Shown one piece after another: positions 1-59,024 of a DNA stretch of 59,024 nucleotides (positions within the stretch are counted from its first letter, which is position 1; each line of letters begins with the position of its first letter). The notes under the pieces were generated by a model that made no database searches, had not been told where the DNA came from, and saw only the letters and a program-made list of their open reading frames with translations. This stretch comes from Hyalangium gracile (lineage in GTDB: Bacteria; Myxococcota; Myxococcia; Myxococcales; Myxococcaceae), in assembly GCF_020103725.1 (NCBI RefSeq), contig NZ_JAHXBG010000044.1, forward strand, positions 1 through 59,024. Direction: 5' to 3'. The position numbers and the translations under genes were made by a program.

Positions 1-95
1 GAGACGCCCCGCAGCGCGGGCACCACCACCTTTCCCAGGTGGTAGTCCTTGGTCACTTCATTGATGGAGACGATGGGATCTGAAGAGGGAGACAT
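1..95 (-). CDS. ABC transporter ATP-binding protein, N-terminal fragment
   Basis: Only the first 31 codons are in the window; the gene runs off the left edge. Translation from the ATG at 95 begins MSPSSDPIVSINEVTKDY and continues with a stretch ending VPALRGVS. This is the usual start of LolD/MacB/FtsE-type ATPases, in which the first beta strand leads to a segment such as VxALxGVS before the Walker A motif. Walker A itself lies outside the window. The gene is 45 bp downstream of the GGAS-repeat gene on the same strand, so the two are probably co-transcribed, and the divergent MarR regulator may control them. The family call is good; the exported substrate is unknown. Confidence 0.7.
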   Translation of the reverse strand, partial: MSPSSDPIVSINEVTKDYHLGKVVVPALRGV

Positions 96-140
96 GGAAG
101 GTGGCCTCTGGGTGAGGGAAGAGCGGGGGAGGAAGTGGGC

Positions 141-848
141 TCAGCGCGTGTCCACGGTGATGTGGCTGGCTCCGCCGTCGACCCGGATCTCGTAGCGGGA
201 CGGCCGGTCCTCGAGGGCCGCGCTCGTCAGCCGGGTGAACCCGCCGACCGCGCCGAGCCGGTTCTCGTCGAAGGTCAGCCAGGCCGCGCCTCCGTCGATC
301 TCCATGCGCGCCGCGGTGCCCAGGGGGCGGTGCAGCGCCACGTGACTGACGCCGCCATGGATGTGGATGGGGATGATGCCCGAGGGCCGAGGCAGCCGAA
401 GGGTGAGCTTGCTCGCCCCGCCCTCCATGTCGATCGCGCCGAGCTTCAGCCCGCTCAGGTCCCCCGTGACGTCCGACACGCCCCCGCTGAACTCGAGCTG
501 CCAGGGAATCGAGCCATTGAGCGTGAGGTCCACCCCGTGGTGCCCCCAGGGCATCGCGTACTTGAAGAGGTCCGACCAAGAGAAGTGGTACCGGAAGGTG
601 ACCGTCCCCTCGTGCACCTGGAGATGAGGTGCCGGGCCGACGAACCGCGCTCGGAACAGCTCCGGCATCGTCGGATCCACGTGCAGGGTGACGCGCGAGG
701 CTCCCCCCGCGAACCTGAGCAGGCCCTGCGTCACCGTCCCCAGCGGCGCCGAGAGGTTTCCAGCCTCCTGGGAGGAACTCCCACCTCGTCCTTCATAGGG
801 GATGTGGGTCTCACCTGACACCGAACCTTCGTGGCTGGATGCGTTCAT
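141..848 (-). CDS. GGAS-repeat beta-strand protein, paralogue of the MarR C-terminal domain
   Basis: A 235-residue protein with no signal peptide and a hydrophilic N-terminus of about 35 residues. The rest is a string of short beta-strand-like units built around G-G-A/V-S (GGASRVTL, GGVSDVTG, GGASKLTL, GGVSHVAL, GGASHITV). Spacing is about 20-40 residues, as in adhesin-like or DUF4097-like beta solenoids. About 195 residues align end to end with residues 165-365 of the divergent MarR-family protein at 976-2073, including the shared stretch around NASIPW/NGSIPW and the landmarks PSGxxPI and TAARM. It probably forms the first gene of an operon with the ABC ATPase that follows. Biochemical role unknown; I infer that it is a partner, ligand-binding or decoy domain matching the regulator. 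Confidence 0.75.
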   Translation of the reverse strand: MNASSHEGSVSGETHIPYEGRGGSSSQEAGNLSAPLGTVTQGLLRFAGGASRVTLHVDPTMPELFRARFVGPAPHLQVHEGTVTFRYHFSWSDLFKYAMPWGHHGVDLTLNGSIPWQLEFSGGVSDVTGDLSGLKLGAIDMEGGASKLTLRLPRPSGIIPIHIHGGVSHVALHRPLGTAARMEIDGGAAWLTFDENRLGAVGGFTRLTSAALEDRPSRYEIRVDGGASHITVDTR

Positions 849-931
849 ATCGGTTTCCTCTGGGTTTTCTTGGAGAGTGGTTGTGTGTAATCTGCCGTTG
901 TGGCTGGTCCCGAATGCTCAGTGGGAAGATG

Positions 932-946
932 TCTTAGTGACTAAGA
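932..946. promoter_or_regulatory. Probable MarR operator palindrome
   Basis: The 15-base sequence TCTTAGTGACTAAGA is a perfect 7-1-7 inverted repeat. It lies 29 bp before the ATG of the MarR-family gene and about 83 bp before the divergent GGAS gene. MarR dimers typically bind such 15-20 bp palindromes in the shared promoter region and repress both directions. Binding by this regulator is an inference from position and symmetry. Confidence 0.6.
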
Positions 947-975
947 TGTTCTGAGGGTAAGAGGACGGGTGCGTC

Positions 976-2073
976 ATGTCAAGCGTTCAGGGCGCGCGAT
1001 CGGCCATGTTCGAGGCCGTGCGCCGGGAGCTGAGGGACTTCAGCGACCAGGACATCCTTTTCAGTCAGGCGATCGCGGACCGGCTGGGCGTCACGCTGAC
1101 GGACCTGAAGTGCCTGAGCATCCTGGAGCGCACCGGAGCGGTGACGGCGGGGCGGCTGGCCGAGCTCACGGGGCTGACGTCCGGCGCCATCACCGGGCTC
1201 ATCGACCGGCTGGAGAAGGGCGGGTGGGTGCGGCGGGTGCGAGATCCGAAGGATCGGCGGCACGTCATCATCGAGGCGGTGCCCGACAAGGGTGATGCCT
1301 TCGATGCGGCGTTCGGCACCTCGCGCGGTGCGCTGGACGAGCTCATCTCCAGCTACACCCCCGAGCAGCTGGAGTGCATCCTGGACTTCCTCCACCGGGG
1401 CGCGGAGATGCTGCGCGAGGAGACGGCGAGGATGCGGGCCGAGGCCGGGGCTCGGAGTGCGAGCACGCCCGGTGAGGTCTCGCTCCCGCTGCGCGGATTG
1501 ACGAGCGCGCGCCTGAGGTTCGTCTCGGGCGCCTCGCAGGTCACGCTCCGGGCCAGCGCGGAGCTGACGGAGCTGATGGTGGCCCGCTTCGAGGGACGGC
1601 CGCCGGTCGTGCGGGAGGAGGCGGGCACCGTCTCCATCCAGTATCAGCGCTTCTCGCTGCTGGACTGGCGCAAGCTGGGTGCGGACATCGCGCTCAATGC
1701 CTCCATCCCCTGGAGGATCGAGCTGAAGGGCGGTGCATCGAAGCTGGATGCGAGACTGGAGGAGCTGCGGCTGGAGTCGCTCGAGCTGTCCTCGGGCGCC
1801 AGTCAGCTCACGCTGGCGCTACCGCCGCCCTCGGGGACCGTCCCCATTCGCATCGTGGGAGGCGCCAGCGACGTCACCTTCACCCTCCCTGCGAGGACCG
1901 CCGCGCGCATGCAGGTGAAGGGCGGCGCCAGCGCGCTGGCCTTCAACGAGCAGTACCTGGGAGCCGCCGGTGGACAGACGAGCCTGGAGACCTCGGACTA
2001 CAGGAGCGTGGCGGACCGGTACGACTTCGAGGTGATGGGCGGCGCCAGCAACCTGTCCATCAAGAGCCGCTGA
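976..2073 (+). CDS. MarR-family regulator fused to a GGAS-repeat domain
   Basis: A 365-residue protein, more than twice the length of a normal MarR protein. Residues 1-150 form a MarR winged helix: recognition region AELTGLTSGAITGLIDRLEK followed by the wing motif RDPKDRRHV, where Asp and Arg are the family signature. Residues 165-365 are a beta-strand repeat domain with GASQVTL, GGASKLDA, GASQLTL, GGASDVTF, GGASALAF and GGASNLSI. This part is homologous over its full length to the divergent gene product at 141-848. ATG at 976 follows a GAGGA element. A perfect palindrome at 932-946 suggests autoregulation. The added domain may sense a ligand or bind its paralogue; neither is shown by the sequence. 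The 3' end overlaps the convergent esterase gene by 14 bp. Confidence 0.85.
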   Translation: MSSVQGARSAMFEAVRRELRDFSDQDILFSQAIADRLGVTLTDLKCLSILERTGAVTAGRLAELTGLTSGAITGLIDRLEKGGWVRRVRDPKDRRHVIIEAVPDKGDAFDAAFGTSRGALDELISSYTPEQLECILDFLHRGAEMLREETARMRAEAGARSASTPGEVSLPLRGLTSARLRFVSGASQVTLRASAELTELMVARFEGRPPVVREEAGTVSIQYQRFSLLDWRKLGADIALNASIPWRIELKGGASKLDARLEELRLESLELSSGASQLTLALPPPSGTVPIRIVGGASDVTFTLPARTAARMQVKGGASALAFNEQYLGAAGGQTSLETSDYRSVADRYDFEVMGGASNLSIKSR

Positions 2074-2872
2074 GCGAGCCGAGCGCCTCCACCACCTGGG
2101 GCCACTCGCGGGCCAGCGGGTTGATGACCTCGAAGTGGCCGGCGCCCGGCAGCGGGATGAGCCGGACGTCATCTCCGAGCGCCCTGGCCCGCGCGTGGTA
2201 GTCGGTGCTGAGGGAGACCGGGACGGTGTCGTCCTCGGTGCCGTGGATGAGCACCTGCCTCACGCCGATGGGCGCCAGGGCCGACGGAGAGGCCAGGCGG
2301 TAGCGCTCGGGGACCTGGGCGGGCGTGCCTCCGAGGAACTCCGTCACGATGTCATCGCTGAGCCGCAGCTCGTGAGCGCGCACCAGGTCCACCACGCCGG
2401 CGAGCACCACCACCCCGCGAGGGATGAACGGGTCCGCGCTGGAGAGGGGTGAACCGGAAGGCTGGCGCCTTCGCCCGGCCAGCCAGAGGGCCAGGTGGCC
2501 GCCCGCGGAGTGCCCCATGGCCACCACGCGAGACAGGTCCAGGGGTTGGCTCTTTCCGAGCGTGCGCAGGAAGTCCATGCCGCGCGCGACATCCTCGAAG
2601 GTGCCCGGCCAGCCTCCGCCCTCGTGGCCTACGCGGCGGTACTCCAGGCTCCACGTGGCGTAGCCGCGCCGCGCGAGGTCCGCGCACAGGTGGCCCGCGT
2701 GCTCGAGGTTGTACCGGGCGCGCCAGAAGCCCCCGTGCACCATGACGACGACGGGGTGGGGGCCCGGGCCCGGAGGCAGGCGCAGATCACCGAACTGAAA
2801 GGTGAGCTCCCCGTACGGGAGGCGGGCATCCGCGGGCGGGGAGGGCGTCTCGAGCATCCAGAGCGGGTTCAT
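2060..2872 (-). CDS. Alpha/beta hydrolase, esterase/kynurenine formamidase-like
   Basis: A 270-residue cytoplasmic alpha/beta hydrolase. The oxyanion-hole motif HGGFW lies at about residue 46, as in the HGG(G/F)(W/F) hormone-sensitive lipase and kynurenine formamidase group. The nucleophile elbow is GHSAGGH at about residue 119. The acid is probably in the GTEDDTVPV segment, and the final His is GHFEV. The substrate cannot be assigned: small acyl esters or formylkynurenine are both compatible, and no tryptophan-degradation genes are nearby. It is convergent with the MarR gene (14 bp overlap) and 9 bp downstream of the start-side neighbour's stop (2882), so it may be read with that gene. Confidence 0.85.
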   Translation of the reverse strand: MNPLWMLETPSPPADARLPYGELTFQFGDLRLPPGPGPHPVVVMVHGGFWRARYNLEHAGHLCADLARRGYATWSLEYRRVGHEGGGWPGTFEDVARGMDFLRTLGKSQPLDLSRVVAMGHSAGGHLALWLAGRRRQPSGSPLSSADPFIPRGVVVLAGVVDLVRAHELRLSDDIVTEFLGGTPAQVPERYRLASPSALAPIGVRQVLIHGTEDDTVPVSLSTDYHARARALGDDVRLIPLPGAGHFEVINPLAREWPQVVEALGSLSGS

Positions 2873-2881
2873 GGAGCGCCC

Positions 2882-3802
2882 TCAGCTGGTGGCTCCCTCG
2901 AGCCCCGAGAGCCTGCGGTCCTTGACCTTCAGCCAGGCCTGCTGCCGGAAGAGGTACGTGGACTGGACGCGGCGCCAGGTCCACACGTCCTCCAGGGTCC
3001 ACCACTTCGCGGGCGGCTGGATGCCCTTGTCTCGCAGCATGCCGATGCCGCGGTAGCCCACGCCGTTCAGGCCGTAGGCGGAGTTGGACTCCAGCATGAG
3101 GACCTTGTCCGTCGCGGCGTGGTGGTCGACGATCAGGAAGGTGTGGCCGGAGCGCCACTGGTTGCGCCAGCCCTGGATGATCGTCCACGGGTGCGGAGGC
3201 ACGTCCGGAGACGGGGTGTGGAGCCCCATCCCGCTCTCGATGGCGGCCGTCACCGGCGAGAAGTAGTCCTCCGTGGAGACGATCATCATCTGCCGGTGGC
3301 GGCTGGCGTTCCACTCGAACGCCGCGCCGTGCTCGTCGGCGAAGGCCTTCACGATCAGCGCCTCGACGAAGGTGCAGCAGTTGTTCACCTTCGGGGGCGC
3401 CAGCGGCAGGCGGATGCCCGGCAGCTCCCAGGGGTAGCGACCCTGGTCGGGATCATAGTGGTAGTCGAAGAAGGCCTCGAGCAGGCCCGTCAGTCGGCTC
3501 TCGGGGATGGCGAGCGGGTCGTCATCGAAGGGGAGCCGCGGGGTGGGCGGGGGCGTCTCCTCGTCGACGAGCTCCGCGTACTTCTGGGTGCGCCAGCGCA
3601 CGCAGATCCACGTGTCCATGGCGCCCAGGGTGGGCACCTCGAGCCTCGCGTAGTCCGTGTCCGAATTGGGGTAGTTCCGCTTCTCCTCGAGCACGAAGTA
3701 GTCACCGGCCTCGACATAGCCCTCGAACTGGGAGCTGGTGCTGGGGAGGATGAAGCCACGCAGGCGGATGGGGAGCCGAGCGACGCGATAGGTTTCAGCC
3801 AT
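2882..3802 (-). CDS. Possible NlpC/P60- or CHAP-like cysteine hydrolase
   Basis: I chose ATG at 3802 because GGAGG stands 5 bases before it; an upstream in-frame ATG at 3835 has no such site. The protein is 306 residues. The pattern is a Cys within NNCCTFVEA (middle), a His in SGHTFLIVDHH, and a polar residue in LESNSAYGLNGVGYRG. That order (Cys at a helix start, His, then a polar residue) and the spacing resemble the papain-like amidase fold of NlpC/P60 and CHAP enzymes. No signal peptide is visible. I do not recognise the exact family, and the catalytic assignment is inferred. The stop lies 9 bp before the esterase start, so the two may form an operon. Confidence 0.6.
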   Translation of the reverse strand: MAETYRVARLPIRLRGFILPSTSSQFEGYVEAGDYFVLEEKRNYPNSDTDYARLEVPTLGAMDTWICVRWRTQKYAELVDEETPPPTPRLPFDDDPLAIPESRLTGLLEAFFDYHYDPDQGRYPWELPGIRLPLAPPKVNNCCTFVEALIVKAFADEHGAAFEWNASRHRQMMIVSTEDYFSPVTAAIESGMGLHTPSPDVPPHPWTIIQGWRNQWRSGHTFLIVDHHAATDKVLMLESNSAYGLNGVGYRGIGMLRDKGIQPPAKWWTLEDVWTWRRVQSTYLFRQQAWLKVKDRRLSGLEGATS

Positions 3803-3895
3803 GGAGCCCTCCGGGGCGGACGGACCCCGCAGCATGGCACGTCACCCGGACGCTGACATGCTTCCGGAGCGCCCCCTCCAGGGCCGCAGGACTGC

Positions 3896-4354
3896 TCAGA
3901 AGCGGGAGATGGCGAAGAAGGCCTTGATCTTGTCGCCTGTCTCGCGAAGCCGCCCGGAGAGCGTGCGGACGAACGTCCAGAGCAGCACGTAGGCCAGCTC
4001 CTTGTCCGTGAACATCAGCTGGTCCAGCTTCGTGCGCTCGATGGCCCACAGGGTACACGGGGTGTGCGCGATGGCATCCGCCGAGCGTGGGTGGTCGTCG
4101 ATGACGGCCATCTCCCCGAAATACTGGCCCTTTTCGAGGATCGCGAGCGCCTCCTCGCCGATTCCCGGCACGTTCTTGGAGATGCGCACCCGCCCCTCGG
4201 CGATGACATACATCTCCTGACCTCCGTCTCCCTCCCGGAAGATGAAGGCCCCTCCCTCGAACTGCTTCGGCTGGGCGATGGAGGCCACCTTGGCGAGCTG
4301 GCCCTGGGTCAGGCCCTCGAAGAGCGCAACCTTTTTGAGGAAGGAAGCATCCAT
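3896..4354 (-). CDS. Cyclic nucleotide-binding domain protein
   Basis: A 152-residue protein made of a single cNMP-binding domain. The phosphate-binding cassette reads FGEMAVIDDHPRSADA, with the Gly-Glu and Arg that contact the cyclic nucleotide in CRP/PKA-type domains. Before it comes the expected beta roll (EGGAFIFREGDGGQEMYVIAEGRV split over several strands). There is no C-terminal HTH, so it is not a transcription factor of the CRP type. The C-terminal helix (about residues 118-152) is basic and amphipathic. Myxobacteria carry many such stand-alone receivers of cyclic nucleotides; the partner is unknown. It is divergent from trxB with only 71 bp between the starts. Confidence 0.85.
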   Translation of the reverse strand: MDASFLKKVALFEGLTQGQLAKVASIAQPKQFEGGAFIFREGDGGQEMYVIAEGRVRISKNVPGIGEEALAILEKGQYFGEMAVIDDHPRSADAIAHTPCTLWAIERTKLDQLMFTDKELAYVLLWTFVRTLSGRLRETGDKIKAFFAISRF

Positions 4355-4425
4355 GCAATGAGCTTCGTACCACGCGCCCGAGGCGCTCTGGTACTTTCCG
4401 GCCCCCTTCCGACAGGAGTACCGCC

Positions 4426-5388
4426 GTGGCGGACGAGAAGATCAACAAGGTGACCATCATCGGCTCTGGGCCCGCGGGCTACACCGCGGCCATCTATGCG
4501 GCCCGTGCCAACCTGGAGCCCGTGATGTTCGCGGGCGGCCCCACGCTCGAGGACCCTCAGCGCGTGCCGGGCGGCCAGCTCATGATCACCACTGATGTCG
4601 AGAACTACCCGGGTTTCCCCGAGGGCATCACCGGCCCGGAGATGATGGAGCGCTTCCAGAAGCAGGCCGAGCGCTTCGGCACCCGCATCCACATGGAGAA
4701 CGTCGTCAAGGTGGACCTCTCCTCGCGCCCCTTCCTCATCCAGGGCGAGAGCGTGAGCTACCGCTCGGAGACGGTCATCATCGCCACGGGCGCCAGCGCC
4801 AAGTGGCTGGGCGTCAAGGGCGAGGACACCTTCAAGAACCGGGGCGTGTCCGCGTGCGCCACCTGTGACGGGGCCTTCTTCAAGAAGCAGAACGTGCTGG
4901 TGGTGGGCGGCGGCGACACCGCCATGGAGGAGGCCACCTACTTGGCGAAGATCGTCGGCCACGTCACCCTGCTGCACCGCCGGGACACCTTCCGCGCCTC
5001 GAAGATCATGCAGGAGCGCGTGCTGAAGAACCCGAAGATCTCCGTCATGTGGAACAGCGTGGTGGACGAGGTGGTGGGCAACGAGAAGGGGATGACGGGC
5101 GCGGTGGTGCGCAACGTGAAGACGAACGACACCCAGCTGCTCAACGCCACGGGCCTGTTCGTCGCCATCGGGCACGTGCCCAACACCCAGCTCTTCCAGG
5201 GCGTGCTGGAGACGCACCAGAGCGGCTACCTGAAGACGGAGCCGGGCACCACCCGCACCAACGTGGCGGGCGTGTTCGCCTGCGGCGACGTGCAGGACAG
5301 CTACTACCGGCAGGCCATCACCGCGGCGGGCACCGGCTGCATGGCGGCCATCGAGGCCGAGCGGTGGCTCATCGAGCAGGGCCAGTGA
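4426..5388 (+). CDS. trxB: Thioredoxin reductase
   Basis: NADPH-dependent thioredoxin-disulfide reductase (320 residues, normal length) that keeps cytoplasmic thioredoxin reduced. FAD-binding GSGPAGYTAAIYAAR is near residue 12. The redox-active pair is CATC in VSACATCDGAFF (about residues 143-146). The NADPH site is VVGGGDTAMEEA. The C-terminal FAD contact is ACGDVQD...QAITAAGTGC. The start is GTG at 4426, supported by CAGGAG at 4413-4418 with 7 bases spacing. It is the first gene of a probable three-gene operon with the Cys/Met PLP enzyme and moaC. Confidence 0.97.
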   Translation: MADEKINKVTIIGSGPAGYTAAIYAARANLEPVMFAGGPTLEDPQRVPGGQLMITTDVENYPGFPEGITGPEMMERFQKQAERFGTRIHMENVVKVDLSSRPFLIQGESVSYRSETVIIATGASAKWLGVKGEDTFKNRGVSACATCDGAFFKKQNVLVVGGGDTAMEEATYLAKIVGHVTLLHRRDTFRASKIMQERVLKNPKISVMWNSVVDEVVGNEKGMTGAVVRNVKTNDTQLLNATGLFVAIGHVPNTQLFQGVLETHQSGYLKTEPGTTRTNVAGVFACGDVQDSYYRQAITAAGTGCMAAIEAERWLIEQGQ

Positions 5389-5419
5389 GCGCGGGCGCCC
5401 TCCCTTCCAGAAGAGAGAC

Positions 5420-6616
5420 ATGAGCCAGAAGCGGCTGAGTCCCAGGACCGTGGCGGTGCACGCGGGCAGCCGGCTGGAGGGCAGCACCTCCCAGCCGCTC
5501 GTGCCCGCCATCCACATGTCGACCGTGGGCTGGTTCGACAGCAGCGAGGAGCTGGACGGAGCGCTGGACGGCAAGGACTACGTCTACTCGCGCATCAGCG
5601 CCCAGAACACCACGCTGCTGGAGGAGTCCGTCGCGGCGCTCGAGGGCGCGGAGGCGTGCGTCTCCTACGCCAGCGGCATGGCGGCGCTCCGGGCCGTCCT
5701 CGAGGCGCAGAACCTGAAGCCGGGGGACTCCATCGTCATGCCCGCGGACGGGTATGGGGTGTCTCGCCTGCTGTTCAAGACGCTCTGCGCGCGCACCGGC
5801 GTGGAGCTGCACCCGGTGGTGCTCAGTGAGCCCACGGCGCCCGAGCGCATCCTCGAGCTGCGGCCGAAGTTCGTGCTCGCCGAGAGCATCACCAACCCGC
5901 TGCTCTCCGTGCCGGACCTCCGCGCGCTGGCGAAGGCCTGCAGGCAGGTGGGCGCGGCGCTCGCGGTGGATGCCACCTTCCCGTCGCCGTACGGGCAGCG
6001 CGCTCTCTCGCTCGGGGCGGACTACGCGGTCCAGTCGGCGACGAAGTGGATCAACGGGCACAGCGACGCGCTGGCCGGCACGGTGAGCGGCTCTCACGAG
6101 CGGCTGGCTCCGCTGCGCTCCATGCGGCTGATGGCCGGAGACGTGCTCGGCCCCTTCGAGGCGTGGCTCACCCAGCGGGGCCTGCGCACCCTGCACGTGC
6201 GGATGAAGGCCCACTTCGAGAACGCCGCCCAGGTAGCCCGGCGGCTCGCGGAGTCTCCGCTGCTGGAGCGCGTCCTCTATCCAGGGCTGCCCTCGCATCC
6301 GCAGCATGCCATCGCCCGCGAGGTGCTGGAGGGGGGCTTCGGTCCCATGGTGGCCTTCGAGATCAAGGGCGCGGGCCGGCCGGAGGGCTACCGCTTCCTG
6401 GAGGCGCTGAAGGTGGCTCGGCCGGGGCCGTCGCTCGGGGACGTGTGCACGCTGGTGATGCACGCGGCCAGCGCCAGCGCCCGCCGGATGACGCCCGAGG
6501 AGCGCGCCGCGGCGGGCATCCGTGAGAGTCTCATCCGTGTCTCCGTGGGCCTGGAGGATCCCGACGACATCGTCGAGGACCTGCTCTCGGCCGTGGCGCA
6601 GGGGGTGAAGCGGTGA
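5420..6616 (+). CDS. Cys/Met metabolism PLP-dependent enzyme (gamma-synthase/gamma-lyase family)
   Basis: A 398-residue fold-type I PLP enzyme of the trans-sulfuration family. Recognisable sites are YSRISAQNTTLLEESVAALE near the N-terminus, the cofactor-stacking region SYASGMAALRAV, and the PLP lysine in SATKWINGHSDALAG at about residue 203. Members include cystathionine gamma-synthase, O-acetylhomoserine sulfhydrylase, cystathionine gamma-lyase and methionine gamma-lyase; sequence alone does not separate these. It begins 31 bp after trxB with the purine-rich site AAGAGAG and ends in a 4 bp overlap with moaC, so translation is probably coupled. Other methionine genes occur at 27.5-33 kb, which makes a sulfur amino acid role reasonable. 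Confidence 0.88.
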   Translation: MSQKRLSPRTVAVHAGSRLEGSTSQPLVPAIHMSTVGWFDSSEELDGALDGKDYVYSRISAQNTTLLEESVAALEGAEACVSYASGMAALRAVLEAQNLKPGDSIVMPADGYGVSRLLFKTLCARTGVELHPVVLSEPTAPERILELRPKFVLAESITNPLLSVPDLRALAKACRQVGAALAVDATFPSPYGQRALSLGADYAVQSATKWINGHSDALAGTVSGSHERLAPLRSMRLMAGDVLGPFEAWLTQRGLRTLHVRMKAHFENAAQVARRLAESPLLERVLYPGLPSHPQHAIAREVLEGGFGPMVAFEIKGAGRPEGYRFLEALKVARPGPSLGDVCTLVMHAASASARRMTPEERAAAGIRESLIRVSVGLEDPDDIVEDLLSAVAQGVKR

Positions 6617-7086
6617 AGATGGTGGACGTCGGAGGCAAGCGGAAGACGGAGCGCGTGGCGGTGGCCACCGCGCGGCTGCACATGCTCCCCGCGACGCTCG
6701 AGCGTATCCAGCAGGGCAAGGTGGAGAAGGGCGACGTGCTCGCCGCGGCCCGGCTCGCTGGGATCATGGCCGCCAAGCGCACCCCGGACGTGGTGCCGCT
6801 CTGCCACCCCATCGCGCTGTCCGGCGTGGAGGTGACGCTGGCTCCCTTCGAGGCCGGGCTGGAGGTCCGCGCCGAGGTGCGCACCGTGGACCGCACCGGC
6901 GTGGAGATGGAGGCCCTCACCGCGGCGTGCGCGGCGGCCCTCACCGTCTATGACATGTGCAAGAGCGTGGACCGGGGCATGGTCATCGAGCAGGTTCAGC
7001 TCGAGCACAAGTCCGGTGGCCGCTCCGGCACCTGGAACCGCCAGGGCTCCAAGGGGGCCAAGGGCTCCAAGCGCTCCAAGCGCTGA
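6613..7086 (+). CDS. moaC: Cyclic pyranopterin monophosphate synthase
   Basis: MoaC converts the GTP-derived 3',8-cyclo-dihydro-GTP into cyclic pyranopterin monophosphate, the first stable intermediate of molybdenum cofactor synthesis. It has 157 residues, against about 160 for E. coli. It begins almost at MVDV and keeps KGDV, the block IMAAKRTPDVVPLCHPI, GVEMEALTA and YDMCKSVD, which carry the catalytic Lys and Asp. The C-terminus carries an extra Lys/Ser/Gly tail of about 15 residues not needed for the fold. GTG start at 6613 overlaps the preceding stop. No other moa gene is in the window. Confidence 0.95.
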   Translation: MKMVDVGGKRKTERVAVATARLHMLPATLERIQQGKVEKGDVLAAARLAGIMAAKRTPDVVPLCHPIALSGVEVTLAPFEAGLEVRAEVRTVDRTGVEMEALTAACAAALTVYDMCKSVDRGMVIEQVQLEHKSGGRSGTWNRQGSKGAKGSKRSKR

Positions 7087-7092
7087 GCGCGG

Positions 7093-7692
7093 CTACTCCT
7101 CCCACTGCACGCGGAAGCTGGCGCTGCCGCCCGAGCACGAGAGCAGCTCCACCCGGCCGCCCTGCGCTCCCGTCATGGAGAGGCACGCCTCCAGGATGCC
7201 CTGGTAGTAGGTGGGCTGGCCCATCACCTCGTTGATCCACACCTCGACGCACGTCGGGGAGCGCTCGGTGACGCGCGCCTCCACGTAGTTGTCCGCGCTC
7301 TGCAGGGTGTGCTCCAGCCGGCGCAGCGCGCGCAGCGGCCCGAGCAGCCGGGCCACTCCCACCGTGGCCTTGCCGATCACCGTCCGCGCCATGCCCTCCA
7401 CCATCGCGCGGCCGATCTCCTGCCAGGCCTGGGGCCGGGTCAGGTGCGGGTAGAGGTCCGTGGCGACGATCTCCAGGCAGTGCTTCCACGTCTCGAACGG
7501 GTAGGCCGGCAGGAGCTTCTTCGAGAGATCCAGCCCGGCCCGGCGCAGGCTCGACTCCGCCGTCACCGACAGCCGTCCGCGCAGGGCCACCAGGAAGAGC
7601 CCCTCGACGGTGTGATCGAAGACGACCCGGCGCCGCTCCGCTCGAAGGGGCAGGGTCCCGCTCATGGAGTGTGTCTCGGCGAGACCGGTCAT
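7093..7692 (-). CDS. DUF2378 (TIGR02265) family protein
   Basis: A 199-residue protein of the myxobacterial DUF2378/TIGR02265 family. Typical blocks are FDHTVEGLFLVAL near residue 25, a central YPHLTRPQAWQEIGRAMVEG, and a C-terminal LEACLSMTGAQ followed by a short beta strand. No enzyme motif or membrane segment is visible, and the function of the family is unknown. Myxobacterial genomes carry many copies, often near signalling genes. ATG at 7692 is preceded by GGAG; ATG at 7665 is an alternative. It is convergent with moaC, with 6 bp between the stops. Confidence 0.85.
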   Translation of the reverse strand: MTGLAETHSMSGTLPLRAERRRVVFDHTVEGLFLVALRGRLSVTAESSLRRAGLDLSKKLLPAYPFETWKHCLEIVATDLYPHLTRPQAWQEIGRAMVEGMARTVIGKATVGVARLLGPLRALRRLEHTLQSADNYVEARVTERSPTCVEVWINEVMGQPTYYQGILEACLSMTGAQGGRVELLSCSGGSASFRVQWEE

Positions 7693-7889
7693 GACGCTTG
7701 GCTCCGGGGGGGTTCCTGAGACTCAACCTAAGGATGGGGCTCCCGCCTGCCGACCCCTGGATCAGCGAGCTGGCCGCGCACTGCTCGCTTCCCGACATCT
7801 GGCGGAGCTGTCCAGTGGTGGGCAGTGCAAGGCCCCGGAGGTGTCCACCTCACACGGCCCGGGGCCGCGCGGGCTCCCGCCCATCCACG

Positions 7890-8306
7890 TCAGACTTCGT
7901 TGAGGTGCTCGAGAATCTCTCCCGCCCGACGGGATTCGCCTGGGAGTATGGCGATGTCATCCAGGCTGATGATGCCTACCACCCTGCGCCAGGAGTCGAG
8001 CACCACGAGGCGCCGCACGGCCTTCTCCTCCATCAGCCGCTCGGCCTCCGCGACGGGGGCGTCCTCGCGGCAGGTGACGACGCTGCTCGTCATCGCCTCC
8101 TGCACGGGGGTCACCGTGGGGTCCTTGCCCAGCGCGGTGGCGCGCACGGTGATGTCACGGTCCGTGATCATCCCCACGAGCTGGCCCCCATCGATGACCG
8201 GGAGGGCGCCGATGCCGTAGCTGCGCATGCGCCCCGCCGCGGCCTGCAGGGTTGCCCCAGGCTCGATGGTCTCGACACTCCGGTTCATCAAATCGCTGAT
8301 CAGCAT
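7890..8306 (-). CDS. Tandem CBS-domain protein
   Basis: A 138-residue protein made only of a CBS pair (Bateman module). The first CBS (residues 1-60) has ALPVIDGGQLVGMITDRDI and the second (65-130) has RRLVVLDSWRRVVGIISLDDI, each with the usual G-(I/M)-I-(T/S)-x-x-D-I close. Such modules bind adenine nucleotides or SAM and regulate partners. Since no effector domain is present it probably acts on another protein. It lies 55 bp downstream of the sigma-32-like gene on the same strand and may be co-expressed with it. Confidence 0.9.
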   Translation of the reverse strand: MLISDLMNRSVETIEPGATLQAAAGRMRSYGIGALPVIDGGQLVGMITDRDITVRATALGKDPTVTPVQEAMTSSVVTCREDAPVAEAERLMEEKAVRRLVVLDSWRRVVGIISLDDIAILPGESRRAGEILEHLNEV

Positions 8307-8361
8307 GGCTTCCTCCGCGGGTCTTGCGCGCCCGCCCGTGCGTCCCGTGATTGAGCAAGCC

Positions 8362-9393
8362 TCATGCCGGAGCGGGAGCCGCGGCGGCCTGGAGCCAGTC
8401 GAAGTCTGGCAGGCGGTGGCGGAGGAACTCCCGGAGGCGCGCGATCAGGTCGGCCTCCACCTGGCGGGCTCGCTCGCGGCTGACGCCGAAGTGCTGACCG
8501 ACGGCCTCCAGCGAGAGCGGGGCCTCGGACAGCAGCCGGTGCTCGAGGATGAAGCGTCCGCGCGGGTCCTCGAGCTGCCGGGTGAAGCTGGCGAGCTCGG
8601 TGCGCAGCAGCTGGGTGAGCTCGCTCTTCGCGAGCTGGTCGTCCACCGCCGGGGCGCCCGAGGGCAGCGCGTGGACTCGGGAGGACATCGTGCCTCCGGA
8701 GGGGAGGGCCGGTGCGTCGAGCCGGAGATCATCCTGCCGCAGCCGCTGATCCATCTCGATGACGTCCTGCTCGGGGACCTGGAGTCGCTCGGCCAGCAGG
8801 CGAGGCGAAGGCTCGACGCCCGAGGCGAGCAGGCGCTGCTGCTCTCCGCGCAGCCGGAAGAAGAGCTTTCGCTGCACGTCCGTGGTGCCGACCTTCACGA
8901 GTTTCCAGTTCTCCATGATGAAGCGCAGCAGGTAGGCGCGGATCCACCAGGCGGCATAGGCGCTGAGCGTCACGCCCCGCTCGGGATCGAACCGCTCCAC
9001 GGCCTGCACGAGGCCCAGGTTGCCCTCCTGGATGAGATCCATCAGGGCCAGGGGGGGACGCAGGTGCTCGCGGGCCAGCTTCACCACGAGGCGGAGGTGT
9101 GAGCCCACCAGTCGGACCCTGGCGGCGCGATCTCCGTCCCTGCGCGCGCGGCGGGCCAGGGTCACCTCCTCGTCCCGGGTGAGGAACGGTTGGCGCCGGA
9201 CCTCGGCGAGATAGCTCGCGAGCAGCTCGGTCTGGGCCGAGTCCATCGTGAGCGAGGCGGCGGGCCTTCGCGCACGCCGAGGGGGAGTCCTGGAGGGAAG
9301 GCGCCGCGAGGGCTGGCCTCGGGGACGTCCCGGGGCAGGCAGGACTCGAGGCGTTCGGGCAGGGAGGGTGGAGAGCTGCTCTAGCGGAGGCAT
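8362..9393 (-). CDS. RpoH-family (sigma-32-like) RNA polymerase sigma factor
   Basis: ATG at 9393 has GGAG 5 bases upstream, giving 343 residues; ATG at 9246 is a second possibility without a ribosome site. Residues 1-49 are a Pro/Arg-rich extension. Region 2 contains DLIQEGNLGLVQAVERFDPE and YAAWWIRAYLL. The RpoH box QRKLFFRLRGEQQ, the mark of heat-shock sigma factors, follows. Region 4.2 is HFGVSRERARQVE near the end. M. xanthus has several sigma-32 paralogues (SigB, SigC and others) that work in development rather than heat shock; which of these it matches is not clear. A second RpoH-type gene lies at 25610-26491. Confidence 0.88.
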   Translation of the reverse strand: MPPLEQLSTLPARTPRVLPAPGRPRGQPSRRLPSRTPPRRARRPAASLTMDSAQTELLASYLAEVRRQPFLTRDEEVTLARRARRDGDRAARVRLVGSHLRLVVKLAREHLRPPLALMDLIQEGNLGLVQAVERFDPERGVTLSAYAAWWIRAYLLRFIMENWKLVKVGTTDVQRKLFFRLRGEQQRLLASGVEPSPRLLAERLQVPEQDVIEMDQRLRQDDLRLDAPALPSGGTMSSRVHALPSGAPAVDDQLAKSELTQLLRTELASFTRQLEDPRGRFILEHRLLSEAPLSLEAVGQHFGVSRERARQVEADLIARLREFLRHRLPDFDWLQAAAAPAPA

Positions 9394-9772
9394 GGGCACT
9401 CCAGGAGGGCGCGGCGATGGAACGCGCCGGCGTGCCTTTGCAGCGACGGTGCCAGCGGGGGAGCAGGCGCGCGCCCACCGTGGCGGGAATGGAGCGGAAG
9501 GCAGGAGGAGGGGCAGGTCACCGGAAAAATCTGCGTTGTGCGCCCTCCAGCCGAAAGCTTTGCGCGGGGACGCGGCAGACGGGCGCACCCGCGGTGGTTC
9601 TTCGAGGCTCCATGCCGCCGGCCGCAGGGGCTGGTGCGCCGAGCGATGAGAGAGCCGCACGGGCTCCGCGAACCGACCGGACCAGGGGCTTCCGGAGGGT
9701 GGTCTGCCCGCCTGCCTGCCCCCTTCCCTCTGACATCCTGGGGGGCCATCTCCCGGGCTGAAAGGGGGAGTC
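9394..9772. other. Divergent intergenic region, no gene seen
   Basis: These 379 bases separate the sigma factor and the cysteine-rich lipoprotein and must contain both promoters. Several frames are open by composition but none has a ribosome site or a recognisable product. One AT-richer patch (about 9526-9540) could belong to a promoter; I cannot assign -35/-10 elements with confidence. Confidence 0.5.
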
Positions 9773-10339
9773 ATGTCCATCAGATTACTGATGCTGGGAC
9801 TGCTGAGCCTGGGGGCTGTCGGGCAGCTGGCGTGTTCCGCGAATGCCGAGGCTGCTCAAGAGAGCACCACCTCCGACTCCGAGACGGAGAAGAAGAGCGA
9901 CACGCCGGCGGGAGGGCAGTTCTGCGGCGGCTTCGCGGCCATCCAGTGCCCGGCGGGGCTCATCTGCGTGGATGCTCCCAATGACGACTGCGATCCGAAC
10001 GCGGGCGGGCGCGACTGTGGAGGCATCTGCGCCGACCCGGACAGCGGGAAGAAGCCCAAGTGTGACTACAACGATCCACAGCTGAGCTACGTCTCGCGCA
10101 ACCCCGACGAGTGCCCGGCGATCCTCTTCCGCTGTCCCGAGGGCGCCACGGCGTTCTTCAACGACTGTGGCTGCGGGTGCCAGGCGTCGTCGGGCGCCTG
10201 CACGTATGACGACCCGAACAAGCGCTACATCTCGCAGGACCCCGCGCAGTGCGCGGCCATCCGGTTCACGTGCAACAGCGGGGAGCAGCCGTTCTTCGAC
10301 ACGTGCGGCTGCGGCTGCGAGCTCGCTCCGACGCCATAG
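9773..10339 (+). CDS. Cysteine-rich lipoprotein with duplicated domain
   Basis: A 188-residue exported lipoprotein. The signal peptide ends at lipobox LACS (Cys21), followed by a Ser/Glu/Lys linker. A first Cys module (about residues 45-85) has the pattern FCGGFAAIQC...GLICVD...DCGGICAD, common in secreted myxobacterial lipoproteins. Two copies of a second module follow (about 98-140 and 145-185), each running from a Cys-x-Y-(N/D)-D-P start to a CGCGC cluster. The many paired cysteines point to disulfide-stabilised extracellular domains. No catalytic motif is seen. GGGGGAG just before the ATG supports the start. A strong hairpin at 10400-10435 lies downstream. Confidence 0.8.
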   Translation: MSIRLLMLGLLSLGAVGQLACSANAEAAQESTTSDSETEKKSDTPAGGQFCGGFAAIQCPAGLICVDAPNDDCDPNAGGRDCGGICADPDSGKKPKCDYNDPQLSYVSRNPDECPAILFRCPEGATAFFNDCGCGCQASSGACTYDDPNKRYISQDPAQCAAIRFTCNSGEQPFFDTCGCGCELAPTP

Positions 10340-10399
10340 GCGTGTGTACGCCCGAGGGTCGTGGCCTTCTGTCGGCCAGGCCACCATTCCACTCCCAGG

Positions 10400-10435
10400 G
10401 CCCACCGGCCCTCTCCTGATGGGGAGCCGGTGGGC
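10400..10435 (+). terminator. Hairpin after the cysteine-rich lipoprotein gene
   Basis: A perfect 10 bp stem (GCCCACCGGC with GCCGGTGGGC) encloses a 16-base loop that can pair further (CTCTCC with GGGGAG). It lies 60 bp past the lipoprotein stop and 51 bp before iolB. There is no T run, but in very GC-rich genomes such hairpins often serve as terminators; it may insulate the inositol operon from upstream transcription. Confidence 0.55.
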
Positions 10436-10485
10436 GTGCTAGCGTCCGGAGGGATCGGAGCGCTCAACCTGCGGAGGGAGGAGCC

Positions 10486-11322
10486 ATGGCCGGCAGCACC
10501 CATGCGAGTACGGCCCTCATCACCCGCCACCGAGGGGGGTTCCCGCGAGGGCTCACCTGGGTGACGCGAGAGGGTGAGGCCGAGTTGGATACGGGGCTCG
10601 ATCTGGGCATCCATCGGATGGTCCGCGGAGAGCGCATCCAGGACAGCCCCTCCAAGGAGACGGCCTGGATCCTGTTCTCGGGCCAGGCGGAGGTGGAGCT
10701 CGAAGGCGCGCGGGCCTCCGTCACGCGGGCCTCGCTCTTCGAGGAAGCGCCGACGGTGGTTCATGTGCCGGCTGGCGCCCGTGTCCGGATCGAGGCCACG
10801 AGCGAAGAGGTGGAGTGGGCCGTGGTGAGCGCGACGAACCCGAAGGCGTTCGCGCCGCGCATCTTCTTCCCCCAGGACATCCAGGACGAGCTACGCGGCA
10901 AGGGGCTGGTGCAGGACGCGGCGGTGCGCACGGTGCGTCTGGCGTTCGATGCCAACAACCGCCCCGAGGGCGCGTTCGTCGTCGGCGAGGTGATCAACTA
11001 CCCCGGGCGCTGGTCGAGCTATCCGCCGCACCACCACGCCCAGACGGAGCTCTACCACTACCGGTTCACGCTGCCGCAGGGCTACGGCCACGCGGAGCTC
11101 GGTGACGACGTCTACAAGGTGAAGCAGTACGACACGGTGAAGATCCTCGGGGGAGTGGACCACCCGCAGGTCTCCGCGCCCGGGTACGGCATGTATTACC
11201 TGTGGGTGGTGCGGCACCAGCCGAGCAACCCCTACCGGGGGTTCGAGTTCACCGAGGAGCACCGCTGGGTGCTCGATGCACAGCAGCAGGGGTGGAAGCC
11301 CGGCAACGCGGGAGGGCGGTGA
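10486..11322 (+). CDS. iolB: 5-deoxy-glucuronate isomerase
   Basis: IolB isomerises 5-deoxy-D-glucuronate to 2-deoxy-5-keto-D-gluconate in myo-inositol breakdown. The 278-residue length is normal. It is a bicupin; the metal-binding segment SYPPHHHAQTELYHYRF (about residues 179-196) and the later KILGGVDHPQVSAPGYGMYYLWVVRH block match the family. ATG at 10486 follows a strong GGAGG site. It is the first gene of a tight operon: iolD begins one base after its stop. Confidence 0.95.
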   Translation: MAGSTHASTALITRHRGGFPRGLTWVTREGEAELDTGLDLGIHRMVRGERIQDSPSKETAWILFSGQAEVELEGARASVTRASLFEEAPTVVHVPAGARVRIEATSEEVEWAVVSATNPKAFAPRIFFPQDIQDELRGKGLVQDAAVRTVRLAFDANNRPEGAFVVGEVINYPGRWSSYPPHHHAQTELYHYRFTLPQGYGHAELGDDVYKVKQYDTVKILGGVDHPQVSAPGYGMYYLWVVRHQPSNPYRGFEFTEEHRWVLDAQQQGWKPGNAGGR

Positions 11323-11323
11323 C

Positions 11324-13180
11324 ATGGCTCGGACCGTTCGCATCACCCTGGCGCAGGCGGTGGTCCGGTTCCTCGATGCGCAGCGCGTCTCGAGGGATGG
11401 CGAGGTGCACCGCTTCTTCCGAGGCGTCTTCGGCATCTTCGGCCACGGCAACGTGACGGGGATCGGCCAGGCCCTCGAGGAGCATGAGGGCGGGCTGCCC
11501 TACTTCCAGCCCAAGAACGAGCAGGGCATGGTCCACACCGCCATCGCCTATGCGAAGTCCCGGCGGAGGCTGTCGACCTTCGCGTGCACGAGCTCCATCG
11601 GACCGGGCGCCACCAACATGGTGACGGGCGCGGCCACGGCCACCATCAACCGGCTGCCGGTGCTGCTGCTGCCCGGGGACATCTTCGCCAACCGCGCGCC
11701 TCAGCCGGTGCTGCAGCAGCTCGAGTTTCCCCACTCGATGGACGTGAGCGTCAACGACTGCTTCCGGCCGGTGTCGCGGTACTGGGACCGCATCCAGCGC
11801 CCCGAGCAGCTCCTCTCCGCGCTCCCCGAGGCGATGCGCGTGCTCGCCGATCCCGCCGAGACCGGGGCCGTGACGCTCTGCCTGCCTCAGGACGTGCAGT
11901 CCGAGGCCTTCGACTGTCCGGAGCTCTTTCTCCAGGAGCGCGTCCACGTCGTCGAGCGCCGGCCGTGCTCCCGCGAGCGTCTGGAGGAGGCCGTGGCGCT
12001 GCTGCGGAAGGCTCGGCGCCCGTTCTGCATCGCGGGCGGTGGGGTGCACTACGCCGCGGCCGAGGAGGCCCTCCGCCGCTTCTGCGACGCGACGGGCATT
12101 CCTGTCGGTGTCACGCAGGCGGGCATGGGCGCGCTGCCGGATGCGCATGGGGCGTGTCTCGGGGCGGTGGGCGTCACCGGGACGGGCGCCGCCAACCGCA
12201 TCGCCCTGGACGCGGACGTCATCCTCACGGTGGGCACGCGCCTGTCGGACTTCACGACGGCGTCGAAGACCCAGTTCCAGGCGGAGGGCGTGCGCTTCAT
12301 CGCGCTCAACGTGAACGCGTTCGATGCCGCCAAGCACGGGGCGGTGCCACTGGTGGCGGATGCGCGGGTGGGGCTCGAGGAGCTGACCCGGGCCCTGGAG
12401 GGGTGGCGCATTCCGGCCAGCTACGGGGCTGAGATCTCCACGGCTCGCGAGGAGTGGGCGAAGACCCGGGATGTGTTGACGCGCTCGACGGACGGCCGGC
12501 TCACGCAGGCCGAGGTCATCCGCGTCCTCAATGAGGAGGCGGGGCCGGGGTCCACGGTCGTTCACGCGGCGGGCGGCATCCCCGGCGACATCCACAAGCT
12601 CTGGCGCGCGAAGGAGCCGGACGACTACCACTCCGAATACGGCTACTCGTGCATGGGCTACGAGGTGGCGGGCGCGCTGGGCGTCAAGCTCGCGCACCCG
12701 GAGCGCGAGGTGTACGCGCTGCTGGGAGACGGCAGCTACCTCATGCTGAGCCAGGAGCTGCTGACGTCCATCCAGGAGGGGGCGAAGATCACGCTCGTCC
12801 TCCTGGACAACCATGGCTACCAGTGCATCCACAACCTGCAGCGAGGGTCGGGGAGCCGGGGCTTCGGCAACGAGTTCCGCGCCAGGCGGGGAGGGCGCCT
12901 GGAGGGAGAGCCGCTCGCCGTGGACTTCGTCCAGAACGCCCGGAGCCTGGGCGCCAGCACGTTCACCGCGACGACGGCCGCCGAGCTCTCCCGGGCGCTC
13001 CGGGATGCGCGAGCCGTGCCGACGAGCTGCCTCATCTACATCCCGCTGGAGAGCAGCGCGGGCCTGCCCGGGACATCCTGGTGGGATGTGCCCATCGCCG
13101 AGGTGAGCCCCTCCGCCTCGGTGCAGGAGAAGCGGGCGGCTTACGAGGAAGCGAAGAAGAAGCAGCGGTTCTACTACTGA
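11324..13180 (+). CDS. iolD: 3D-(3,5/4)-trihydroxycyclohexane-1,2-dione hydrolase
   Basis: A ThDP-dependent ring-opening enzyme that converts 3D-trihydroxycyclohexane-1,2-dione to 5-deoxyglucuronate, the step before IolB. I use ATG at 11324, one base after the iolB stop and preceded by GGGAGGGCGG; this gives 618 residues, a normal length. The conserved Glu that activates ThDP lies in KNEQGMVHTA. The C-terminal ThDP/Mg motif runs from GDGSYLML to LDNHG (about residues 466-492). The order iolB-iolD-iolE is a compact catabolic operon. Confidence 0.95.
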   Translation: MARTVRITLAQAVVRFLDAQRVSRDGEVHRFFRGVFGIFGHGNVTGIGQALEEHEGGLPYFQPKNEQGMVHTAIAYAKSRRRLSTFACTSSIGPGATNMVTGAATATINRLPVLLLPGDIFANRAPQPVLQQLEFPHSMDVSVNDCFRPVSRYWDRIQRPEQLLSALPEAMRVLADPAETGAVTLCLPQDVQSEAFDCPELFLQERVHVVERRPCSRERLEEAVALLRKARRPFCIAGGGVHYAAAEEALRRFCDATGIPVGVTQAGMGALPDAHGACLGAVGVTGTGAANRIALDADVILTVGTRLSDFTTASKTQFQAEGVRFIALNVNAFDAAKHGAVPLVADARVGLEELTRALEGWRIPASYGAEISTAREEWAKTRDVLTRSTDGRLTQAEVIRVLNEEAGPGSTVVHAAGGIPGDIHKLWRAKEPDDYHSEYGYSCMGYEVAGALGVKLAHPEREVYALLGDGSYLMLSQELLTSIQEGAKITLVLLDNHGYQCIHNLQRGSGSRGFGNEFRARRGGRLEGEPLAVDFVQNARSLGASTFTATTAAELSRALRDARAVPTSCLIYIPLESSAGLPGTSWWDVPIAEVSPSASVQEKRAAYEEAKKKQRFYY

Positions 13181-13204
13181 CGGAGCGCCCGCGGAGGACG
13201 AGCC

Positions 13205-14101
13205 ATGCGCAGCGGTCTCGAGGTGGAGGTGGGCTCCCAGCCCATCAACTGGTGCAACGACGACTTCCGGGACCTCGGAGCGTCGATCACCCTGGAGCAG
13301 TGCCTGAGCGAGATGCGGCAGGCGGGCTACGTGGGCACGGAGCTGGGGCACCGGTTCCCTCAGGACGGCACCGCGGTCCGTGCGCTGCTCGAGAAGTACG
13401 GGCTGAAGCTGGCCTCCGGGTGGCACAGTACGTTCCTGGCCTCCAGGCCCTACGCCGAGGAGGAGAAGTCCTTCGACGCGCACGTGGCTCGGCTCCGGGC
13501 CGCGGGCAGCCGGGTGGTCATCGTCGCCGAGTGCACTGGCGCCATCCACTCGGACGGCTCGAAGCCGCTGCGCTTTGCGTCGGGTGTGGAACTGCTGGAT
13601 GAAGGGGCCTGGACGCGCGTCTACGAGGGGCTCGACCGGTTGGCCGAGCGGGCCGCCGTCGCGGGGATGAAGGTGGCCTATCACCCCCATATGGGCACGG
13701 TGATCCAGGACCAGCGCGACGTGGATCGGCTGATGGAGCGGACGAAGGTGCTCTCGCTGCTGCTCGACACGGGACACCTGGCGTTCGCGGGCGCGGATCC
13801 GCTCGCGCTCCTGCGCGCTCACGGGCCGCGCGTCGCGCATGTCCACCTGAAGAACATCCGCCCGGCGGTGGTGGAGGAGGTGCGAGCGAAGCGGCTCAGC
13901 TTCGAGGCCGCCGTGCGCGCGGGCGCCTTCACCGTGCCGGGCGATGGAGGCATCGACTACAAGCCGATCTTCGAGCACCTGGCCTCGCTGCGGTACTCGG
14001 GCTGGTGGATCGTGGAGGCCGAGCAGGATCCCGCCAAGGCGAACCCGCTCGAGTACGCGATCCGGGGTCGGCGCTACATCCGGGAGACCGCGGGCGTTTG
14101 A
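13205..14101 (+). CDS. iolE: Inosose dehydratase
   Basis: IolE dehydrates 2-keto-myo-inositol (inosose) to 3D-trihydroxycyclohexane-1,2-dione, the step between IolG and IolD. The 298-residue length is normal. It is a xylose-isomerase/AP-endonuclease-2 TIM barrel; metal ligands are expected in AYHPHMGT, DTGHLAFAGADP and HVHLKNIRP. The N-terminus (SQPINWCND) is typical. ATG follows GGAGGACGAGCC. It starts 24 bp after iolD. Confidence 0.95.
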   Translation: MRSGLEVEVGSQPINWCNDDFRDLGASITLEQCLSEMRQAGYVGTELGHRFPQDGTAVRALLEKYGLKLASGWHSTFLASRPYAEEEKSFDAHVARLRAAGSRVVIVAECTGAIHSDGSKPLRFASGVELLDEGAWTRVYEGLDRLAERAAVAGMKVAYHPHMGTVIQDQRDVDRLMERTKVLSLLLDTGHLAFAGADPLALLRAHGPRVAHVHLKNIRPAVVEEVRAKRLSFEAAVRAGAFTVPGDGGIDYKPIFEHLASLRYSGWWIVEAEQDPAKANPLEYAIRGRRYIRETAGV

Positions 14102-14139
14102 GCCCTGCGGGTTCCCCTGGCATGGTGGAAGGAGGAGCC

Positions 14140-15198
14140 GTGTCCTCATCCCGGATGCAGCAGACCGTCGCGCTTGGGACCGAGTTCTGGAATGACTCCT
14201 GCGCGCTCCAGGAGCTGGCGGAGGCCATCGAGAACGGCGCGGTCGGCGCCACCTCGAACCCGGTCATCGTCGGCGCCGCCGTGAGTGGTGACAAGGCACG
14301 GTGGCTGCCCGTGCTGGAGCGGCTCCTGCGCGAGCACCCCGGCGACACGGAGGACGATGCGGCCTGGAGGCTCATCGAGGCCGTGGCTCGGGAGGCTGCC
14401 GCCCTGCTGGCGCCCATCCACGAGGCGACGAAGGGGCGTCAGGGCTACCTCTGCGTCCAGGTGAGCCCGAAGATCTACCGGTCCACGGAGCGGATGATCG
14501 AGCACGGGGTGGCGCTCGCCGCGCTCGCGCCGAACATCGCCATCAAGTGTCCCTCGACGAGGGAGGGCATCGCCGCGATGGAGGAGCTCACGGCTCGGGG
14601 GATCAACATCAACGCGACCGTGAGCTTCAGCGTGCCGCAGGCGCTCGCCACGGCGGAGGCGGTCGAGCGAGGCATGGACCGGGCGCTGCGGACGGGCGTA
14701 TCCCGGGAGCGGCTGCACCCCTACGTGACGATCATGGTGGGGCGGGTGGATGACCACATGAAGCGGGTGGCGGAGCGGGACTCCGTGATGCTCGATCCTG
14801 GGTACCTGAACTGGGCGGGGATCGCCGTGTTCAAGAAGGCCCATCAGCTCTTCGTCCAGCGGAAGTTCCGGAGCACGCTGCTGGCCGCCGCTTACCGTCA
14901 TCACCTGCACTGGTCGGAGCTGATTGGCGAGGGCGCGATCCAGAGCATCCCGTACGGGTGGTGGAAGCAGTTCAACGCCTCGGACATCACGCCGCGCAAG
15001 ACGCTGAGCGAGCCCGTGGCGTCCGAGATCGTCGACACGCTCCGCCGGAAGCTCCCGGACTTCCGGCGGGCCTACGACGAGGAGGGGATGCGGCCCGAGG
15101 AGTTCGCCGGCTACGGAGCCTCGGTCCACACGCTGCGCCAGTTCCTGGGCGGCTACCAGCAGCTCGTGGAGTGGGTGCGGGACCGGATGCTCGCTTGA
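14140..15198 (+). CDS. Transaldolase-family protein in the inositol operon
   Basis: I chose GTG at 14140 because AAGGAGGA is directly upstream; this gives 352 residues. It is a class I aldolase of the transaldolase family: GATSNPVIV corresponds to the usual ATTNP(S/T) after strand 1, and the Schiff-base lysine is in NIAIKCPSTREGI (compare IKI-STWEGI). NATVSFS matches the family's N-T/A-T-L-(L/V)-F-S region. Transaldolase moves a dihydroxyacetone unit between sugar phosphates. It is 38 bp after iolE in the same direction. No iolC kinase or iolJ aldolase is nearby, so it may act on a product of the pathway; that is inference. Confidence 0.85.
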   Translation: MSSSRMQQTVALGTEFWNDSCALQELAEAIENGAVGATSNPVIVGAAVSGDKARWLPVLERLLREHPGDTEDDAAWRLIEAVAREAAALLAPIHEATKGRQGYLCVQVSPKIYRSTERMIEHGVALAALAPNIAIKCPSTREGIAAMEELTARGININATVSFSVPQALATAEAVERGMDRALRTGVSRERLHPYVTIMVGRVDDHMKRVAERDSVMLDPGYLNWAGIAVFKKAHQLFVQRKFRSTLLAAAYRHHLHWSELIGEGAIQSIPYGWWKQFNASDITPRKTLSEPVASEIVDTLRRKLPDFRRAYDEEGMRPEEFAGYGASVHTLRQFLGGYQQLVEWVRDRMLA

Positions 15199-15220
15199 GC
15201 CGTGCGGCCGGAGAGCCGGC

Positions 15221-16213
15221 TCACTGTGGGATCGGAACGGGCTTGCCGAGCTTCAGGGACTGGAGCGCGGCATCCGCCAGGACGAGCGCCGCCCGGCCAT
15301 CCCGGCCCGTCACGAGGGGCTCGGCGCCGGAGGTGGCCACCTCGAGGAAGTGCTCCAGCTCGGCGCGGTAGGCCTCTGGGTAGCGGTCGAGGAAGAAGTG
15401 GTACGGCTTGTCGGAGAGCACGGCCTCGCGCGTGTAGCGCGTGACGGTGGTGGGCAGCGGGTTGGCCGCCTGGAGCATCCCCTTCGAGCCGAAGACCTCG
15501 ATGCGCTGGTCGTAGCCATAGGCGGCGCGGCGGCTGTTGTCGATGTGGCAGAGCGCGCCACGCCGGGTCTTGAGGATCACCATCGCCGTGTCGATGTCGC
15601 CCGCCTCGGCGATGCCGGGATCGACCAGACAGGAGCCGGTGGCGAAGACCTCGACGGGCTCCTCGCCGAGGAGGAAGCGCGCCATGTCGAGGTCATGGAT
15701 CATCATGTCGCGGAAGATGCCGCCGGAGCCGCGGATATAGGCGAGCGGAGGCGGGGCCGGGTCGCGGCTGGTGATCTTGACGATCTCGACGTCACCGGCC
15801 TCTCCGCGACGGACCGCGTCGCGCAGGGCGCGGAAGTGAGGATCGAAGCGGCGGTTGAAGCCGAGCACGAGAGGCACTGCCGTGCGCGTGACTTCGGCCA
15901 GACAGGCATCCACCTTGGAGAGGTCCAGATCGATGGGCTTCTCGCAGAAGATGGGGAGCTTGCGACGGGCGGCCTTGAGGATGATCTCCACATGGGTGTC
16001 GGTGGAGGTGCAGATGAAGACGCCCTCCACGGCCGGGTCGGCGAGCACGGCGTCCACGTCGGTCGAGGACTTCGCGCCGAAGCGATCGGCCAGGGACTTG
16101 GCGGCCTCGGCGTTCACGTCGACCACGGCATGGAGCCGCGCGCGAGGATGGTGGTGGATGTTGGCGGCGTGAATCTGCCCAATGCGTCCTGCACCCAGCA
16201 GAGCGATCTTCAT
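15221..16213 (-). CDS. iolG: Inositol 2-dehydrogenase (Gfo/Idh/MocA family)
   Basis: IolG oxidises myo-inositol to 2-keto-myo-inositol with NAD, the first step of the pathway whose next steps are encoded by the convergent iolEDB genes. ATG at 16213 gives 330 residues, the usual size. The Rossmann motif is LLGAGRIGQIHA at the N-terminus. The catalytic lysine is in FCEKPIDL (about residue 95), and the MIHDLDMARFL block carries the family His/Asp. It is convergent with the transaldolase-like gene, with 22 bp between the stops, so it must have its own promoter. Confidence 0.9.
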   Translation of the reverse strand: MKIALLGAGRIGQIHAANIHHHPRARLHAVVDVNAEAAKSLADRFGAKSSTDVDAVLADPAVEGVFICTSTDTHVEIILKAARRKLPIFCEKPIDLDLSKVDACLAEVTRTAVPLVLGFNRRFDPHFRALRDAVRRGEAGDVEIVKITSRDPAPPPLAYIRGSGGIFRDMMIHDLDMARFLLGEEPVEVFATGSCLVDPGIAEAGDIDTAMVILKTRRGALCHIDNSRRAAYGYDQRIEVFGSKGMLQAANPLPTTVTRYTREAVLSDKPYHFFLDRYPEAYRAELEHFLEVATSGAEPLVTGRDGRAALVLADAALQSLKLGKPVPIPQ

Positions 16214-16247
16214 GGGGAAACCATACCACCGGGCTTCACTGGCAGGC

Positions 16248-18506
16248 TCAGTGACGGTCGCGGAGTGTCCGCGCGGCGTCACGGAAGACCTTGGCCAGCG
16301 TCGGGTATTCGGGGGAGTGGGCCTCCAGGAAGGGGGCGTCCTCGTGACGCCCGATGATCCCCAGCACGACCGCCGCCGAGATGGACGGGTTGGGGAAGGT
16401 GGCTCGAATGAGTCTCAGGGCTACGGTGCGCAAGGCCAGACGGGCATCTTCCGGAAGCGCAGGCAGCAGGCGCTCTCGATCACTGAGATGCATGCTGAGC
16501 AGGCACTCACAGTAATAGGCGGCGTCACGATCGTGACTCAACGCTTGTTCGTCGAGTGCCTCTGCCGAGGCGATGAACGCAGGGAGGACCGGTACCAGCT
16601 CATCAGGAACATCTTCCTCGAGCACCACGAGCACTCGAGTCTTGTGCCTGGTGGAAATCGTGGGGTCGCGAGCCCATGTGTCCAACTCAGGTGGAGTCTT
16701 TTCCAGCAATGGAACCAACCCGTGCAAGCCATGGGGGGCAGGCAGCGAAATCCTTTCCAGGCTGCGCCGCACGGCGGGAAGCAGATCCGGATGTCGTCGT
16801 CTCCAGAGGGCACGTGCCAGAGCGATGACATCCGCTGCATCGGGCTGACCTGCGGCAGCCAGACGCTCGAGTCTGCGGATCAGAGGGGCACGCGCACTGG
16901 CTTCCGCGATTCGTCCGAGTGCCCTGACGATGTCTTCCACGACTGCTTCGCCGTCGTAGCTCCTGCGTGCTTCTTCAATGGCGAGTTGTTCCTCCAGGCG
17001 TCTGGCGCTGGCTGCTCCACCCAGCTCACCGAGCCCAAACGCCGCTGCTTGTCGTACGAGCGAGTCCTCGCAGTTCAACATGGCCTCCAGCTCAGCCCTC
17101 ACCTGCTTGGGACTCAAGCCGAGCTGCGGCAGCAAGGCGCGTACGCGATCCTCCTCGCCCCATTTGAAGGCCTGCACCAGCTCATCGCGAATCCGGGCCG
17201 TATCAATCGTGCGTGCCATCTTCCGTTGGTTCCTTGCTGCTACGAGCTCACGCTTGAGATCACGCACGTTGGAGACATAGTTGGTGTTGTGCCGTACCCC
17301 ATCTGGCCGTAAGGACGCTGCGTCAGGCCGGCGGAAGCGAGGCCCCTCTCCCGGGGCCTTGTCGAGGGCGGGTTTGTTGTCAGCATCCAGCTGCGCTTTG
17401 TTCTTCAGTAGCTGGGTGTGCCTTGCTGACTCTCGGGAGGCGAGCTCCTCCTCGATGGCCTCGTTGTGTAGTGGGTTCTGCCGGGTATGAGGCGGGCCAT
17501 AACGAGTGGAGAGCTTGGGGCCTGGGGGTGGGCCTGCCGTGCCGTCGTCCATGGTGGAGCAGAGGGTCAGGCCGCCACAGAGGCGTGTGGCCATTTCCCC
17601 CGTCGCCACTCCGCTGAGGATGAGGCTGCCATCGCCTGCCACCTGGGCGGTCGCCGCGGCCTCCACGGCCAGTCCGCCCCTTACGGTGTACAGGGGCTTG
17701 CCCAGCAGCGCTCCCAGGCCACCGGGGGGCAGCGTGGGCGCAGTCCTGGCCACCCCCATGCTCGCCACCATCACCAGCACCCGCAGCATTGTGCCGCCCA
17801 TGGCTCTGCCGAAGTGCTCCGAGGCCGCCTCCACCTCCTTCTGCGTCCTGGCCGACTCGGACTCGCGGTAGAGCCGCAGGCACGCCAGGGCCAGGTTCAC
17901 TACCTCCATCAATCCCACGGTGATGGCCAGCGCTGCCGTGAGCGTCACGGCGAAGGCCTTGGAGAAGAGGGGCTCGGGTACCAGCCACGCGCCGAAGTAG
18001 ACGGCCACCGAGAGGAACACGCTGGCCACGAACACCGGGGAGCTGAACAGCTCCTGCGCGGCCTCGCGCACCCCCGCGCCCATGTAGCGCGGGGACAGCT
18101 TCAAGGCCTGGTAGAAGCGGCTCTGCCCCAGCACCTTCGGCAGCGGCAGCAGCGCCCCGCCAAAGCGGGACAGGAACTGTTCGCGTAGGTGCTGCTCCCA
18201 CTGCCCACCATCATCCTCCTCCAGCAGCCGGAGCCGGGCCGGTGGGAGGACGCGAATCTCGGGCCGTTCCACCAGCAAGGCCGAGTGGAAGACGGTGAGC
18301 GCCGCCTGGGCTTCCGCCACGCTCAACACGTCGAGGCTGGGGTCGGCCGCCACCGGCTCGAAGGAGAGCCGGACGCGGCCTCCCGGCAGCTCGCTCACGC
18401 TCACCGCGCGAGGCTCTCCCTCGGATGCGCGAGAGGTGGCGCACGCCGTCAGCAAGCCGAGGCACAGCACCCAGGCCATGCGCACCCATGAACGGGCTTC
18501 GCTCAT
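16248..18506 (-). CDS. SitA-like polymorphic toxin lipoprotein fused to HEAT repeats
   Basis: A 752-residue lipoprotein: signal peptide with lipobox LTACA near residue 22. Residues 150-270 contain two hydrophobic segments (starting VFVASVFLSVAV and AVTLTAALAITVG) and a conserved helical region. That layout recalls the delivery half of SitA5/SitA6-type toxins, which pass between myxobacteria by outer-membrane exchange. Residues about 335-425 are charged (PHTRQNPLHNEAIEEEL, HNTNYVSN) and resemble a nuclease-like effector tip. At residue 430 a new Met (codon at 17219) opens a 323-residue HEAT-like repeat domain. HEAT proteins often serve as immunity proteins, so this may be a toxin fused in frame to its antidote. 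The SitA label is from memory of the family and not verified. Confidence 0.6.
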   Translation of the reverse strand: MSEARSWVRMAWVLCLGLLTACATSRASEGEPRAVSVSELPGGRVRLSFEPVAADPSLDVLSVAEAQAALTVFHSALLVERPEIRVLPPARLRLLEEDDGGQWEQHLREQFLSRFGGALLPLPKVLGQSRFYQALKLSPRYMGAGVREAAQELFSSPVFVASVFLSVAVYFGAWLVPEPLFSKAFAVTLTAALAITVGLMEVVNLALACLRLYRESESARTQKEVEAASEHFGRAMGGTMLRVLVMVASMGVARTAPTLPPGGLGALLGKPLYTVRGGLAVEAAATAQVAGDGSLILSGVATGEMATRLCGGLTLCSTMDDGTAGPPPGPKLSTRYGPPHTRQNPLHNEAIEEELASRESARHTQLLKNKAQLDADNKPALDKAPGEGPRFRRPDAASLRPDGVRHNTNYVSNVRDLKRELVAARNQRKMARTIDTARIRDELVQAFKWGEEDRVRALLPQLGLSPKQVRAELEAMLNCEDSLVRQAAAFGLGELGGAASARRLEEQLAIEEARRSYDGEAVVEDIVRALGRIAEASARAPLIRRLERLAAAGQPDAADVIALARALWRRRHPDLLPAVRRSLERISLPAPHGLHGLVPLLEKTPPELDTWARDPTISTRHKTRVLVVLEEDVPDELVPVLPAFIASAEALDEQALSHDRDAAYYCECLLSMHLSDRERLLPALPEDARLALRTVALRLIRATFPNPSISAAVVLGIIGRHEDAPFLEAHSPEYPTLAKVFRDAARTLRDRH

Positions 18507-18531
18507 GGCCCGAGCATGCAGGATTGCCTCG

Positions 18532-19089
18532 CTACTTGGCAGCCTCGGCCCGCAGCCGCTCCAGGAAGAAGGCCACCACCACCAGCGAGTGGGTGATCTT
18601 CCCCTCCAGGATGAGCCGCGGCACCTCCGCTCGCGGGAACAGCTCCACGGTGATGTCCTCGCCGTGGTCCTGCCGTCCCTCGTGCCGCTTCACGCAGTCC
18701 AGCGCCAGGAACGAGTGGCACCGGTTACCCTGCAGCGCCGGGTTCGGATGCACCGAGCCCAATGGCACCATACGCCCCGCCTCATAGCCCGTCTCCTCCT
18801 CCAACTCCCGCGCCGCCGCCAGGGCCGGATCCTCGCCGTGATCCACCAGCCCGCCGGGGATCTCCAGCGTCGTCTCCTGCACCCCGAAGCGGTACTGCCG
18901 GATCAGCACCAGCTGATCCTCCGTCGTCACCGCGATGATGTTGCACCACTCCGGCGTGTCGAGGAACACGCGCGGGTGCTCCTGATTCGTGCGCGGATCC
19001 GCGTAGAGGTCCTCACGGACCTTCAGGATGGTGTAGTCATGCTCGAGCCCCCGGCGCAGCCGCGGCCAGGGACGGGGGGACTGGGACAC
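18532..19089 (-). CDS. Nudix hydrolase, ADP-ribose pyrophosphatase-like
   Basis: A 185-residue Nudix enzyme. The Nudix box GX5EX7REUXEEXGU is complete: it starts GGLVDHGEDPALAAARELEE and closes with ETGY (about residues 90-113), providing the Mg-binding glutamates. The N-terminal strand pair and IPGG before the box are like ADP-ribose/nucleoside diphosphate sugar pyrophosphatases. The exact substrate is not clear. It is 13 bp downstream of the SirB1-type gene and 25 bp upstream of the SitA-like gene on the same strand. Confidence 0.92.
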   Translation of the reverse strand: MSQSPRPWPRLRRGLEHDYTILKVREDLYADPRTNQEHPRVFLDTPEWCNIIAVTTEDQLVLIRQYRFGVQETTLEIPGGLVDHGEDPALAAARELEEETGYEAGRMVPLGSVHPNPALQGNRCHSFLALDCVKRHEGRQDHGEDITVELFPRAEVPRLILEGKITHSLVVVAFFLERLRAEAAK

Positions 19090-19102
19090 GAGGCCTCCAG
19101 GG

Positions 19103-19963
19103 TCAGTTCAGGTTCGCCAGCCGCTCGCGCAGCTCCTTCGACATCAGCTCCAGCCGCTCGCGATCCGGTGCCTCCGGCGACAGCTCCAGGCACCGCTCCA
19201 CGTCCTTGAGCGCCGCCCGGAACGCCCCCACCTTCGTCAGCAGCACCGCCCGCGTGCGCAGCTCGCCCGGGTGGTCCGGCGCCAGCAGGAGCAGCAGATC
19301 CACCACCGCCAGCGCCCGCTCCGCGTCCTCGCGCTCCAGGTACACCCGCTTGAGGTTGGACAGCATCCGGTAGGTGATGAGCTCCACCGGCGCCGGCGTC
19401 AGCTTGGCCGGATCGAACCGCAGCTGCGGCGCCACCCGCTTGAGCAGCTCCTCGCAGCCCGTCTCCGTGAGGATGTCCCCGTTGTGGAACGGATCGATGA
19501 CCAGCTTGTGGTCCCCCGTGTTGCACGCCACCAGGAAGTGCCCCGGGAAGGCCACCCCGTACAGCGGAATCCCCGCCCGCCGCGCCACCTCCAGGTACAC
19601 CACCGAGAGCGTGATGGGCAGCCCCACCTTGTGCTCCAGCACGTGGTCCAGGAAGCTGTTCTCCGGCGCGTAGTACTCCTTCTCGTTGCCGCGGAAGCCC
19701 TCGATGTCCGCCAGCACGTGGCGCAGGGCTCGCAGCCGCGCCAGCGAGGGGCCTTCCTCCAGGTGGCGCTCCACCTCCACCTGCACCCGGACCGCCAGGG
19801 CATCCAGGGTGTGCAGGCAGGCGGGCGCGTCCAGGGAGGGGTTGGCCAGCGTGGCGATGGCCAGCGCGGCGAGATCCAGCCGAGGCGGATCCGCAGCCAG
19901 CGCCGACACGAGCCGTTCCCGAGCAAGCGGGGAGCCGAATCCGGAGGGAAAGTTCACGTGCAT
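19103..19963 (-). CDS. SirB1-type transglutaminase-like protein with TPR tail
   Basis: A 286-residue cytosolic protein of the SirB1 family. Residues 85-180 carry the family core: FRGNEKEYYAPENSFLDHVL, GLPITLSVVYLEVARRAG, GVAFPGHFLV and IDPFHNG. This is a transglutaminase-like fold, though the usual catalytic Cys is not obvious. Residues 200-286 are helical TPR-like repeats (RALAVVDLLLLLAPDHPGEL then AALKDVERCLELSPEAPDRE). Function of the family is poorly known. It lies between a small hypothetical gene and the Nudix gene in a leftward run. Confidence 0.85.
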   Translation of the reverse strand: MHVNFPSGFGSPLARERLVSALAADPPRLDLAALAIATLANPSLDAPACLHTLDALAVRVQVEVERHLEEGPSLARLRALRHVLADIEGFRGNEKEYYAPENSFLDHVLEHKVGLPITLSVVYLEVARRAGIPLYGVAFPGHFLVACNTGDHKLVIDPFHNGDILTETGCEELLKRVAPQLRFDPAKLTPAPVELITYRMLSNLKRVYLEREDAERALAVVDLLLLLAPDHPGELRTRAVLLTKVGAFRAALKDVERCLELSPEAPDRERLELMSKELRERLANLN

Positions 19964-20009
19964 GGACTAACCCACCCGAGGCCGAACGGCAAAGGCAGGC
20001 GACCGCTCG

Positions 20010-20288
20010 TCAGAATGCCGGCGGTGGATGGTTGGGAAGACGGCCCTTGATTTCCGCTCGGAGTGCGATCTGCGCCGAGATGAGTCCCGCCAGGATTCCA
20101 TCCTCATATTCGAAGGTAGGATGCTCCTTGAGTTCCGGGAAGTCATGTGCGTTGCGCAGATCCTCCGGGCCGATGTTGGGCACCGCCTCGCGGGCCAGGC
20201 GGAGCACCTTGGCCTGCTGCTGGGTAATCATCCGCTCGAAGAGCGAGTGAGCCAGCTCCAGCATCTCCTGGGCTGTCTGTTCCGTCAT
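20010..20288 (-). CDS. Small helical hypothetical protein
   Basis: A 92-residue protein beginning MTEQTAQEMLELAHSLFERM. It is predicted from composition to be helical and soluble, with no signal peptide, no cysteine and no known motif. It lies 23 bp after the stop of the upstream papain-fold gene and 46 bp before the SirB1-type start, so it is read in the same direction and probably the same operon. I do not recognise a family. The consistent codon use and operon spacing support it as a real gene. Confidence 0.7.
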   Translation of the reverse strand: MTEQTAQEMLELAHSLFERMITQQQAKVLRLAREAVPNIGPEDLRNAHDFPELKEHPTFEYEDGILAGLISAQIALRAEIKGRLPNHPPPAF

Positions 20289-20311
20289 GGGGCCTGCCTC
20301 GGCGTCTCCAG

Positions 20312-21934
20312 CTACTGCTGGGCGATGTCCCACTTCATCCGCTGGTAGCTGCGGCGGAAGGTGAGCGCATCCCTCTCGATAGCACCCTCCTTGTCCTCGC
20401 GCCCGTCCAGGAACGCCACGAAGTCCAGCTGCCGGTCCGCCTTGTCGTACTCCTGGTCGAACAGCTTGACGATCTCGTTGGCGGGCAGCGTGCGCCGGCC
20501 GGCCACGTTCACCAGATCGATCTTCAGCCCCTTCAGGTCCTTGGACGGGGCGTAGGACTTGTAGACGAGCTCCGTGCACACCAGCGTCTGGTCCGAGAAG
20601 AAGTCGAAGTTGAAGTCGTACGGACGGCCCTGGTAGGTGAACGCGCGCACGATGGCCTGCGCCTTGTCCTTCTTGGACAGCCGCGGCCGCATGACGCCCA
20701 GGTAGTCCACGCGCATGCCGTGCTCGGGGCCGGTGAAGGACACGCCCTCGCTGATGGACTCGATGATGCGGATGGGCTCGCCGTGCTCGTCCTTGCCCAT
20801 GTACTGGGTCCACTTGGCGGGGAAGCTGCGCGACAGGTGCTCGGAGAGCGTCTTCGGCTGGCCGGGCAGGGTGGCCAGCCACGCCTTCACCTCCGCGTCC
20901 CCGTCGAAGTAGCCCGCGAGCATGTCCGGCGTGCCCACGTACAGCTCGGCGTGCGGCCAGAACCCCGGCAGGCCGATGTTGGACAGGTACCAGTTCTGCC
21001 GGGCGACGATGACGTCCCCGGGCTCCATCTTCTGGAGCACCTGGTCGACCTGCGCGCGGGAGATGAGCGGCTTGCCGATGCGCTTGACGCGGGTGTCGCC
21101 CATCCACTCGGCCACGGACTTCTGCACCGGGAAGATGGCGCGCGAGGTGGTGTCCTGGACGATGTCCTTGGCCGCGGTGGTGAAGAAGGAGGGCCCGCGC
21201 TTGAGCAGCTTGCCCCGGGCCACCTTGGAGTTCAGCTTCATCTCCTGGAGCACCCAGGCCGTCAGCTTGGAGTTCATCGCCCCCGACTTCGACAGCACCG
21301 GACGCAGCTGATCCCGGTAGGTGTCCCCGGTGAAGAGCTGGGTGGCGGTGGAGACGTGGATGACCTTCTCCTTGAAGTGGGCGAAAGCCCGCGCGGGGAT
21401 GCCGTAGTCCGGGGCCGGCTCGTCCAGGAGCACCTCGAGCTGCTTGCGGCCGTTGGTGAGCTCCGCGTAGGTGAGCCCGTGCGACAGGATGGTGGTGAGC
21501 GCCCCGTGCGTGAGCAGGAAGCCCCAGGCGTGCTTCTTCGGCTGGGTGAGCGCCGGCACCTTCACGAAGTCCCAGTAGCGCTGGCGGATGACCTCGGTGG
21601 AGGCGAAGTAGTCGAAGAACGCCGCCCACGTGGTGAGCAGCGTCTGCTTCTGCTCGGGCGTGTAGGGGATGTCCTGCTTCTGGTTGTAGAGCGACAGGTT
21701 CTGCCGGATCCGCTCCTGCAGGCCGCGCAGGCCGTTGGCGTAGCGCTGGAGCGACTCCAAGTCCCTCTGGGCCTGGGCCACGAAGGCCTCGTCCTCCCAG
21801 TCATAGATGCCGGTGGCGGGCGCCTCGGGCGCGGGGGCCGGCGTGGCGACGGCGGGCGCGGCGGGAGCCTGAGCTTGGGGGGGAGGCGAGCTTGCGAGCG
21901 TGAGCTGGGCCAGGAGCAGGGAGGTGGCGAGCAT
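20312..21934 (-). CDS. Exported permuted papain-fold (YiiX/YebB-like) hydrolase
   Basis: I chose ATG at 21934 (GGAG 5 bases upstream), giving 540 residues. A hydrophobic N-terminus (MLATSLLLAQLTLASS) is a signal peptide, followed by a Pro/Ala linker. Residues 50-320 are helical. The C-terminal third has the circularly permuted NlpC/P60 pattern of the YiiX/YebB group: GDVIVARQNW then a His in FWPHAELYVG (about residues 310-342), and much later the Cys in LVCTELVYKSY (about residue 462). In the permuted group the His comes before the Cys, as here. Likely activity is hydrolysis of an amide or acyl bond in envelope material; the substrate is unknown. Confidence 0.75.
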   Translation of the reverse strand: MLATSLLLAQLTLASSPPPQAQAPAAPAVATPAPAPEAPATGIYDWEDEAFVAQAQRDLESLQRYANGLRGLQERIRQNLSLYNQKQDIPYTPEQKQTLLTTWAAFFDYFASTEVIRQRYWDFVKVPALTQPKKHAWGFLLTHGALTTILSHGLTYAELTNGRKQLEVLLDEPAPDYGIPARAFAHFKEKVIHVSTATQLFTGDTYRDQLRPVLSKSGAMNSKLTAWVLQEMKLNSKVARGKLLKRGPSFFTTAAKDIVQDTTSRAIFPVQKSVAEWMGDTRVKRIGKPLISRAQVDQVLQKMEPGDVIVARQNWYLSNIGLPGFWPHAELYVGTPDMLAGYFDGDAEVKAWLATLPGQPKTLSEHLSRSFPAKWTQYMGKDEHGEPIRIIESISEGVSFTGPEHGMRVDYLGVMRPRLSKKDKAQAIVRAFTYQGRPYDFNFDFFSDQTLVCTELVYKSYAPSKDLKGLKIDLVNVAGRRTLPANEIVKLFDQEYDKADRQLDFVAFLDGREDKEGAIERDALTFRRSYQRMKWDIAQQ

Positions 21935-22117
21935 CAGGTCTCCAGGAGGGAGCGGTACAGCGGGGCGCAATCTACCTCGGACCGGGGCGGGCATGGTTGC
22001 TTGGCTGGCCTGTGAGCGGTGCGGGCCGTGCCGCCCCGGGTGGTCCGAAGCCCCTTCCATCCCCAGGTTCATGAAAAGCGCCCGGACCGGAAACCCGGGC
22101 AGAAAGGCAGAGAGACG

Positions 22118-22435
22118 ATGGCTTACGGACAGGCGGAGAACCCGGCGCTGTCGATCCCCACGCACCTGGACGCCGTGGACTATCCGGTGTGGCGTGAGCA
22201 GCTCGTGAGGGCGGCGGAGGACAATGGCGCCGACGTCGACGTCATCAACGTCCTCAAGTTCCTGCCGCGCTCGCGCTACGAGTCCAAGGAAGAGGTGATG
22301 AGGGACCTGGCCGAGGCGGCCCGGCGGTTCGCCAGCGGCGGCTTCCCGGGCGATGACGGGGTGGAGAGAGACCGGCGGAACATCGGCCGGGACATGGTGG
22401 AGAACGCCCCTCCGGGGCACAGCCGTCATCCTTGA
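22118..22435 (+). CDS. DUF2795 domain protein
   Basis: A 105-residue protein. The ATG at 22118 follows AGAAAGGCAGAGAG. Residues 14-75 match the DUF2795 pattern: a VDYPVWREQLV start, then AEDNGADVDVINVLKFLP and a YESKEEVMRDLAEA end. In other bacteria this small helical domain sits in stress- or stability-related proteins without known activity. The C-terminus is charged and probably disordered. It is divergent from the exported papain-fold gene (184 bp between starts), with a lipoprotein gene 59 bp downstream. Confidence 0.75.
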   Translation: MAYGQAENPALSIPTHLDAVDYPVWREQLVRAAEDNGADVDVINVLKFLPRSRYESKEEVMRDLAEAARRFASGGFPGDDGVERDRRNIGRDMVENAPPGHSRHP

Positions 22436-22494
22436 ACGGGGATGGTGGAAGAGGCTCGCGAGCGCTGGCGGTTTCTGCCAGCGTTCGCGGCCCT

Positions 22495-23391
22495 ATGCGC
22501 GCTCGAAGACTGACCTGGCTCTGCTGTGCCGTGGCGCTGGCTGCCTGCACCAAGCCCGCCTCCTCGCTGGTGCCCGAGGCGGGGACTCCGCCACCGGTGC
22601 GGCTCGACTTCCGACCCCCGGTGGACCGAGCCATCACGGAGCGGGTGCAGAGCACGCGGACGATGGAGCGCGGCGGCACGCGGCAGTCCGAGGAGGTGGA
22701 GATGACCACCGTGACGCGCTTCACGCCGGCCGAGAACGGGTGGCAGCTCGTCCAGACGGTGTCGCAGGCGCGGATGACGCGCGGCGGCACGCCGGTGGAG
22801 ACGGTGGTGGACGAGGTGCTCTCGCGCTTTGCGCTCCGGGTGCGGCTGGCGGCGGATGGAGCCTTCGTGAAGGTGCTCAACGCGGACGAGGGGCTGAAGG
22901 CGCTGCGCCAGGTGGCGGCGGGGCCGCAGGCCGGGGCGCTGGAGGCCTTCTTCGCGCCCGAGTCCGTGGAGTCGCGGACCCGCCGCGAGTGGGAGGCGAA
23001 GTACGGCGGGCTGCTCCAGCGCAACCTCACGGTGGGGCAGCACACCTGGGCGGTGGAGGCGTTCTCCACGGCCGAGGGCGAGGTGCGGTACGTGCTGCAG
23101 CGGACGGTGACGGGGACGGAGCTGACGGACCAGGGTAATGCGCTGGTGCTGGGCTTGAGGTGCCTGGACGCGCTGCCCGACGACGCGCCCCCGGAGCTGC
23201 GCGAGGTGCTGGAGGAGGCGGGCAGTCCGGAGCTGACGGAAGGCGTGACGTGTGAGGGCGAGCAGGTGGTGGCGCGGGGCTACTTCGTGCCGATGCGGCG
23301 CAATCTGACCGTGCGCGCGAAGGTGGGAGACGCTACATGGACGCTCGCGACGCAGACGAAGCTGGAGATGCTGGAGGAGGCGCGACGATGA
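22495..23391 (+). CDS. Hypothetical lipoprotein
   Basis: ATG at 22495 gives 298 residues with an ideal lipoprotein signal (MRARRLTWLCCAVALAAC, lipobox LAAC). The mature protein is mostly beta strand with a repeated T-x-E/R pattern, and no catalytic motif or known domain is visible. Its stop overlaps the ATG of the CoA-binding protein (ATGA), so translation is coupled. The shared operon suggests a functional link, but nothing in either sequence says what it is. Confidence 0.75.
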   Translation: MRARRLTWLCCAVALAACTKPASSLVPEAGTPPPVRLDFRPPVDRAITERVQSTRTMERGGTRQSEEVEMTTVTRFTPAENGWQLVQTVSQARMTRGGTPVETVVDEVLSRFALRVRLAADGAFVKVLNADEGLKALRQVAAGPQAGALEAFFAPESVESRTRREWEAKYGGLLQRNLTVGQHTWAVEAFSTAEGEVRYVLQRTVTGTELTDQGNALVLGLRCLDALPDDAPPELREVLEEAGSPELTEGVTCEGEQVVARGYFVPMRRNLTVRAKVGDATWTLATQTKLEMLEEARR

Positions 23392-23834
23392 ACTTCCAGG
23401 AAAACCTGATCGAGAACGAGCGGGGCGTGGAGCGGGTGGTGAAGGGCTCGAAGCGGGTGGCGGTGCTGGGCATCAAGACGGAGCAGCAGGCGGGGCAGCC
23501 GGCCTTCTATGTGGCGGACTACCTGGCGAAGGCGGGGGTGGAGGTGGTGCCGGTGCCCGTCTACTACCCGGACGTGACGCACATCCTTGGCAAGCCGGTG
23601 TACCGGAGGCTGGTGGACATCCCGGGGGACATCGATCTGGTGGATGTGTTCCGGCGGCCGCAGGACATCGACCAGCACGTGGACGACATCATCGCGAAGA
23701 AGCCGAAGGCGGTGTGGTTCCAGTCCGGCATCCGCAACGACGCGGCGGCCGAGAAGCTGGCGAAGGCGGGCATCCAGGTGGTCCAGGACCGGTGCCTGAT
23801 GGTGGAGCACCGGCGCTACTCGATCCTGGGGTGA
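23388..23834 (+). CDS. CoA-binding domain protein (YccU-like)
   Basis: A 148-residue single-domain Rossmann protein of the CoA-binding family (YccU type). Blocks are KRVAVLGIKTEQQAGQPAFY at the nucleotide end, GKPVYRRLVDIPGDIDLVDVFRR in the middle, and WFQSGIRND...VVQDRCLMVEH at the end, where the Cys-containing C-terminal motif is typical. It resembles the CoA-binding module of succinyl-CoA synthetase alpha, without a catalytic partner. Exact role is unknown. The ATG overlaps the upstream lipoprotein stop. Confidence 0.9.
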   Translation: MNFQENLIENERGVERVVKGSKRVAVLGIKTEQQAGQPAFYVADYLAKAGVEVVPVPVYYPDVTHILGKPVYRRLVDIPGDIDLVDVFRRPQDIDQHVDDIIAKKPKAVWFQSGIRNDAAAEKLAKAGIQVVQDRCLMVEHRRYSILG

Positions 23835-23846
23835 GCGGGGGAGGGG

Positions 23847-24444
23847 TTATCCGCGCACGGTGGCTGCCGCTACGACCTTGCGTGCCCACTGGCGTTGCTC
23901 GTCTGAGGGCATGAACGAGTCGAAGTGTCCGGCCTGTATTCGCGCGACCAGCTTCGTATCGCGGCTGATGATTCCGGCGCATCCCAGGGGGAAAGCCAGC
24001 TTCGAAGAAGCGATCCACGTTGGATGCGATGGGGATCGCGTAGGGCTCCTCGTAGACGTCTACCCAGGCGACAGGCTGCCAGCCCTGCTCATCCGCAAGA
24101 CCCGGAATCGTGGCGTAGTGGTAGGCCAGATGCGGCTCGCCCGCGAAGACGAGGGTCGGCAGGGCGAGTTGCTTCTGGGTGCTCTCGCTCCACCACCTGT
24201 TCTGTTTCTCGAACTGGCGGTCGTCGTCCTCCAATGGATGGAGCACGATGCCTGCCACGTCCGTGGCGAACGCGGCGAAGCCAAAGCGGGCATAGACGGC
24301 GGCGAGCACTGGATCGAAGGGGAGTCCCTCTACCAGTGCCCCAGCTTCCAGCGGGGCGCTCGCGGGGGGAGAGGTGCGCAGGTGCAATCCCAGGCGACGG
24401 CAGACCTCCCTCAGGCGCTCCAATCCTGGCAGTTCCATGCGCAT
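23847..24444 (-). pseudogene. SMI1/KNR4-type immunity protein, frameshifted
   Basis: The reading frame from ATG 24444 (an alternative ATG is 6 bases on) encodes a SUKH/SMI1-like protein: YARFGFAAFATDV, VFAGEPHLAYHYATIPGLAD, WVDVYEEPYAIPIASNVDRFF. At a run of five Gs on the plus strand (23987-23991) the frame breaks. Shifting by one base restores a sensible end (GCAGIISRDTKL, GHFDSFMPSDEQRQWARK) with TAA at 23847-23849. The unshifted frame instead yields Arg/Pro-rich nonsense running past 23700. The start abuts the stop of the nuclease-like toxin, the layout of a toxin/immunity pair. A real mutation or a homopolymer sequencing error would both explain it. Confidence 0.75.
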
Positions 24445-25404
24445 CTACTCCAGGCCGGGAAAGAGTCGCTGCAGTCGAGCCAAGGCACCTTCCTCGGCCT
24501 CCTTCAGTGAGTATGGCACGTGGCCGGGTTCACTGGCCTGGCGGAAGCGGGTCCAGAGTGCGTCAATGCGCTTGTGCACGTTCTGGGTCACCATGGCCAG
24601 ATTCTCCGCAGCGTTGATGTCCTTTTCAGGGAAGAGGTGTGCGTACTCCAGCGGGCATCGATGGTGGATGGGTAGGAGTGCGCCTCGTTGCTCCAGCAGT
24701 TCGGCGAGCTCGGGGTGAAGGGTCTTGTACGCCTGGCGGGCTTTCGCCCGAAGCTTGATCTTGGTCTCCCTGTCCAAGGGCTCCTGGATGAGCCGCTCGA
24801 TGCCCACCATGAGCTCGCGCAGCTCCGTGCGCTCGGCGGTGATGAGCGAGCCTTTTCCCTCCAGCTGAACCTTCGTCCACAGCCGCTCGAAGGCCAGGCG
24901 CTCCTCCGCTGACAGCCGCGTCAGCGTCGTGCGCAGCCAGCTTGTGGCCTGAGCCCCGCCGCGCATCAGTGCGCGCACCACCGTGGGAGCCACCTTCCCA
25001 CCCAGCCAGCCCAGGCCTCGCAGGGTGATGCCCCCCGCGTACCAGAGCGCCAGTTCCTCGGCGCCACGCCGTGCCACCCACTCTGCACCGGCCTTCGACT
25101 CCTCGCGCCAGCGCCGAAAGATGTCCTCGTGCATCGCGCGGTACTCGGCGACGAATCCGGCATCGAGCTCGACGGGCGGCAGGGGCCGCTCCACGACGGC
25201 CTCCTCTACCCACCCATGGGCCTGCCGGGCTCCGGGTGGGAGCGTGAGTCTCAAGCGCAGGCGCACCGTCCGTTCGCCGAGGCCCTGGGTGAAGAGCAGG
25301 AGGACCGCGGTGGCTTCGCCCCTCGCGGAGGGAGCCAGCCCCCGAGGAGCGCCTCCCGTCCCAAACGCTCGGATTTCAGCCTTGCGCTGATCCTGCGACA
25401 CCAC
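24445..25404 (-). CDS. HNH-like nuclease toxin, N-terminus truncated
   Basis: A 319-residue product if GTG at 25404 is used. There is no signal peptide: an in-frame TAA lies about 70 bases upstream and no other start is seen, so the export part normally found in this kind of toxin is missing. Residues about 70-170 are helical with a hydrophobic patch (WYAGGITLRGLGWLGG). The C-terminal 75 residues form the likely catalytic tip: IHHRCPLEYAHLFPEKD, NLAMVTQNVHKRID, with paired His and an Asn/His pattern as in HNH/AHH-type nucleases. It is followed with no gap by an SMI1/KNR4-type immunity gene. Activity and delivery route are inferred. Confidence 0.65.
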   Translation of the reverse strand: MVSQDQRKAEIRAFGTGGAPRGLAPSARGEATAVLLLFTQGLGERTVRLRLRLTLPPGARQAHGWVEEAVVERPLPPVELDAGFVAEYRAMHEDIFRRWREESKAGAEWVARRGAEELALWYAGGITLRGLGWLGGKVAPTVVRALMRGGAQATSWLRTTLTRLSAEERLAFERLWTKVQLEGKGSLITAERTELRELMVGIERLIQEPLDRETKIKLRAKARQAYKTLHPELAELLEQRGALLPIHHRCPLEYAHLFPEKDINAAENLAMVTQNVHKRIDALWTRFRQASEPGHVPYSLKEAEEGALARLQRLFPGLE

Positions 25405-25609
25405 CCCACCGGAAATCGTGCAAAAGGGCCAGGGGGGCAGGCCTGAAAAAGTTACGCCCTTTCTGCCTTAATCATGCAGGGCTGCAGAGGCAAGTGGCTG
25501 TAATTCCTGGGAGTTAGCCCGTATCGAGCGTTGGCTTCCCCCTTGCTTAAGGGTCAGGGCACGCGGTTTCGGCGAAGTTCCCCTGTCGTCCTTGCCCCCG
25601 AGGATCACC

Positions 25610-26491
25610 ATGCAGGCCTCCAACTCCCTGTCCTCCCCTGACTCTCTCTCCACCTACCTCGCTGAGATCAGCAAGTACCCGCTGCTCACCGTGCAGCAGG
25701 AGCAGGAGCTGGCTCGGCGCTTCCGCAATGGCGACTACCAGGCCGGTCACCAGCTCGTGACGGCCAACCTGCGCTTCGCCGTGAAGGTCTCCTACGAGTA
25801 CCGCTCCTACGGCATCAAGGTGAGCGACCTCATCCAGGAGGCCAACATCGGGCTGATGAAGGCCGTGCAGAAGTTCGACCCCGACAAGGGCATCCGCCTC
25901 ATCTCCTACGCGGTGTGGTGGATCCGCGCCTACATCCAGAACTACATCCTCAAGTCCTGGTCGCTGGTGAAGCTCGGCACGACCCAGGCCCAGCGCAAGC
26001 TGTTCTTCGCTCTGGCCCGTACGCGCCGTGAGCTCGAGAAGCTCGGCGGCGAGGGCAACATCGTCGACGCCGAGGAGATCGCTCGCAAGCTGAACGTGAA
26101 GGCCTCGGACGTGCGTGAGATGGAGCAGCGCATGGGCGGGCGGGACCTGTCCCTCGACGCTCCCATCGGCGAGGAGGGTGACTCCACCCACCTGGACTTC
26201 GTGGAGTCCGAGAGCGTCTCCCAGGTCGACGAGGTGGCCGACCGTCAGGAGGCCGACATGACCCGCGCCCGCGTCCGCCAGGCCCTGCAGCGGCTGGACC
26301 CGCGCGAGCGCTTCATCATCGAGCAGCGCATCATGGGCGACTCGGAGATGACCCTCAGCGAGCTGGGCGAGCACTTCGGCTTCTCGCGTGAGCGCGCCCG
26401 TCAGCTGGAGATCCGCGCCAAGGACAAGCTCAAGGCCGCCCTGGCCGAGCTGATGGCCCAGGAGAACGAGGGCCTGACCGCCGTCGCCTAG
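25610..26491 (+). CDS. RpoH-family (sigma-32-like) RNA polymerase sigma factor
   Basis: ATG at 25610 with GAGG six bases upstream gives 293 residues. Region 1.2 [17 protein letters not shown], region 2 [20 protein letters not shown] and [15 protein letters not shown], the RpoH box [19 protein letters not shown], and region 4.2 [18 protein letters not shown] are all present. This is a canonical RpoH-type alternative sigma factor; in M. xanthus relatives act in heat shock or development. Compared with the paralogue at 8362-9393 it has no N-terminal extension. It is divergent from the truncated toxin (205 bp between starts). Confidence 0.92.
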
Positions 26492-26516
26492 GCCCTCGCG
26501 GCGTCCCCGCCTTGCC

Positions 26517-27386
26517 TCAACCCTCCTCGAATCGCTGGGGAGGCCGTGCCAGCGCGCGCTCCGCGGAGAGCCGCGCCTGATCGAGCGCGTCGAAGCCGCG
26601 CTCCAGCGTCGTCGGCGTCACCGGCGGCAGGTTCGAGGTGACGACGTACACAGGCACCTTCCGCGCCTCCAGGATGTTGAGCTGCAGCCGGAAGTGATCG
26701 TGCCGCAGCGCTGCGGAGGCCGTCGCCAGCCCCTGCGCGTACACCAGCGGGCCGCCCAGCACCTTGCGCGTGCGGCTGGGCAGGTAGTGCACCAGGATGG
26801 CATCCAGGTCCTTGCCGATGGCGCTGTCGCTCAGCGCCAGCGCCGGCGCCTTGTCCACCAGCCCTCCGTCCCAGTAGTGGCTGTTGTCGATGGGCACCGC
26901 CCGGAACAGCCCCGGGTACGCGCACGTGGCGTGGACGCGCGGCGCCAGCTCGCCCGAGGTGAAGACGTCGTGCGTGCCCTCGGTGAGGTTGGCCGCCACC
27001 AGCAGCAGCGGGTGCGGCAGCTCCTCGAAGGTGGGCACCGGCAGGTAGTCCTCCAGCAGCTTGCGGAAGCGCTCGCCCTTCAGCAGGCCCGTGAAGCCGT
27101 GGCCGCGCCGCACATCCTTCACCGCGCCGATCGGATCCGGATCCCAGAAGTTCTTCCGCGTCTGCTTCAGCAGCAGCTCTTCCAGCTTGGCCAGCGGCAT
27201 ACCCGCCGCCGCGAACGCCGCCACCATGCCACCCGCTGAGGTCCCCGCGTACGCCGTCGGCTGAATCCCCGCGGCCGTCAGCCCCTTGAGGAAGCCGGCG
27301 TGGCCGTAGAAGCCGAAGTAGCCGGCGGAGAGAACGAGCCCGATGCGTTTGCCTTCGAGGTGCTGGATCAGAGTGGGTGGGGGCAT
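26517..27386 (-). CDS. Patatin-like phospholipase
   Basis: ATG at 27386 gives 289 residues, without a signal peptide. The Ser nucleophile is in AGTSAGGMVAAFAAAG (GXSXG, about residue 49). The Asp of the Ser-Asp dyad is in HYWDGGLVDKAPAL (DGG, about residue 171). The oxyanion-hole loop, usually GGGxRG, reads AGYFGFYGHAGFLKG here, which is unusual and may alter activity. Family members hydrolyse acyl esters of phospholipids. It is divergent from the ArsR-methyltransferase gene, with about 97 bp between the starts. Confidence 0.88.
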   Translation of the reverse strand: MPPPTLIQHLEGKRIGLVLSAGYFGFYGHAGFLKGLTAAGIQPTAYAGTSAGGMVAAFAAAGMPLAKLEELLLKQTRKNFWDPDPIGAVKDVRRGHGFTGLLKGERFRKLLEDYLPVPTFEELPHPLLLVAANLTEGTHDVFTSGELAPRVHATCAYPGLFRAVPIDNSHYWDGGLVDKAPALALSDSAIGKDLDAILVHYLPSRTRKVLGGPLVYAQGLATASAALRHDHFRLQLNILEARKVPVYVVTSNLPPVTPTTLERGFDALDQARLSAERALARPPQRFEEG

Positions 27387-27457
27387 GGCGCCCCCATAGA
27401 CGAGGAGCGAGCGAGGGGCAACGCAATGCGTCGGGAAACCCCTTGGCTGCCGGTCCG

Positions 27458-27477
27458 GAATCGACATATGTTGATTC
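27458..27477. promoter_or_regulatory. Near-perfect palindrome, probable SahR-type operator
   Basis: GAATCGACATATGTTGATTC is a 20-base inverted repeat with one mismatched pair. It lies 6 bp before the ATG of the ArsR-methyltransferase gene, over the region where the promoter -10 or ribosome site should be, so binding would block expression of the whole metH operon. That this regulator binds here is inferred from position and symmetry. Confidence 0.65.
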
Positions 27478-27483
27478 ACCGAT

Positions 27484-28380
27484 ATGGACACTCTCTCCCA
27501 GTCCTTTCGCGTCCTTGGGGATGCGACACGGCTGCGGATCCTCCGCCTCGTGGCGCAGGCCCCGCTGAACGTGACGGAGCTGGTGTCCCTGGTGGGCGTG
27601 GCCCAATCCTCCGTGTCCCATCACCTGGGCAAGCTCAAGGGCCTGGGCCTCATTCGCGAGGAGCGGCAGGCCGGCTACAGCTACTACTCGCTCGCGCTGG
27701 ACGGAGACGACTCGCGCTGGCCGCTCATCCGCCTGGCCCAGGAGGCCGATGACGAGTCGGGAGACTCGGCGCGGCTCAAGGATCTGCTGCGCGCGCGCGA
27801 GGATCGCCAGGCCCTCAACGAGCGCCTGCTCGAGCCTGGCCAGTCCTGGTTCCTCTGGGCCGGGGCGCTCGCGTCGCTGCTGCCTCCGCTGGACGTGGCG
27901 GACTTCGGCTGCGGCACCGGCACCCTGTCGGTGGCCATCGCCCGCTGGGCCCGCCGCGTCTGGGCCATCGATCAGAACCCCGAGGCGCTCGCGCAGGCCC
28001 GGGAGCGCGCCGCGCGCGAGGGCCGCACCAACATCCAGTTCCTGCGCGAGGACCTGCACCGGCTGTCGCTGCCGAGCGGCGAGAGGGATCTCGTCGTCAT
28101 CTCGCAGAGCCTGCACCACGTGGAGTCCCCGGCGGCGGTGCTGACGGAGGCCGCGCGGCTGCTCAAGCCGGGCGGCAAGGTGGTGGTGCTCGAGCTGATG
28201 CCGCACGAGGAGCGCTGGGTGCTCGAGCGGCTGGGCCACAAGCACCTGGGCTTCGCGCCCGAGTTCCTCGAGGCCGCGCTCAAAGAGGCCGGCTTCCAGT
28301 CCATCACCCGCGAGGCCCACGCTCGCGACGGTGCCAGTCCCTTCCGTGTCTTCCTCCTCACCGGAGTCAAACCCGCATGA
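27484..28380 (+). CDS. ArsR-family regulator with SAM-methyltransferase domain (SahR-like)
   Basis: A 298-residue fusion. Residues 1-95 are an ArsR winged helix (SFRVLGDATRLRILRLVAQA; recognition helix QSSVSHHLGKLKGLGL). No metal-binding Cys pairs are visible. Residues 110-298 are a class I methyltransferase domain with the SAM motif VADFGCGTGTLSVAIA and the downstream DLHRLSLPSGERDLVVISQS block. Proteins of this build next to metH are the SahR type, which senses S-adenosylhomocysteine and represses methionine-cycle genes. The gene overlaps metH by 4 bp (ATGA), and a palindrome at 27458-27477 precedes it. Whether the methyltransferase part is catalytic or only a sensor is unknown. Confidence 0.85.
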   Translation: MDTLSQSFRVLGDATRLRILRLVAQAPLNVTELVSLVGVAQSSVSHHLGKLKGLGLIREERQAGYSYYSLALDGDDSRWPLIRLAQEADDESGDSARLKDLLRAREDRQALNERLLEPGQSWFLWAGALASLLPPLDVADFGCGTGTLSVAIARWARRVWAIDQNPEALAQARERAAREGRTNIQFLREDLHRLSLPSGERDLVVISQSLHHVESPAAVLTEAARLLKPGGKVVVLELMPHEERWVLERLGHKHLGFAPEFLEAALKEAGFQSITREAHARDGASPFRVFLLTGVKPA

Positions 28381-31300
28381 GCCACCTGCCTGCCCCCCTG
28401 CCGCCGCCCTCCGGTGAAAACGGCCGCCGTGTCGAGGCCCTCCGCTCCTCCATGCGCGAGCGCATCCTCGTGCTCGACGGCGCCATGGGCACCCTCATCC
28501 AGGCGCGCGACCTCAAGGCCGCGGACTTCGGCGGCGCCGAGTACGAGGGCTGCAACGAGCACCTGGTGCTCACCCGCCCGGACGTCATCGAGAAGATCCA
28601 CGCGGACTACTTCGCCGCGGGCGCGGACGTGACGGAGACGGACAGCTTCGGCGGCACGCCGCTGGTGCTCAACGAGTTCGGCCTGGGCCACAAGGCGCTG
28701 GAGATCAACGCGGCGGCCTCGCGCGTGGCGCGCAAGGCGGCGGAGGACGCCGAGGCCCGGGACGGGCGGATGCGCTGGGTGGCGGGCTCCATCGGCCCCA
28801 CCACCAAGGCCATCTCGGTGACGGGCGGCATCACCTTCGAGGAGCTGGTCGACAACTTCGCGGTGCAGGCCGAGGGGCTCACCATCGGCGGCTCGGACTA
28901 CCTGCTGGTGGAGACGTGCCAGGACACGCGCAACATCAAGGCGGCGCTGCTGGGCATCCAGCAGGCGTTCCGCAAGCTGGGCTGGGCCATCCCCGTGGCG
29001 GTGTCCGGCACCATCGAGCCCATGGGCACCATGCTGGCCGGCCAGTCCGTGGAGAGCCTCGCCGCGTCCCTGGAGCACGTGGAGTTGCTCTACCTGGGGC
29101 TCAACTGCGCCACCGGCCCCGAGTTCATGACGGACCACATCCGCTCGCTGGCCAGCATGAGCTCCTTCGCGGTGTCCTGCGTGCCCAACGCGGGCCTGCC
29201 GGACGAGAACGGGCACTACCTGGAGTCGCCGGAGATGCTGGCCCGCTCGCTGCGGCGCTTCTGTGAGCACGGCTGGCTCAACGTGGTGGGCGGCTGTTGT
29301 GGCACGCAGATGGGCCACATCCGCGCCATCGCCGACGCGGTGAAGGGCGTCAGGCCGCGCAGCGCCACCGCGCGCCCGCGCTCCACGCTGTCCGGCGTGG
29401 ACTACCTGGAGGTGAAGGAGGACGAGCGTCCCGTCATCGTCGGCGAGCGCACCAACGTCATCGGCAGCAAGAAGTTCAAGGAGCTCATCGTCGCCGGGAA
29501 GTTCGACGACGCCTCCGAGGTGGCTCGCGCCCAGGTGAAGCGCGGCGCCCAGGTCATCGACGTGTGTCTGGCCAACCCGGACCGCGACGAGCTGGAGGAC
29601 ATGCGCCAGTTCCTGGAGGTGGTCGTCAAGAAGGTGCGCGTGCCGCTGATGATCGACTCGACGGACGAGAAGGTCATCGCCATGGCGCTCACCTACAGCC
29701 AGGGCAAGGCCATCATCAACTCCGTCAACCTGGAGGACGGCGAGGAGCGCTTCGAGAAGGTGGTGCCGCTGGCCCGCCAGTTCGGCGCCGCGCTGGTGGT
29801 GGGCTGCATCGACGAGAAGGGCATGGCCGTCACCCGCCAGCGCAAGCTGGAGGTGGCCGAGCGCTCCTTCGAGCTGCTCACCAGGAAGTACGGGATGAAG
29901 GCGGAGGACCTGTACTTCGATCCGCTGGTGTTCCCGTGCGCCTCGGGCGACGCGCAGTACACCGGCAGCGGCGTGGAGACCATCGAGGGCGTGCGCCTCA
30001 TCAAGCAGCGCTTCCCGCAGTGCAAGACGGTGCTGGGCATCTCCAACGTGTCCTTCGGCCTGCCCACCGCGGGCCGCGAGGTGCTCAACTCCGTGTTCCT
30101 GTACCACTGCGTCCAGGCGGGCCTGGACATGGCGCTGGTGAACTCGGAGAAGCTGGAGCGCTACCCGTCGCTGCCGCTGGAGGAGCGCAAGCTGTCCGAG
30201 GATCTGCTCTACAACCGGGGCGCGGATCCGGTGACGCCCTTCGCGGCGCACTTCCGCGAGCGCAAGGCGCAGAAGGCGGCCACCTCTTCGCTGCCGCTGG
30301 AGGAGCGGCTGCAGCGCTACATCATCGAGGGCACGCGTGACGGCCTCTTCGCGGACCTGGACCTGGCGCTGGAGAAGTACACGCCGCTGGAGATCATCAA
30401 CGGCCCGCTGATGAAGGGCATGGACGAGGTGGGCCGCCTCTTCGGCGCCAACGAGCTCATCGTCGCGGAGGTGCTCCAGAGCGCCGAGTCCATGAAGGCG
30501 GCCGTCACCCACCTGGAGCCGAGGATGAGCAAGGCCCAGGCGGCCTCGCGCGGCAAGGTGGTGCTCGCCACGGTGAAGGGAGACGTGCACGACATCGGCA
30601 AGAACCTGGTGGAGATCATCCTCGCCAACAACGGCTTCCAGGTGGTGAACCTGGGCATCAAGGTGCCGCCCGAGCAGCTGGTGCAGGCCGTCAAGGAGCA
30701 CCGGCCGGACATCCTCGGGCTGTCCGGCCTGCTGGTGAAGAGTGCCCACCAGATGGTGGCCACCGCGGAGGACTTGAAGCGCGCCGGCGTGGACCTGCCC
30801 ATCCTGGTGGGCGGCGCCGCCCTCAGCCGCAACTTCGTGGACCGGCAGATCGCCCCCGCGTACCAGGGCACCGTGGCCTACGCGCAGGACGCCATGAGCG
30901 GCCTGGAGCTGGCCAAGCAGATCGTCGATCCGTCCGGCCACGAGAAGCTCAAGGAGGACCTGTCCGCCCGCCGCCTGAAGCTCGCGCAGGAGGTGAAGGA
31001 GCGTCCCAAGTCCGCGGCTCCCGTGGCGCCGTCCACGCGCAGCAAGGAAGTCCAGGTGCTGGCGCAGGTGCCGCCCGCGCCGGACTACGAGCGGCACGTG
31101 CTGACGAACACGCCGCTGGACCACATCTGGAAGTTCATCAACCCCGTCATGCTGTACGGGCGCCACCTGGGCCTGCGCACGGCGTCTCGCCAGCTGGGTA
31201 CGCCCGCCGAGGCGGAGCTGGCGAAGACGGAGGAGGGCCGCAAGGCGCTGGAGCTGAAGGAGGCGGTGGAGGGCATCAAGGCCTTCCTGCGCGGCGGAGC

Positions 31301-31889
31301 CATGCAGGCGCGCTCCGTCTTCCAGTTCTTCAAGGCGGGCAGCGACGGCAACAAGGTGCTGCTCTTCGACGGGCTCACCGGCCAGCAGGCCGCCGTCTTC
31401 GAGTTCCCGCGCCAGGAGAAGGAGGACGGCCTGTGCCTGGCGGACTACGTGCTGCCACTGGAGGGCGGGGTGCCTCGGGACAGCCTGGCCATGTTCGTCA
31501 CCACGGCGGGCAAGGGCATCCGCGAGCTGTCCGAGGAGTTCAAGGCCAAGGGCGAGTTCCTCAAGATGCACGCGGTGCAGGCGCTGGCGCTGGAGACGGC
31601 CGAGGCCTACGCGGAGCTGCTCCACACGCAGCTGCGCAGCATGTGGGGCTTCCCGGACAAGCCGGACATCACCATGCTGGAGCGCTTCCGCGCGGAGTAC
31701 CAGGGCAAGCGCTACTCGTTCGGCTACCCCGCGTGCCCGCGGCTGGAGGACCAGGCGGGGCTGTTCGCCGCACTGCGTCCAGAGGAGATCGGCGTGCAGC
31801 TGACAGATGGCTGCATGATGGAGCCCGAGGCCTCGGTGTCCGCCGTCGTCTTCCATCATCCTCAGGCGCACTACTTCTCGGTGACGTAG
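28377..31889 (+). CDS. metH: Cobalamin-dependent methionine synthase
   Basis: Transfers the methyl group of methyltetrahydrofolate to homocysteine through B12. It has 1170 residues, near the family length of about 1200. Modules in order: homocysteine domain (about 20-340; LVLDGAMGTLIQARDL, zinc ligands in LGLNCATG and GGCCGT), methyltetrahydrofolate domain (about 340-630; VIVGERTNVIGSKKF), cap plus B12 domain (about 640-880; KGDVHDIGKNLVEI, the His being the cobalt ligand), and reactivation domain (to 1170; RYSFGYPACPRLEDQ, SAM site). Translation is coupled to the upstream regulator by a 4 bp overlap, and a MetE-like gene starts 13 bp after it. Confidence 0.97.
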   Translation: MSHLPAPLPPPSGENGRRVEALRSSMRERILVLDGAMGTLIQARDLKAADFGGAEYEGCNEHLVLTRPDVIEKIHADYFAAGADVTETDSFGGTPLVLNEFGLGHKALEINAAASRVARKAAEDAEARDGRMRWVAGSIGPTTKAISVTGGITFEELVDNFAVQAEGLTIGGSDYLLVETCQDTRNIKAALLGIQQAFRKLGWAIPVAVSGTIEPMGTMLAGQSVESLAASLEHVELLYLGLNCATGPEFMTDHIRSLASMSSFAVSCVPNAGLPDENGHYLESPEMLARSLRRFCEHGWLNVVGGCCGTQMGHIRAIADAVKGVRPRSATARPRSTLSGVDYLEVKEDERPVIVGERTNVIGSKKFKELIVAGKFDDASEVARAQVKRGAQVIDVCLANPDRDELEDMRQFLEVVVKKVRVPLMIDSTDEKVIAMALTYSQGKAIINSVNLEDGEERFEKVVPLARQFGAALVVGCIDEKGMAVTRQRKLEVAERSFELLTRKYGMKAEDLYFDPLVFPCASGDAQYTGSGVETIEGVRLIKQRFPQCKTVLGISNVSFGLPTAGREVLNSVFLYHCVQAGLDMALVNSEKLERYPSLPLEERKLSEDLLYNRGADPVTPFAAHFRERKAQKAATSSLPLEERLQRYIIEGTRDGLFADLDLALEKYTPLEIINGPLMKGMDEVGRLFGANELIVAEVLQSAESMKAAVTHLEPRMSKAQAASRGKVVLATVKGDVHDIGKNLVEIILANNGFQVVNLGIKVPPEQLVQAVKEHRPDILGLSGLLVKSAHQMVATAEDLKRAGVDLPILVGGAALSRNFVDRQIAPAYQGTVAYAQDAMSGLELAKQIVDPSGHEKLKEDLSARRLKLAQEVKERPKSAAPVAPSTRSKEVQVLAQVPPAPDYERHVLTNTPLDHIWKFINPVMLYGRHLGLRTASRQLGTPAEAELAKTEEGRKALELKEAVEGIKAFLRGGAMQARSVFQFFKAGSDGNKVLLFDGLTGQQAAVFEFPRQEKEDGLCLADYVLPLEGGVPRDSLAMFVTTAGKGIRELSEEFKAKGEFLKMHAVQALALETAEAYAELLHTQLRSMWGFPDKPDITMLERFRAEYQGKRYSFGYPACPRLEDQAGLFAALRPEEIGVQLTDGCMMEPEASVSAVVFHHPQAHYFSVT

Positions 31890-31902
31890 AGTACGGGGCC
31901 CT

Positions 31903-32988
31903 ATGAGCGCGCCGATCATCCGCCGTGCCGTTCAGCTCCTGCCCGCCTGTGCCTCCACCGGAATCGGGAGCATGCCCCACACCCAGGTGGAGCTGGGGCT
32001 CCAGGCCGCGCTGGCGCTGGACATTCCCTTCCTGCCCCAGCTGCCGCTGCGCCACCCCTCCGAGTTCATGATTCCCTCGGCCATCGAGGGCCTGCCGGGC
32101 CTCAGCTACGACGAGGAGGGCATGTGCACGGTGGACCTCGGCCAGTGGGAGGCCGGGCGAAAGGCCTTCGAGGCGAAGCTCGACGAGGCGCTCTCCTCCG
32201 GCCAGCTCGAGGCCTTCGAGCCCTCGCCCGAGGGCTGCCGCGCGTGGCGGCCCTTCCTCTGGGAGGTGGAGAACCGGAAGCTGGCGCTGTCCAAGGCGCA
32301 GATCGCCGGCCCCTTCACGGTGCTCTCGGTGGCGCGCACCAGCCAGGGCACGCCCACCATGGACGTGCCGGGGCTGGACAAGGCCCTGTACCGGCTGGTG
32401 ATGGCGCGCTCGCTGGCGATGGTGAAGGCGCTGCGGCGCACGGGCACCACGCCCCTGTTCTTCCTGGATGAGCCGGGGCTGTTCGCCTTCCAGCGCTCCC
32501 AGCCGCGCCACCTGCTGGCGCTGCAGGAGGTGAAGCTGCTGGTGCTGGCGCTGCAGCGCGAGGGCGCCCTGGTGGGCATCCACTGCTGCGGCAACACGGA
32601 CTGGGGCGCGCTGCTGGACGTTCAGCCGGATGTGCTGTCGCTGGACGTGCGCCTGTCCCTGGACGCGATGCTCGAGGAGACGGACGCGCTGGCGCGCTTC
32701 CTGGCCTCGGGCGCCACGCTGAGCCTGGGCATCGTCCCCACGGATCTCACCTCCACGTACGACGTGGGGGAGCTGACCGACTCGGTGGAGGCCTCGCTCA
32801 AGGCGGCGCTGCCCAGGGGGCGCACCTTCACGCAGGTGCTGGCGCACGTGCTGCTCACGCCCGCCTGCGGGCTGGCCATGCGCACGGTGCAGGACGCGGA
32901 GCGGGTGCTCGGGGAGTTGCGGACCGCGCAGCGGCGTCTGCACGAGACGCTCGACACCGAGCGCGGTCCGGAGTTCTACGTCATCTGA
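31903..32988 (+). CDS. MetE/UROD-like zinc protein following metH
   Basis: A 361-residue TIM-barrel protein related to the cobalamin-independent methionine synthase C-terminal half and uroporphyrinogen decarboxylase-like proteins. It begins after GIGSMPHTQVELGLQAAL, a hallmark of that group; FLDEPGLFAFQ and GIHCCGNTDWGALL follow, where His-Cys-Cys could be zinc ligands. It lacks the N-terminal half of full MetE, so it is about the size of 'core-MetE' proteins. It lies 13 bp after metH in the same operon. A methyl-transfer or methionine-salvage role fits; the methyl donor cannot be told from sequence. Confidence 0.8.
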   Translation: MSAPIIRRAVQLLPACASTGIGSMPHTQVELGLQAALALDIPFLPQLPLRHPSEFMIPSAIEGLPGLSYDEEGMCTVDLGQWEAGRKAFEAKLDEALSSGQLEAFEPSPEGCRAWRPFLWEVENRKLALSKAQIAGPFTVLSVARTSQGTPTMDVPGLDKALYRLVMARSLAMVKALRRTGTTPLFFLDEPGLFAFQRSQPRHLLALQEVKLLVLALQREGALVGIHCCGNTDWGALLDVQPDVLSLDVRLSLDAMLEETDALARFLASGATLSLGIVPTDLTSTYDVGELTDSVEASLKAALPRGRTFTQVLAHVLLTPACGLAMRTVQDAERVLGELRTAQRRLHETLDTERGPEFYVI

Positions 32989-32994
32989 GACTGG

Positions 32995-33210
32995 CTACTG
33001 CCGGCCGAGCAGAAGCTCGCGCTCGGCCTGGTGCCAGTCGTGCTCGGGGTTACCGGGCTGGCCACCGCGCGCGAGGAAGATCTCATAGGCGCGGCGGGCG
33101 ATCTGCTCATGGGTCGGGCCAGTGCGCGTCTGGTTGGGGGCCGGCGTGCTCGGAGCCTTCCCAGTCTCCTTCTCGGTGGGGGTCGAGGTCTTGGCGCTGG
33201 TGCGGGCCAT
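32995..33210 (-). CDS. DUF2934 protein
   Basis: A 71-residue protein. The first 35 residues are Thr/Lys/Pro-rich and probably disordered. The C-terminal half carries the DUF2934 pattern: EQIARRAYEIFLARGGQPG then HDWHQAERELL. Function of the domain is unknown; it is common in Myxococcales and Acidobacteria. It is convergent with the MetE-like gene, with 6 bp between the stops. Confidence 0.8.
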   Translation of the reverse strand: MARTSAKTSTPTEKETGKAPSTPAPNQTRTGPTHEQIARRAYEIFLARGGQPGNPEHDWHQAERELLLGRQ

Positions 33211-33402
33211 GCGTGCTCCTGAATGGTTCCTGCGTGAGAGGGGAGAACAGCCGGCGAACCATCGGCTGAACCTCCGGCTCGATGGAATCGCACGTCGGTC
33301 CAGAGGTCCTGATGTGAACAGGACAGATCAGGCGATGTTCACGGCGCCACATTCGCCAGTTCGGGTGGCAGCCAGTCGTGCTCGAGCCGTGTGGCTGCTC
33401 CC

Positions 33403-34545
33403 TCAGGAGTCGAGCACGCCGGAGTCGAGCACGCCGGAGCCGAGCACTACGTCGAGCGCGCGCTGCATGGCGGTGCTCATGCCCAGCTCCTCGGCCTGAG
33501 CGGGCGTGCACCAGCGCAGCTCATGGAAGCCCGGAGCACGGGTGGGGCGCTGCCGGCCGGCCACGCGCAGCAGCCTCAGGGTGAGGGTGCGGTGGGTGAG
33601 CTGGCGCTGCACCGTCCCGAGCGCGGCCCTCGCGGTGACGGACACGCCGAGTGCGTCCGAGAGCCGCGTGGCGGCGGTGGCGTCGGGAGCCTCGGGCTCC
33701 ACCTCCGCGGCGGGCAGCTCCCACAGCCCGCCGAACAGCCCCTTCTCCGCGCGCCGGGCGAAGAGGAGCGTGTCCTGGTGAGTCCACACCGCCAGTGCCA
33801 GCGTCAGGCGCTTGGGGGCAGCCCGCACCTTGGCGGGAGGCAGCTCCGCCACCCGGCCATGCTGGAAGGCCAGACACGCGCCGCGCACGGGGCACAGCAG
33901 ACACAGCGGGCTCTCCGGTCGGCAGACCGTGGCGCCGTGCTCCATGAGGGCCTGGTTGAGGTCCCCCGGCCGCTCTCCCTTCACCAGCGCGTCGGCCAGC
34001 TCCCACAGGCGGGCCTCGCGGGCCCGGTCCCCCGGAGCGCCCTCCACCTCGAAGAGGCGGGAGAGGACGCGGGCCACGTTGCCATCCACCAGCGGGGCCT
34101 CTTCTCCGAAGGCGATGGAGGCCACGGCCCCCGCGGTGTAGCGCCCGAAGCCGGGCAGGGTGAGCAGGGCGTGCGCGGAGGAGGGGAGCCGTCCACCGAA
34201 GCGAGCCACCACCTCCTGGGCGGCGCGGTGCAGGTTGCGCGCGCGAGAGTAGTACCCGAGCCCCTTCCACGCGGCGAGCACGTCATCCAGCGGAGCCCGG
34301 GCCAGCGCCTCCACGGTGGGAAAGCGCGCGAGGAACCGCTCCCAGTAGGGGATGACGGTGCTCACCTGGGTCTGCTGGAGCATCACCTCGCTCAGCCAGA
34401 TGGCGTACGGGTCCTTCGTGCGGCGCCAGGGCAGATCCCTTCGCTCGCGGTCGTACCAGGCCAGCAGGGGCTCACGGATGGAAGTCAGTCGCCTGGCGTC
34501 GGGCGCGGGCTCCGGCGCCGGCACGGCGGATGCGCGCTTCCTCAT
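33403..34545 (-). CDS. mutY: A/G-specific adenine glycosylase
   Basis: MutY removes adenine mispaired with 8-oxoguanine. It has 380 residues (E. coli 350). N-terminal PWRRTKDPYAIWLSEVMLQQ contains the catalytic Glu region. The helix-hairpin-helix and Asp segment is LPGFGRYTAGAVASIAFGE followed by VDGNVARVLSR. The 4Fe-4S cluster is Cys-x6-Cys-x2-Cys-x5-Cys in CRPESPLCLLCPVRGAC. A C-terminal NUDT1-like domain follows (LPPAKVRAAPKRLTLALAV). The last residues are a small tandem repeat (GVLDSGVLDS) derived from a 15 bp DNA repeat. The start overlaps the SDR gene by 4 bp. Confidence 0.95.
   Translation of the reverse strand: MRKRASAVPAPEPAPDARRLTSIREPLLAWYDRERRDLPWRRTKDPYAIWLSEVMLQQTQVSTVIPYWERFLARFPTVEALARAPLDDVLAAWKGLGYYSRARNLHRAAQEVVARFGGRLPSSAHALLTLPGFGRYTAGAVASIAFGEEAPLVDGNVARVLSRLFEVEGAPGDRAREARLWELADALVKGERPGDLNQALMEHGATVCRPESPLCLLCPVRGACLAFQHGRVAELPPAKVRAAPKRLTLALAVWTHQDTLLFARRAEKGLFGGLWELPAAEVEPEAPDATAATRLSDALGVSVTARAALGTVQRQLTHRTLTLRLLRVAGRQRPTRAPGFHELRWCTPAQAEELGMSTAMQRALDVVLGSGVLDSGVLDS
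33406..33447. repeat. 15-bp tandem repeat at the mutY 3' end
   Basis: Two perfect copies of GGAGTCGAGCACGCC (33406-33420 and 33421-33435) are followed by a partial third copy with one change (33436-33447). The repeat encodes the GVLDS tail of MutY in frame, so changes in copy number would lengthen or shorten the protein without a frameshift. Confidence 0.85.
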
Positions 34546-35357
34546 GACTCCTGCCGCTTGACCATCTTGCCGATCATTCGCCGCGCCACGCGATCGAACA
34601 GGCCCGGCGCGAGGCGGTTGGCGAGCACCATCACCCGCCCTGGCAGGGTGAGGATGGTGTCCCGGCGCTGTCGGCGGCTGGCCTTCACCATGGCCGCGGC
34701 CACCTCGTCCGCGCTCATCTGCTTCAAGGGCGGTGCGCTCTGCCTCCAGCCCTCCGCGTTGAGCCGGTGCTCGCGGAACTCCGTCTCCGTGAAGCCCGGG
34801 GACACGAGGAGCACGGAGATGTTCTCGGCCGCCAGTTCCGCGCGCAGGGACTCGGTGAGCGCGTTCACCGCCGCCTTGGCCGCGCCGTAGCCCCCGAGCA
34901 GCGGCAGCCCCCGGTGCCCCAGCACGGAGCTGACGTTGACGATCTGCGCTCCCGGGCGCCTGCGCAGCAGCGGCAGGGCGGCGCGCGTGACGCGCACCAG
35001 GGCGAAGAAGTTCACCTCGAACACCTGGCGGAGCTGCTCCTCGGCCAGCGCCTCCACCGGGCCGAACAGCCCGATGCCCGCGTTGTTGATGAGGATGTCC
35101 AGGCCCCCGTGCGACGCCTGCGTCTCGCGCATCAGCCGCTCCACGTCCTCCGGGCGGGTGATGTCACAGCGCACCGCGAGCGCTCGGGCGCCCAGGCCCT
35201 CCACCTCGCGCACCACCTCTCGCAACAACTCCTCGCGACGCGCGGCGAGGACCAGGTGGGCTCCCTGGGCGGCATAGGCACGCGCGGCGGCCCGGCCAAT
35301 CCCGCTCGACGCTCCGGTGATGAGGACGACGCGTCCGACGAAGGCTCCAGAAGGCAT
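34542..35357 (-). CDS. Short-chain dehydrogenase/reductase
   Basis: A 271-residue classical SDR. NAD(P)-binding TGASSGIGRAAARAYAAQ is near residue 14. NNAG appears in ILINNAGIGLFGP. The catalytic triad is Ser in VNVSSVLG and Tyr/Lys in GGYGAAKAAV, and the C-terminal SPGFTETEF is the usual substrate loop. The substrate is unknown. The stop overlaps the mutY start by 4 bp, so the two are probably co-expressed; there is no obvious functional link. Confidence 0.92.
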   Translation of the reverse strand: MPSGAFVGRVVLITGASSGIGRAAARAYAAQGAHLVLAARREELLREVVREVEGLGARALAVRCDITRPEDVERLMRETQASHGGLDILINNAGIGLFGPVEALAEEQLRQVFEVNFFALVRVTRAALPLLRRRPGAQIVNVSSVLGHRGLPLLGGYGAAKAAVNALTESLRAELAAENISVLLVSPGFTETEFREHRLNAEGWRQSAPPLKQMSADEVAAAMVKASRRQRRDTILTLPGRVMVLANRLAPGLFDRVARRMIGKMVKRQES

Positions 35358-35405
35358 GGTGAGGTGTACCTTACCTGCCTGGTAGGCCCTGGCGCATCTC
35401 CTTCC

Positions 35406-36401
35406 TCATGTCGGATTCGTCGGCGCGGTGGCGGCGGTCTCCGCCTGCTCGCTCTCGGGCAGCGCGAGCAGCCGCACCCGGAAGCACGTGCCGCGGCCCA
35501 CGGTGCTCTCCGCGGAGATCTCCCCGCCCATGTTGTGGATGATGCCGTGGCTGATGGACAGCCCCAGCCCCGTTCCGGCTCCCACCGGCCGGGTGGAGAA
35601 GAAGGGCTCGAACACGTGCTTCAGCATCTCCTCGGACATGCCGGCGCCGGTGTCCCGGATCTCCACCACCACCTTCCCCTGCTCCGTGAACAGGCGCACC
35701 CGCACCTCGTTCCGCTCCGGCGCTCCCTCCGGAATGGCCTGGACCGCGTTGATGAGCAGGTTGAGGAACACCTGCTCCAGGCGAGCCTCGCTCCCGCTCA
35801 CCTCGGGCACTTCCTCCAGATGCCGCACCAGGCGCGCCCGGTAGCTCAGCTCCCGCTGGGTGATGCCCAGCGACGCCTCGAGCGCTCGCCGCACGTTGGC
35901 CCGTCCTCGGGCCTCGGTGTTGCCGCGCGCGAAGGTCCTCAGGTTGCCGGTGAGGCGCTGGATGCGCGAGGCACCCTCCTGCGCCTCGGAGAGCGCCTCC
36001 ACGCAGTCCTCCATCGTCTCCTTCAGCCGCGCCAGCTCCGCCGCGCCGAGCGGCCCCTTCAGGCCCTGCCGGAGCAAGGCCACTCCCTCCGCGATGAAGT
36101 TGAGGTTGGAGGAGATGTAGCTCAGCGGGTTGTTCACCTCGTGCGCCACCCCGGACGCCAGCGTGCCCATGGCCGCCAGCCGGTCCGCCTGGAGCAGCCG
36201 CTGCTCCATGAGCTTGTGCTGGGTGATGTCGCGAATGAGGAACACCACCGTCCGCCGGTTCGGCACCCGGACCGCGTCCGCGCTGAACCAGCGCAGCCCC
36301 ATGGCCACCTGCAGGTTGTATTCGAAGCGATCGGGCTTCCCCGTCTCCAGGACGCCCCGCAGCCGCTCCATGAAGGGCTCGGCGGCCTGGGGACCGAACA
36401 C
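35406..36401 (-). CDS. PAS-domain sensor histidine kinase, start unclear
   Basis: The recognised frame is coding for at least 331 residues from GTG at 36401. It holds the second half of a PAS domain, a HisKA domain with H-box ASGVAHEVNNPLSY (phospho-acceptor His), and the HATPase N box (about LLINAVQAIPEG), G1 (EIRDTGAGMSEEM), F and G2 (GTGLGLSIS) boxes. There is no membrane segment. The same frame is clearly coding upstream (GIVFELDADGRYLEI and more of the PAS domain) to an in-frame TAG at 36654-36656, but no ATG, GTG or TTG lies in that stretch. So the annotated start cuts a domain. A CTG start, a nearby frameshift (ATG at 36610 is one base out of frame), or a decayed N-terminus are all possible. 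Confidence 0.7.
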   Translation of the reverse strand: MFGPQAAEPFMERLRGVLETGKPDRFEYNLQVAMGLRWFSADAVRVPNRRTVVFLIRDITQHKLMEQRLLQADRLAAMGTLASGVAHEVNNPLSYISSNLNFIAEGVALLRQGLKGPLGAAELARLKETMEDCVEALSEAQEGASRIQRLTGNLRTFARGNTEARGRANVRRALEASLGITQRELSYRARLVRHLEEVPEVSGSEARLEQVFLNLLINAVQAIPEGAPERNEVRVRLFTEQGKVVVEIRDTGAGMSEEMLKHVFEPFFSTRPVGAGTGLGLSISHGIIHNMGGEISAESTVGRGTCFRVRLLALPESEQAETAATAPTNPT

Positions 36402-36653
36402 CTCGGCCAGGGTGCGCCCCAGCGTCAGCTCCCGAGGCGCCGCCAGCAGCTCCTCGGAGCGCGTCCAGATCTCCAGGTACCTGCCGTCCGCATCCAGCTC
36501 GAAGACGATGCCGTCCGTGAGCGCGACGGCGAAGCCCAGGCGCGCCTCGGCGGCCTCCAGCAGGGTGTCCAGGGATTCGGCGATGTGCGAGGGCCTCCAC
36601 CCCCAATCATGGGCCAGCCACGTGGGGCTCGGGCAGCTGGGTCGGCTTCTACC

Positions 36654-37042
36654 CTAGGGTGGGGAAGGAGGCGGAGGAGGAGGCGGCTCCTTCCTGCTCA
36701 CGTCTCCCACGTCGACCGTCTGGCCTTCACCGACGGTGAAGGGAATCCGCTTGCCCTCGAGCTCGATGCTCAAGTGCTCGGGTCTGGGAACCGTGAGCCC
36801 CAGCTCCTTGCTGGCGTGGCCCGGGGCGTCGACCTGGAGCCGGTAGGTGCCCGGTTCGAGCTCCGTGGTGCGGAAGGCTCCCTGGTCGTCGGTGGTGAGG
36901 GTCGTCCCGTCCTGGAATGGGAGTTCTTGTCCAGGACGTGGCCGATGAGCGGATGGCCGGGCTGCAGCTGGAACCGGGCCAGTGGTGGGGCGCCAGACTC
37001 GGGCTCGATGATCTCCAGGATCGCGCACCGGCCTGGACACAC
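36654..37042 (-). pseudogene. Frameshifted carboxypeptidase-regulatory-like domain
   Basis: Two frames each contain one half of a plausible protein. From GTG at 37042: CPGRCAILEIIEPES...GHVLDK. Then, one base out of frame near 36924-36930: LPFQDGTTLTTDDQGAFRTT and DAPGHASKELGL. Together they read like a short Ig-like/carboxypeptidase regulatory domain ending in a Pro-rich tail before TAG at 36654-36656. Neither half makes sense alone. The ending frame is the same as that of the following histidine kinase gene. No clear start or signal peptide is seen, so the 5' end may also be lost. A sequencing error near 36927 is possible. Confidence 0.6.
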
Positions 37043-37109
37043 CGCCAGTGTACCGCTCCCTGGGCGTGGAGTGCCCGGGCCGGGGCTCCTCCTGGGAAGG
37101 TCGGAGGGG

Positions 37110-37349
37110 CTACTTCTTGCTGGAGCGGCTCCGGCCGCCGCTGCTGCGCTTGCCACCCTTGCGGCTCGCGGACTTGCCGGAGTTGGCGATCTTCGCGGCG
37201 CGGGCCTTGGGCATCCCCTTGCGCTTGAGCGCCTTGTACTGGCGCGGGTTCTTGGTCGCGGCGCCGCCCTTGCGGCTGCTGCTGCTCTTGCTGCGGCTGC
37301 TGCTCTTGCTGCTGCTGCTGCTGCTGCTCTTGCTCCGGCTCGATGCCAT
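37110..37349 (-). CDS. Small Lys/Ser-rich protein with DUF7218-like core
   Basis: ATG at 37349 follows AGGAGAGCCC, giving 79 residues. The first 25 are a Ser/Lys/Arg low-complexity repeat (SSRSKSSSSSSSKSSSRSK). The core KNPRQYKALKRKGMPKARAAKIAN resembles the DUF7218 (plasma-membrane-stress/low-complexity) helix pair seen in many bacteria. The C-terminus is again basic (GGKRSSGGRSRSSKK). The charge suggests nucleic acid binding or a disordered role; neither is shown. The Ser/Lys repeat is encoded by a CTG/CTT repeat tract on the opposite strand. Confidence 0.7.
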   Translation of the reverse strand: MASSRSKSSSSSSSKSSSRSKSSSSRKGGAATKNPRQYKALKRKGMPKARAAKIANSGKSASRKGGKRSSGGRSRSSKK

Positions 37350-37508
37350 GGGCTCTCCTCTCAGGGAGTGCTGCCCGAAAGCGGGCAACATCCTCAACCA
37401 AGCTAGGGAGCGCCTCTGTGGGTGGAAAGTCCCTGCACTTCGCTCCAGGTATGCAATCGGACACCTGTCCAGACGTAGCTCCCGGTCGTCGTCCGGGAGG
37501 AAGGTGTC

Positions 37509-38363
37509 ATGCAGCGATCATTGAGCTGGTGGGGAGTCCTCGCGTTGGCCTGCGCGGGGTGCGCGCATGTCGAGGCGCGGGAGCGGTTCGAGCAGTCCTT
37601 CGAGCAGACCGTGGAGGGGCCCATCTCGCGCGTCGAGGTGGATACCTCCTCGGGGGATGTGCGCATCCGGGGTGTCCCGGGGGCGAGGCTCACGGTGACG
37701 GGGCAGATCTCCGCTCGCGCGGGCAGCACGGAGAAGGCGCGCGCCATCGCCGAGCAGATCGTGCGGGCACCGCCCGTGGAGCGCTCGGGGGATGTGCTGT
37801 ACGTGGGCCGGCATCTGGAGGTGGACTCGGGCCTGCTCCAGTGGGTGTCCATCGACTATGAGGTGGTCGTGCCCCCCGAGGTGGCGGCGTCCATCGACAG
37901 CGCCTCGGGGGATGTCGAGGTTCAGGGGGTGCAGGGCGCCGTGAAGGTCGACAGCTCCTCGGGGGACGTGAGGCTGACCCAGGTGGGCTCGGCTCGCATC
38001 AACAGCTCCTCGGGGGACGTGGTGCTCGAGGAAGTCGCGGGAGACCTCGAGGTCGACAGCTCCAGTGGCGACGTGACGGTCCGGGCAACGCCGCGCCGCC
38101 AGGCTCGGTGGGACCTCGACGCGAGCTCGGGGGACATCTCCCTGGCCGTGGAGGCCGACGCTGCCTTCCACCTGGATGCGTCGACGTCGTCGGGCGGTGT
38201 GAAGAGCGAGCTCCCCATCCGGATCCAGGGGACGTTCGAGGACGACGAGCTGCACGGCCAGGTGGGCGAGGGCGCCAGCGAGGCGACCGTGAAGGCCAGC
38301 ACGTCGAGCGGCGACATCACCCTCCGCCAGCAAGGGCCGGCGAGGCCTGGCGCTGCCCGCTAG
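37509..38363 (+). CDS. DUF4097-type beta-repeat lipoprotein
   Basis: ATG at 37509 follows GGGAGGAAGG. The 284-residue product has a lipoprotein signal with Cys18 (ALACAGCAH). After it come about nine copies of a beta-solenoid unit with S-S/A-S-G-D ([48 protein letters not shown]), the pattern of DUF4097 proteins. Such proteins lie at the cell surface or periplasm; activity is unknown. The repeat is a different version of the shallow beta helix in the GGAS proteins at the left of the window. It ends in a 4 bp convergent overlap with the N-acetyltransferase gene. Confidence 0.85.
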
Positions 38364-39169
38364 AGCCGCTGGAGCGCGGCCTCCAGCTCCGGAGTCTCCG
38401 GGAGCTTCACCCGGAAGTCCCGCTCGAGCGTCTCGCGGAGCTCCGCGGCGCTGGTGAGGTGGCGCTGCTCGGTGGCGCCGCTGAGGTGGTGGATGGAGAG
38501 CTGGGTGTTGCGCAGGGCGTAGCGCCGATCCGGCTCTACCCGCGCGGCGATGAGGCCCGTTCGGAAGTGCGAGCGGGGGTGGGTGGAGAGGTAGTAGTTG
38601 GTGACCTCGTAGTCCGGCTGGAACTGCTCCTGCAGATCGAAGCGGTAGAGCGTCTTCCACTCGCCGCGCACCTGGGCCTGCAGCCGGTAGTCGCCGGCAG
38701 CCTCGACGAAGCGGAAGGGCTCATGCGGGGTGGCCTGCTCCACGCCGGGCTCCAGGCGCAGCACGCCGGTCAGCGTCATCCCTCCGAAGCCGACGTCGAC
38801 GATGGAGGGCTGACCGTCGAGGTTCACGCGCAGGAGCATGTGCCCGCGCGCCGTCACCGCGTCCTCGGGCTGGTTCCAGAGGACGCGGGCGGCCAGGCCA
38901 TGGACGTCGAACCCGATGGCCTCGAGCGCGTGCTTGAACAGCAGGTTGTGCTCGAAGCAGTAGCCCCCGCGCCGCTCGAGGATGAGCTTGCGCTCCAGCG
39001 AGGCCGGATCCAGCGGCACGGGCAGGCCCAGCAGCGGGTTCAGGTTCTCGAAGGGGATGGCGCGCGCGTGGAGGAGGACGAGCGCCTTGAGGACCTCCAG
39101 CGTGGGCCGCACCCCCAGGGTGAAGCCGATGCGGCGCAGGTAGGCGTTCAGATCGATGGTGGCAGTCAT
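38360..39169 (-). CDS. nat: Arylamine N-acetyltransferase
   Basis: ATG at 39169 ([15 protein letters not shown]) gives 269 residues, the usual length. The Cys-His-Asp triad is visible: Cys in [10 protein letters not shown], His in ARGHMLLRV, and Asp in IVDVGFGG. It transfers an acetyl group from acetyl-CoA to arylamines or hydrazines; in actinobacteria and others related enzymes also close amide bonds in natural products. No biosynthetic partner is next to it. A longer frame runs to 39232 but without a better ribosome site. It is convergent with the DUF4097 gene. Confidence 0.93.
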
Positions 39170-39188
39170 GGCAGCGATGGCGTGGACC

Positions 39189-42113
<2,925 letters not shown>

Positions 42114-42310
42114 GAGCGGATCTTCCCTGCGGTTGAGAAAAGGGTCGGCTCTCCATTATCGCGAGTCGCCGCCAGAAGACGCACAGGGGCTGGTACCCCG
42201 AGTAAATCCAATAGGTTGGGTGTCTAAAGCGCGGGAACGCAACTTTTCCCTGGGGGATCCGGAAAACCAGGATGACGTTGTACTTTTCGAGAAAGATCGA
42301 GGCTCACGCC

Positions 42311-42799
42311 ATGCGCAGCCTGAAGCTCAACACCCCCAAGCTCTCCCGGCAGCCCCGCGTTTCCGAGCGGCCTGCGGCGACCACCCCCGCTCGTAACGGG
42401 GGGATCGTCCCCACGGCGCCCCGCCGTCCCGGGCTGGGGGATGGCTTCGAGAAGCCGGGCAGGGGGACTGTTGGCGGTCAGGGGGGCTCGGTGTTCGAGC
42501 CTGGCAAGAAGCCGCGGCTGCCCATCGATACCAAGCGGCCCACCGGCCCCACCACCCGGCCCACCCTGTCCGACGACGTCATCGACAAGCTGAAGAAGGC
42601 CGGTGAGGACATCGCGGTCCGCCTGGGCGGCGAGGCGAAGACGAAGGACGTCCGCCAGGAGGCGTGGACCGCCGTCCAGTCGCTCAACCTGGGGAGCAGG
42701 AAGCTGCAGCGTCAGGCCTTCAACCTCGTGATGAACAGCTACCGCTGCGCCATCTCGGGCAGCGGCGCCTCCGGCCCCCGCCACATGGGAACGGACTAG
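42311..42799 (+). CDS. Hypothetical protein
   Basis: ATG at 42311 (GAGG about 8 bases upstream) gives 162 residues; ATG at 42272 is also possible. The first 95 residues are Pro/Arg/Gly-rich and probably disordered. Residues 95-150 are helical (SDDVIDKLKKAGEDIAVRLG, then QSLNLGSRKLQRQAFNLVM). No signal peptide or known domain is seen, and no family is recognised. It is divergent from the large kinase gene and followed 67 bp later by the nuclease gene. Confidence 0.65.
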   Translation: MRSLKLNTPKLSRQPRVSERPAATTPARNGGIVPTAPRRPGLGDGFEKPGRGTVGGQGGSVFEPGKKPRLPIDTKRPTGPTTRPTLSDDVIDKLKKAGEDIAVRLGGEAKTKDVRQEAWTAVQSLNLGSRKLQRQAFNLVMNSYRCAISGSGASGPRHMGTD

Positions 42800-42866
42800 T
42801 TTCGCGGGCTCCTTGCCCGCCCCCCTTCTGGCCGGGCGGGCGAGATCGTAGGATGCGCCCCTCCGA

Positions 42867-43868
42867 ATGCGGCGCACCACGCTCACCAATGACTTCTCCT
42901 GGTCGAAGAGTCGCCACGAGAAGTTCTCCGAATGCCTCCGGGCCTACTACCTCTACTACTACCGCTCCTGGGGCGGATGGGAGGCGGAGGCCCCCAAGGA
43001 CGTGCGCGAGCTGTACGTCCTCAAGAAGCTGAACAACCGCTACAGCTGGGCGGGCAGCGTGGTGCACGAGTGCGTGCGGGACGTGCTGCTGGACTGGCAG
43101 GCGGGGCGCTCGGTGGAACTGGCCGACGTGGAGGCCCGGGCGCGGCGGCTGATGCAGGATGACTTCCGGCACTCGGTGAAGAAGGCCTACTGGACGCAGA
43201 AGCACCGCAAGCCGTTCACCGGGCTGGTGGAGCACGAGTACGGCGAGCCGGTGCCGGACGAGGCCTGGAAGCAGAACTGGGAGACGGTGCGCCAGGCGCT
43301 GGGGTGGTTCTTCTCCTCGCGGTGGCCGGCGCTGGCCCGCTCACTCAAGCCGGCGCAGTGGCTGGAGGTGGACGCGGGCTTCGACTTCTCCAGCTTCACC
43401 CTGGACGGGGTGAAGGTGTTCGCCATCCCGGACTTCGCCTACGTGGACGACACGGGCGCGCCGGTGGTGGTGGACTGGAAGACGGGCAAGGCGCGTGACG
43501 GGTATGACGAGCAGGTGCTGGGCTACGCGCTCTACGTGTCCCAGCGCTACAAGCTGCCGGTGGAGAAGGTGCGCGCCTCGCTGGTGTACCTGAACGAGGG
43601 GCTGGAGCAGGACGTCCAGGTGGACCTGGCGGCCATGGAGGCCTTCAAGGCGCGCTTTGCCCAGAGCGTGGCGAGCATGCGCGGCATGCTCACGGACGTG
43701 GCCACCAACACGCCGAAGGACGCCACCGCCTTCCCGATGACGGAGAACGTGGCCATGTGCGTGCGCTGTGCCTTCCGGCGGCCCTGCGGGCGCCTGGAGG
43801 CGGCGGCGCAGTTCCAGGCACAGCAGCAGCAGGCACAGGGCCCGGCGCCGACGCCGAAGGTGGCCTGA
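42867..43868 (+). CDS. PD-(D/E)XK nuclease with Cas4/AddB-like Fe-S cysteines
   Basis: A 333-residue RecB-family nuclease. The N-terminal Cys (FSECLRAYYLYYYRSW) and the C-terminal Cys-x2-Cys-x5-Cys (MCVRCAFRRPCG) match the four-Cys 4Fe-4S site of Cas4 and AddB. The nuclease core has Asp in AIPDFAYV and the D-x-K pair in VVDWKTGKARDGY, then QVLGYALYV, a RecB motif. There is no helicase domain and no Cas protein nearby, so it is a stand-alone exonuclease-like enzyme, perhaps in DNA repair. The final 20 residues are Gln/Ala/Pro-rich. Confidence 0.88.
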   Translation: MRRTTLTNDFSWSKSRHEKFSECLRAYYLYYYRSWGGWEAEAPKDVRELYVLKKLNNRYSWAGSVVHECVRDVLLDWQAGRSVELADVEARARRLMQDDFRHSVKKAYWTQKHRKPFTGLVEHEYGEPVPDEAWKQNWETVRQALGWFFSSRWPALARSLKPAQWLEVDAGFDFSSFTLDGVKVFAIPDFAYVDDTGAPVVVDWKTGKARDGYDEQVLGYALYVSQRYKLPVEKVRASLVYLNEGLEQDVQVDLAAMEAFKARFAQSVASMRGMLTDVATNTPKDATAFPMTENVAMCVRCAFRRPCGRLEAAAQFQAQQQQAQGPAPTPKVA

Positions 43869-43923
43869 GCCCGGGTCATGAGATGACCTCCGGCTGGGAA
43901 GGCGCTCAAGGTTACCCTACATG

Positions 43924-45231
43924 CTACGGAGCCCGCGCCGGGCGCAGCGCCGCGAGCGTCCGAGCAATCCGCTCCACCTCGGCGGCCTCCAGCCGACTTG
44001 CCCCGAGCCAGTCCCGCGCCAGCTCCCGCACGGTGGCCTCCTCCAGATGAGCGGGCAGCCGCGCCACGAGAGTGGACATCCTCGCGGTGATGCGCGCCAC
44101 CGCCGGCCGCAGCTCCGTCTCCAGGGAGTAGGTGGGGGCACTGGCCTCGACGGGCGTGCGCTGCTGCACGAGCTTGGCGACATCCATCTGCGCTTGGAAG
44201 AACGCGTCGAGCGCCTCATCGGACGGAGGTGTCTGTCCCGGGGGCGTCACCTTGCGCACCTCGTCCCGGAAGGCAGCCCGCACACGGGCCTCCTGAGCGG
44301 TGTCCTCCACGGGCTTGCCTGAGCGCTGCTTGGCCGCGGCGACCCAGGGCATGAGCGCCAGCCGCTCGGCCGTGGCCGCCAGGAGCGCCTGCACGGGCAG
44401 CGCGGTCGGTCCTCCCGCGCCAGGTCCCAGGTAGCGGGCGCGCAGCTGCCCCAGTCGGCCGCTCTCCTCCTGCGCCATCAGCCACGTGTCGAGCCGGGAC
44501 GCCAGCTCGGGCTGATCCGCGCGGACATAGATGGCCACCACATCCCGCGTGAGCGGGCCCAGCAACTCGATGCCCGAGAGTCCCTCGGCCCAGCGCGGAG
44601 CCTCGAGGTTGTTGCTCAGCGCCGCATCCACCTTTCCGGAGGCCAGCGCCTCGCGCACCCCCGCGTTGTCGGGGATGGTCTGGACCTGGGCGTGCTGGAA
44701 GAGGGCTCGGGCCACACGCTCCAGGTGCCCACCCCGGTTCACGGCGACTCGGAGCTCGGGGCGGTCCAGCGCGCGCAGCTCGGACAGCGCCGTGCCCATG
44801 TCTTGCGGATAGCCCCGCGCCAGAGGCGGAGCCTGGCTCGGGCGCCTGAGCAGCAGCACGGCGCCATTGCGGAGCACCGGAACGGTGTAGCGCCCCACCA
44901 CCGAGCGCTCCGGGCGCACGGTGATGCCGCTGTCCGCCAGCTCGAACTTCCCAGCACTCAAGTCCCCCGCCAGCTCGGGCCAGCGGAAGCGGACCCAGGA
45001 GGGCTCGAAGCCCGCATCGGCCGCGAACGCCTCCACCAGCGCCACGGAGAATCCGCTCGGGCGCTCCTGCCTCCAGTCGCTGAAGGGCGGGTAGTCACCG
45101 CTGGTTCCCACGCGGAGCGCGGGCCGCGAAGGCGCGGGGACGGGCCCCGAAGCGCACGCGGCCACCACGCCGAGCATCAAGGCCAACGTCAGCGCGGGGA
45201 AGCTCCGCTGCCACGGACGTCCAGGGTTCAT
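43924..45231 (-). CDS. Exported cyclohexadienyl dehydratase-chorismate mutase fusion
   Basis: ATG at 45231 (GAGGAGCGT just before it) gives 435 residues with a lipoprotein signal ending at Cys26 (VVAAC). Residues 38-275 are a solute-binding type 3 fold like the periplasmic cyclohexadienyl dehydratase PheC: LRVGTSGDYPPFSDW, then GKFELADSGITV. Residues about 275-400 are like secreted AroQ-gamma chorismate mutases: RLALMPWVAAAKQRSGKPVED (first 20: RLALMPWVAAAKQRSGKPVE) and DAFFQAQMDVAKLVQQRT, with the Arg and Lys residues that bind the dicarboxylate. The fusion could turn chorismate into phenylpyruvate or arogenate-derived phenylalanine outside the cytoplasm. It is divergent from a flavoprotein gene. 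Confidence 0.8.
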   Translation of the reverse strand: MNPGRPWQRSFPALTLALMLGVVAACASGPVPAPSRPALRVGTSGDYPPFSDWRQERPSGFSVALVEAFAADAGFEPSWVRFRWPELAGDLSAGKFELADSGITVRPERSVVGRYTVPVLRNGAVLLLRRPSQAPPLARGYPQDMGTALSELRALDRPELRVAVNRGGHLERVARALFQHAQVQTIPDNAGVREALASGKVDAALSNNLEAPRWAEGLSGIELLGPLTRDVVAIYVRADQPELASRLDTWLMAQEESGRLGQLRARYLGPGAGGPTALPVQALLAATAERLALMPWVAAAKQRSGKPVEDTAQEARVRAAFRDEVRKVTPPGQTPPSDEALDAFFQAQMDVAKLVQQRTPVEASAPTYSLETELRPAVARITARMSTLVARLPAHLEEATVRELARDWLGASRLEAAEVERIARTLAALRPARAP

Positions 45232-45417
45232 ACGCTCCTCGAGCCCCACGGTACGGCCGGAGGGCCAGCTCCAGCTTCTCCCGCAGGCTGAAGAATTTTC
45301 AAAGCCGCGCCCGCCGCTCGTGGGCCGGGGCCCCGGCTGGACTTCAATCGCCACCTCGTCTTAATTTCTGAAAATCCGGTTTTGAGCGTTGTTCCTTGTT
45401 TTTCGGAGATAACGGGC

Positions 45418-46743
45418 ATGTTCGACGCAATTGTCATCGGGGCGCGCTGCGCGGGAGCGGCGACGGCGCTGCTGCTCGCACGCAAGGGCCACAAGGTGCT
45501 GGTGGTGGATCGCTCCACCTTCCCCAGCGACGTCATTTCCACGCACTTCCTCTGGCCTCACGGCACCTCGTACCTGAACCGCTGGGGGCTGCTGGACCGG
45601 GTGCTCGCCCAGACGCCGTCGCACACCGTCATCCACATGGTGAACGAGGGCATCCCGCTGAGCGGCAGCGTGCCGGTGGAGCTGGTGCGTCAGTACTTCC
45701 AGCAGCTGCACGGGGACGACTCGGGGGTGGTGCAGCGCTACGCCTCGGTGCGGCGGCGCGTGCTGGACAAGATCCTGGTGGACGCGGCCGTCGAGGCCGG
45801 CGCCGAGGTGCGTGAGGGCTTCGTCGTCGAGGAGCTGATCTCCGAAGGAGACCGGGTGGTGGGCATCCGGGGGAAGACGCGCCAGGGGGCTCGGGTGGAG
45901 GAGCGGGCGCGCGTCGTGGTGGGCGCGGACGGGCGCAACTCGTTCGTCGCTCGGACGCTGAAGCTGCCCAAGTACGACGAGCGCCTCAAGTGCACGTTCG
46001 CCTACTGGACGTACATCTCGGGCTTCAACCTCCAGGAGGCGCGCATCCACCGTCGAGGGCGGCTGGCCGCGGCGGTGGTGCCCACCAACTTCGGCCAGAA
46101 CATGACGCTGGTGTGGGGGCCCAGCGAGTGGTCGGAGACGTTCCGCCGGGACGTGGAGGGCAACTTCCACCGGACCCTGGACTTCGTGAGCCCGGAGCTC
46201 GGGGAGATCGTCCGCACCCAGGGCAAGCGCGAGGAGCGCATCTACGGCACGGTGGACCAGGCCGCCTACCTGCGGCCCCTCTACGGCGCCGGCTGGGTGC
46301 TGGCGGGGGATGCGGGCTCCTTCAAGGATCAGTGCACGGCCACGGGGATGACGCACGCGTTCCGGGACGCGGAGCTGGTGTCCACGGCGCTGGACGCGGG
46401 GCTGTCCGGGCGACAGCCGCTGGAGGTGGCGCTGAAGAACTACGAGAGCCGCCGCCGCAGCCAGTCCGCCGCCGCCTACTACGACTACGTGTGCACGCTG
46501 GCGGAGATGCGCCCGCTGCGCCACGACGAGCTGCAGCTCTTCGTCGTCCTGCGCGGCAACCAGGAGGAGACCAACCGCTTCATCGCCACGTACGCGGACA
46601 TCGCGCCGATGTCCGAGTTCTTCCAGGCCTCCAACCTGCTGCTGCTCAGTGACGCCGCGAAGGAGACCTCGCGCGACCACGCCATCTTCACCAACTTCGA
46701 GACCACGTCCCGGCAGTACCACCAGAACCTCTTCGCCGCCTGA
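45418..46743 (+). CDS. FAD-dependent oxidoreductase, geranylgeranyl reductase/halogenase-like
   Basis: ATG at 45418 gives 441 residues. FAD binding is by the N-terminal DAIVIGARCAGAATALLLAR motif, the second GD motif GWVLAGDAGSFKDQ, and the middle VVGADGRNSFVAR (DG). This is the PHBH-like fold shared by aromatic hydroxylases, geranylgeranyl reductases and flavin-dependent halogenases. The halogenase WxWxIP motif is absent. It is followed 20 bp later by an alpha-oxoamine synthase, suggesting a small biosynthetic unit. The start region is AT-rich, so a promoter is likely. Substrate unknown. Confidence 0.8.
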   Translation: MFDAIVIGARCAGAATALLLARKGHKVLVVDRSTFPSDVISTHFLWPHGTSYLNRWGLLDRVLAQTPSHTVIHMVNEGIPLSGSVPVELVRQYFQQLHGDDSGVVQRYASVRRRVLDKILVDAAVEAGAEVREGFVVEELISEGDRVVGIRGKTRQGARVEERARVVVGADGRNSFVARTLKLPKYDERLKCTFAYWTYISGFNLQEARIHRRGRLAAAVVPTNFGQNMTLVWGPSEWSETFRRDVEGNFHRTLDFVSPELGEIVRTQGKREERIYGTVDQAAYLRPLYGAGWVLAGDAGSFKDQCTATGMTHAFRDAELVSTALDAGLSGRQPLEVALKNYESRRRSQSAAAYYDYVCTLAEMRPLRHDELQLFVVLRGNQEETNRFIATYADIAPMSEFFQASNLLLLSDAAKETSRDHAIFTNFETTSRQYHQNLFAA

Positions 46744-46763
46744 GCCCTCCCGGAGAACCCACC

Positions 46764-48443
46764 ATGAACCCGACGACGACACAGCCGCGCGAGGACGACG
46801 AGCTCATCGGCAGCATCCTCACCGCCGCGGAGAAGGCCTCCCAGAGCTTGAAGGGGCGCAGCCTCGAGGAGCTGCTCTCCACGCCCGAGAGCCGCGACAC
46901 CCTGCGGCACTGCGCCACGGAGATGGGAGACGCCGCGCTGCAGGTCTCCGAGATGATGCGGAACTGGGCCAGCCACATCCCCTGGGAGTCCCTCATCGCG
47001 CTGCGCCCCGAGCCCCAGGCCCCGAGCGACGACGCCCCCGTGCGCGCCCTGTGGAGCTTCCTCAGCGAGCAGTTCCCGCACGTGCGCTCCTCGCTGGAGG
47101 AGATGTGGCAGCCGGCGCACCTGCGCCGCAAGGTGGACCCGGACGAGGAGTACGCGCTCGACAAGAACACCTATGACTTCTACCGGCCCGCGGGCAGGGA
47201 CCTGCTCAAGCGCACGGAGGAGTACTACGGCTGGGTGGAGGCGCGCCGTCGGACGGAGACCTGGCACTACTCGCGGACGCTGGAGGTGACGCCCGGCAGC
47301 AACGCCATCATCACCAACGACACGGGGCGCCGGACGCAGGGCATCAACTTCTCCTCCCAGGACTACCTGTCCTTCAACATCCACCCGGCCGTGCGCGAGG
47401 CGGCGATCCGCGCCCTGCACGACATCGGTCCGCACAGCGCGGGCTCGCCGATGGTGGTGGGCAACACGAAGATCTCCGAGGAGCTGGAGCGGGCGCTCGG
47501 CGAGCTGGTGGGGCTGGAGCACGTCACCCTCTTCCCCACGGGCTGGGGCGCCGGCTTCGGCTCGGTGGTGGGACTGGTACGACAGGAGGACCACGTCGTC
47601 ATCGACCGGCTGGCCCACGCCTGTCTCCAGCAGGGCGCGCGCGCGGCGACGAAGAACGTCATCCGCTACGAGCACCTGAACCTGGAGGCGGTGCGCCAGC
47701 ACCTCAAGGACATCCGTAGCCACGACACTCGCAACGGCATCCTGGTGGTGACCGACGGCCTGTTCTCGGTGGACGCGGACTGGCCGGACCTGGAGCTGCT
47801 GCAGAACATCTGCCACGAGTACGAGGCCACGCTGCTGGTGGACGTGGCGCACGACCTCGGCGCCATGGGCCCCCGGGGCTCGGGGGTGATCGGGCTCCAG
47901 AACCTGCTCGGGAAGATCGATCTGGTGATGGGGGCCTTCTCGAAGAGCTTCGCCTCGAACGGTGGGTTCCTGGCCTCACGCTCGCCGGCGGTGAAGCAGT
48001 ACGTGAAGATGTTCGGCGGCTCGCACATGTTCTCCAACGCCCTGTCTCCGGTACAGACGGCGGTGATCCTCAAGTGCGTCCAGATCATCCGCTCGCCGGA
48101 GGGGGACACGCTGCGCGCGAGCCTCATGGAGGCCGTCCACGCCCTGCGGGATGAGCTCACGAAGCGGGGGCTGACGTGCATGGGCTCGCCGTCGCCCATC
48201 GTCCCGCTGCTGATCGGCAACGAGAAGCTGGCGCGCACCGTGAACCGGCTGCTCTTCGACCGGGGCGTGCTGGCCTTCATGGTGGAGTTCCCGGTGACGC
48301 CCATCGGCGCGTCGCGCTTCCGGCTGCAGGTGCAGGCGGCCCACAAGCCGGAGGAGGCCCGCGAGGCCGCGCGCATCATCGACAAGGCCATCGCCGACGC
48401 GCGCGCCCACCTGTCGAGCGCCTTCGGCACCGGTCTGGTCTGA
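46764..48443 (+). CDS. Alpha-oxoamine synthase-like PLP enzyme with N-terminal extension
   Basis: A 559-residue enzyme; the alpha-oxoamine synthase family (8-amino-7-oxononanoate synthase, serine palmitoyltransferase, ALA synthase, CqsA) is about 400. Residues about 1-150 are an extra helical region with no recognised domain. The catalytic part has INFSSQDYLSFNIHP, GSPMVVGNTKISEELE, the PLP-phosphate and base region DVAHDLGAMGPRGSG, and the Schiff-base lysine in GAFSKSFASNGGFLAS. Such enzymes condense an amino acid with an acyl thioester and release CO2. Myxobacteria make sphingolipids, so serine palmitoyltransferase is one option. It is coupled to the flavoprotein gene. Confidence 0.85.
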   Translation: MNPTTTQPREDDELIGSILTAAEKASQSLKGRSLEELLSTPESRDTLRHCATEMGDAALQVSEMMRNWASHIPWESLIALRPEPQAPSDDAPVRALWSFLSEQFPHVRSSLEEMWQPAHLRRKVDPDEEYALDKNTYDFYRPAGRDLLKRTEEYYGWVEARRRTETWHYSRTLEVTPGSNAIITNDTGRRTQGINFSSQDYLSFNIHPAVREAAIRALHDIGPHSAGSPMVVGNTKISEELERALGELVGLEHVTLFPTGWGAGFGSVVGLVRQEDHVVIDRLAHACLQQGARAATKNVIRYEHLNLEAVRQHLKDIRSHDTRNGILVVTDGLFSVDADWPDLELLQNICHEYEATLLVDVAHDLGAMGPRGSGVIGLQNLLGKIDLVMGAFSKSFASNGGFLASRSPAVKQYVKMFGGSHMFSNALSPVQTAVILKCVQIIRSPEGDTLRASLMEAVHALRDELTKRGLTCMGSPSPIVPLLIGNEKLARTVNRLLFDRGVLAFMVEFPVTPIGASRFRLQVQAAHKPEEAREAARIIDKAIADARAHLSSAFGTGLV

Positions 48444-48454
48444 CCCGGGCCCCA

Positions 48455-48482
48455 GGGAGGAGCCGGCTCGCTGGCTCCTCCC
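48455..48482 (+). terminator. Strong hairpin after the oxoamine synthase gene
   Basis: A perfect 10 bp stem (GGGAGGAGCC with GGCTCCTCCC) encloses an 8-base loop, 12 bp beyond the stop codon. There is no T run, but position and stability fit a terminator for the flavoprotein-oxoamine synthase operon. Confidence 0.6.
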
Positions 48483-48608
48483 GTGCTGTCCTCGATTCGG
48501 ACAGAAGGTGGTGCACGTCCAGTCCAGCGGGGACTCAGGTCCAGGACGAGCGCCATCTCGGCACCTGAGATTTCAAGGGTTTGGTTTATTGCTGGGTTGT
48601 CTGGGAGT

Positions 48609-48624
48609 TGGCCCGTTCCGTGCT
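48609..48624 (+). promoter_or_regulatory. Candidate sigma-54 promoter
   Basis: TGGCCCGTTCCGTGCT keeps the GG and GC pairs of the -24/-12 consensus TGGCACG-N4-TTGC at the right spacing. Differences are C for A at position 5 and G for T at position 12. It lies 46 bp upstream of the ATG of the cytochrome lipoprotein. Sigma-54 promoters are common in myxobacteria, but short matches also occur by chance. Confidence 0.35.
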
Positions 48625-48670
48625 TTGCGGGGAGGCACTGATCGGCCCTCCGGGCCAGGAGAGAACCCCC

Positions 48671-49765
48671 ATGAAACGCTTTCACCGAACGCTGCTGACC
48701 GCGCTGTGTCTGCTGGCCGCTGCTGGCTGCGGCGAGCCTGCTGCCGACGAGGCCCCCCTCGTGGAGGACGGGCTGTCGACGGATGTGGAGCAGGACTCGT
48801 CCGTCAGCGAGGGCTCGTACCTCTTCCAGAAGGAAGTCTTCGCGGGCAACGGGCGCACCTGCGTGACGTGCCACACGCTGCGTACGGGCACCCTGTCGCC
48901 GGCGGACATCGCGTCGCGCCGCTCGAGCGACCCCATCTTCAAGATGCTCGACAGCGATGACGGCCGCAGCACCAACTATACGAAGCTGAAGGCCCACGCG
49001 ACCGTCAACGTCACCATCCCCCTGCCTCCGAACGTGCGCCTGGCCAACAGCACGGCGCGCAGCATCACCCTGCGGCGCGGCATCCCGAGCACGCTCGACA
49101 CCCCCGCGCTGGATCCCGTGCTGATGTGGGACGGCCGCGAGCCGACGCTGCAGCACCAGGCGCTGAGCGCCGCCCTGGGGCATGCGGAGGCGCGCCGGGC
49201 GCCCACCGCGGACCAGCAGGACAAGATCGCCCTGTTCGAGAAGACGCTCTTCTCCTCCGCGGCGCTCCAGAGCTACTCGCGCGGTGGGCCGCCGCCGCCG
49301 CTGCCCGCGGGCACCACCGCCTCCGAGCAGCGCGGCCGGGCGTTCTTCGCGCCGACGGGCCTGTGCGGCAGCTGCCACGGCGGCCCGCTGCTCAACACGA
49401 TGACGGAGTTCAACCCGCAGGGCCTGCCCGCCGGGTCGCGCTTCTCCTCCGCGGCCGTCTCCGAGGGCAACCTGGGCGGCAACCCCGTCTTCCAGTTCCT
49501 CGTGAAGCTGCCGGACGGGACGGAGGTGCCGGTGGCGTCGCCGGACCCCGGCCTCATGCTCGTCACGGGTGACCCCGCGCACGCCAACGTCTTCAAGATG
49601 GTCTCGCTGCGCAACCTGAAGAACACGGCGCCGTACTTCCACGACAACTCGGCGAAGACGCTGGACGCGGTGATGGTGCAGTACAAGCTCCTGTTCGACT
49701 TCATGGGCATCCCGCTGTCGACTCAGGACATCGCGGACATCACCGCCTACATGAAGCTGCTCTAG
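48671..49765 (+). CDS. Di-haem cytochrome c peroxidase/MauG-like lipoprotein
   Basis: ATG at 48671 follows AGGAGAG. The 364-residue product has a lipoprotein signal ending at Cys20 (LAAAGC). Two haem c sites are CVTCH (about residue 60) and CGSCH (about 235), and the late block SLRNLKNTAPYFHDNSAKTL is the C-terminal signature of bacterial cytochrome c peroxidases and MauG relatives. The linker region has GIPSTLDTPALDPVLMWDG. It would act in the periplasm or outer membrane, reducing peroxide or oxidising a partner. No electron donor gene is adjacent. A candidate sigma-54 site precedes it. Confidence 0.88.
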   Translation: MKRFHRTLLTALCLLAAAGCGEPAADEAPLVEDGLSTDVEQDSSVSEGSYLFQKEVFAGNGRTCVTCHTLRTGTLSPADIASRRSSDPIFKMLDSDDGRSTNYTKLKAHATVNVTIPLPPNVRLANSTARSITLRRGIPSTLDTPALDPVLMWDGREPTLQHQALSAALGHAEARRAPTADQQDKIALFEKTLFSSAALQSYSRGGPPPPLPAGTTASEQRGRAFFAPTGLCGSCHGGPLLNTMTEFNPQGLPAGSRFSSAAVSEGNLGGNPVFQFLVKLPDGTEVPVASPDPGLMLVTGDPAHANVFKMVSLRNLKNTAPYFHDNSAKTLDAVMVQYKLLFDFMGIPLSTQDIADITAYMKLL

Positions 49766-49789
49766 CAGGCGGGCTCGGGAGGGCCCGTT

Positions 49790-49820
49790 CCCGGGGCGCG
49801 AACCGCGCCGCGACCCCGGG
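49790..49820 (+). terminator. GC hairpin between cytochrome and kinase genes
   Basis: CCCGGGG (49790-49796) pairs with CCCCGGG (49814-49820), with further pairing of CGCG with CGCG inside. It stands 25 bp past the cytochrome stop and 15 bp before the next ATG. It could end the upstream transcript; GC-rich background makes chance pairing common, so the call is tentative. Confidence 0.35.
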
Positions 49821-49835
49821 TAGGATGGCAGCTGA

Positions 49836-51707
49836 ATGGGCCTTCAACCTGGAAAGCGGTTTGGCCGCTACGAGCTGGTCTCCCGGCTCGGCTATGGCGG
49901 CATGGCGGAGACCTGGCTCGCCCGATTGCTGGGCGAGGCGGGTTTCTCCAAGCCGACGGTGCTCAAGAAGGTCCTGCCCGAGTACTCGGACGACTACGCC
50001 TTCACGAGCATGTTGATCAGCGAGGCGCGCATCGCCGCCACGGTGTCGCACGACAACATCGCCCAGGTGTTCGACTTCGGGCAGGTGGACGGCGAGTACT
50101 TCCTGGCCATGGAGTACGTGGATGGCCAGCCGCTGCACCACCTGGTCCACCAGGCGCTGCACTCGGGGTGGACGGCGCTGCCGGTGCCGGTGGCCGCGTT
50201 CATCGGGATGAAGGTCTGCCGGGGGCTGCACTACGCCCACACCCGGAAGGACGAGAGTGGCAAGCCGCTGGGCATCGTGCACCGGGACATCTCCCCGGAG
50301 AACGTGCTCATCAGCTACGAGGGACAGGTCAAGATCGTCGACTTCGGGCTGGCCAAGGCGCGGGAGCTGAGCGTGCAGGCCACGGAGCCGGGGGTGGTGA
50401 AGGGCAAGTACCTGTTCTTCTCCCCGGAGCAGGCGCGAGGCCAGGAGGTGGACGCGCGCACGGACGTGTGGGCCACGGGCATCACGCTCTACGAGATGTG
50501 CTGCGGCAAGCTCCCCGTCGAAGGGCCCGAGTTCGTCGTGTTGCCCAAGATGAGCCGCGGGGAGTTTCCTCGGCCGCGGGCGCTCAACCCGAGGGTGCCC
50601 AGGCAGCTGGAGGACATCCTCATGACGGCGCTCGCGGTGCGCCGGGAGGAGCGGTTCGAGTCGAGCCGGGCCTTCGGGGATGCGCTGGCGGGCTTCCTGT
50701 ACTCGGCCGCGCCCCGGTTCTCCTCGGTGACGCTGTCGTACTTCATCCAGGATCTGTTCCGCGACGCGATGACGCGCCAGGGCCGGGACATCCAGGTGCC
50801 GCGCTCCTTCCAGGACGAGCTCGCCGCGTGGCGGGAGGTGCCACGGGCTCCCCCCTCCGCGGAGGACGCGGAGTCGTTGGTGGCTCCGGAGCCGGAGCCC
50901 TCGGAGCCGGAGCCGCCCCCGGAGCCGGAGCCACCCTCGGAGCCGGAGGCCTCGGAGCCGGAGCGCTCGGAGCCGGAGCGCTCGGAGCCGGAGGCGCTGT
51001 CGGAGCCCACGGGGCCCACGGGGCCCATGGCCTCCTCGAGGTCTCCGGAGTTCGCCGAGCCCACGGTCGAGATGCGTCCTCGTGGGTTGGCTGCCGAGTC
51101 TCCTCGCGCCAAGGGGCCGCCGGCGCCGAGCGTTGCCCCCCAACCGTCCCGCACGCTGTGGATGTGGGGCATCGGGGGAGGTACGGCGGTGGGATGGGTC
51201 GCCCTGGGGCTCCTCTTTCTCCTCACGAGGGCGCCGTCGCCGACCGAGCCGGTCTCGACCACGCCGCAGGAGACACCCCCGAGCGCGCAGAAGGATCCCA
51301 TGCTTCGGGGCACGAAGCCCGCGGGGCAGTCGGAGGAGTACGAGCGCTTCATGCAGCAGGCGAAGCAGGCCATCGGCAGCAGGCGCTATCAGGCGGCCGT
51401 GGACAACTACCGCGCGGCGTTGAAGGTCAACCCGGGCTCGCTCGATGCCAAGGAGGGGCTGGGCTTCTCGCTGGTGCTGGGAAACACGGGGGAGGAGAGC
51501 AACGAGCAGGCGGTGGTGCTGCTGCAGGAGGTCGTGACGGGAGACATCCTGAATGCCCGAGCGTGGTTCTCGCTGGGCATGGCGCTCCAGGAGCTGCAGC
51601 GCGAGGACGAGGCGGTCGAGGCCTACCGGAAGTACCTCCTCCTGGAGCCCACGGGGAGGTTCGCTACCGATGCCCGCCGCGCGCTGAAGCAGCTGGGCGC
51701 CGACTGA
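49836..51707 (+). CDS. Ser/Thr protein kinase with Glu-Pro repeat linker and TPR tail
   Basis: A 623-residue protein. Kinase domain (about 10-280): GYGGMAETWLAR glycine loop, Lys in TVLKKVLPE, IVHRDISPENVLI catalytic loop, VDFGLAKA, and the FFSPEQARGQ activation segment. Residues about 350-395 are Ser-Glu-Pro/Pro-Glu-Pro repeats (SEPE, PEPEP, SEPER), likely a rigid disordered linker. A membrane segment follows (WGIGGGTAVGWVALGLLFLL, about 445-465), then three TPR-like repeats to the end. The ATG is preceded by GTAGGATGGCAGCTGA without a strong site. The build parallels the kinase at 39189-42113. Substrate unknown. Confidence 0.92.
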   Translation: MGLQPGKRFGRYELVSRLGYGGMAETWLARLLGEAGFSKPTVLKKVLPEYSDDYAFTSMLISEARIAATVSHDNIAQVFDFGQVDGEYFLAMEYVDGQPLHHLVHQALHSGWTALPVPVAAFIGMKVCRGLHYAHTRKDESGKPLGIVHRDISPENVLISYEGQVKIVDFGLAKARELSVQATEPGVVKGKYLFFSPEQARGQEVDARTDVWATGITLYEMCCGKLPVEGPEFVVLPKMSRGEFPRPRALNPRVPRQLEDILMTALAVRREERFESSRAFGDALAGFLYSAAPRFSSVTLSYFIQDLFRDAMTRQGRDIQVPRSFQDELAAWREVPRAPPSAEDAESLVAPEPEPSEPEPPPEPEPPSEPEASEPERSEPERSEPEALSEPTGPTGPMASSRSPEFAEPTVEMRPRGLAAESPRAKGPPAPSVAPQPSRTLWMWGIGGGTAVGWVALGLLFLLTRAPSPTEPVSTTPQETPPSAQKDPMLRGTKPAGQSEEYERFMQQAKQAIGSRRYQAAVDNYRAALKVNPGSLDAKEGLGFSLVLGNTGEESNEQAVVLLQEVVTGDILNARAWFSLGMALQELQREDEAVEAYRKYLLLEPTGRFATDARRALKQLGAD

Positions 51708-51750
51708 TCCGCGGCCAGCTCATGGCCACGGTGACGTCAGGCCCGAAGTC

Positions 51751-52140
51751 TCAGGAGGCGAGCCACGCGCGACGGAGGGGATCGACGTAGGGCTCCATCT
51801 CGCGCAGGACGGCCTTGACGCGTGCCTCGGCGCCGGGCTGGGCGGGGCCTTCATCGAAAAGGACGATGTAGAGGTCATGCCGCTCGTCGAGCGCGGCCAC
51901 GGTGAAGCCCTTCAGTGAGTCCCGGGCGAGGAAGGGCTTGGGACGGAGCGCCTCGGTGGCCTCGATGAGATTGAGCGCGTCGGAGAGCAGGTTCAGCTCC
52001 TCCGGGCGGACGGGGAGGCGAGCGGCCCAGAAGGGCTCGCCCTGGTGGCCGAAGAGGAAGATCTGGGTTCCACCGTATCGAGAGAGGATGCGGTGGCTGA
52101 CAGCCGCCAGGAAACCATCGACGTCGTTGATAGAGACCAT
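51751..52140 (-). CDS. Small hypothetical protein, roadblock/LC7-like
   Basis: A 129-residue soluble protein starting MVSINDVDGFLAAVSHRI. It alternates beta and alpha elements (GTQIFLFGHQGE, ELNLLSDALNLIEAT, FTVAALDERHDLYIVLFDEG) in a way that recalls roadblock/LC7 (MglB-like) proteins; that is a fold impression, not a family match. No signal peptide. It is convergent with the kinase gene, with 43 bp between the stops. Kinase/roadblock pairs occur in myxobacterial signalling, but a link here is speculative. Confidence 0.6.
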   Translation of the reverse strand: MVSINDVDGFLAAVSHRILSRYGGTQIFLFGHQGEPFWAARLPVRPEELNLLSDALNLIEATEALRPKPFLARDSLKGFTVAALDERHDLYIVLFDEGPAQPGAEARVKAVLREMEPYVDPLRRAWLAS

Positions 52141-52295
52141 GGCCCGGACCTCCGGCGGAGGGACAGGGCCGCATCATAGCTGACACGGACCAGGTCTCCT
52201 TCACACGGAGCGGGCATCCCTGCTGAGTGCGGGGTAGGGTGGCCCGCCATGAGTCTGCCTCTGCGTGTGAAGATGGCTCCTGGAGGCCCCGAGAC

Positions 52296-53234
52296 TCACT
52301 CTACTCCCCACAGCCCCACGGTGCCGTCCCCTTGTCCCCATGCAAGCAGCCGCCCGTCTGGAGACATCACTGCGTGGCTCGACTGCTCGTCTTCTTCATC
52401 CGTGTGCTGGTAGATGACCTGACCCCGGTGGAAGTCCAGCACGGAGAATCCCGTGCCTCCCGCGACCAGTAGCCCGCCGTCTGGGCTGAAGCTCACGCTG
52501 TCCGTCCCTACAGACTCCAGGTGCCGCACCTGCTCCCAGCGTGTGGTATCCACCACGAGGAGTTCGTTCGGCGGTCCTCCTACCACCACCAGTGGCTGCG
52601 TTGGGTGGAAGGCCACACTCCAAGCACAGGGCAGCGGCAGCGGGACCTCCCTATGGAGAGCCCCCGTTTCCACGTCCCAGACGCGTAAGGTGACGGGTTC
52701 GTCCACGTATCGGTTTCCCGCTCCCGCCACTGCCCATCGCCCATCTGGAGACAGCGCTCCTTCGTAGATTTGCAGGGGGCTTGCCTCCAACTCGCGCACC
52801 GCCTGCCATCGCGCCACGTCCCACAGCCAGACCTTTCCTTCTCCGCTCGTGAGCAGCAGCTTCTTGCTGTCGGCTGAGAGGCTCAGCCCCGCTAGACCCT
52901 TGAGAGAACTCTCCCGGAGCAGGCTGCCATCTCCTGCCGCCCACTCCTGCAGCAGGCCTGGAGACGACGTCGAGAGCACCCGCTCTGCCCCTGCCAACAT
53001 CACCGCGTCTCCCCCGCGGTCAAATGGAACGGACGCCACCGGGAACGGTCCTTCCGCGGAGAGCCTCCACCAGCGCAACCGCTCTGGGCCCGATATCCTG
53101 ATGGACACCAGCCACTGGCTGTCCATGCTGAATCTCAGCTTCTGCCCCCTTGGCCAAGGGGGGCCTCCGGGACCGAGGCTTCGCAGCTGCACCAGCCGCT
53201 CGGCGTTCCTGGGACTGAGCACTTGGGAATTCAT
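52296..53234 (-). CDS. WD40-repeat protein, possible immunity protein
   Basis: ATG at 53234 gives 312 residues; a longer frame opens with GTG at 53324, directly after the TGA of the toxin-like gene (TGAGTG), and would add 30 residues. WD-like blades repeat about every 40 residues: GLSLSADSKKLLLTSGEGKV, GALSPDGRWAVAGAG, AFHPTQPLVVVGG, SFSPDGGLLVAGG, VMSPDGRLLAWGQG. It is soluble, with no signal peptide. Immediate position after a polymorphic toxin-like gene suggests that it might be the cognate antidote; WD40 proteins are otherwise general binding platforms. Function uncertain. Confidence 0.7.
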   Translation of the reverse strand: MNSQVLSPRNAERLVQLRSLGPGGPPWPRGQKLRFSMDSQWLVSIRISGPERLRWWRLSAEGPFPVASVPFDRGGDAVMLAGAERVLSTSSPGLLQEWAAGDGSLLRESSLKGLAGLSLSADSKKLLLTSGEGKVWLWDVARWQAVRELEASPLQIYEGALSPDGRWAVAGAGNRYVDEPVTLRVWDVETGALHREVPLPLPCAWSVAFHPTQPLVVVGGPPNELLVVDTTRWEQVRHLESVGTDSVSFSPDGGLLVAGGTGFSVLDFHRGQVIYQHTDEEDEQSSHAVMSPDGRLLAWGQGDGTVGLWGVE

Positions 53235-53324
53235 GCGCTTCTCTTTAGCAGGATCTTCGAACCTCATGGTGCGAGACGAGGGCAGGCCGATCGCACTGCT
53301 GCCCTCATCTCTCTGTCCCAGCAC

Positions 53325-55799
53325 TCAGGGGAGAAGTGGCAAGTGTGTCTCGCCTCCCCAGAAACTCACGAGATCCTCCAACTCCGCTGCCATTTCCGTC
53401 TCGACTTCGCGGACGGTCTTCCCCGTCTTCCTGGCAAGTGTCTGGGCGAACTGATCGCGCACATAGGATGTGCCAGGATGCGATATCTCATTATAGGGAT
53501 ATGCATCGTCCGGGTTCGTCGGCTCAGAGATGGCGGCTCTGTTGTCGGTCACCTTGGCCTTGACGCGGCTAGCGTCATAAGTACGCGGCGTATCCGAGAT
53601 TTCCTTCTTGAAGTGCAGATACGGCTGACTTCTGGTGGCAGCGGCAATCCGGACGAGAGAGCCGTCATGCTCGTCCATCCAGATATCCTGGTACCAGGTA
53701 CCGTCTTTCCTGAGCTCGCGGATGGGGTTTGGGGTCCACGTATAACTTCCATCCTCATGGATGATGGGGCTGCCAAAGCCTCGGCTCTGGAGCACAGATT
53801 CTACCTCTGCCCTGGTCTTCCCTTTGAGGGACGGGAGGCTCTTCACCTTGGCACCGAGGTGCCTCACGATATCCGACTGGGGCGGGTAGAATTTGGAGAA
53901 GCGGAATTCCATCAACTCCATGAGCCCATCGTTCTTGAGATAAGGAGCAAGCCTCTTGACACGTGCGTCGCCCATCCGGTCCAGGATTCGAAACATGTCC
54001 TGGCCACTGATATCGATCACATGCTCGAGTGTCTTGTCCCCAAGCCTTTGAAGGAGTGCCTCCTTCTCCGCGTGCGAAATATCCTCGAGGCGATCGAGCC
54101 ACTTGGGCAAGTGATTGCTGATGATGACACCACCGATGGCGGAGACGTGCGCACCGACGAGCTTCCAGAATTTACCGCTGCCGATGATGAGCCCCGCGCC
54201 CGCGAACATTCGCTCGCTCACGCTCAGGTCGGCACCATCCGGGTTGCAGTTCTCCTTGCCAGTGACGAGCTCGCACAGGTCGATGAAGTCGCCCACTGGG
54301 GTGAATGACAAGCCGAGGAGGGCCACCTCTTTGGCGACGACGATGGCGCCATCGAGCATTCTGTCGAGGGTGGCGGGGATGGTGGGGTCCTCGAGTGCCA
54401 CGCCCTGTTCCAGCGCCTCGTAGCCACCGGCAAGTGCATCGGTGCTATCGAGCACCGCCTTCTGGGCGGCGTCGTGATTCCCACGGCGCATGAGGTTGAA
54501 GCCATCCTTGAGAGCGTGGGCCCGTGCTTCATAACCGGGACGTTTCTCCAGGTAGGCTAGGAAGGCCTTGGTGGACTCACGCGCCGGCGAATCGTGGAAC
54601 CAATCTCCCTCGCCCATGTATTCGCGCACAAGGGTAAGCACACGCTGCTGGGCCGCCAGGAAGGCGCCCCATTCCTCCTGAGAGACACCAATGCGAGACT
54701 TCAGCCCTCGCTCGAAGACGTCCTGGTTGAAGCGCCACAGTCGCACTGTGGCCAGGAAGCCCTGTCGGTCCACTACCTCGCCATTGACAAGGTTCTTGTT
54801 GAGTTCTGCCAGCATTTCATCGGCGAAGACCTTGTAGGGGTCCTTTGCCGGGTCCCACGGGTCGCCCGTGCTGACGTCCGGCACCTCCACCTCCGGTACT
54901 TCGTCCCTACCCAATTCTGGCGTGTAGGTGCTTGGGTTGCCTAGATCCACTCCTCCCGTGTTCGGAGGAGGTATCGTCCACCGGTCTACGGCATCCATCT
55001 GTCCACGGAACTCTGCGACGATGCGGTCAATTTCAGCCCGCAGTTCCTCGACGCTTTTCTGGAGGTCCGCCAGTAGTGCGAGCAACTTCTCCTTCACTCT
55101 GGGAGAGATGGCGCTGTATTTCGAGAGGATAGCATCGAGCTCCGCCTGGGTGATGGAGTCCAGCGGGCGTTGGCACAAATCCGTCATCTCTGCCAGCAAC
55201 GCATTGAGCTGCGCCGCATACGCGCGCTGCTGCTCCAGGTCAGGGCCAATATAGTAGACGAGGCTCAGCTCGGTATTCACCGCCTGCTCGAGCGCCAGGA
55301 GACTCTGGCTGAGTGTCGGGTTGATTTCTCGCAGATGCAGCTCGAGTGGAGCCACGCCTGCGAAGGACTCACCATTTCGAGACACGAAGAAGAGGCGTCG
55401 AGGAGTCAGTCCCGCCGAGTTCAGCTCAACGGAATCCTGGGCGTATGTGCAGAAGTCACCTCCAACCGTTGTCGAGACGGCAAAATGGAAATCATTGGGT
55501 CCCCAGCGTAGCAGGCTGCCACTGAACTGGGAGCGGAAGCGGTTCTCCAGGTCGCCGTTTGGCCGGGCCAGGAAGGCTCCCGCCACCGTATAAGTGGGCA
55601 GAAGCATTTCGTTGACGGAGAAGATAGAAGTGCCTTCGGTCTGCAGAGTGGGGACCAGGCAGCTGCCTCGGCTCTTGAAGGACACCGCTTGCCAGTCCAG
55701 GGTGTACTGTCGAAGCATGCCCTGCGCGACAGCGTGCCCAGGTGTCAGTGCGAGCACGGCACAGAAGAGTGCCACGTAAAGCGTCGATAGACGTTTCAT
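53325..55799 (-). CDS. Secreted polymorphic toxin-like protein with PT-TG pre-toxin motif
   Basis: ATG at 55799 gives 824 residues with a cleavable signal peptide (cleavage after HAVA, residue 25). Residues 30-150 are beta-rich with three Cys; 150-270 are long helices with coiled-coil character; 270-310 is a Pro/acidic linker; 310-490 is helical. At about 500-545 stands SFTPVGDFIDLCELVTGKEN and a following LSVSERMFAGAGLIIG, which match the pre-toxin PT-TG motif that precedes polymorphic toxin tips. The last 170 residues (about 650-824) are a separate module (DGSYTWTPNPIRELRKDGTW, SYVRDQFAQTLARKTGKTVR) that I do not recognise; it is the likely effector. WD40 and two secreted genes flank it in one run. 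Confidence 0.7.
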   Translation of the reverse strand: MKRLSTLYVALFCAVLALTPGHAVAQGMLRQYTLDWQAVSFKSRGSCLVPTLQTEGTSIFSVNEMLLPTYTVAGAFLARPNGDLENRFRSQFSGSLLRWGPNDFHFAVSTTVGGDFCTYAQDSVELNSAGLTPRRLFFVSRNGESFAGVAPLELHLREINPTLSQSLLALEQAVNTELSLVYYIGPDLEQQRAYAAQLNALLAEMTDLCQRPLDSITQAELDAILSKYSAISPRVKEKLLALLADLQKSVEELRAEIDRIVAEFRGQMDAVDRWTIPPPNTGGVDLGNPSTYTPELGRDEVPEVEVPDVSTGDPWDPAKDPYKVFADEMLAELNKNLVNGEVVDRQGFLATVRLWRFNQDVFERGLKSRIGVSQEEWGAFLAAQQRVLTLVREYMGEGDWFHDSPARESTKAFLAYLEKRPGYEARAHALKDGFNLMRRGNHDAAQKAVLDSTDALAGGYEALEQGVALEDPTIPATLDRMLDGAIVVAKEVALLGLSFTPVGDFIDLCELVTGKENCNPDGADLSVSERMFAGAGLIIGSGKFWKLVGAHVSAIGGVIISNHLPKWLDRLEDISHAEKEALLQRLGDKTLEHVIDISGQDMFRILDRMGDARVKRLAPYLKNDGLMELMEFRFSKFYPPQSDIVRHLGAKVKSLPSLKGKTRAEVESVLQSRGFGSPIIHEDGSYTWTPNPIRELRKDGTWYQDIWMDEHDGSLVRIAAATRSQPYLHFKKEISDTPRTYDASRVKAKVTDNRAAISEPTNPDDAYPYNEISHPGTSYVRDQFAQTLARKTGKTVREVETEMAAELEDLVSFWGGETHLPLLP

Positions 55800-55838
55800 G
55801 AGAGTCGTTCTCCAAATGATATGCAAGGGGTTGGCGGG

Positions 55839-57389
55839 CTATAGGACTTCGGAGGCTCTCACCGCCACGTCGTACGCAATGGTCGCTGCGCGCAGTCGGT
55901 TGGCTGTCAGGTGTCCTTCCACCTCCTGCAGCAAGGCCTCGTTCACCCCTGCGGTTCGCATCTTCCCTACGTTCATCCGGAGGATTGTGGGGATGGTGCT
56001 CATCACGTAGGTGCGCGATTTCGCGTACTGCGGCGCCAGCACGTTGCACCCAGTTCCCATCCATGGTGTGGACACCGTGTTCGCGCACGTCCCCTGCAGC
56101 TGCAAGATTCCTTCATGCTCCAGCAGCTTGCCCGCCAGATAGTAGAGACCGAGCCTCGTGCTCCTGGGAGGTAGCCTGCCCACCTGTGTCACTCGTGCAT
56201 TCATCTCCGTCAGGAACTTCTGCGAAGCTTCCAGCGTAGATGACTCCGTCAATACCTCTCGCGCCTCATCCTCCGCGCTCTGCGCCACCAGCGCCTCTTG
56301 CCTCCGCCGGATTCCCGCCATCACCTTGGATACGATTTCGCTCGTCCTCGCGTACCTTGCGTCCGCGTATGCGATGATGCTTTCCAGCACCTGAACGGAC
56401 GTGTCAGCCATGTTGGGTCGTACCATTCCGTGAGCCGTCATGAAGGCCACGTAGGGATTCACCTCGGTCATGAAGGTGTCGTGCGCGTGCGCCATCTTCA
56501 GCGACAGTGCTCGCGCACCCAGCGCCATCTGCTGGGGCAACAAACTCTCTGTACGGCTCACCTGTACCAATGAGAGTTGGAGGTGGGGCAACGTTTCAAG
56601 GCTCGCCGTCGAGGCGTTCTGTGCTAGGCTCTGCAATTGCTCCAGGACGGCTTCCTCGTTGCCTCGGTATTCCACGAACTGCGTCACTAGCGCCTCGTAC
56701 TCCGGCGTCATTTCCAGCAGCTTCGTACGGTATGCATCGATGAGCCCCTGTATCTCGCTAATCTCCTCTCGCTTCGCCGCAGCCCACGCCTGTACCTCTC
56801 TCCCATCCTCTAATGCTCGTTGCTTTAATATCGCCGGCAGTTGCGTGTTGCGGATGGACCCGTTGCGTTTCGCCAGTTCTTGTGTTTCCCCGCGGTAGGC
56901 ATCCCTCATCTCCCAGGCCCCATGGCGGATCCTCTCCATGCTCAATTCATAGGACTTCATGGTGACGTCCGGCGTCGAGCCCGGCTCCTGGTAGAATGCC
57001 GAGATACGCTGTGCCTGCTCCGTCCAGGTTACTGAGTTCGCTGCGCTGGTGAATTCAGGCCACATCACGGGTGGCCACTCCATGCAGGATGCCCAAGAAG
57101 TAGCCGTTGTGTTGGCGCATACCGTCCGAATCTGCTCCTGCACAATCTTCGTGTACAAACTGGCCACGTTGGTTGTGCTGAGACAGATGATGTCATTGTC
57201 CGAGTTCTCATGCCGCTTGCCGCAAAGCCGCACACTGCTGAGGGACTGCTGATGCCGAGAGACTGGCTCCCGACTGGAGTTCTCTCGGATCGACCGCTCT
57301 GCCTCGGGATTCGGGCTGCAGGCTGCGCCAAGCAGCAGCGCGAGGGAGCCTGCCAGCAAATTCTTTCGAAGGGGTTGATTCTGATTCAT
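55839..57389 (-). CDS. Helical lipoprotein of the toxin-like operon
   Basis: A 516-residue lipoprotein with signal ending at Cys24 (LLLGAAC). Mature residues contain four or more Cys in the first 110, then long amphipathic helices to about residue 440 (ELAKRNGSIRNTQLPAILKQ, QALVAQSAEDEAREVLTESS style), consistent with a coiled-coil rod, and a short Cys-containing C-terminal part. No catalytic motif or known family. Codon use is less GC-biased than in neighbouring genes, hinting at acquisition. It is 39 bp upstream of the toxin-like gene and 77 bp downstream of another secreted gene, all leftward, so probably one operon. A scaffold or delivery role is inference. Confidence 0.7.
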   Translation of the reverse strand: MNQNQPLRKNLLAGSLALLLGAACSPNPEAERSIRENSSREPVSRHQQSLSSVRLCGKRHENSDNDIICLSTTNVASLYTKIVQEQIRTVCANTTATSWASCMEWPPVMWPEFTSAANSVTWTEQAQRISAFYQEPGSTPDVTMKSYELSMERIRHGAWEMRDAYRGETQELAKRNGSIRNTQLPAILKQRALEDGREVQAWAAAKREEISEIQGLIDAYRTKLLEMTPEYEALVTQFVEYRGNEEAVLEQLQSLAQNASTASLETLPHLQLSLVQVSRTESLLPQQMALGARALSLKMAHAHDTFMTEVNPYVAFMTAHGMVRPNMADTSVQVLESIIAYADARYARTSEIVSKVMAGIRRRQEALVAQSAEDEAREVLTESSTLEASQKFLTEMNARVTQVGRLPPRSTRLGLYYLAGKLLEHEGILQLQGTCANTVSTPWMGTGCNVLAPQYAKSRTYVMSTIPTILRMNVGKMRTAGVNEALLQEVEGHLTANRLRAATIAYDVAVRASEVL

Positions 57390-57466
57390 GGCAATACAGG
57401 TCCTTGCGGGCCACCACCTTCATGGCCTGCCTTGGAATGAATTTGTGAGGAAGGATGATTCTGCTA

Positions 57467-58429
57467 CTACAGCCACTCAGCCAGTTGTGTCCGCGCCTGC
57501 GCCAGCTTTGCCTCGGCGTGTGCCACCTGCTGCACAGCAGCTTGGTAGTCCGCCTCGTACTGCGCCAGAGCCTCTGGCGTGGAGCGTGCCGCCAATTTGT
57601 CGATGATGGGTTTGGCCTCCGGCCCCAGGAAGTCTAGGAGTGTCTTGGGTGACCCGTCCGGATTCGTCCAATCGCCAGCCTCCCCCAGTGTGGGCAGAAG
57701 GAAGTAGAACTCTGCCAGCAGGTCCTTCTCCACCTGCGTCAGCGTTCCGTCATCGCACCCCATTGATGTCTTGAAGATAATGGGTCCCGCCGCGACAGCT
57801 TGTGCCCTCAATGCCTGGATTGACTCCGTTGTTAGCTGCGTAAAGAAGCTGTTGGCCAGCTCTCTCATGAAGACGAAGCCTGAACTGAACTCCACCAGGT
57901 AGCCAAGGCTATCCCGTTGCACCTTCTTTGTCGCCAGATCCGTCTCCAACTTTTGGAGGATGGCCATTGCCTGCTCTGCAGTGTCCACATCCACTTGGTT
58001 CCACTGCACCTGCAACGAGATGCGGCAGGTGTCCGAGAGCACGACGTGTCTCGTCCATGGAGAACTGTCCGCCAACTGAACCGACGTCAGCAGTTGTCGG
58101 TCCAGACCACGGATGATCACCTCCGGCATCGAGATATAAGGATACTTCACCCCTGACTCGCCAGCAGGTGTTAGCGTCACCTCAAGCGGGTACTGTGTTG
58201 AGCAGTTGCCCGTCATCGACCTTCTGATGACCGTCCTCATTGGCACTGCTGTGTCGAATGGCAGTGCCTGCAGCGTCTTGGGCGCGATACTGCACTGTGT
58301 CAGTTTTCCCCAATTCATCACGCACGTGCTGGGCGAGATGATGTCAATGAAGGTGTCATTCGCCAGGGCCGAACCGGTCCACAGCGAGGACACGAGGAGT
58401 ACTCCGCACAACGCCGACTTGGATTGCAT
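57467..58429 (-). CDS. Secreted protein of unknown family, first gene of toxin-like operon
   Basis: ATG at 58429 gives 320 residues with a cleavable signal peptide (ALCGVLLVSSLWTGSALA, residues 6-23). The first 150 mature residues are beta-rich with Cys (TCVMNWGKLTQCSIAPKT, GNCSTQYPLEVTLTPAGE), and the rest is helical, ending in a coiled coil (EALAQYEADYQAAVQQVAHA). The beta-then-helix build resembles that of the toxin-like protein two genes downstream. No family is recognised. It shares the leftward run and the lower GC of its neighbours. The promoter must lie in 58430-58760. Confidence 0.65.
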   Translation of the reverse strand: MQSKSALCGVLLVSSLWTGSALANDTFIDIISPSTCVMNWGKLTQCSIAPKTLQALPFDTAVPMRTVIRRSMTGNCSTQYPLEVTLTPAGESGVKYPYISMPEVIIRGLDRQLLTSVQLADSSPWTRHVVLSDTCRISLQVQWNQVDVDTAEQAMAILQKLETDLATKKVQRDSLGYLVEFSSGFVFMRELANSFFTQLTTESIQALRAQAVAAGPIIFKTSMGCDDGTLTQVEKDLLAEFYFLLPTLGEAGDWTNPDGSPKTLLDFLGPEAKPIIDKLAARSTPEALAQYEADYQAAVQQVAHAEAKLAQARTQLAEWL

Positions 58430-59024
58430 GGGTCTTTTCCTTGGGGCAGTCAAGAACTGTCCATCTGCCGCTTTGGTGCAGCGGGGGCTCACCCCAGTAC
58501 TGGAGGGAAACTCACGATTCAAAAGGGGCATGCCACGTAACTGGAGCAAGAGTCGTTCCACATGCACCTGCGGACGCGTCCAGCTCGCAAACAGGGCTTC
58601 AGCCTAGGCAGAAGAGGGAGTTTCGACTCTTGAGCCCAGGGCTTGAGGTGGCTTCGCCTAGGGAACCGTCTCTGCGCATGGACTGGTAGTCCACGCAGTG
58701 AGACGGTGAGAGTCTCTCTGCGGAGTGTTGAAGGGGGCGGGGGCAGGTGGCTCGTCGTGATCCGCGAGGCGATCGCGGGACGCCGCGGCGCAGCGGAACT
58801 ACCTCAAATAGGAGCAGCGCAGCCGCCCAGCGGCTTGTCAGGACTCCTCTTCATAAACCGGAGAGCCGCTTCCGAGCAGGCAGGTAGGTCGCCGAGGGCA
58901 CGGGCATATGGCTTGCAGTGGCTTGGTCGCAAGCTGCCCATTCCGGGTGTTGATGGTCCTCAGGGAGCGCGTGTTTCTGATCCTCAGTCGACCGGGATTC
59001 CAGATCTCAGATCTCCACCGTCAT
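58430..59024. other. Right-edge region without a convincing gene
   Basis: The 595 bases upstream of the secreted gene are AT-richer than average near 58480-58560, compatible with a promoter for the leftward operon. No tRNA, insertion-sequence end or ribosome site was seen. One rightward frame is open from about 58757 to the edge (IREAIAGRRGAAELP start), but it looks like no protein I know and the region may be non-coding. Confidence 0.45.

Follow-up and report, generated by a model that had tools for sequence, protein, structure and literature searches.

The window, i.e. the whole stretch of 59,024 nucleotides of Hyalangium gracile that was analysed, carries on its minus strand a gene predicted to encode an exported fusion of a cyclohexadienyl dehydratase (CDT) with a chorismate mutase (CM), next to a divergent gene pair on the plus strand. 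The features of the locus are listed below with the basis of each assignment.

43924..45231, minus strand: coding sequence of the predicted exported CDT-CM fusion, 435 aa plus stop (ORF, translation, domains, orthologues, dN/dS)
45154..45231, minus strand: lipoprotein signal peptide, residues 1-26, with lipobox V-A-A-C26 (sequence, Cys26 conservation, helix 12-26 in the AlphaFold2 model)
44422..45126, minus strand: CDT/PheC-like solute-binding domain, residues 36-270 (Pfam SBP_bac_3, fold, residue table)
43939..44400, minus strand: AroQ-gamma chorismate mutase domain, residues 278-431 (NCBIfam, fold of the isolated domain, residue table)
45235..45239, minus strand: AGGAG, a possible but weak ribosome-binding site at a short spacing of 3 nt before the ATG (sequence read)
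45382..48443, plus strand: divergent FAD oxidoreductase (45382-46743) and N-terminally extended BioF-like oxoamine synthase (46764-48443), not part of the fusion system

According to the ORF list, the fusion gene extends from an ATG at 45231 to the stop codon at 43924-43926. Its frame is open upstream as far as a GTG at 45354, and the signal peptide begins at the ATG. A promoter and terminator scan returned no match. The stretch V-A-A-C26, which we take to be a lipobox, ends in a cysteine that is invariant in all 14 aligned family members (window included) and the protein is, as judged from its sequence, an exported lipoprotein. The overall anatomy, consisting of a signal, a CDT-like domain and an AroQ-gamma domain, can be regarded as practically certain.

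The CDT half is matched by the Pfam model SBP_bac_3 at residues 39-269 (E 1.4e-20). The CM half is matched by CM_2 at residues 282-357 with E 7.5e-6 and 26.5 bits, slightly below the 27-bit cut-off, and the same model retrieved the fusion protein at 28.9 bits, above the cut-off, in a genome-wide search. The NCBIfam model TIGR01806, which describes the gamma subclass of AroQ, covers residues 279-385 (E 2.1e-9) with 37.5 bits against a model cut-off of 74.15; this value is reached by the fusions of four beta-proteobacterial genomes and not by those of Sorangium, Binatota and one acidobacterial genome.

An AlphaFold2 model of the fusion protein was built from a 49-row alignment and displays a mean pLDDT of 92.4 and a pTM of 0.88. 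Its five best Foldseek matches are chains of 8cq4, 8cq6 and 8pnh aligned across both domains, and the five closest solved chains in a sequence search are ancestral CDTs and exported CM/CDT fusions (E 5e-27 to 9e-24). The top ranks of VIA-align are occupied by single amino-acid-binding proteins and CDTs at Z values of about 20-22, with 8pnh, 8cq6 and 8cq4 tied there at 20.6-21.1. Comparison of the whole model with 8cq4 and 8cq6 yields an rmsd of about 23-24, the two domains not superposing as one body, so the relative domain placement is not settled by the model. Modelled alone, the C-terminal domain (pLDDT 94.7) retrieved 23 chains at E <= 0.001, every one a chorismate mutase, with Z values of 20.1 for 8pnj, 18.5 for 2gbb and 16.6 for 2fp2; secreted AroQ-gamma mutases range from about 13 to 20, and E. 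coli CM (1ecm) is found at 7.6. The initial annotation had proposed a PheC-like half followed by an AroQ-gamma-like half behind a lipoprotein signal. Both halves and their order are borne out by the Pfam and NCBIfam matches and by the Foldseek hits to 8cq4, 8cq6 and 8pnh, and the signal agrees, by sequence, with the lipobox and the conservation of Cys26. The structural comparison which it had suggested likewise places the whole model with the exported CDT-CM fusions and the C-terminal domain with the secreted AroQ-gamma mutases.

Exported fusions of this type are described as extremely rare and are known from nine non-pathogenic beta/gamma-proteobacteria (Stocker et al. 2023, PMC10520331). Seven of them were tested, of which six displayed both activities in vitro and one was insoluble; neither feedback inhibition, nor evidence of channelling, nor a catalytic gain from fusion is reported (PMC10520331). 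The published CDT-CM and CM-CDT fusions (8cq3, 8cq4, 8cq6, 8pnh, 8pnj) share with the window protein an export signal and a PheC-like domain joined to an AroQ-gamma mutase. The domain order is that of the beta-proteobacterial CDT-CM enzymes, whose catalytic Lys and Glu are kept, and the identity to two solved CDT-CM chains amounts to 30-32%. The window protein differs from the published fusions by its lipoprotein signal, the absence of the CDT cysteine pair, the R72Q replacement accompanied by R75, and an occurrence in other phyla. The knock-out replacements of the published work were made at the equivalents of CM Lys60 and CDT Glu173 (PMC10520331). These correspond to K301 and E210 in the window protein, and their presence is counted in favour of the explanation preferred below.

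The active site of the CDT half was compared residue by residue to PheC of Pseudomonas aeruginosa (5hpq, 3kbr). The folds are alike, with Z values of 20.4 and 20.9 over 221 and 216 residues, respectively, and other amino-acid-binding proteins tie with these scores. The equivalents of PheC Tyr22, Trp60, Asn128, Asn152 and Glu173 are present as Y47, W84, N165, N189 and E210, the latter being the general acid. Four positions are replaced, namely K100 by A124, T132 by H169, N133 by L170 and T169 by S206, the last change being conservative. The nine residues therefore read Y W A N H L N S E in the window protein and Y W K N T N N T E in the published fusions, all nine PaCDT residues being conserved in that set (PMC10520331). 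In addition, Lys225 of 8cq4, which contacts the sulfonate of MES, i.e. the acid group of the ligand (PMC10520331), is replaced by V232. A valine occupies this position in the 14 Myxococcaceae sequences and in Sorangium. The window protein also departs from P. aeruginosa PheC by the lack of the cysteine pair and by the attached mutase. With such replacements, the CDT activity on prephenate could be lost; the chance that the window protein retains it is judged slightly less than even.

The CM half keeps R290, K301 and R375, the equivalents of R49, K60 and R134. R72 is replaced by Q313, with an arginine (R316, position 75) three residues further. V317, A352, K353 and Q356, at positions 76, 105, 106 and 109, are of the types reported for the published fusions: Val, Lys and Gln at 76, 106 and 109 are as found there (Lys106 in all but one), and Ala at position 105 is that of the published CM-CDT proteins, the published CDT-CM proteins having Ser. 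Compared with secreted AroQ-gamma mutases (2fp2 of M. tuberculosis, 2gbb and 6cnz; Z 16.5-18.5), the same all-helical gamma-type fold is combined with the changes R72Q, Q76V, T105A, E106K and E109Q and with an attached CDT-like domain. The equivalents of R49 and K60 are kept in all 82 aligned sequences that include a CM, and at positions 76, 105, 106 and 109 the V-, A/S-, K- and Q-type states known from the published fusions predominate, with exceptions. R72 is lost in 22 of the 82 sequences, and position 75 is then Arg or Lys in 22 of 22 cases, as opposed to 13 of the 60 sequences that retain R72. This pattern corresponds to about three changes on the tree, too few to reach significance there, and is no more than suggestive of a positive charge that was relocated rather than lost. 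The mutase might be weakened by R72Q; CM activity of the window protein nevertheless appears likely.

The formation of phenylpyruvate, as put forward in the initial annotation, is thus upheld in part: the general acid E210 is kept, K100, T132 and N133 are lost and R72 is replaced by Gln. The loss of key binding residues in both active sites, which would have spoken against the proposal, is likewise partial: it concerns some of the CDT residues and R72 of the CM, and both catalytic residues remain.

The gene appears to be maintained by selection. The window gene gives dN/dS ratios of 0.21 and 0.20 with its two closest relatives. Ratios of 0.16, 0.27 and 0.21 were obtained for three further close pairs, and comparisons to eleven more distant relatives range from 0.27 to 0.50, the CM half reaching up to 0.58; these higher values are counted against the explanation preferred below. 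The fusion gene is under purifying selection in both halves. A pseudogene reading is not favoured, the ratio being below 1 in every comparison, though one family copy (G005) is decayed. The same genome encodes a CM-PDT protein together with a second Pfam match to prephenate dehydratase, and a CM protein that by eye resembles a prephenate dehydrogenase-CM. Since cytoplasmic PheA-like and TyrA-CM-like proteins are present, the supply of phenylalanine probably does not depend on the exported fusion.

The initial annotation had also taken the divergent pair as a hint that the fusion protein could feed a biosynthetic route, a proposal that must now be considered highly improbable. It is favoured by adjacency, in this genome alone. 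The FAD oxidoreductase and oxoamine synthase form an independent two-gene unit present in 4 of the 96 family genomes, that of the window included, and the pair was not found in any of the 13 orthologue regions or in one remnant region (the G040 contig ends about 0.8 kb upstream). It is located on another contig in G040, about 323 kb from the fusion gene in G035, and also in G080, a genome in which the search yielded no fusion gene. The fusion gene of Hyalangium versicolor is separated by about 130 bp from a homologue of the kinase gene that is located past the pair in the window. Beside the fusion gene, no gene partner common to the whole family was found, transporters and receptors included, in neighbourhoods called with a simple gene caller that overlooks some genes (among them the fusion in L035). 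The contexts in Myxococcaceae are common to some close relatives only. In the metagenome-assembled genomes (MAGs) of delta/Myxococcota, the gene is often part of a common block which, by eye, we take to resemble NAD synthetase, cold-shock protein and aconitase, and a different common block is observed in Acidobacteriota; these blocks are read as vertical synteny and not as function.

Within the family of the window, the full-length fusion was found in 14 of 96 genomes (the window's own counted), family matches spanning the SBP domain alone being excluded from this count. The other 13 copies are 57-86% identical to the window protein. The 14 carriers are confined to three genera, where they represent 5/7, 5/6 and 4/4 of the genomes, and the search of the 79 family genomes of other genera yielded no fusion gene. 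The G005 locus (L018/L047) is a decayed remnant of the fusion gene in a genus that contains intact copies, and in G002 a short additional fragment of the CDT region (L041 7829-7987) is located immediately downstream of the orthologue. At the level of the phylum, 15 of 195 genomes gave a full-span profile match.

When GTDB genomes were scanned with a mixed alignment, at least 510 relatives were obtained, the best 80 of which were retained and correspond to 79 loci. The scan employed two short peptide patterns, one of them spelling the H/T-L/N motif, and its results were ranked by likeness to the window protein, so that the shares of residue types given below apply to the sampled sequences. The best 80 of the at least 510 relatives include Hyalangium versicolor, Archangium lansinium and Sorangium cellulosum So ce26, many Myxococcota/Deltaproteobacteria MAGs, a Binatota MAG, Acidobacteriota MAGs, more beta-proteobacteria, and an Opitutae (Verrucomicrobiota) MAG that groups among the beta-proteobacterial sequences in the trees. 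Alignments A3 and A4 cover 48 and 47 of the 79 loci, respectively, and all 49 sequences of A3, selected as fusions, match SBP_bac_3, CM_2 and TIGR01806. The fusion thus occurs in Myxococcota, Binatota, Acidobacteriota and, as a MAG, in Verrucomicrobiota, the non-proteobacterial records being mostly MAGs that may be mislabelled. This distribution is new: no report of a CDT-CM fusion in Myxococcota or Acidobacteriota was found in the open-access literature searched.

In 13 acidobacterial loci (L082, L085-L088, L090, L094, L095, L098, L112, L115, L117, L124), the ORFs are 785-1022 aa long and the fusion forms the C-terminal end behind an additional N-terminal domain. Four of the 13 were scanned (L085, L088, L090, L115) and contain BNR_2, SBP_bac_3 and CM_2 in this order, all exceeding the Pfam cut-offs; the BNR domain of these four proteins is predicted to be sialidase-like. 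The other nine loci were assigned to the three-domain type by length and by the common sequence preceding the CDT.

The active-site residues were tabulated from one alignment of 96 sequences, reduced to 93 by removal of L050, L051 and L052, which are copies of L006, L005 and L009. The states at K100, T132 and N133 are K-T-N in 32 sequences, A-H-L in 45, P-I-L in 14, and P-H-L and P-A-L in one each. K-T-N is found in P. aeruginosa PheC, in both of the published fusions tabulated, in the beta-proteobacterial fusions, in monofunctional CDTs and in the Opitutae MAG; A-H-L is the state of the window, Myxococcota and others, and P-I-L that of Acidobacteriota. The sample favours fusions and, via one scan pattern, H-L/T-N motifs. 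Cysteines occupy the two 8cq4 cysteine columns in 30 of the 32 K-T-N rows and are absent from these columns in the 45 A-H-L rows; the acidobacterial rows have, by eye, two Cys near them. The Glu173 equivalent is Glu in 93 of 93 sequences, Asn128 and Asn152 are kept too, and Thr169 is Thr or Ser bar two Ala. All three of K100, T132 and N133 are replaced in 61 of the 93 sequences, each of which retains the catalytic CDT Glu and CM Lys and contains at least the beginning of a CM domain. Both catalytic residues are invariant in the 49-row alignment, and the Lys is found in 82 of 82 CM sequences.

A CDT half that reverted to a pure binder would account for the loss of K100, T132 and N133 (and of the Lys225 equivalent in Myxococcaceae) with retention of the fold. 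The CM would then make prephenate, the solute-binding half would hold prephenate or phenylpyruvate, and the protein would act as a chorismate sensor. CDTs are descended from amino-acid-binding proteins (PMC7683729), and chorismate sensing was proposed by Stocker et al. (PMC10520331). This reading is nevertheless considered fairly unlikely, as a catalytic Glu conserved in 93 of 93 sequences is needless for a pure binder, and the family has no common receptor or transporter gene nearby, as noted above. It is quite improbable, on the other hand, that the CDT half applies its decarboxylative-dehydratase chemistry to another cyclohexadienyl compound, e.g. arogenate or a modified prephenate, with a different product for the clade. 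The concerted replacements near the acid group, the preserved general acid, the separate group in the tree (see below) and the acidobacterial branch, with its P/I/L set and mostly an extra N-terminal domain, would agree with such a change of substrate; the CM half is still chorismate-mutase-like, and a chorismate mutase yields prephenate.

In the CDT tree, 64 changed rows (60 of the 61, the three duplicates and L142) fall on one side of a branch with a support of about 90, below the starred level; L077, which ends at a contig edge, is in the residue table and was left out of this tree. The same 64 rows, hereafter clade 2, which may also include stand-alone members or other residue states, form a weak grouping in the CM tree (support about 64). 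Both are quick trees, and the CM tree is based on 126 columns, excluding the proteins of CM-CDT order. The sequences point to a new divergent clade, spread across several phyla, whose CDT active site is rebuilt. The hypothesis that all fusions of CDT-CM order had one origin and form one clade is not rejected (p-AU 0.239), and the separation of all fusion CMs from nine monofunctional CMs gives a p-AU of 0.772. The former value, together with domain order and folds as in the beta-proteobacterial CDT-CM enzymes and the conservation of both catalytic residues, would fit an ordinary bifunctional enzyme that converts chorismate to phenylpyruvate with the kinetics of the published fusions, the changed residues being neutral. 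We hold this to be possible though rather doubtful, because residues that are constant in the published active enzymes differ in 61 of 61 clade-2 sequences; it overlaps with the explanation preferred below.

Many clade-2 sequences have, by eye, a hydrophobic stretch ahead of the CDT, with a lipobox pattern in 16 of 34 A-H-L loci. A lipobox pattern or clear signal beside the CDT is seen in 1 of 14 P-I-L loci, which are mostly preceded by a further domain, and neither was found in the 45 residues read of L053 and L071. In the CDT tree, the Sorangium cellulosum So ce26 fusion (L053 5001-6176) is placed together with those of the Myxococcaceae, a position suggestive of gene transfer.

Our preferred explanation, at a probability of roughly 0.5, is that the protein is a lipoprotein enzyme of the CDT-CM kind which is exported, stays anchored to the membrane and acts on chorismate, and which belongs to a divergent clade. 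The odds attached to the various explanations are judgements and overlap. The protein would be exported and then lipidated at the lipobox. Its AroQ-gamma domain would most likely convert chorismate to prephenate in the periplasm or at the cell surface, and the solute-binding domain would most likely bind the prephenate produced. The CDT half probably still catalyses an acid-assisted dehydration/decarboxylation with the retained Glu, using a rebuilt pocket for the acid group of the ligand. As no catalytic gain was seen in the published fusions (PMC10520331), common export or sensing is a better reason for the fusion. The likeliest use would be to intercept chorismate that escapes from lysed cells, whether it then serves as a cue or is scavenged, a role that is advanced tentatively and with low confidence.

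The puzzle of a location outside the cytoplasm, which the initial annotation had raised, is the same as that found in print: what cells gain by exporting chorismate mutases and PheC is a standing question, and the role of the published fusions was left open with the proposal that chorismate from lysed bacteria is sensed (PMC10520331). A fusion reported in nine beta/gamma-proteobacteria (PMC10520331) yet found across several phyla, including predatory myxobacteria, provides in the latter a direct test bed for this idea. The second clade also constitutes a natural set of coordinated CDT pocket changes, by which pocket residues can be linked to dehydratase activity. On a broader and unlikely view, clade 2 would be a distinct, widespread exported family of Myxococcota, Binatota and Acidobacteriota combining a CM with a re-tooled CDT whose ligand pocket is new, as a dedicated detector or scavenger of chorismate from lysed cells, one branch being tethered to a sialidase-like beta-propeller. 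Such a device would be useful to predatory and scavenging soil bacteria.

Other domain arrangements were encountered. At L144 (G112, 1501-3663), a SpoIID domain precedes in frame a PheC-like domain of the canonical type, and two Pseudomonadales MAG proteins (L107 4134-5687 and L109 4134-5666) have their domains in the opposite order, CM before CDT, the CM being preceded by a long N-terminal stretch.
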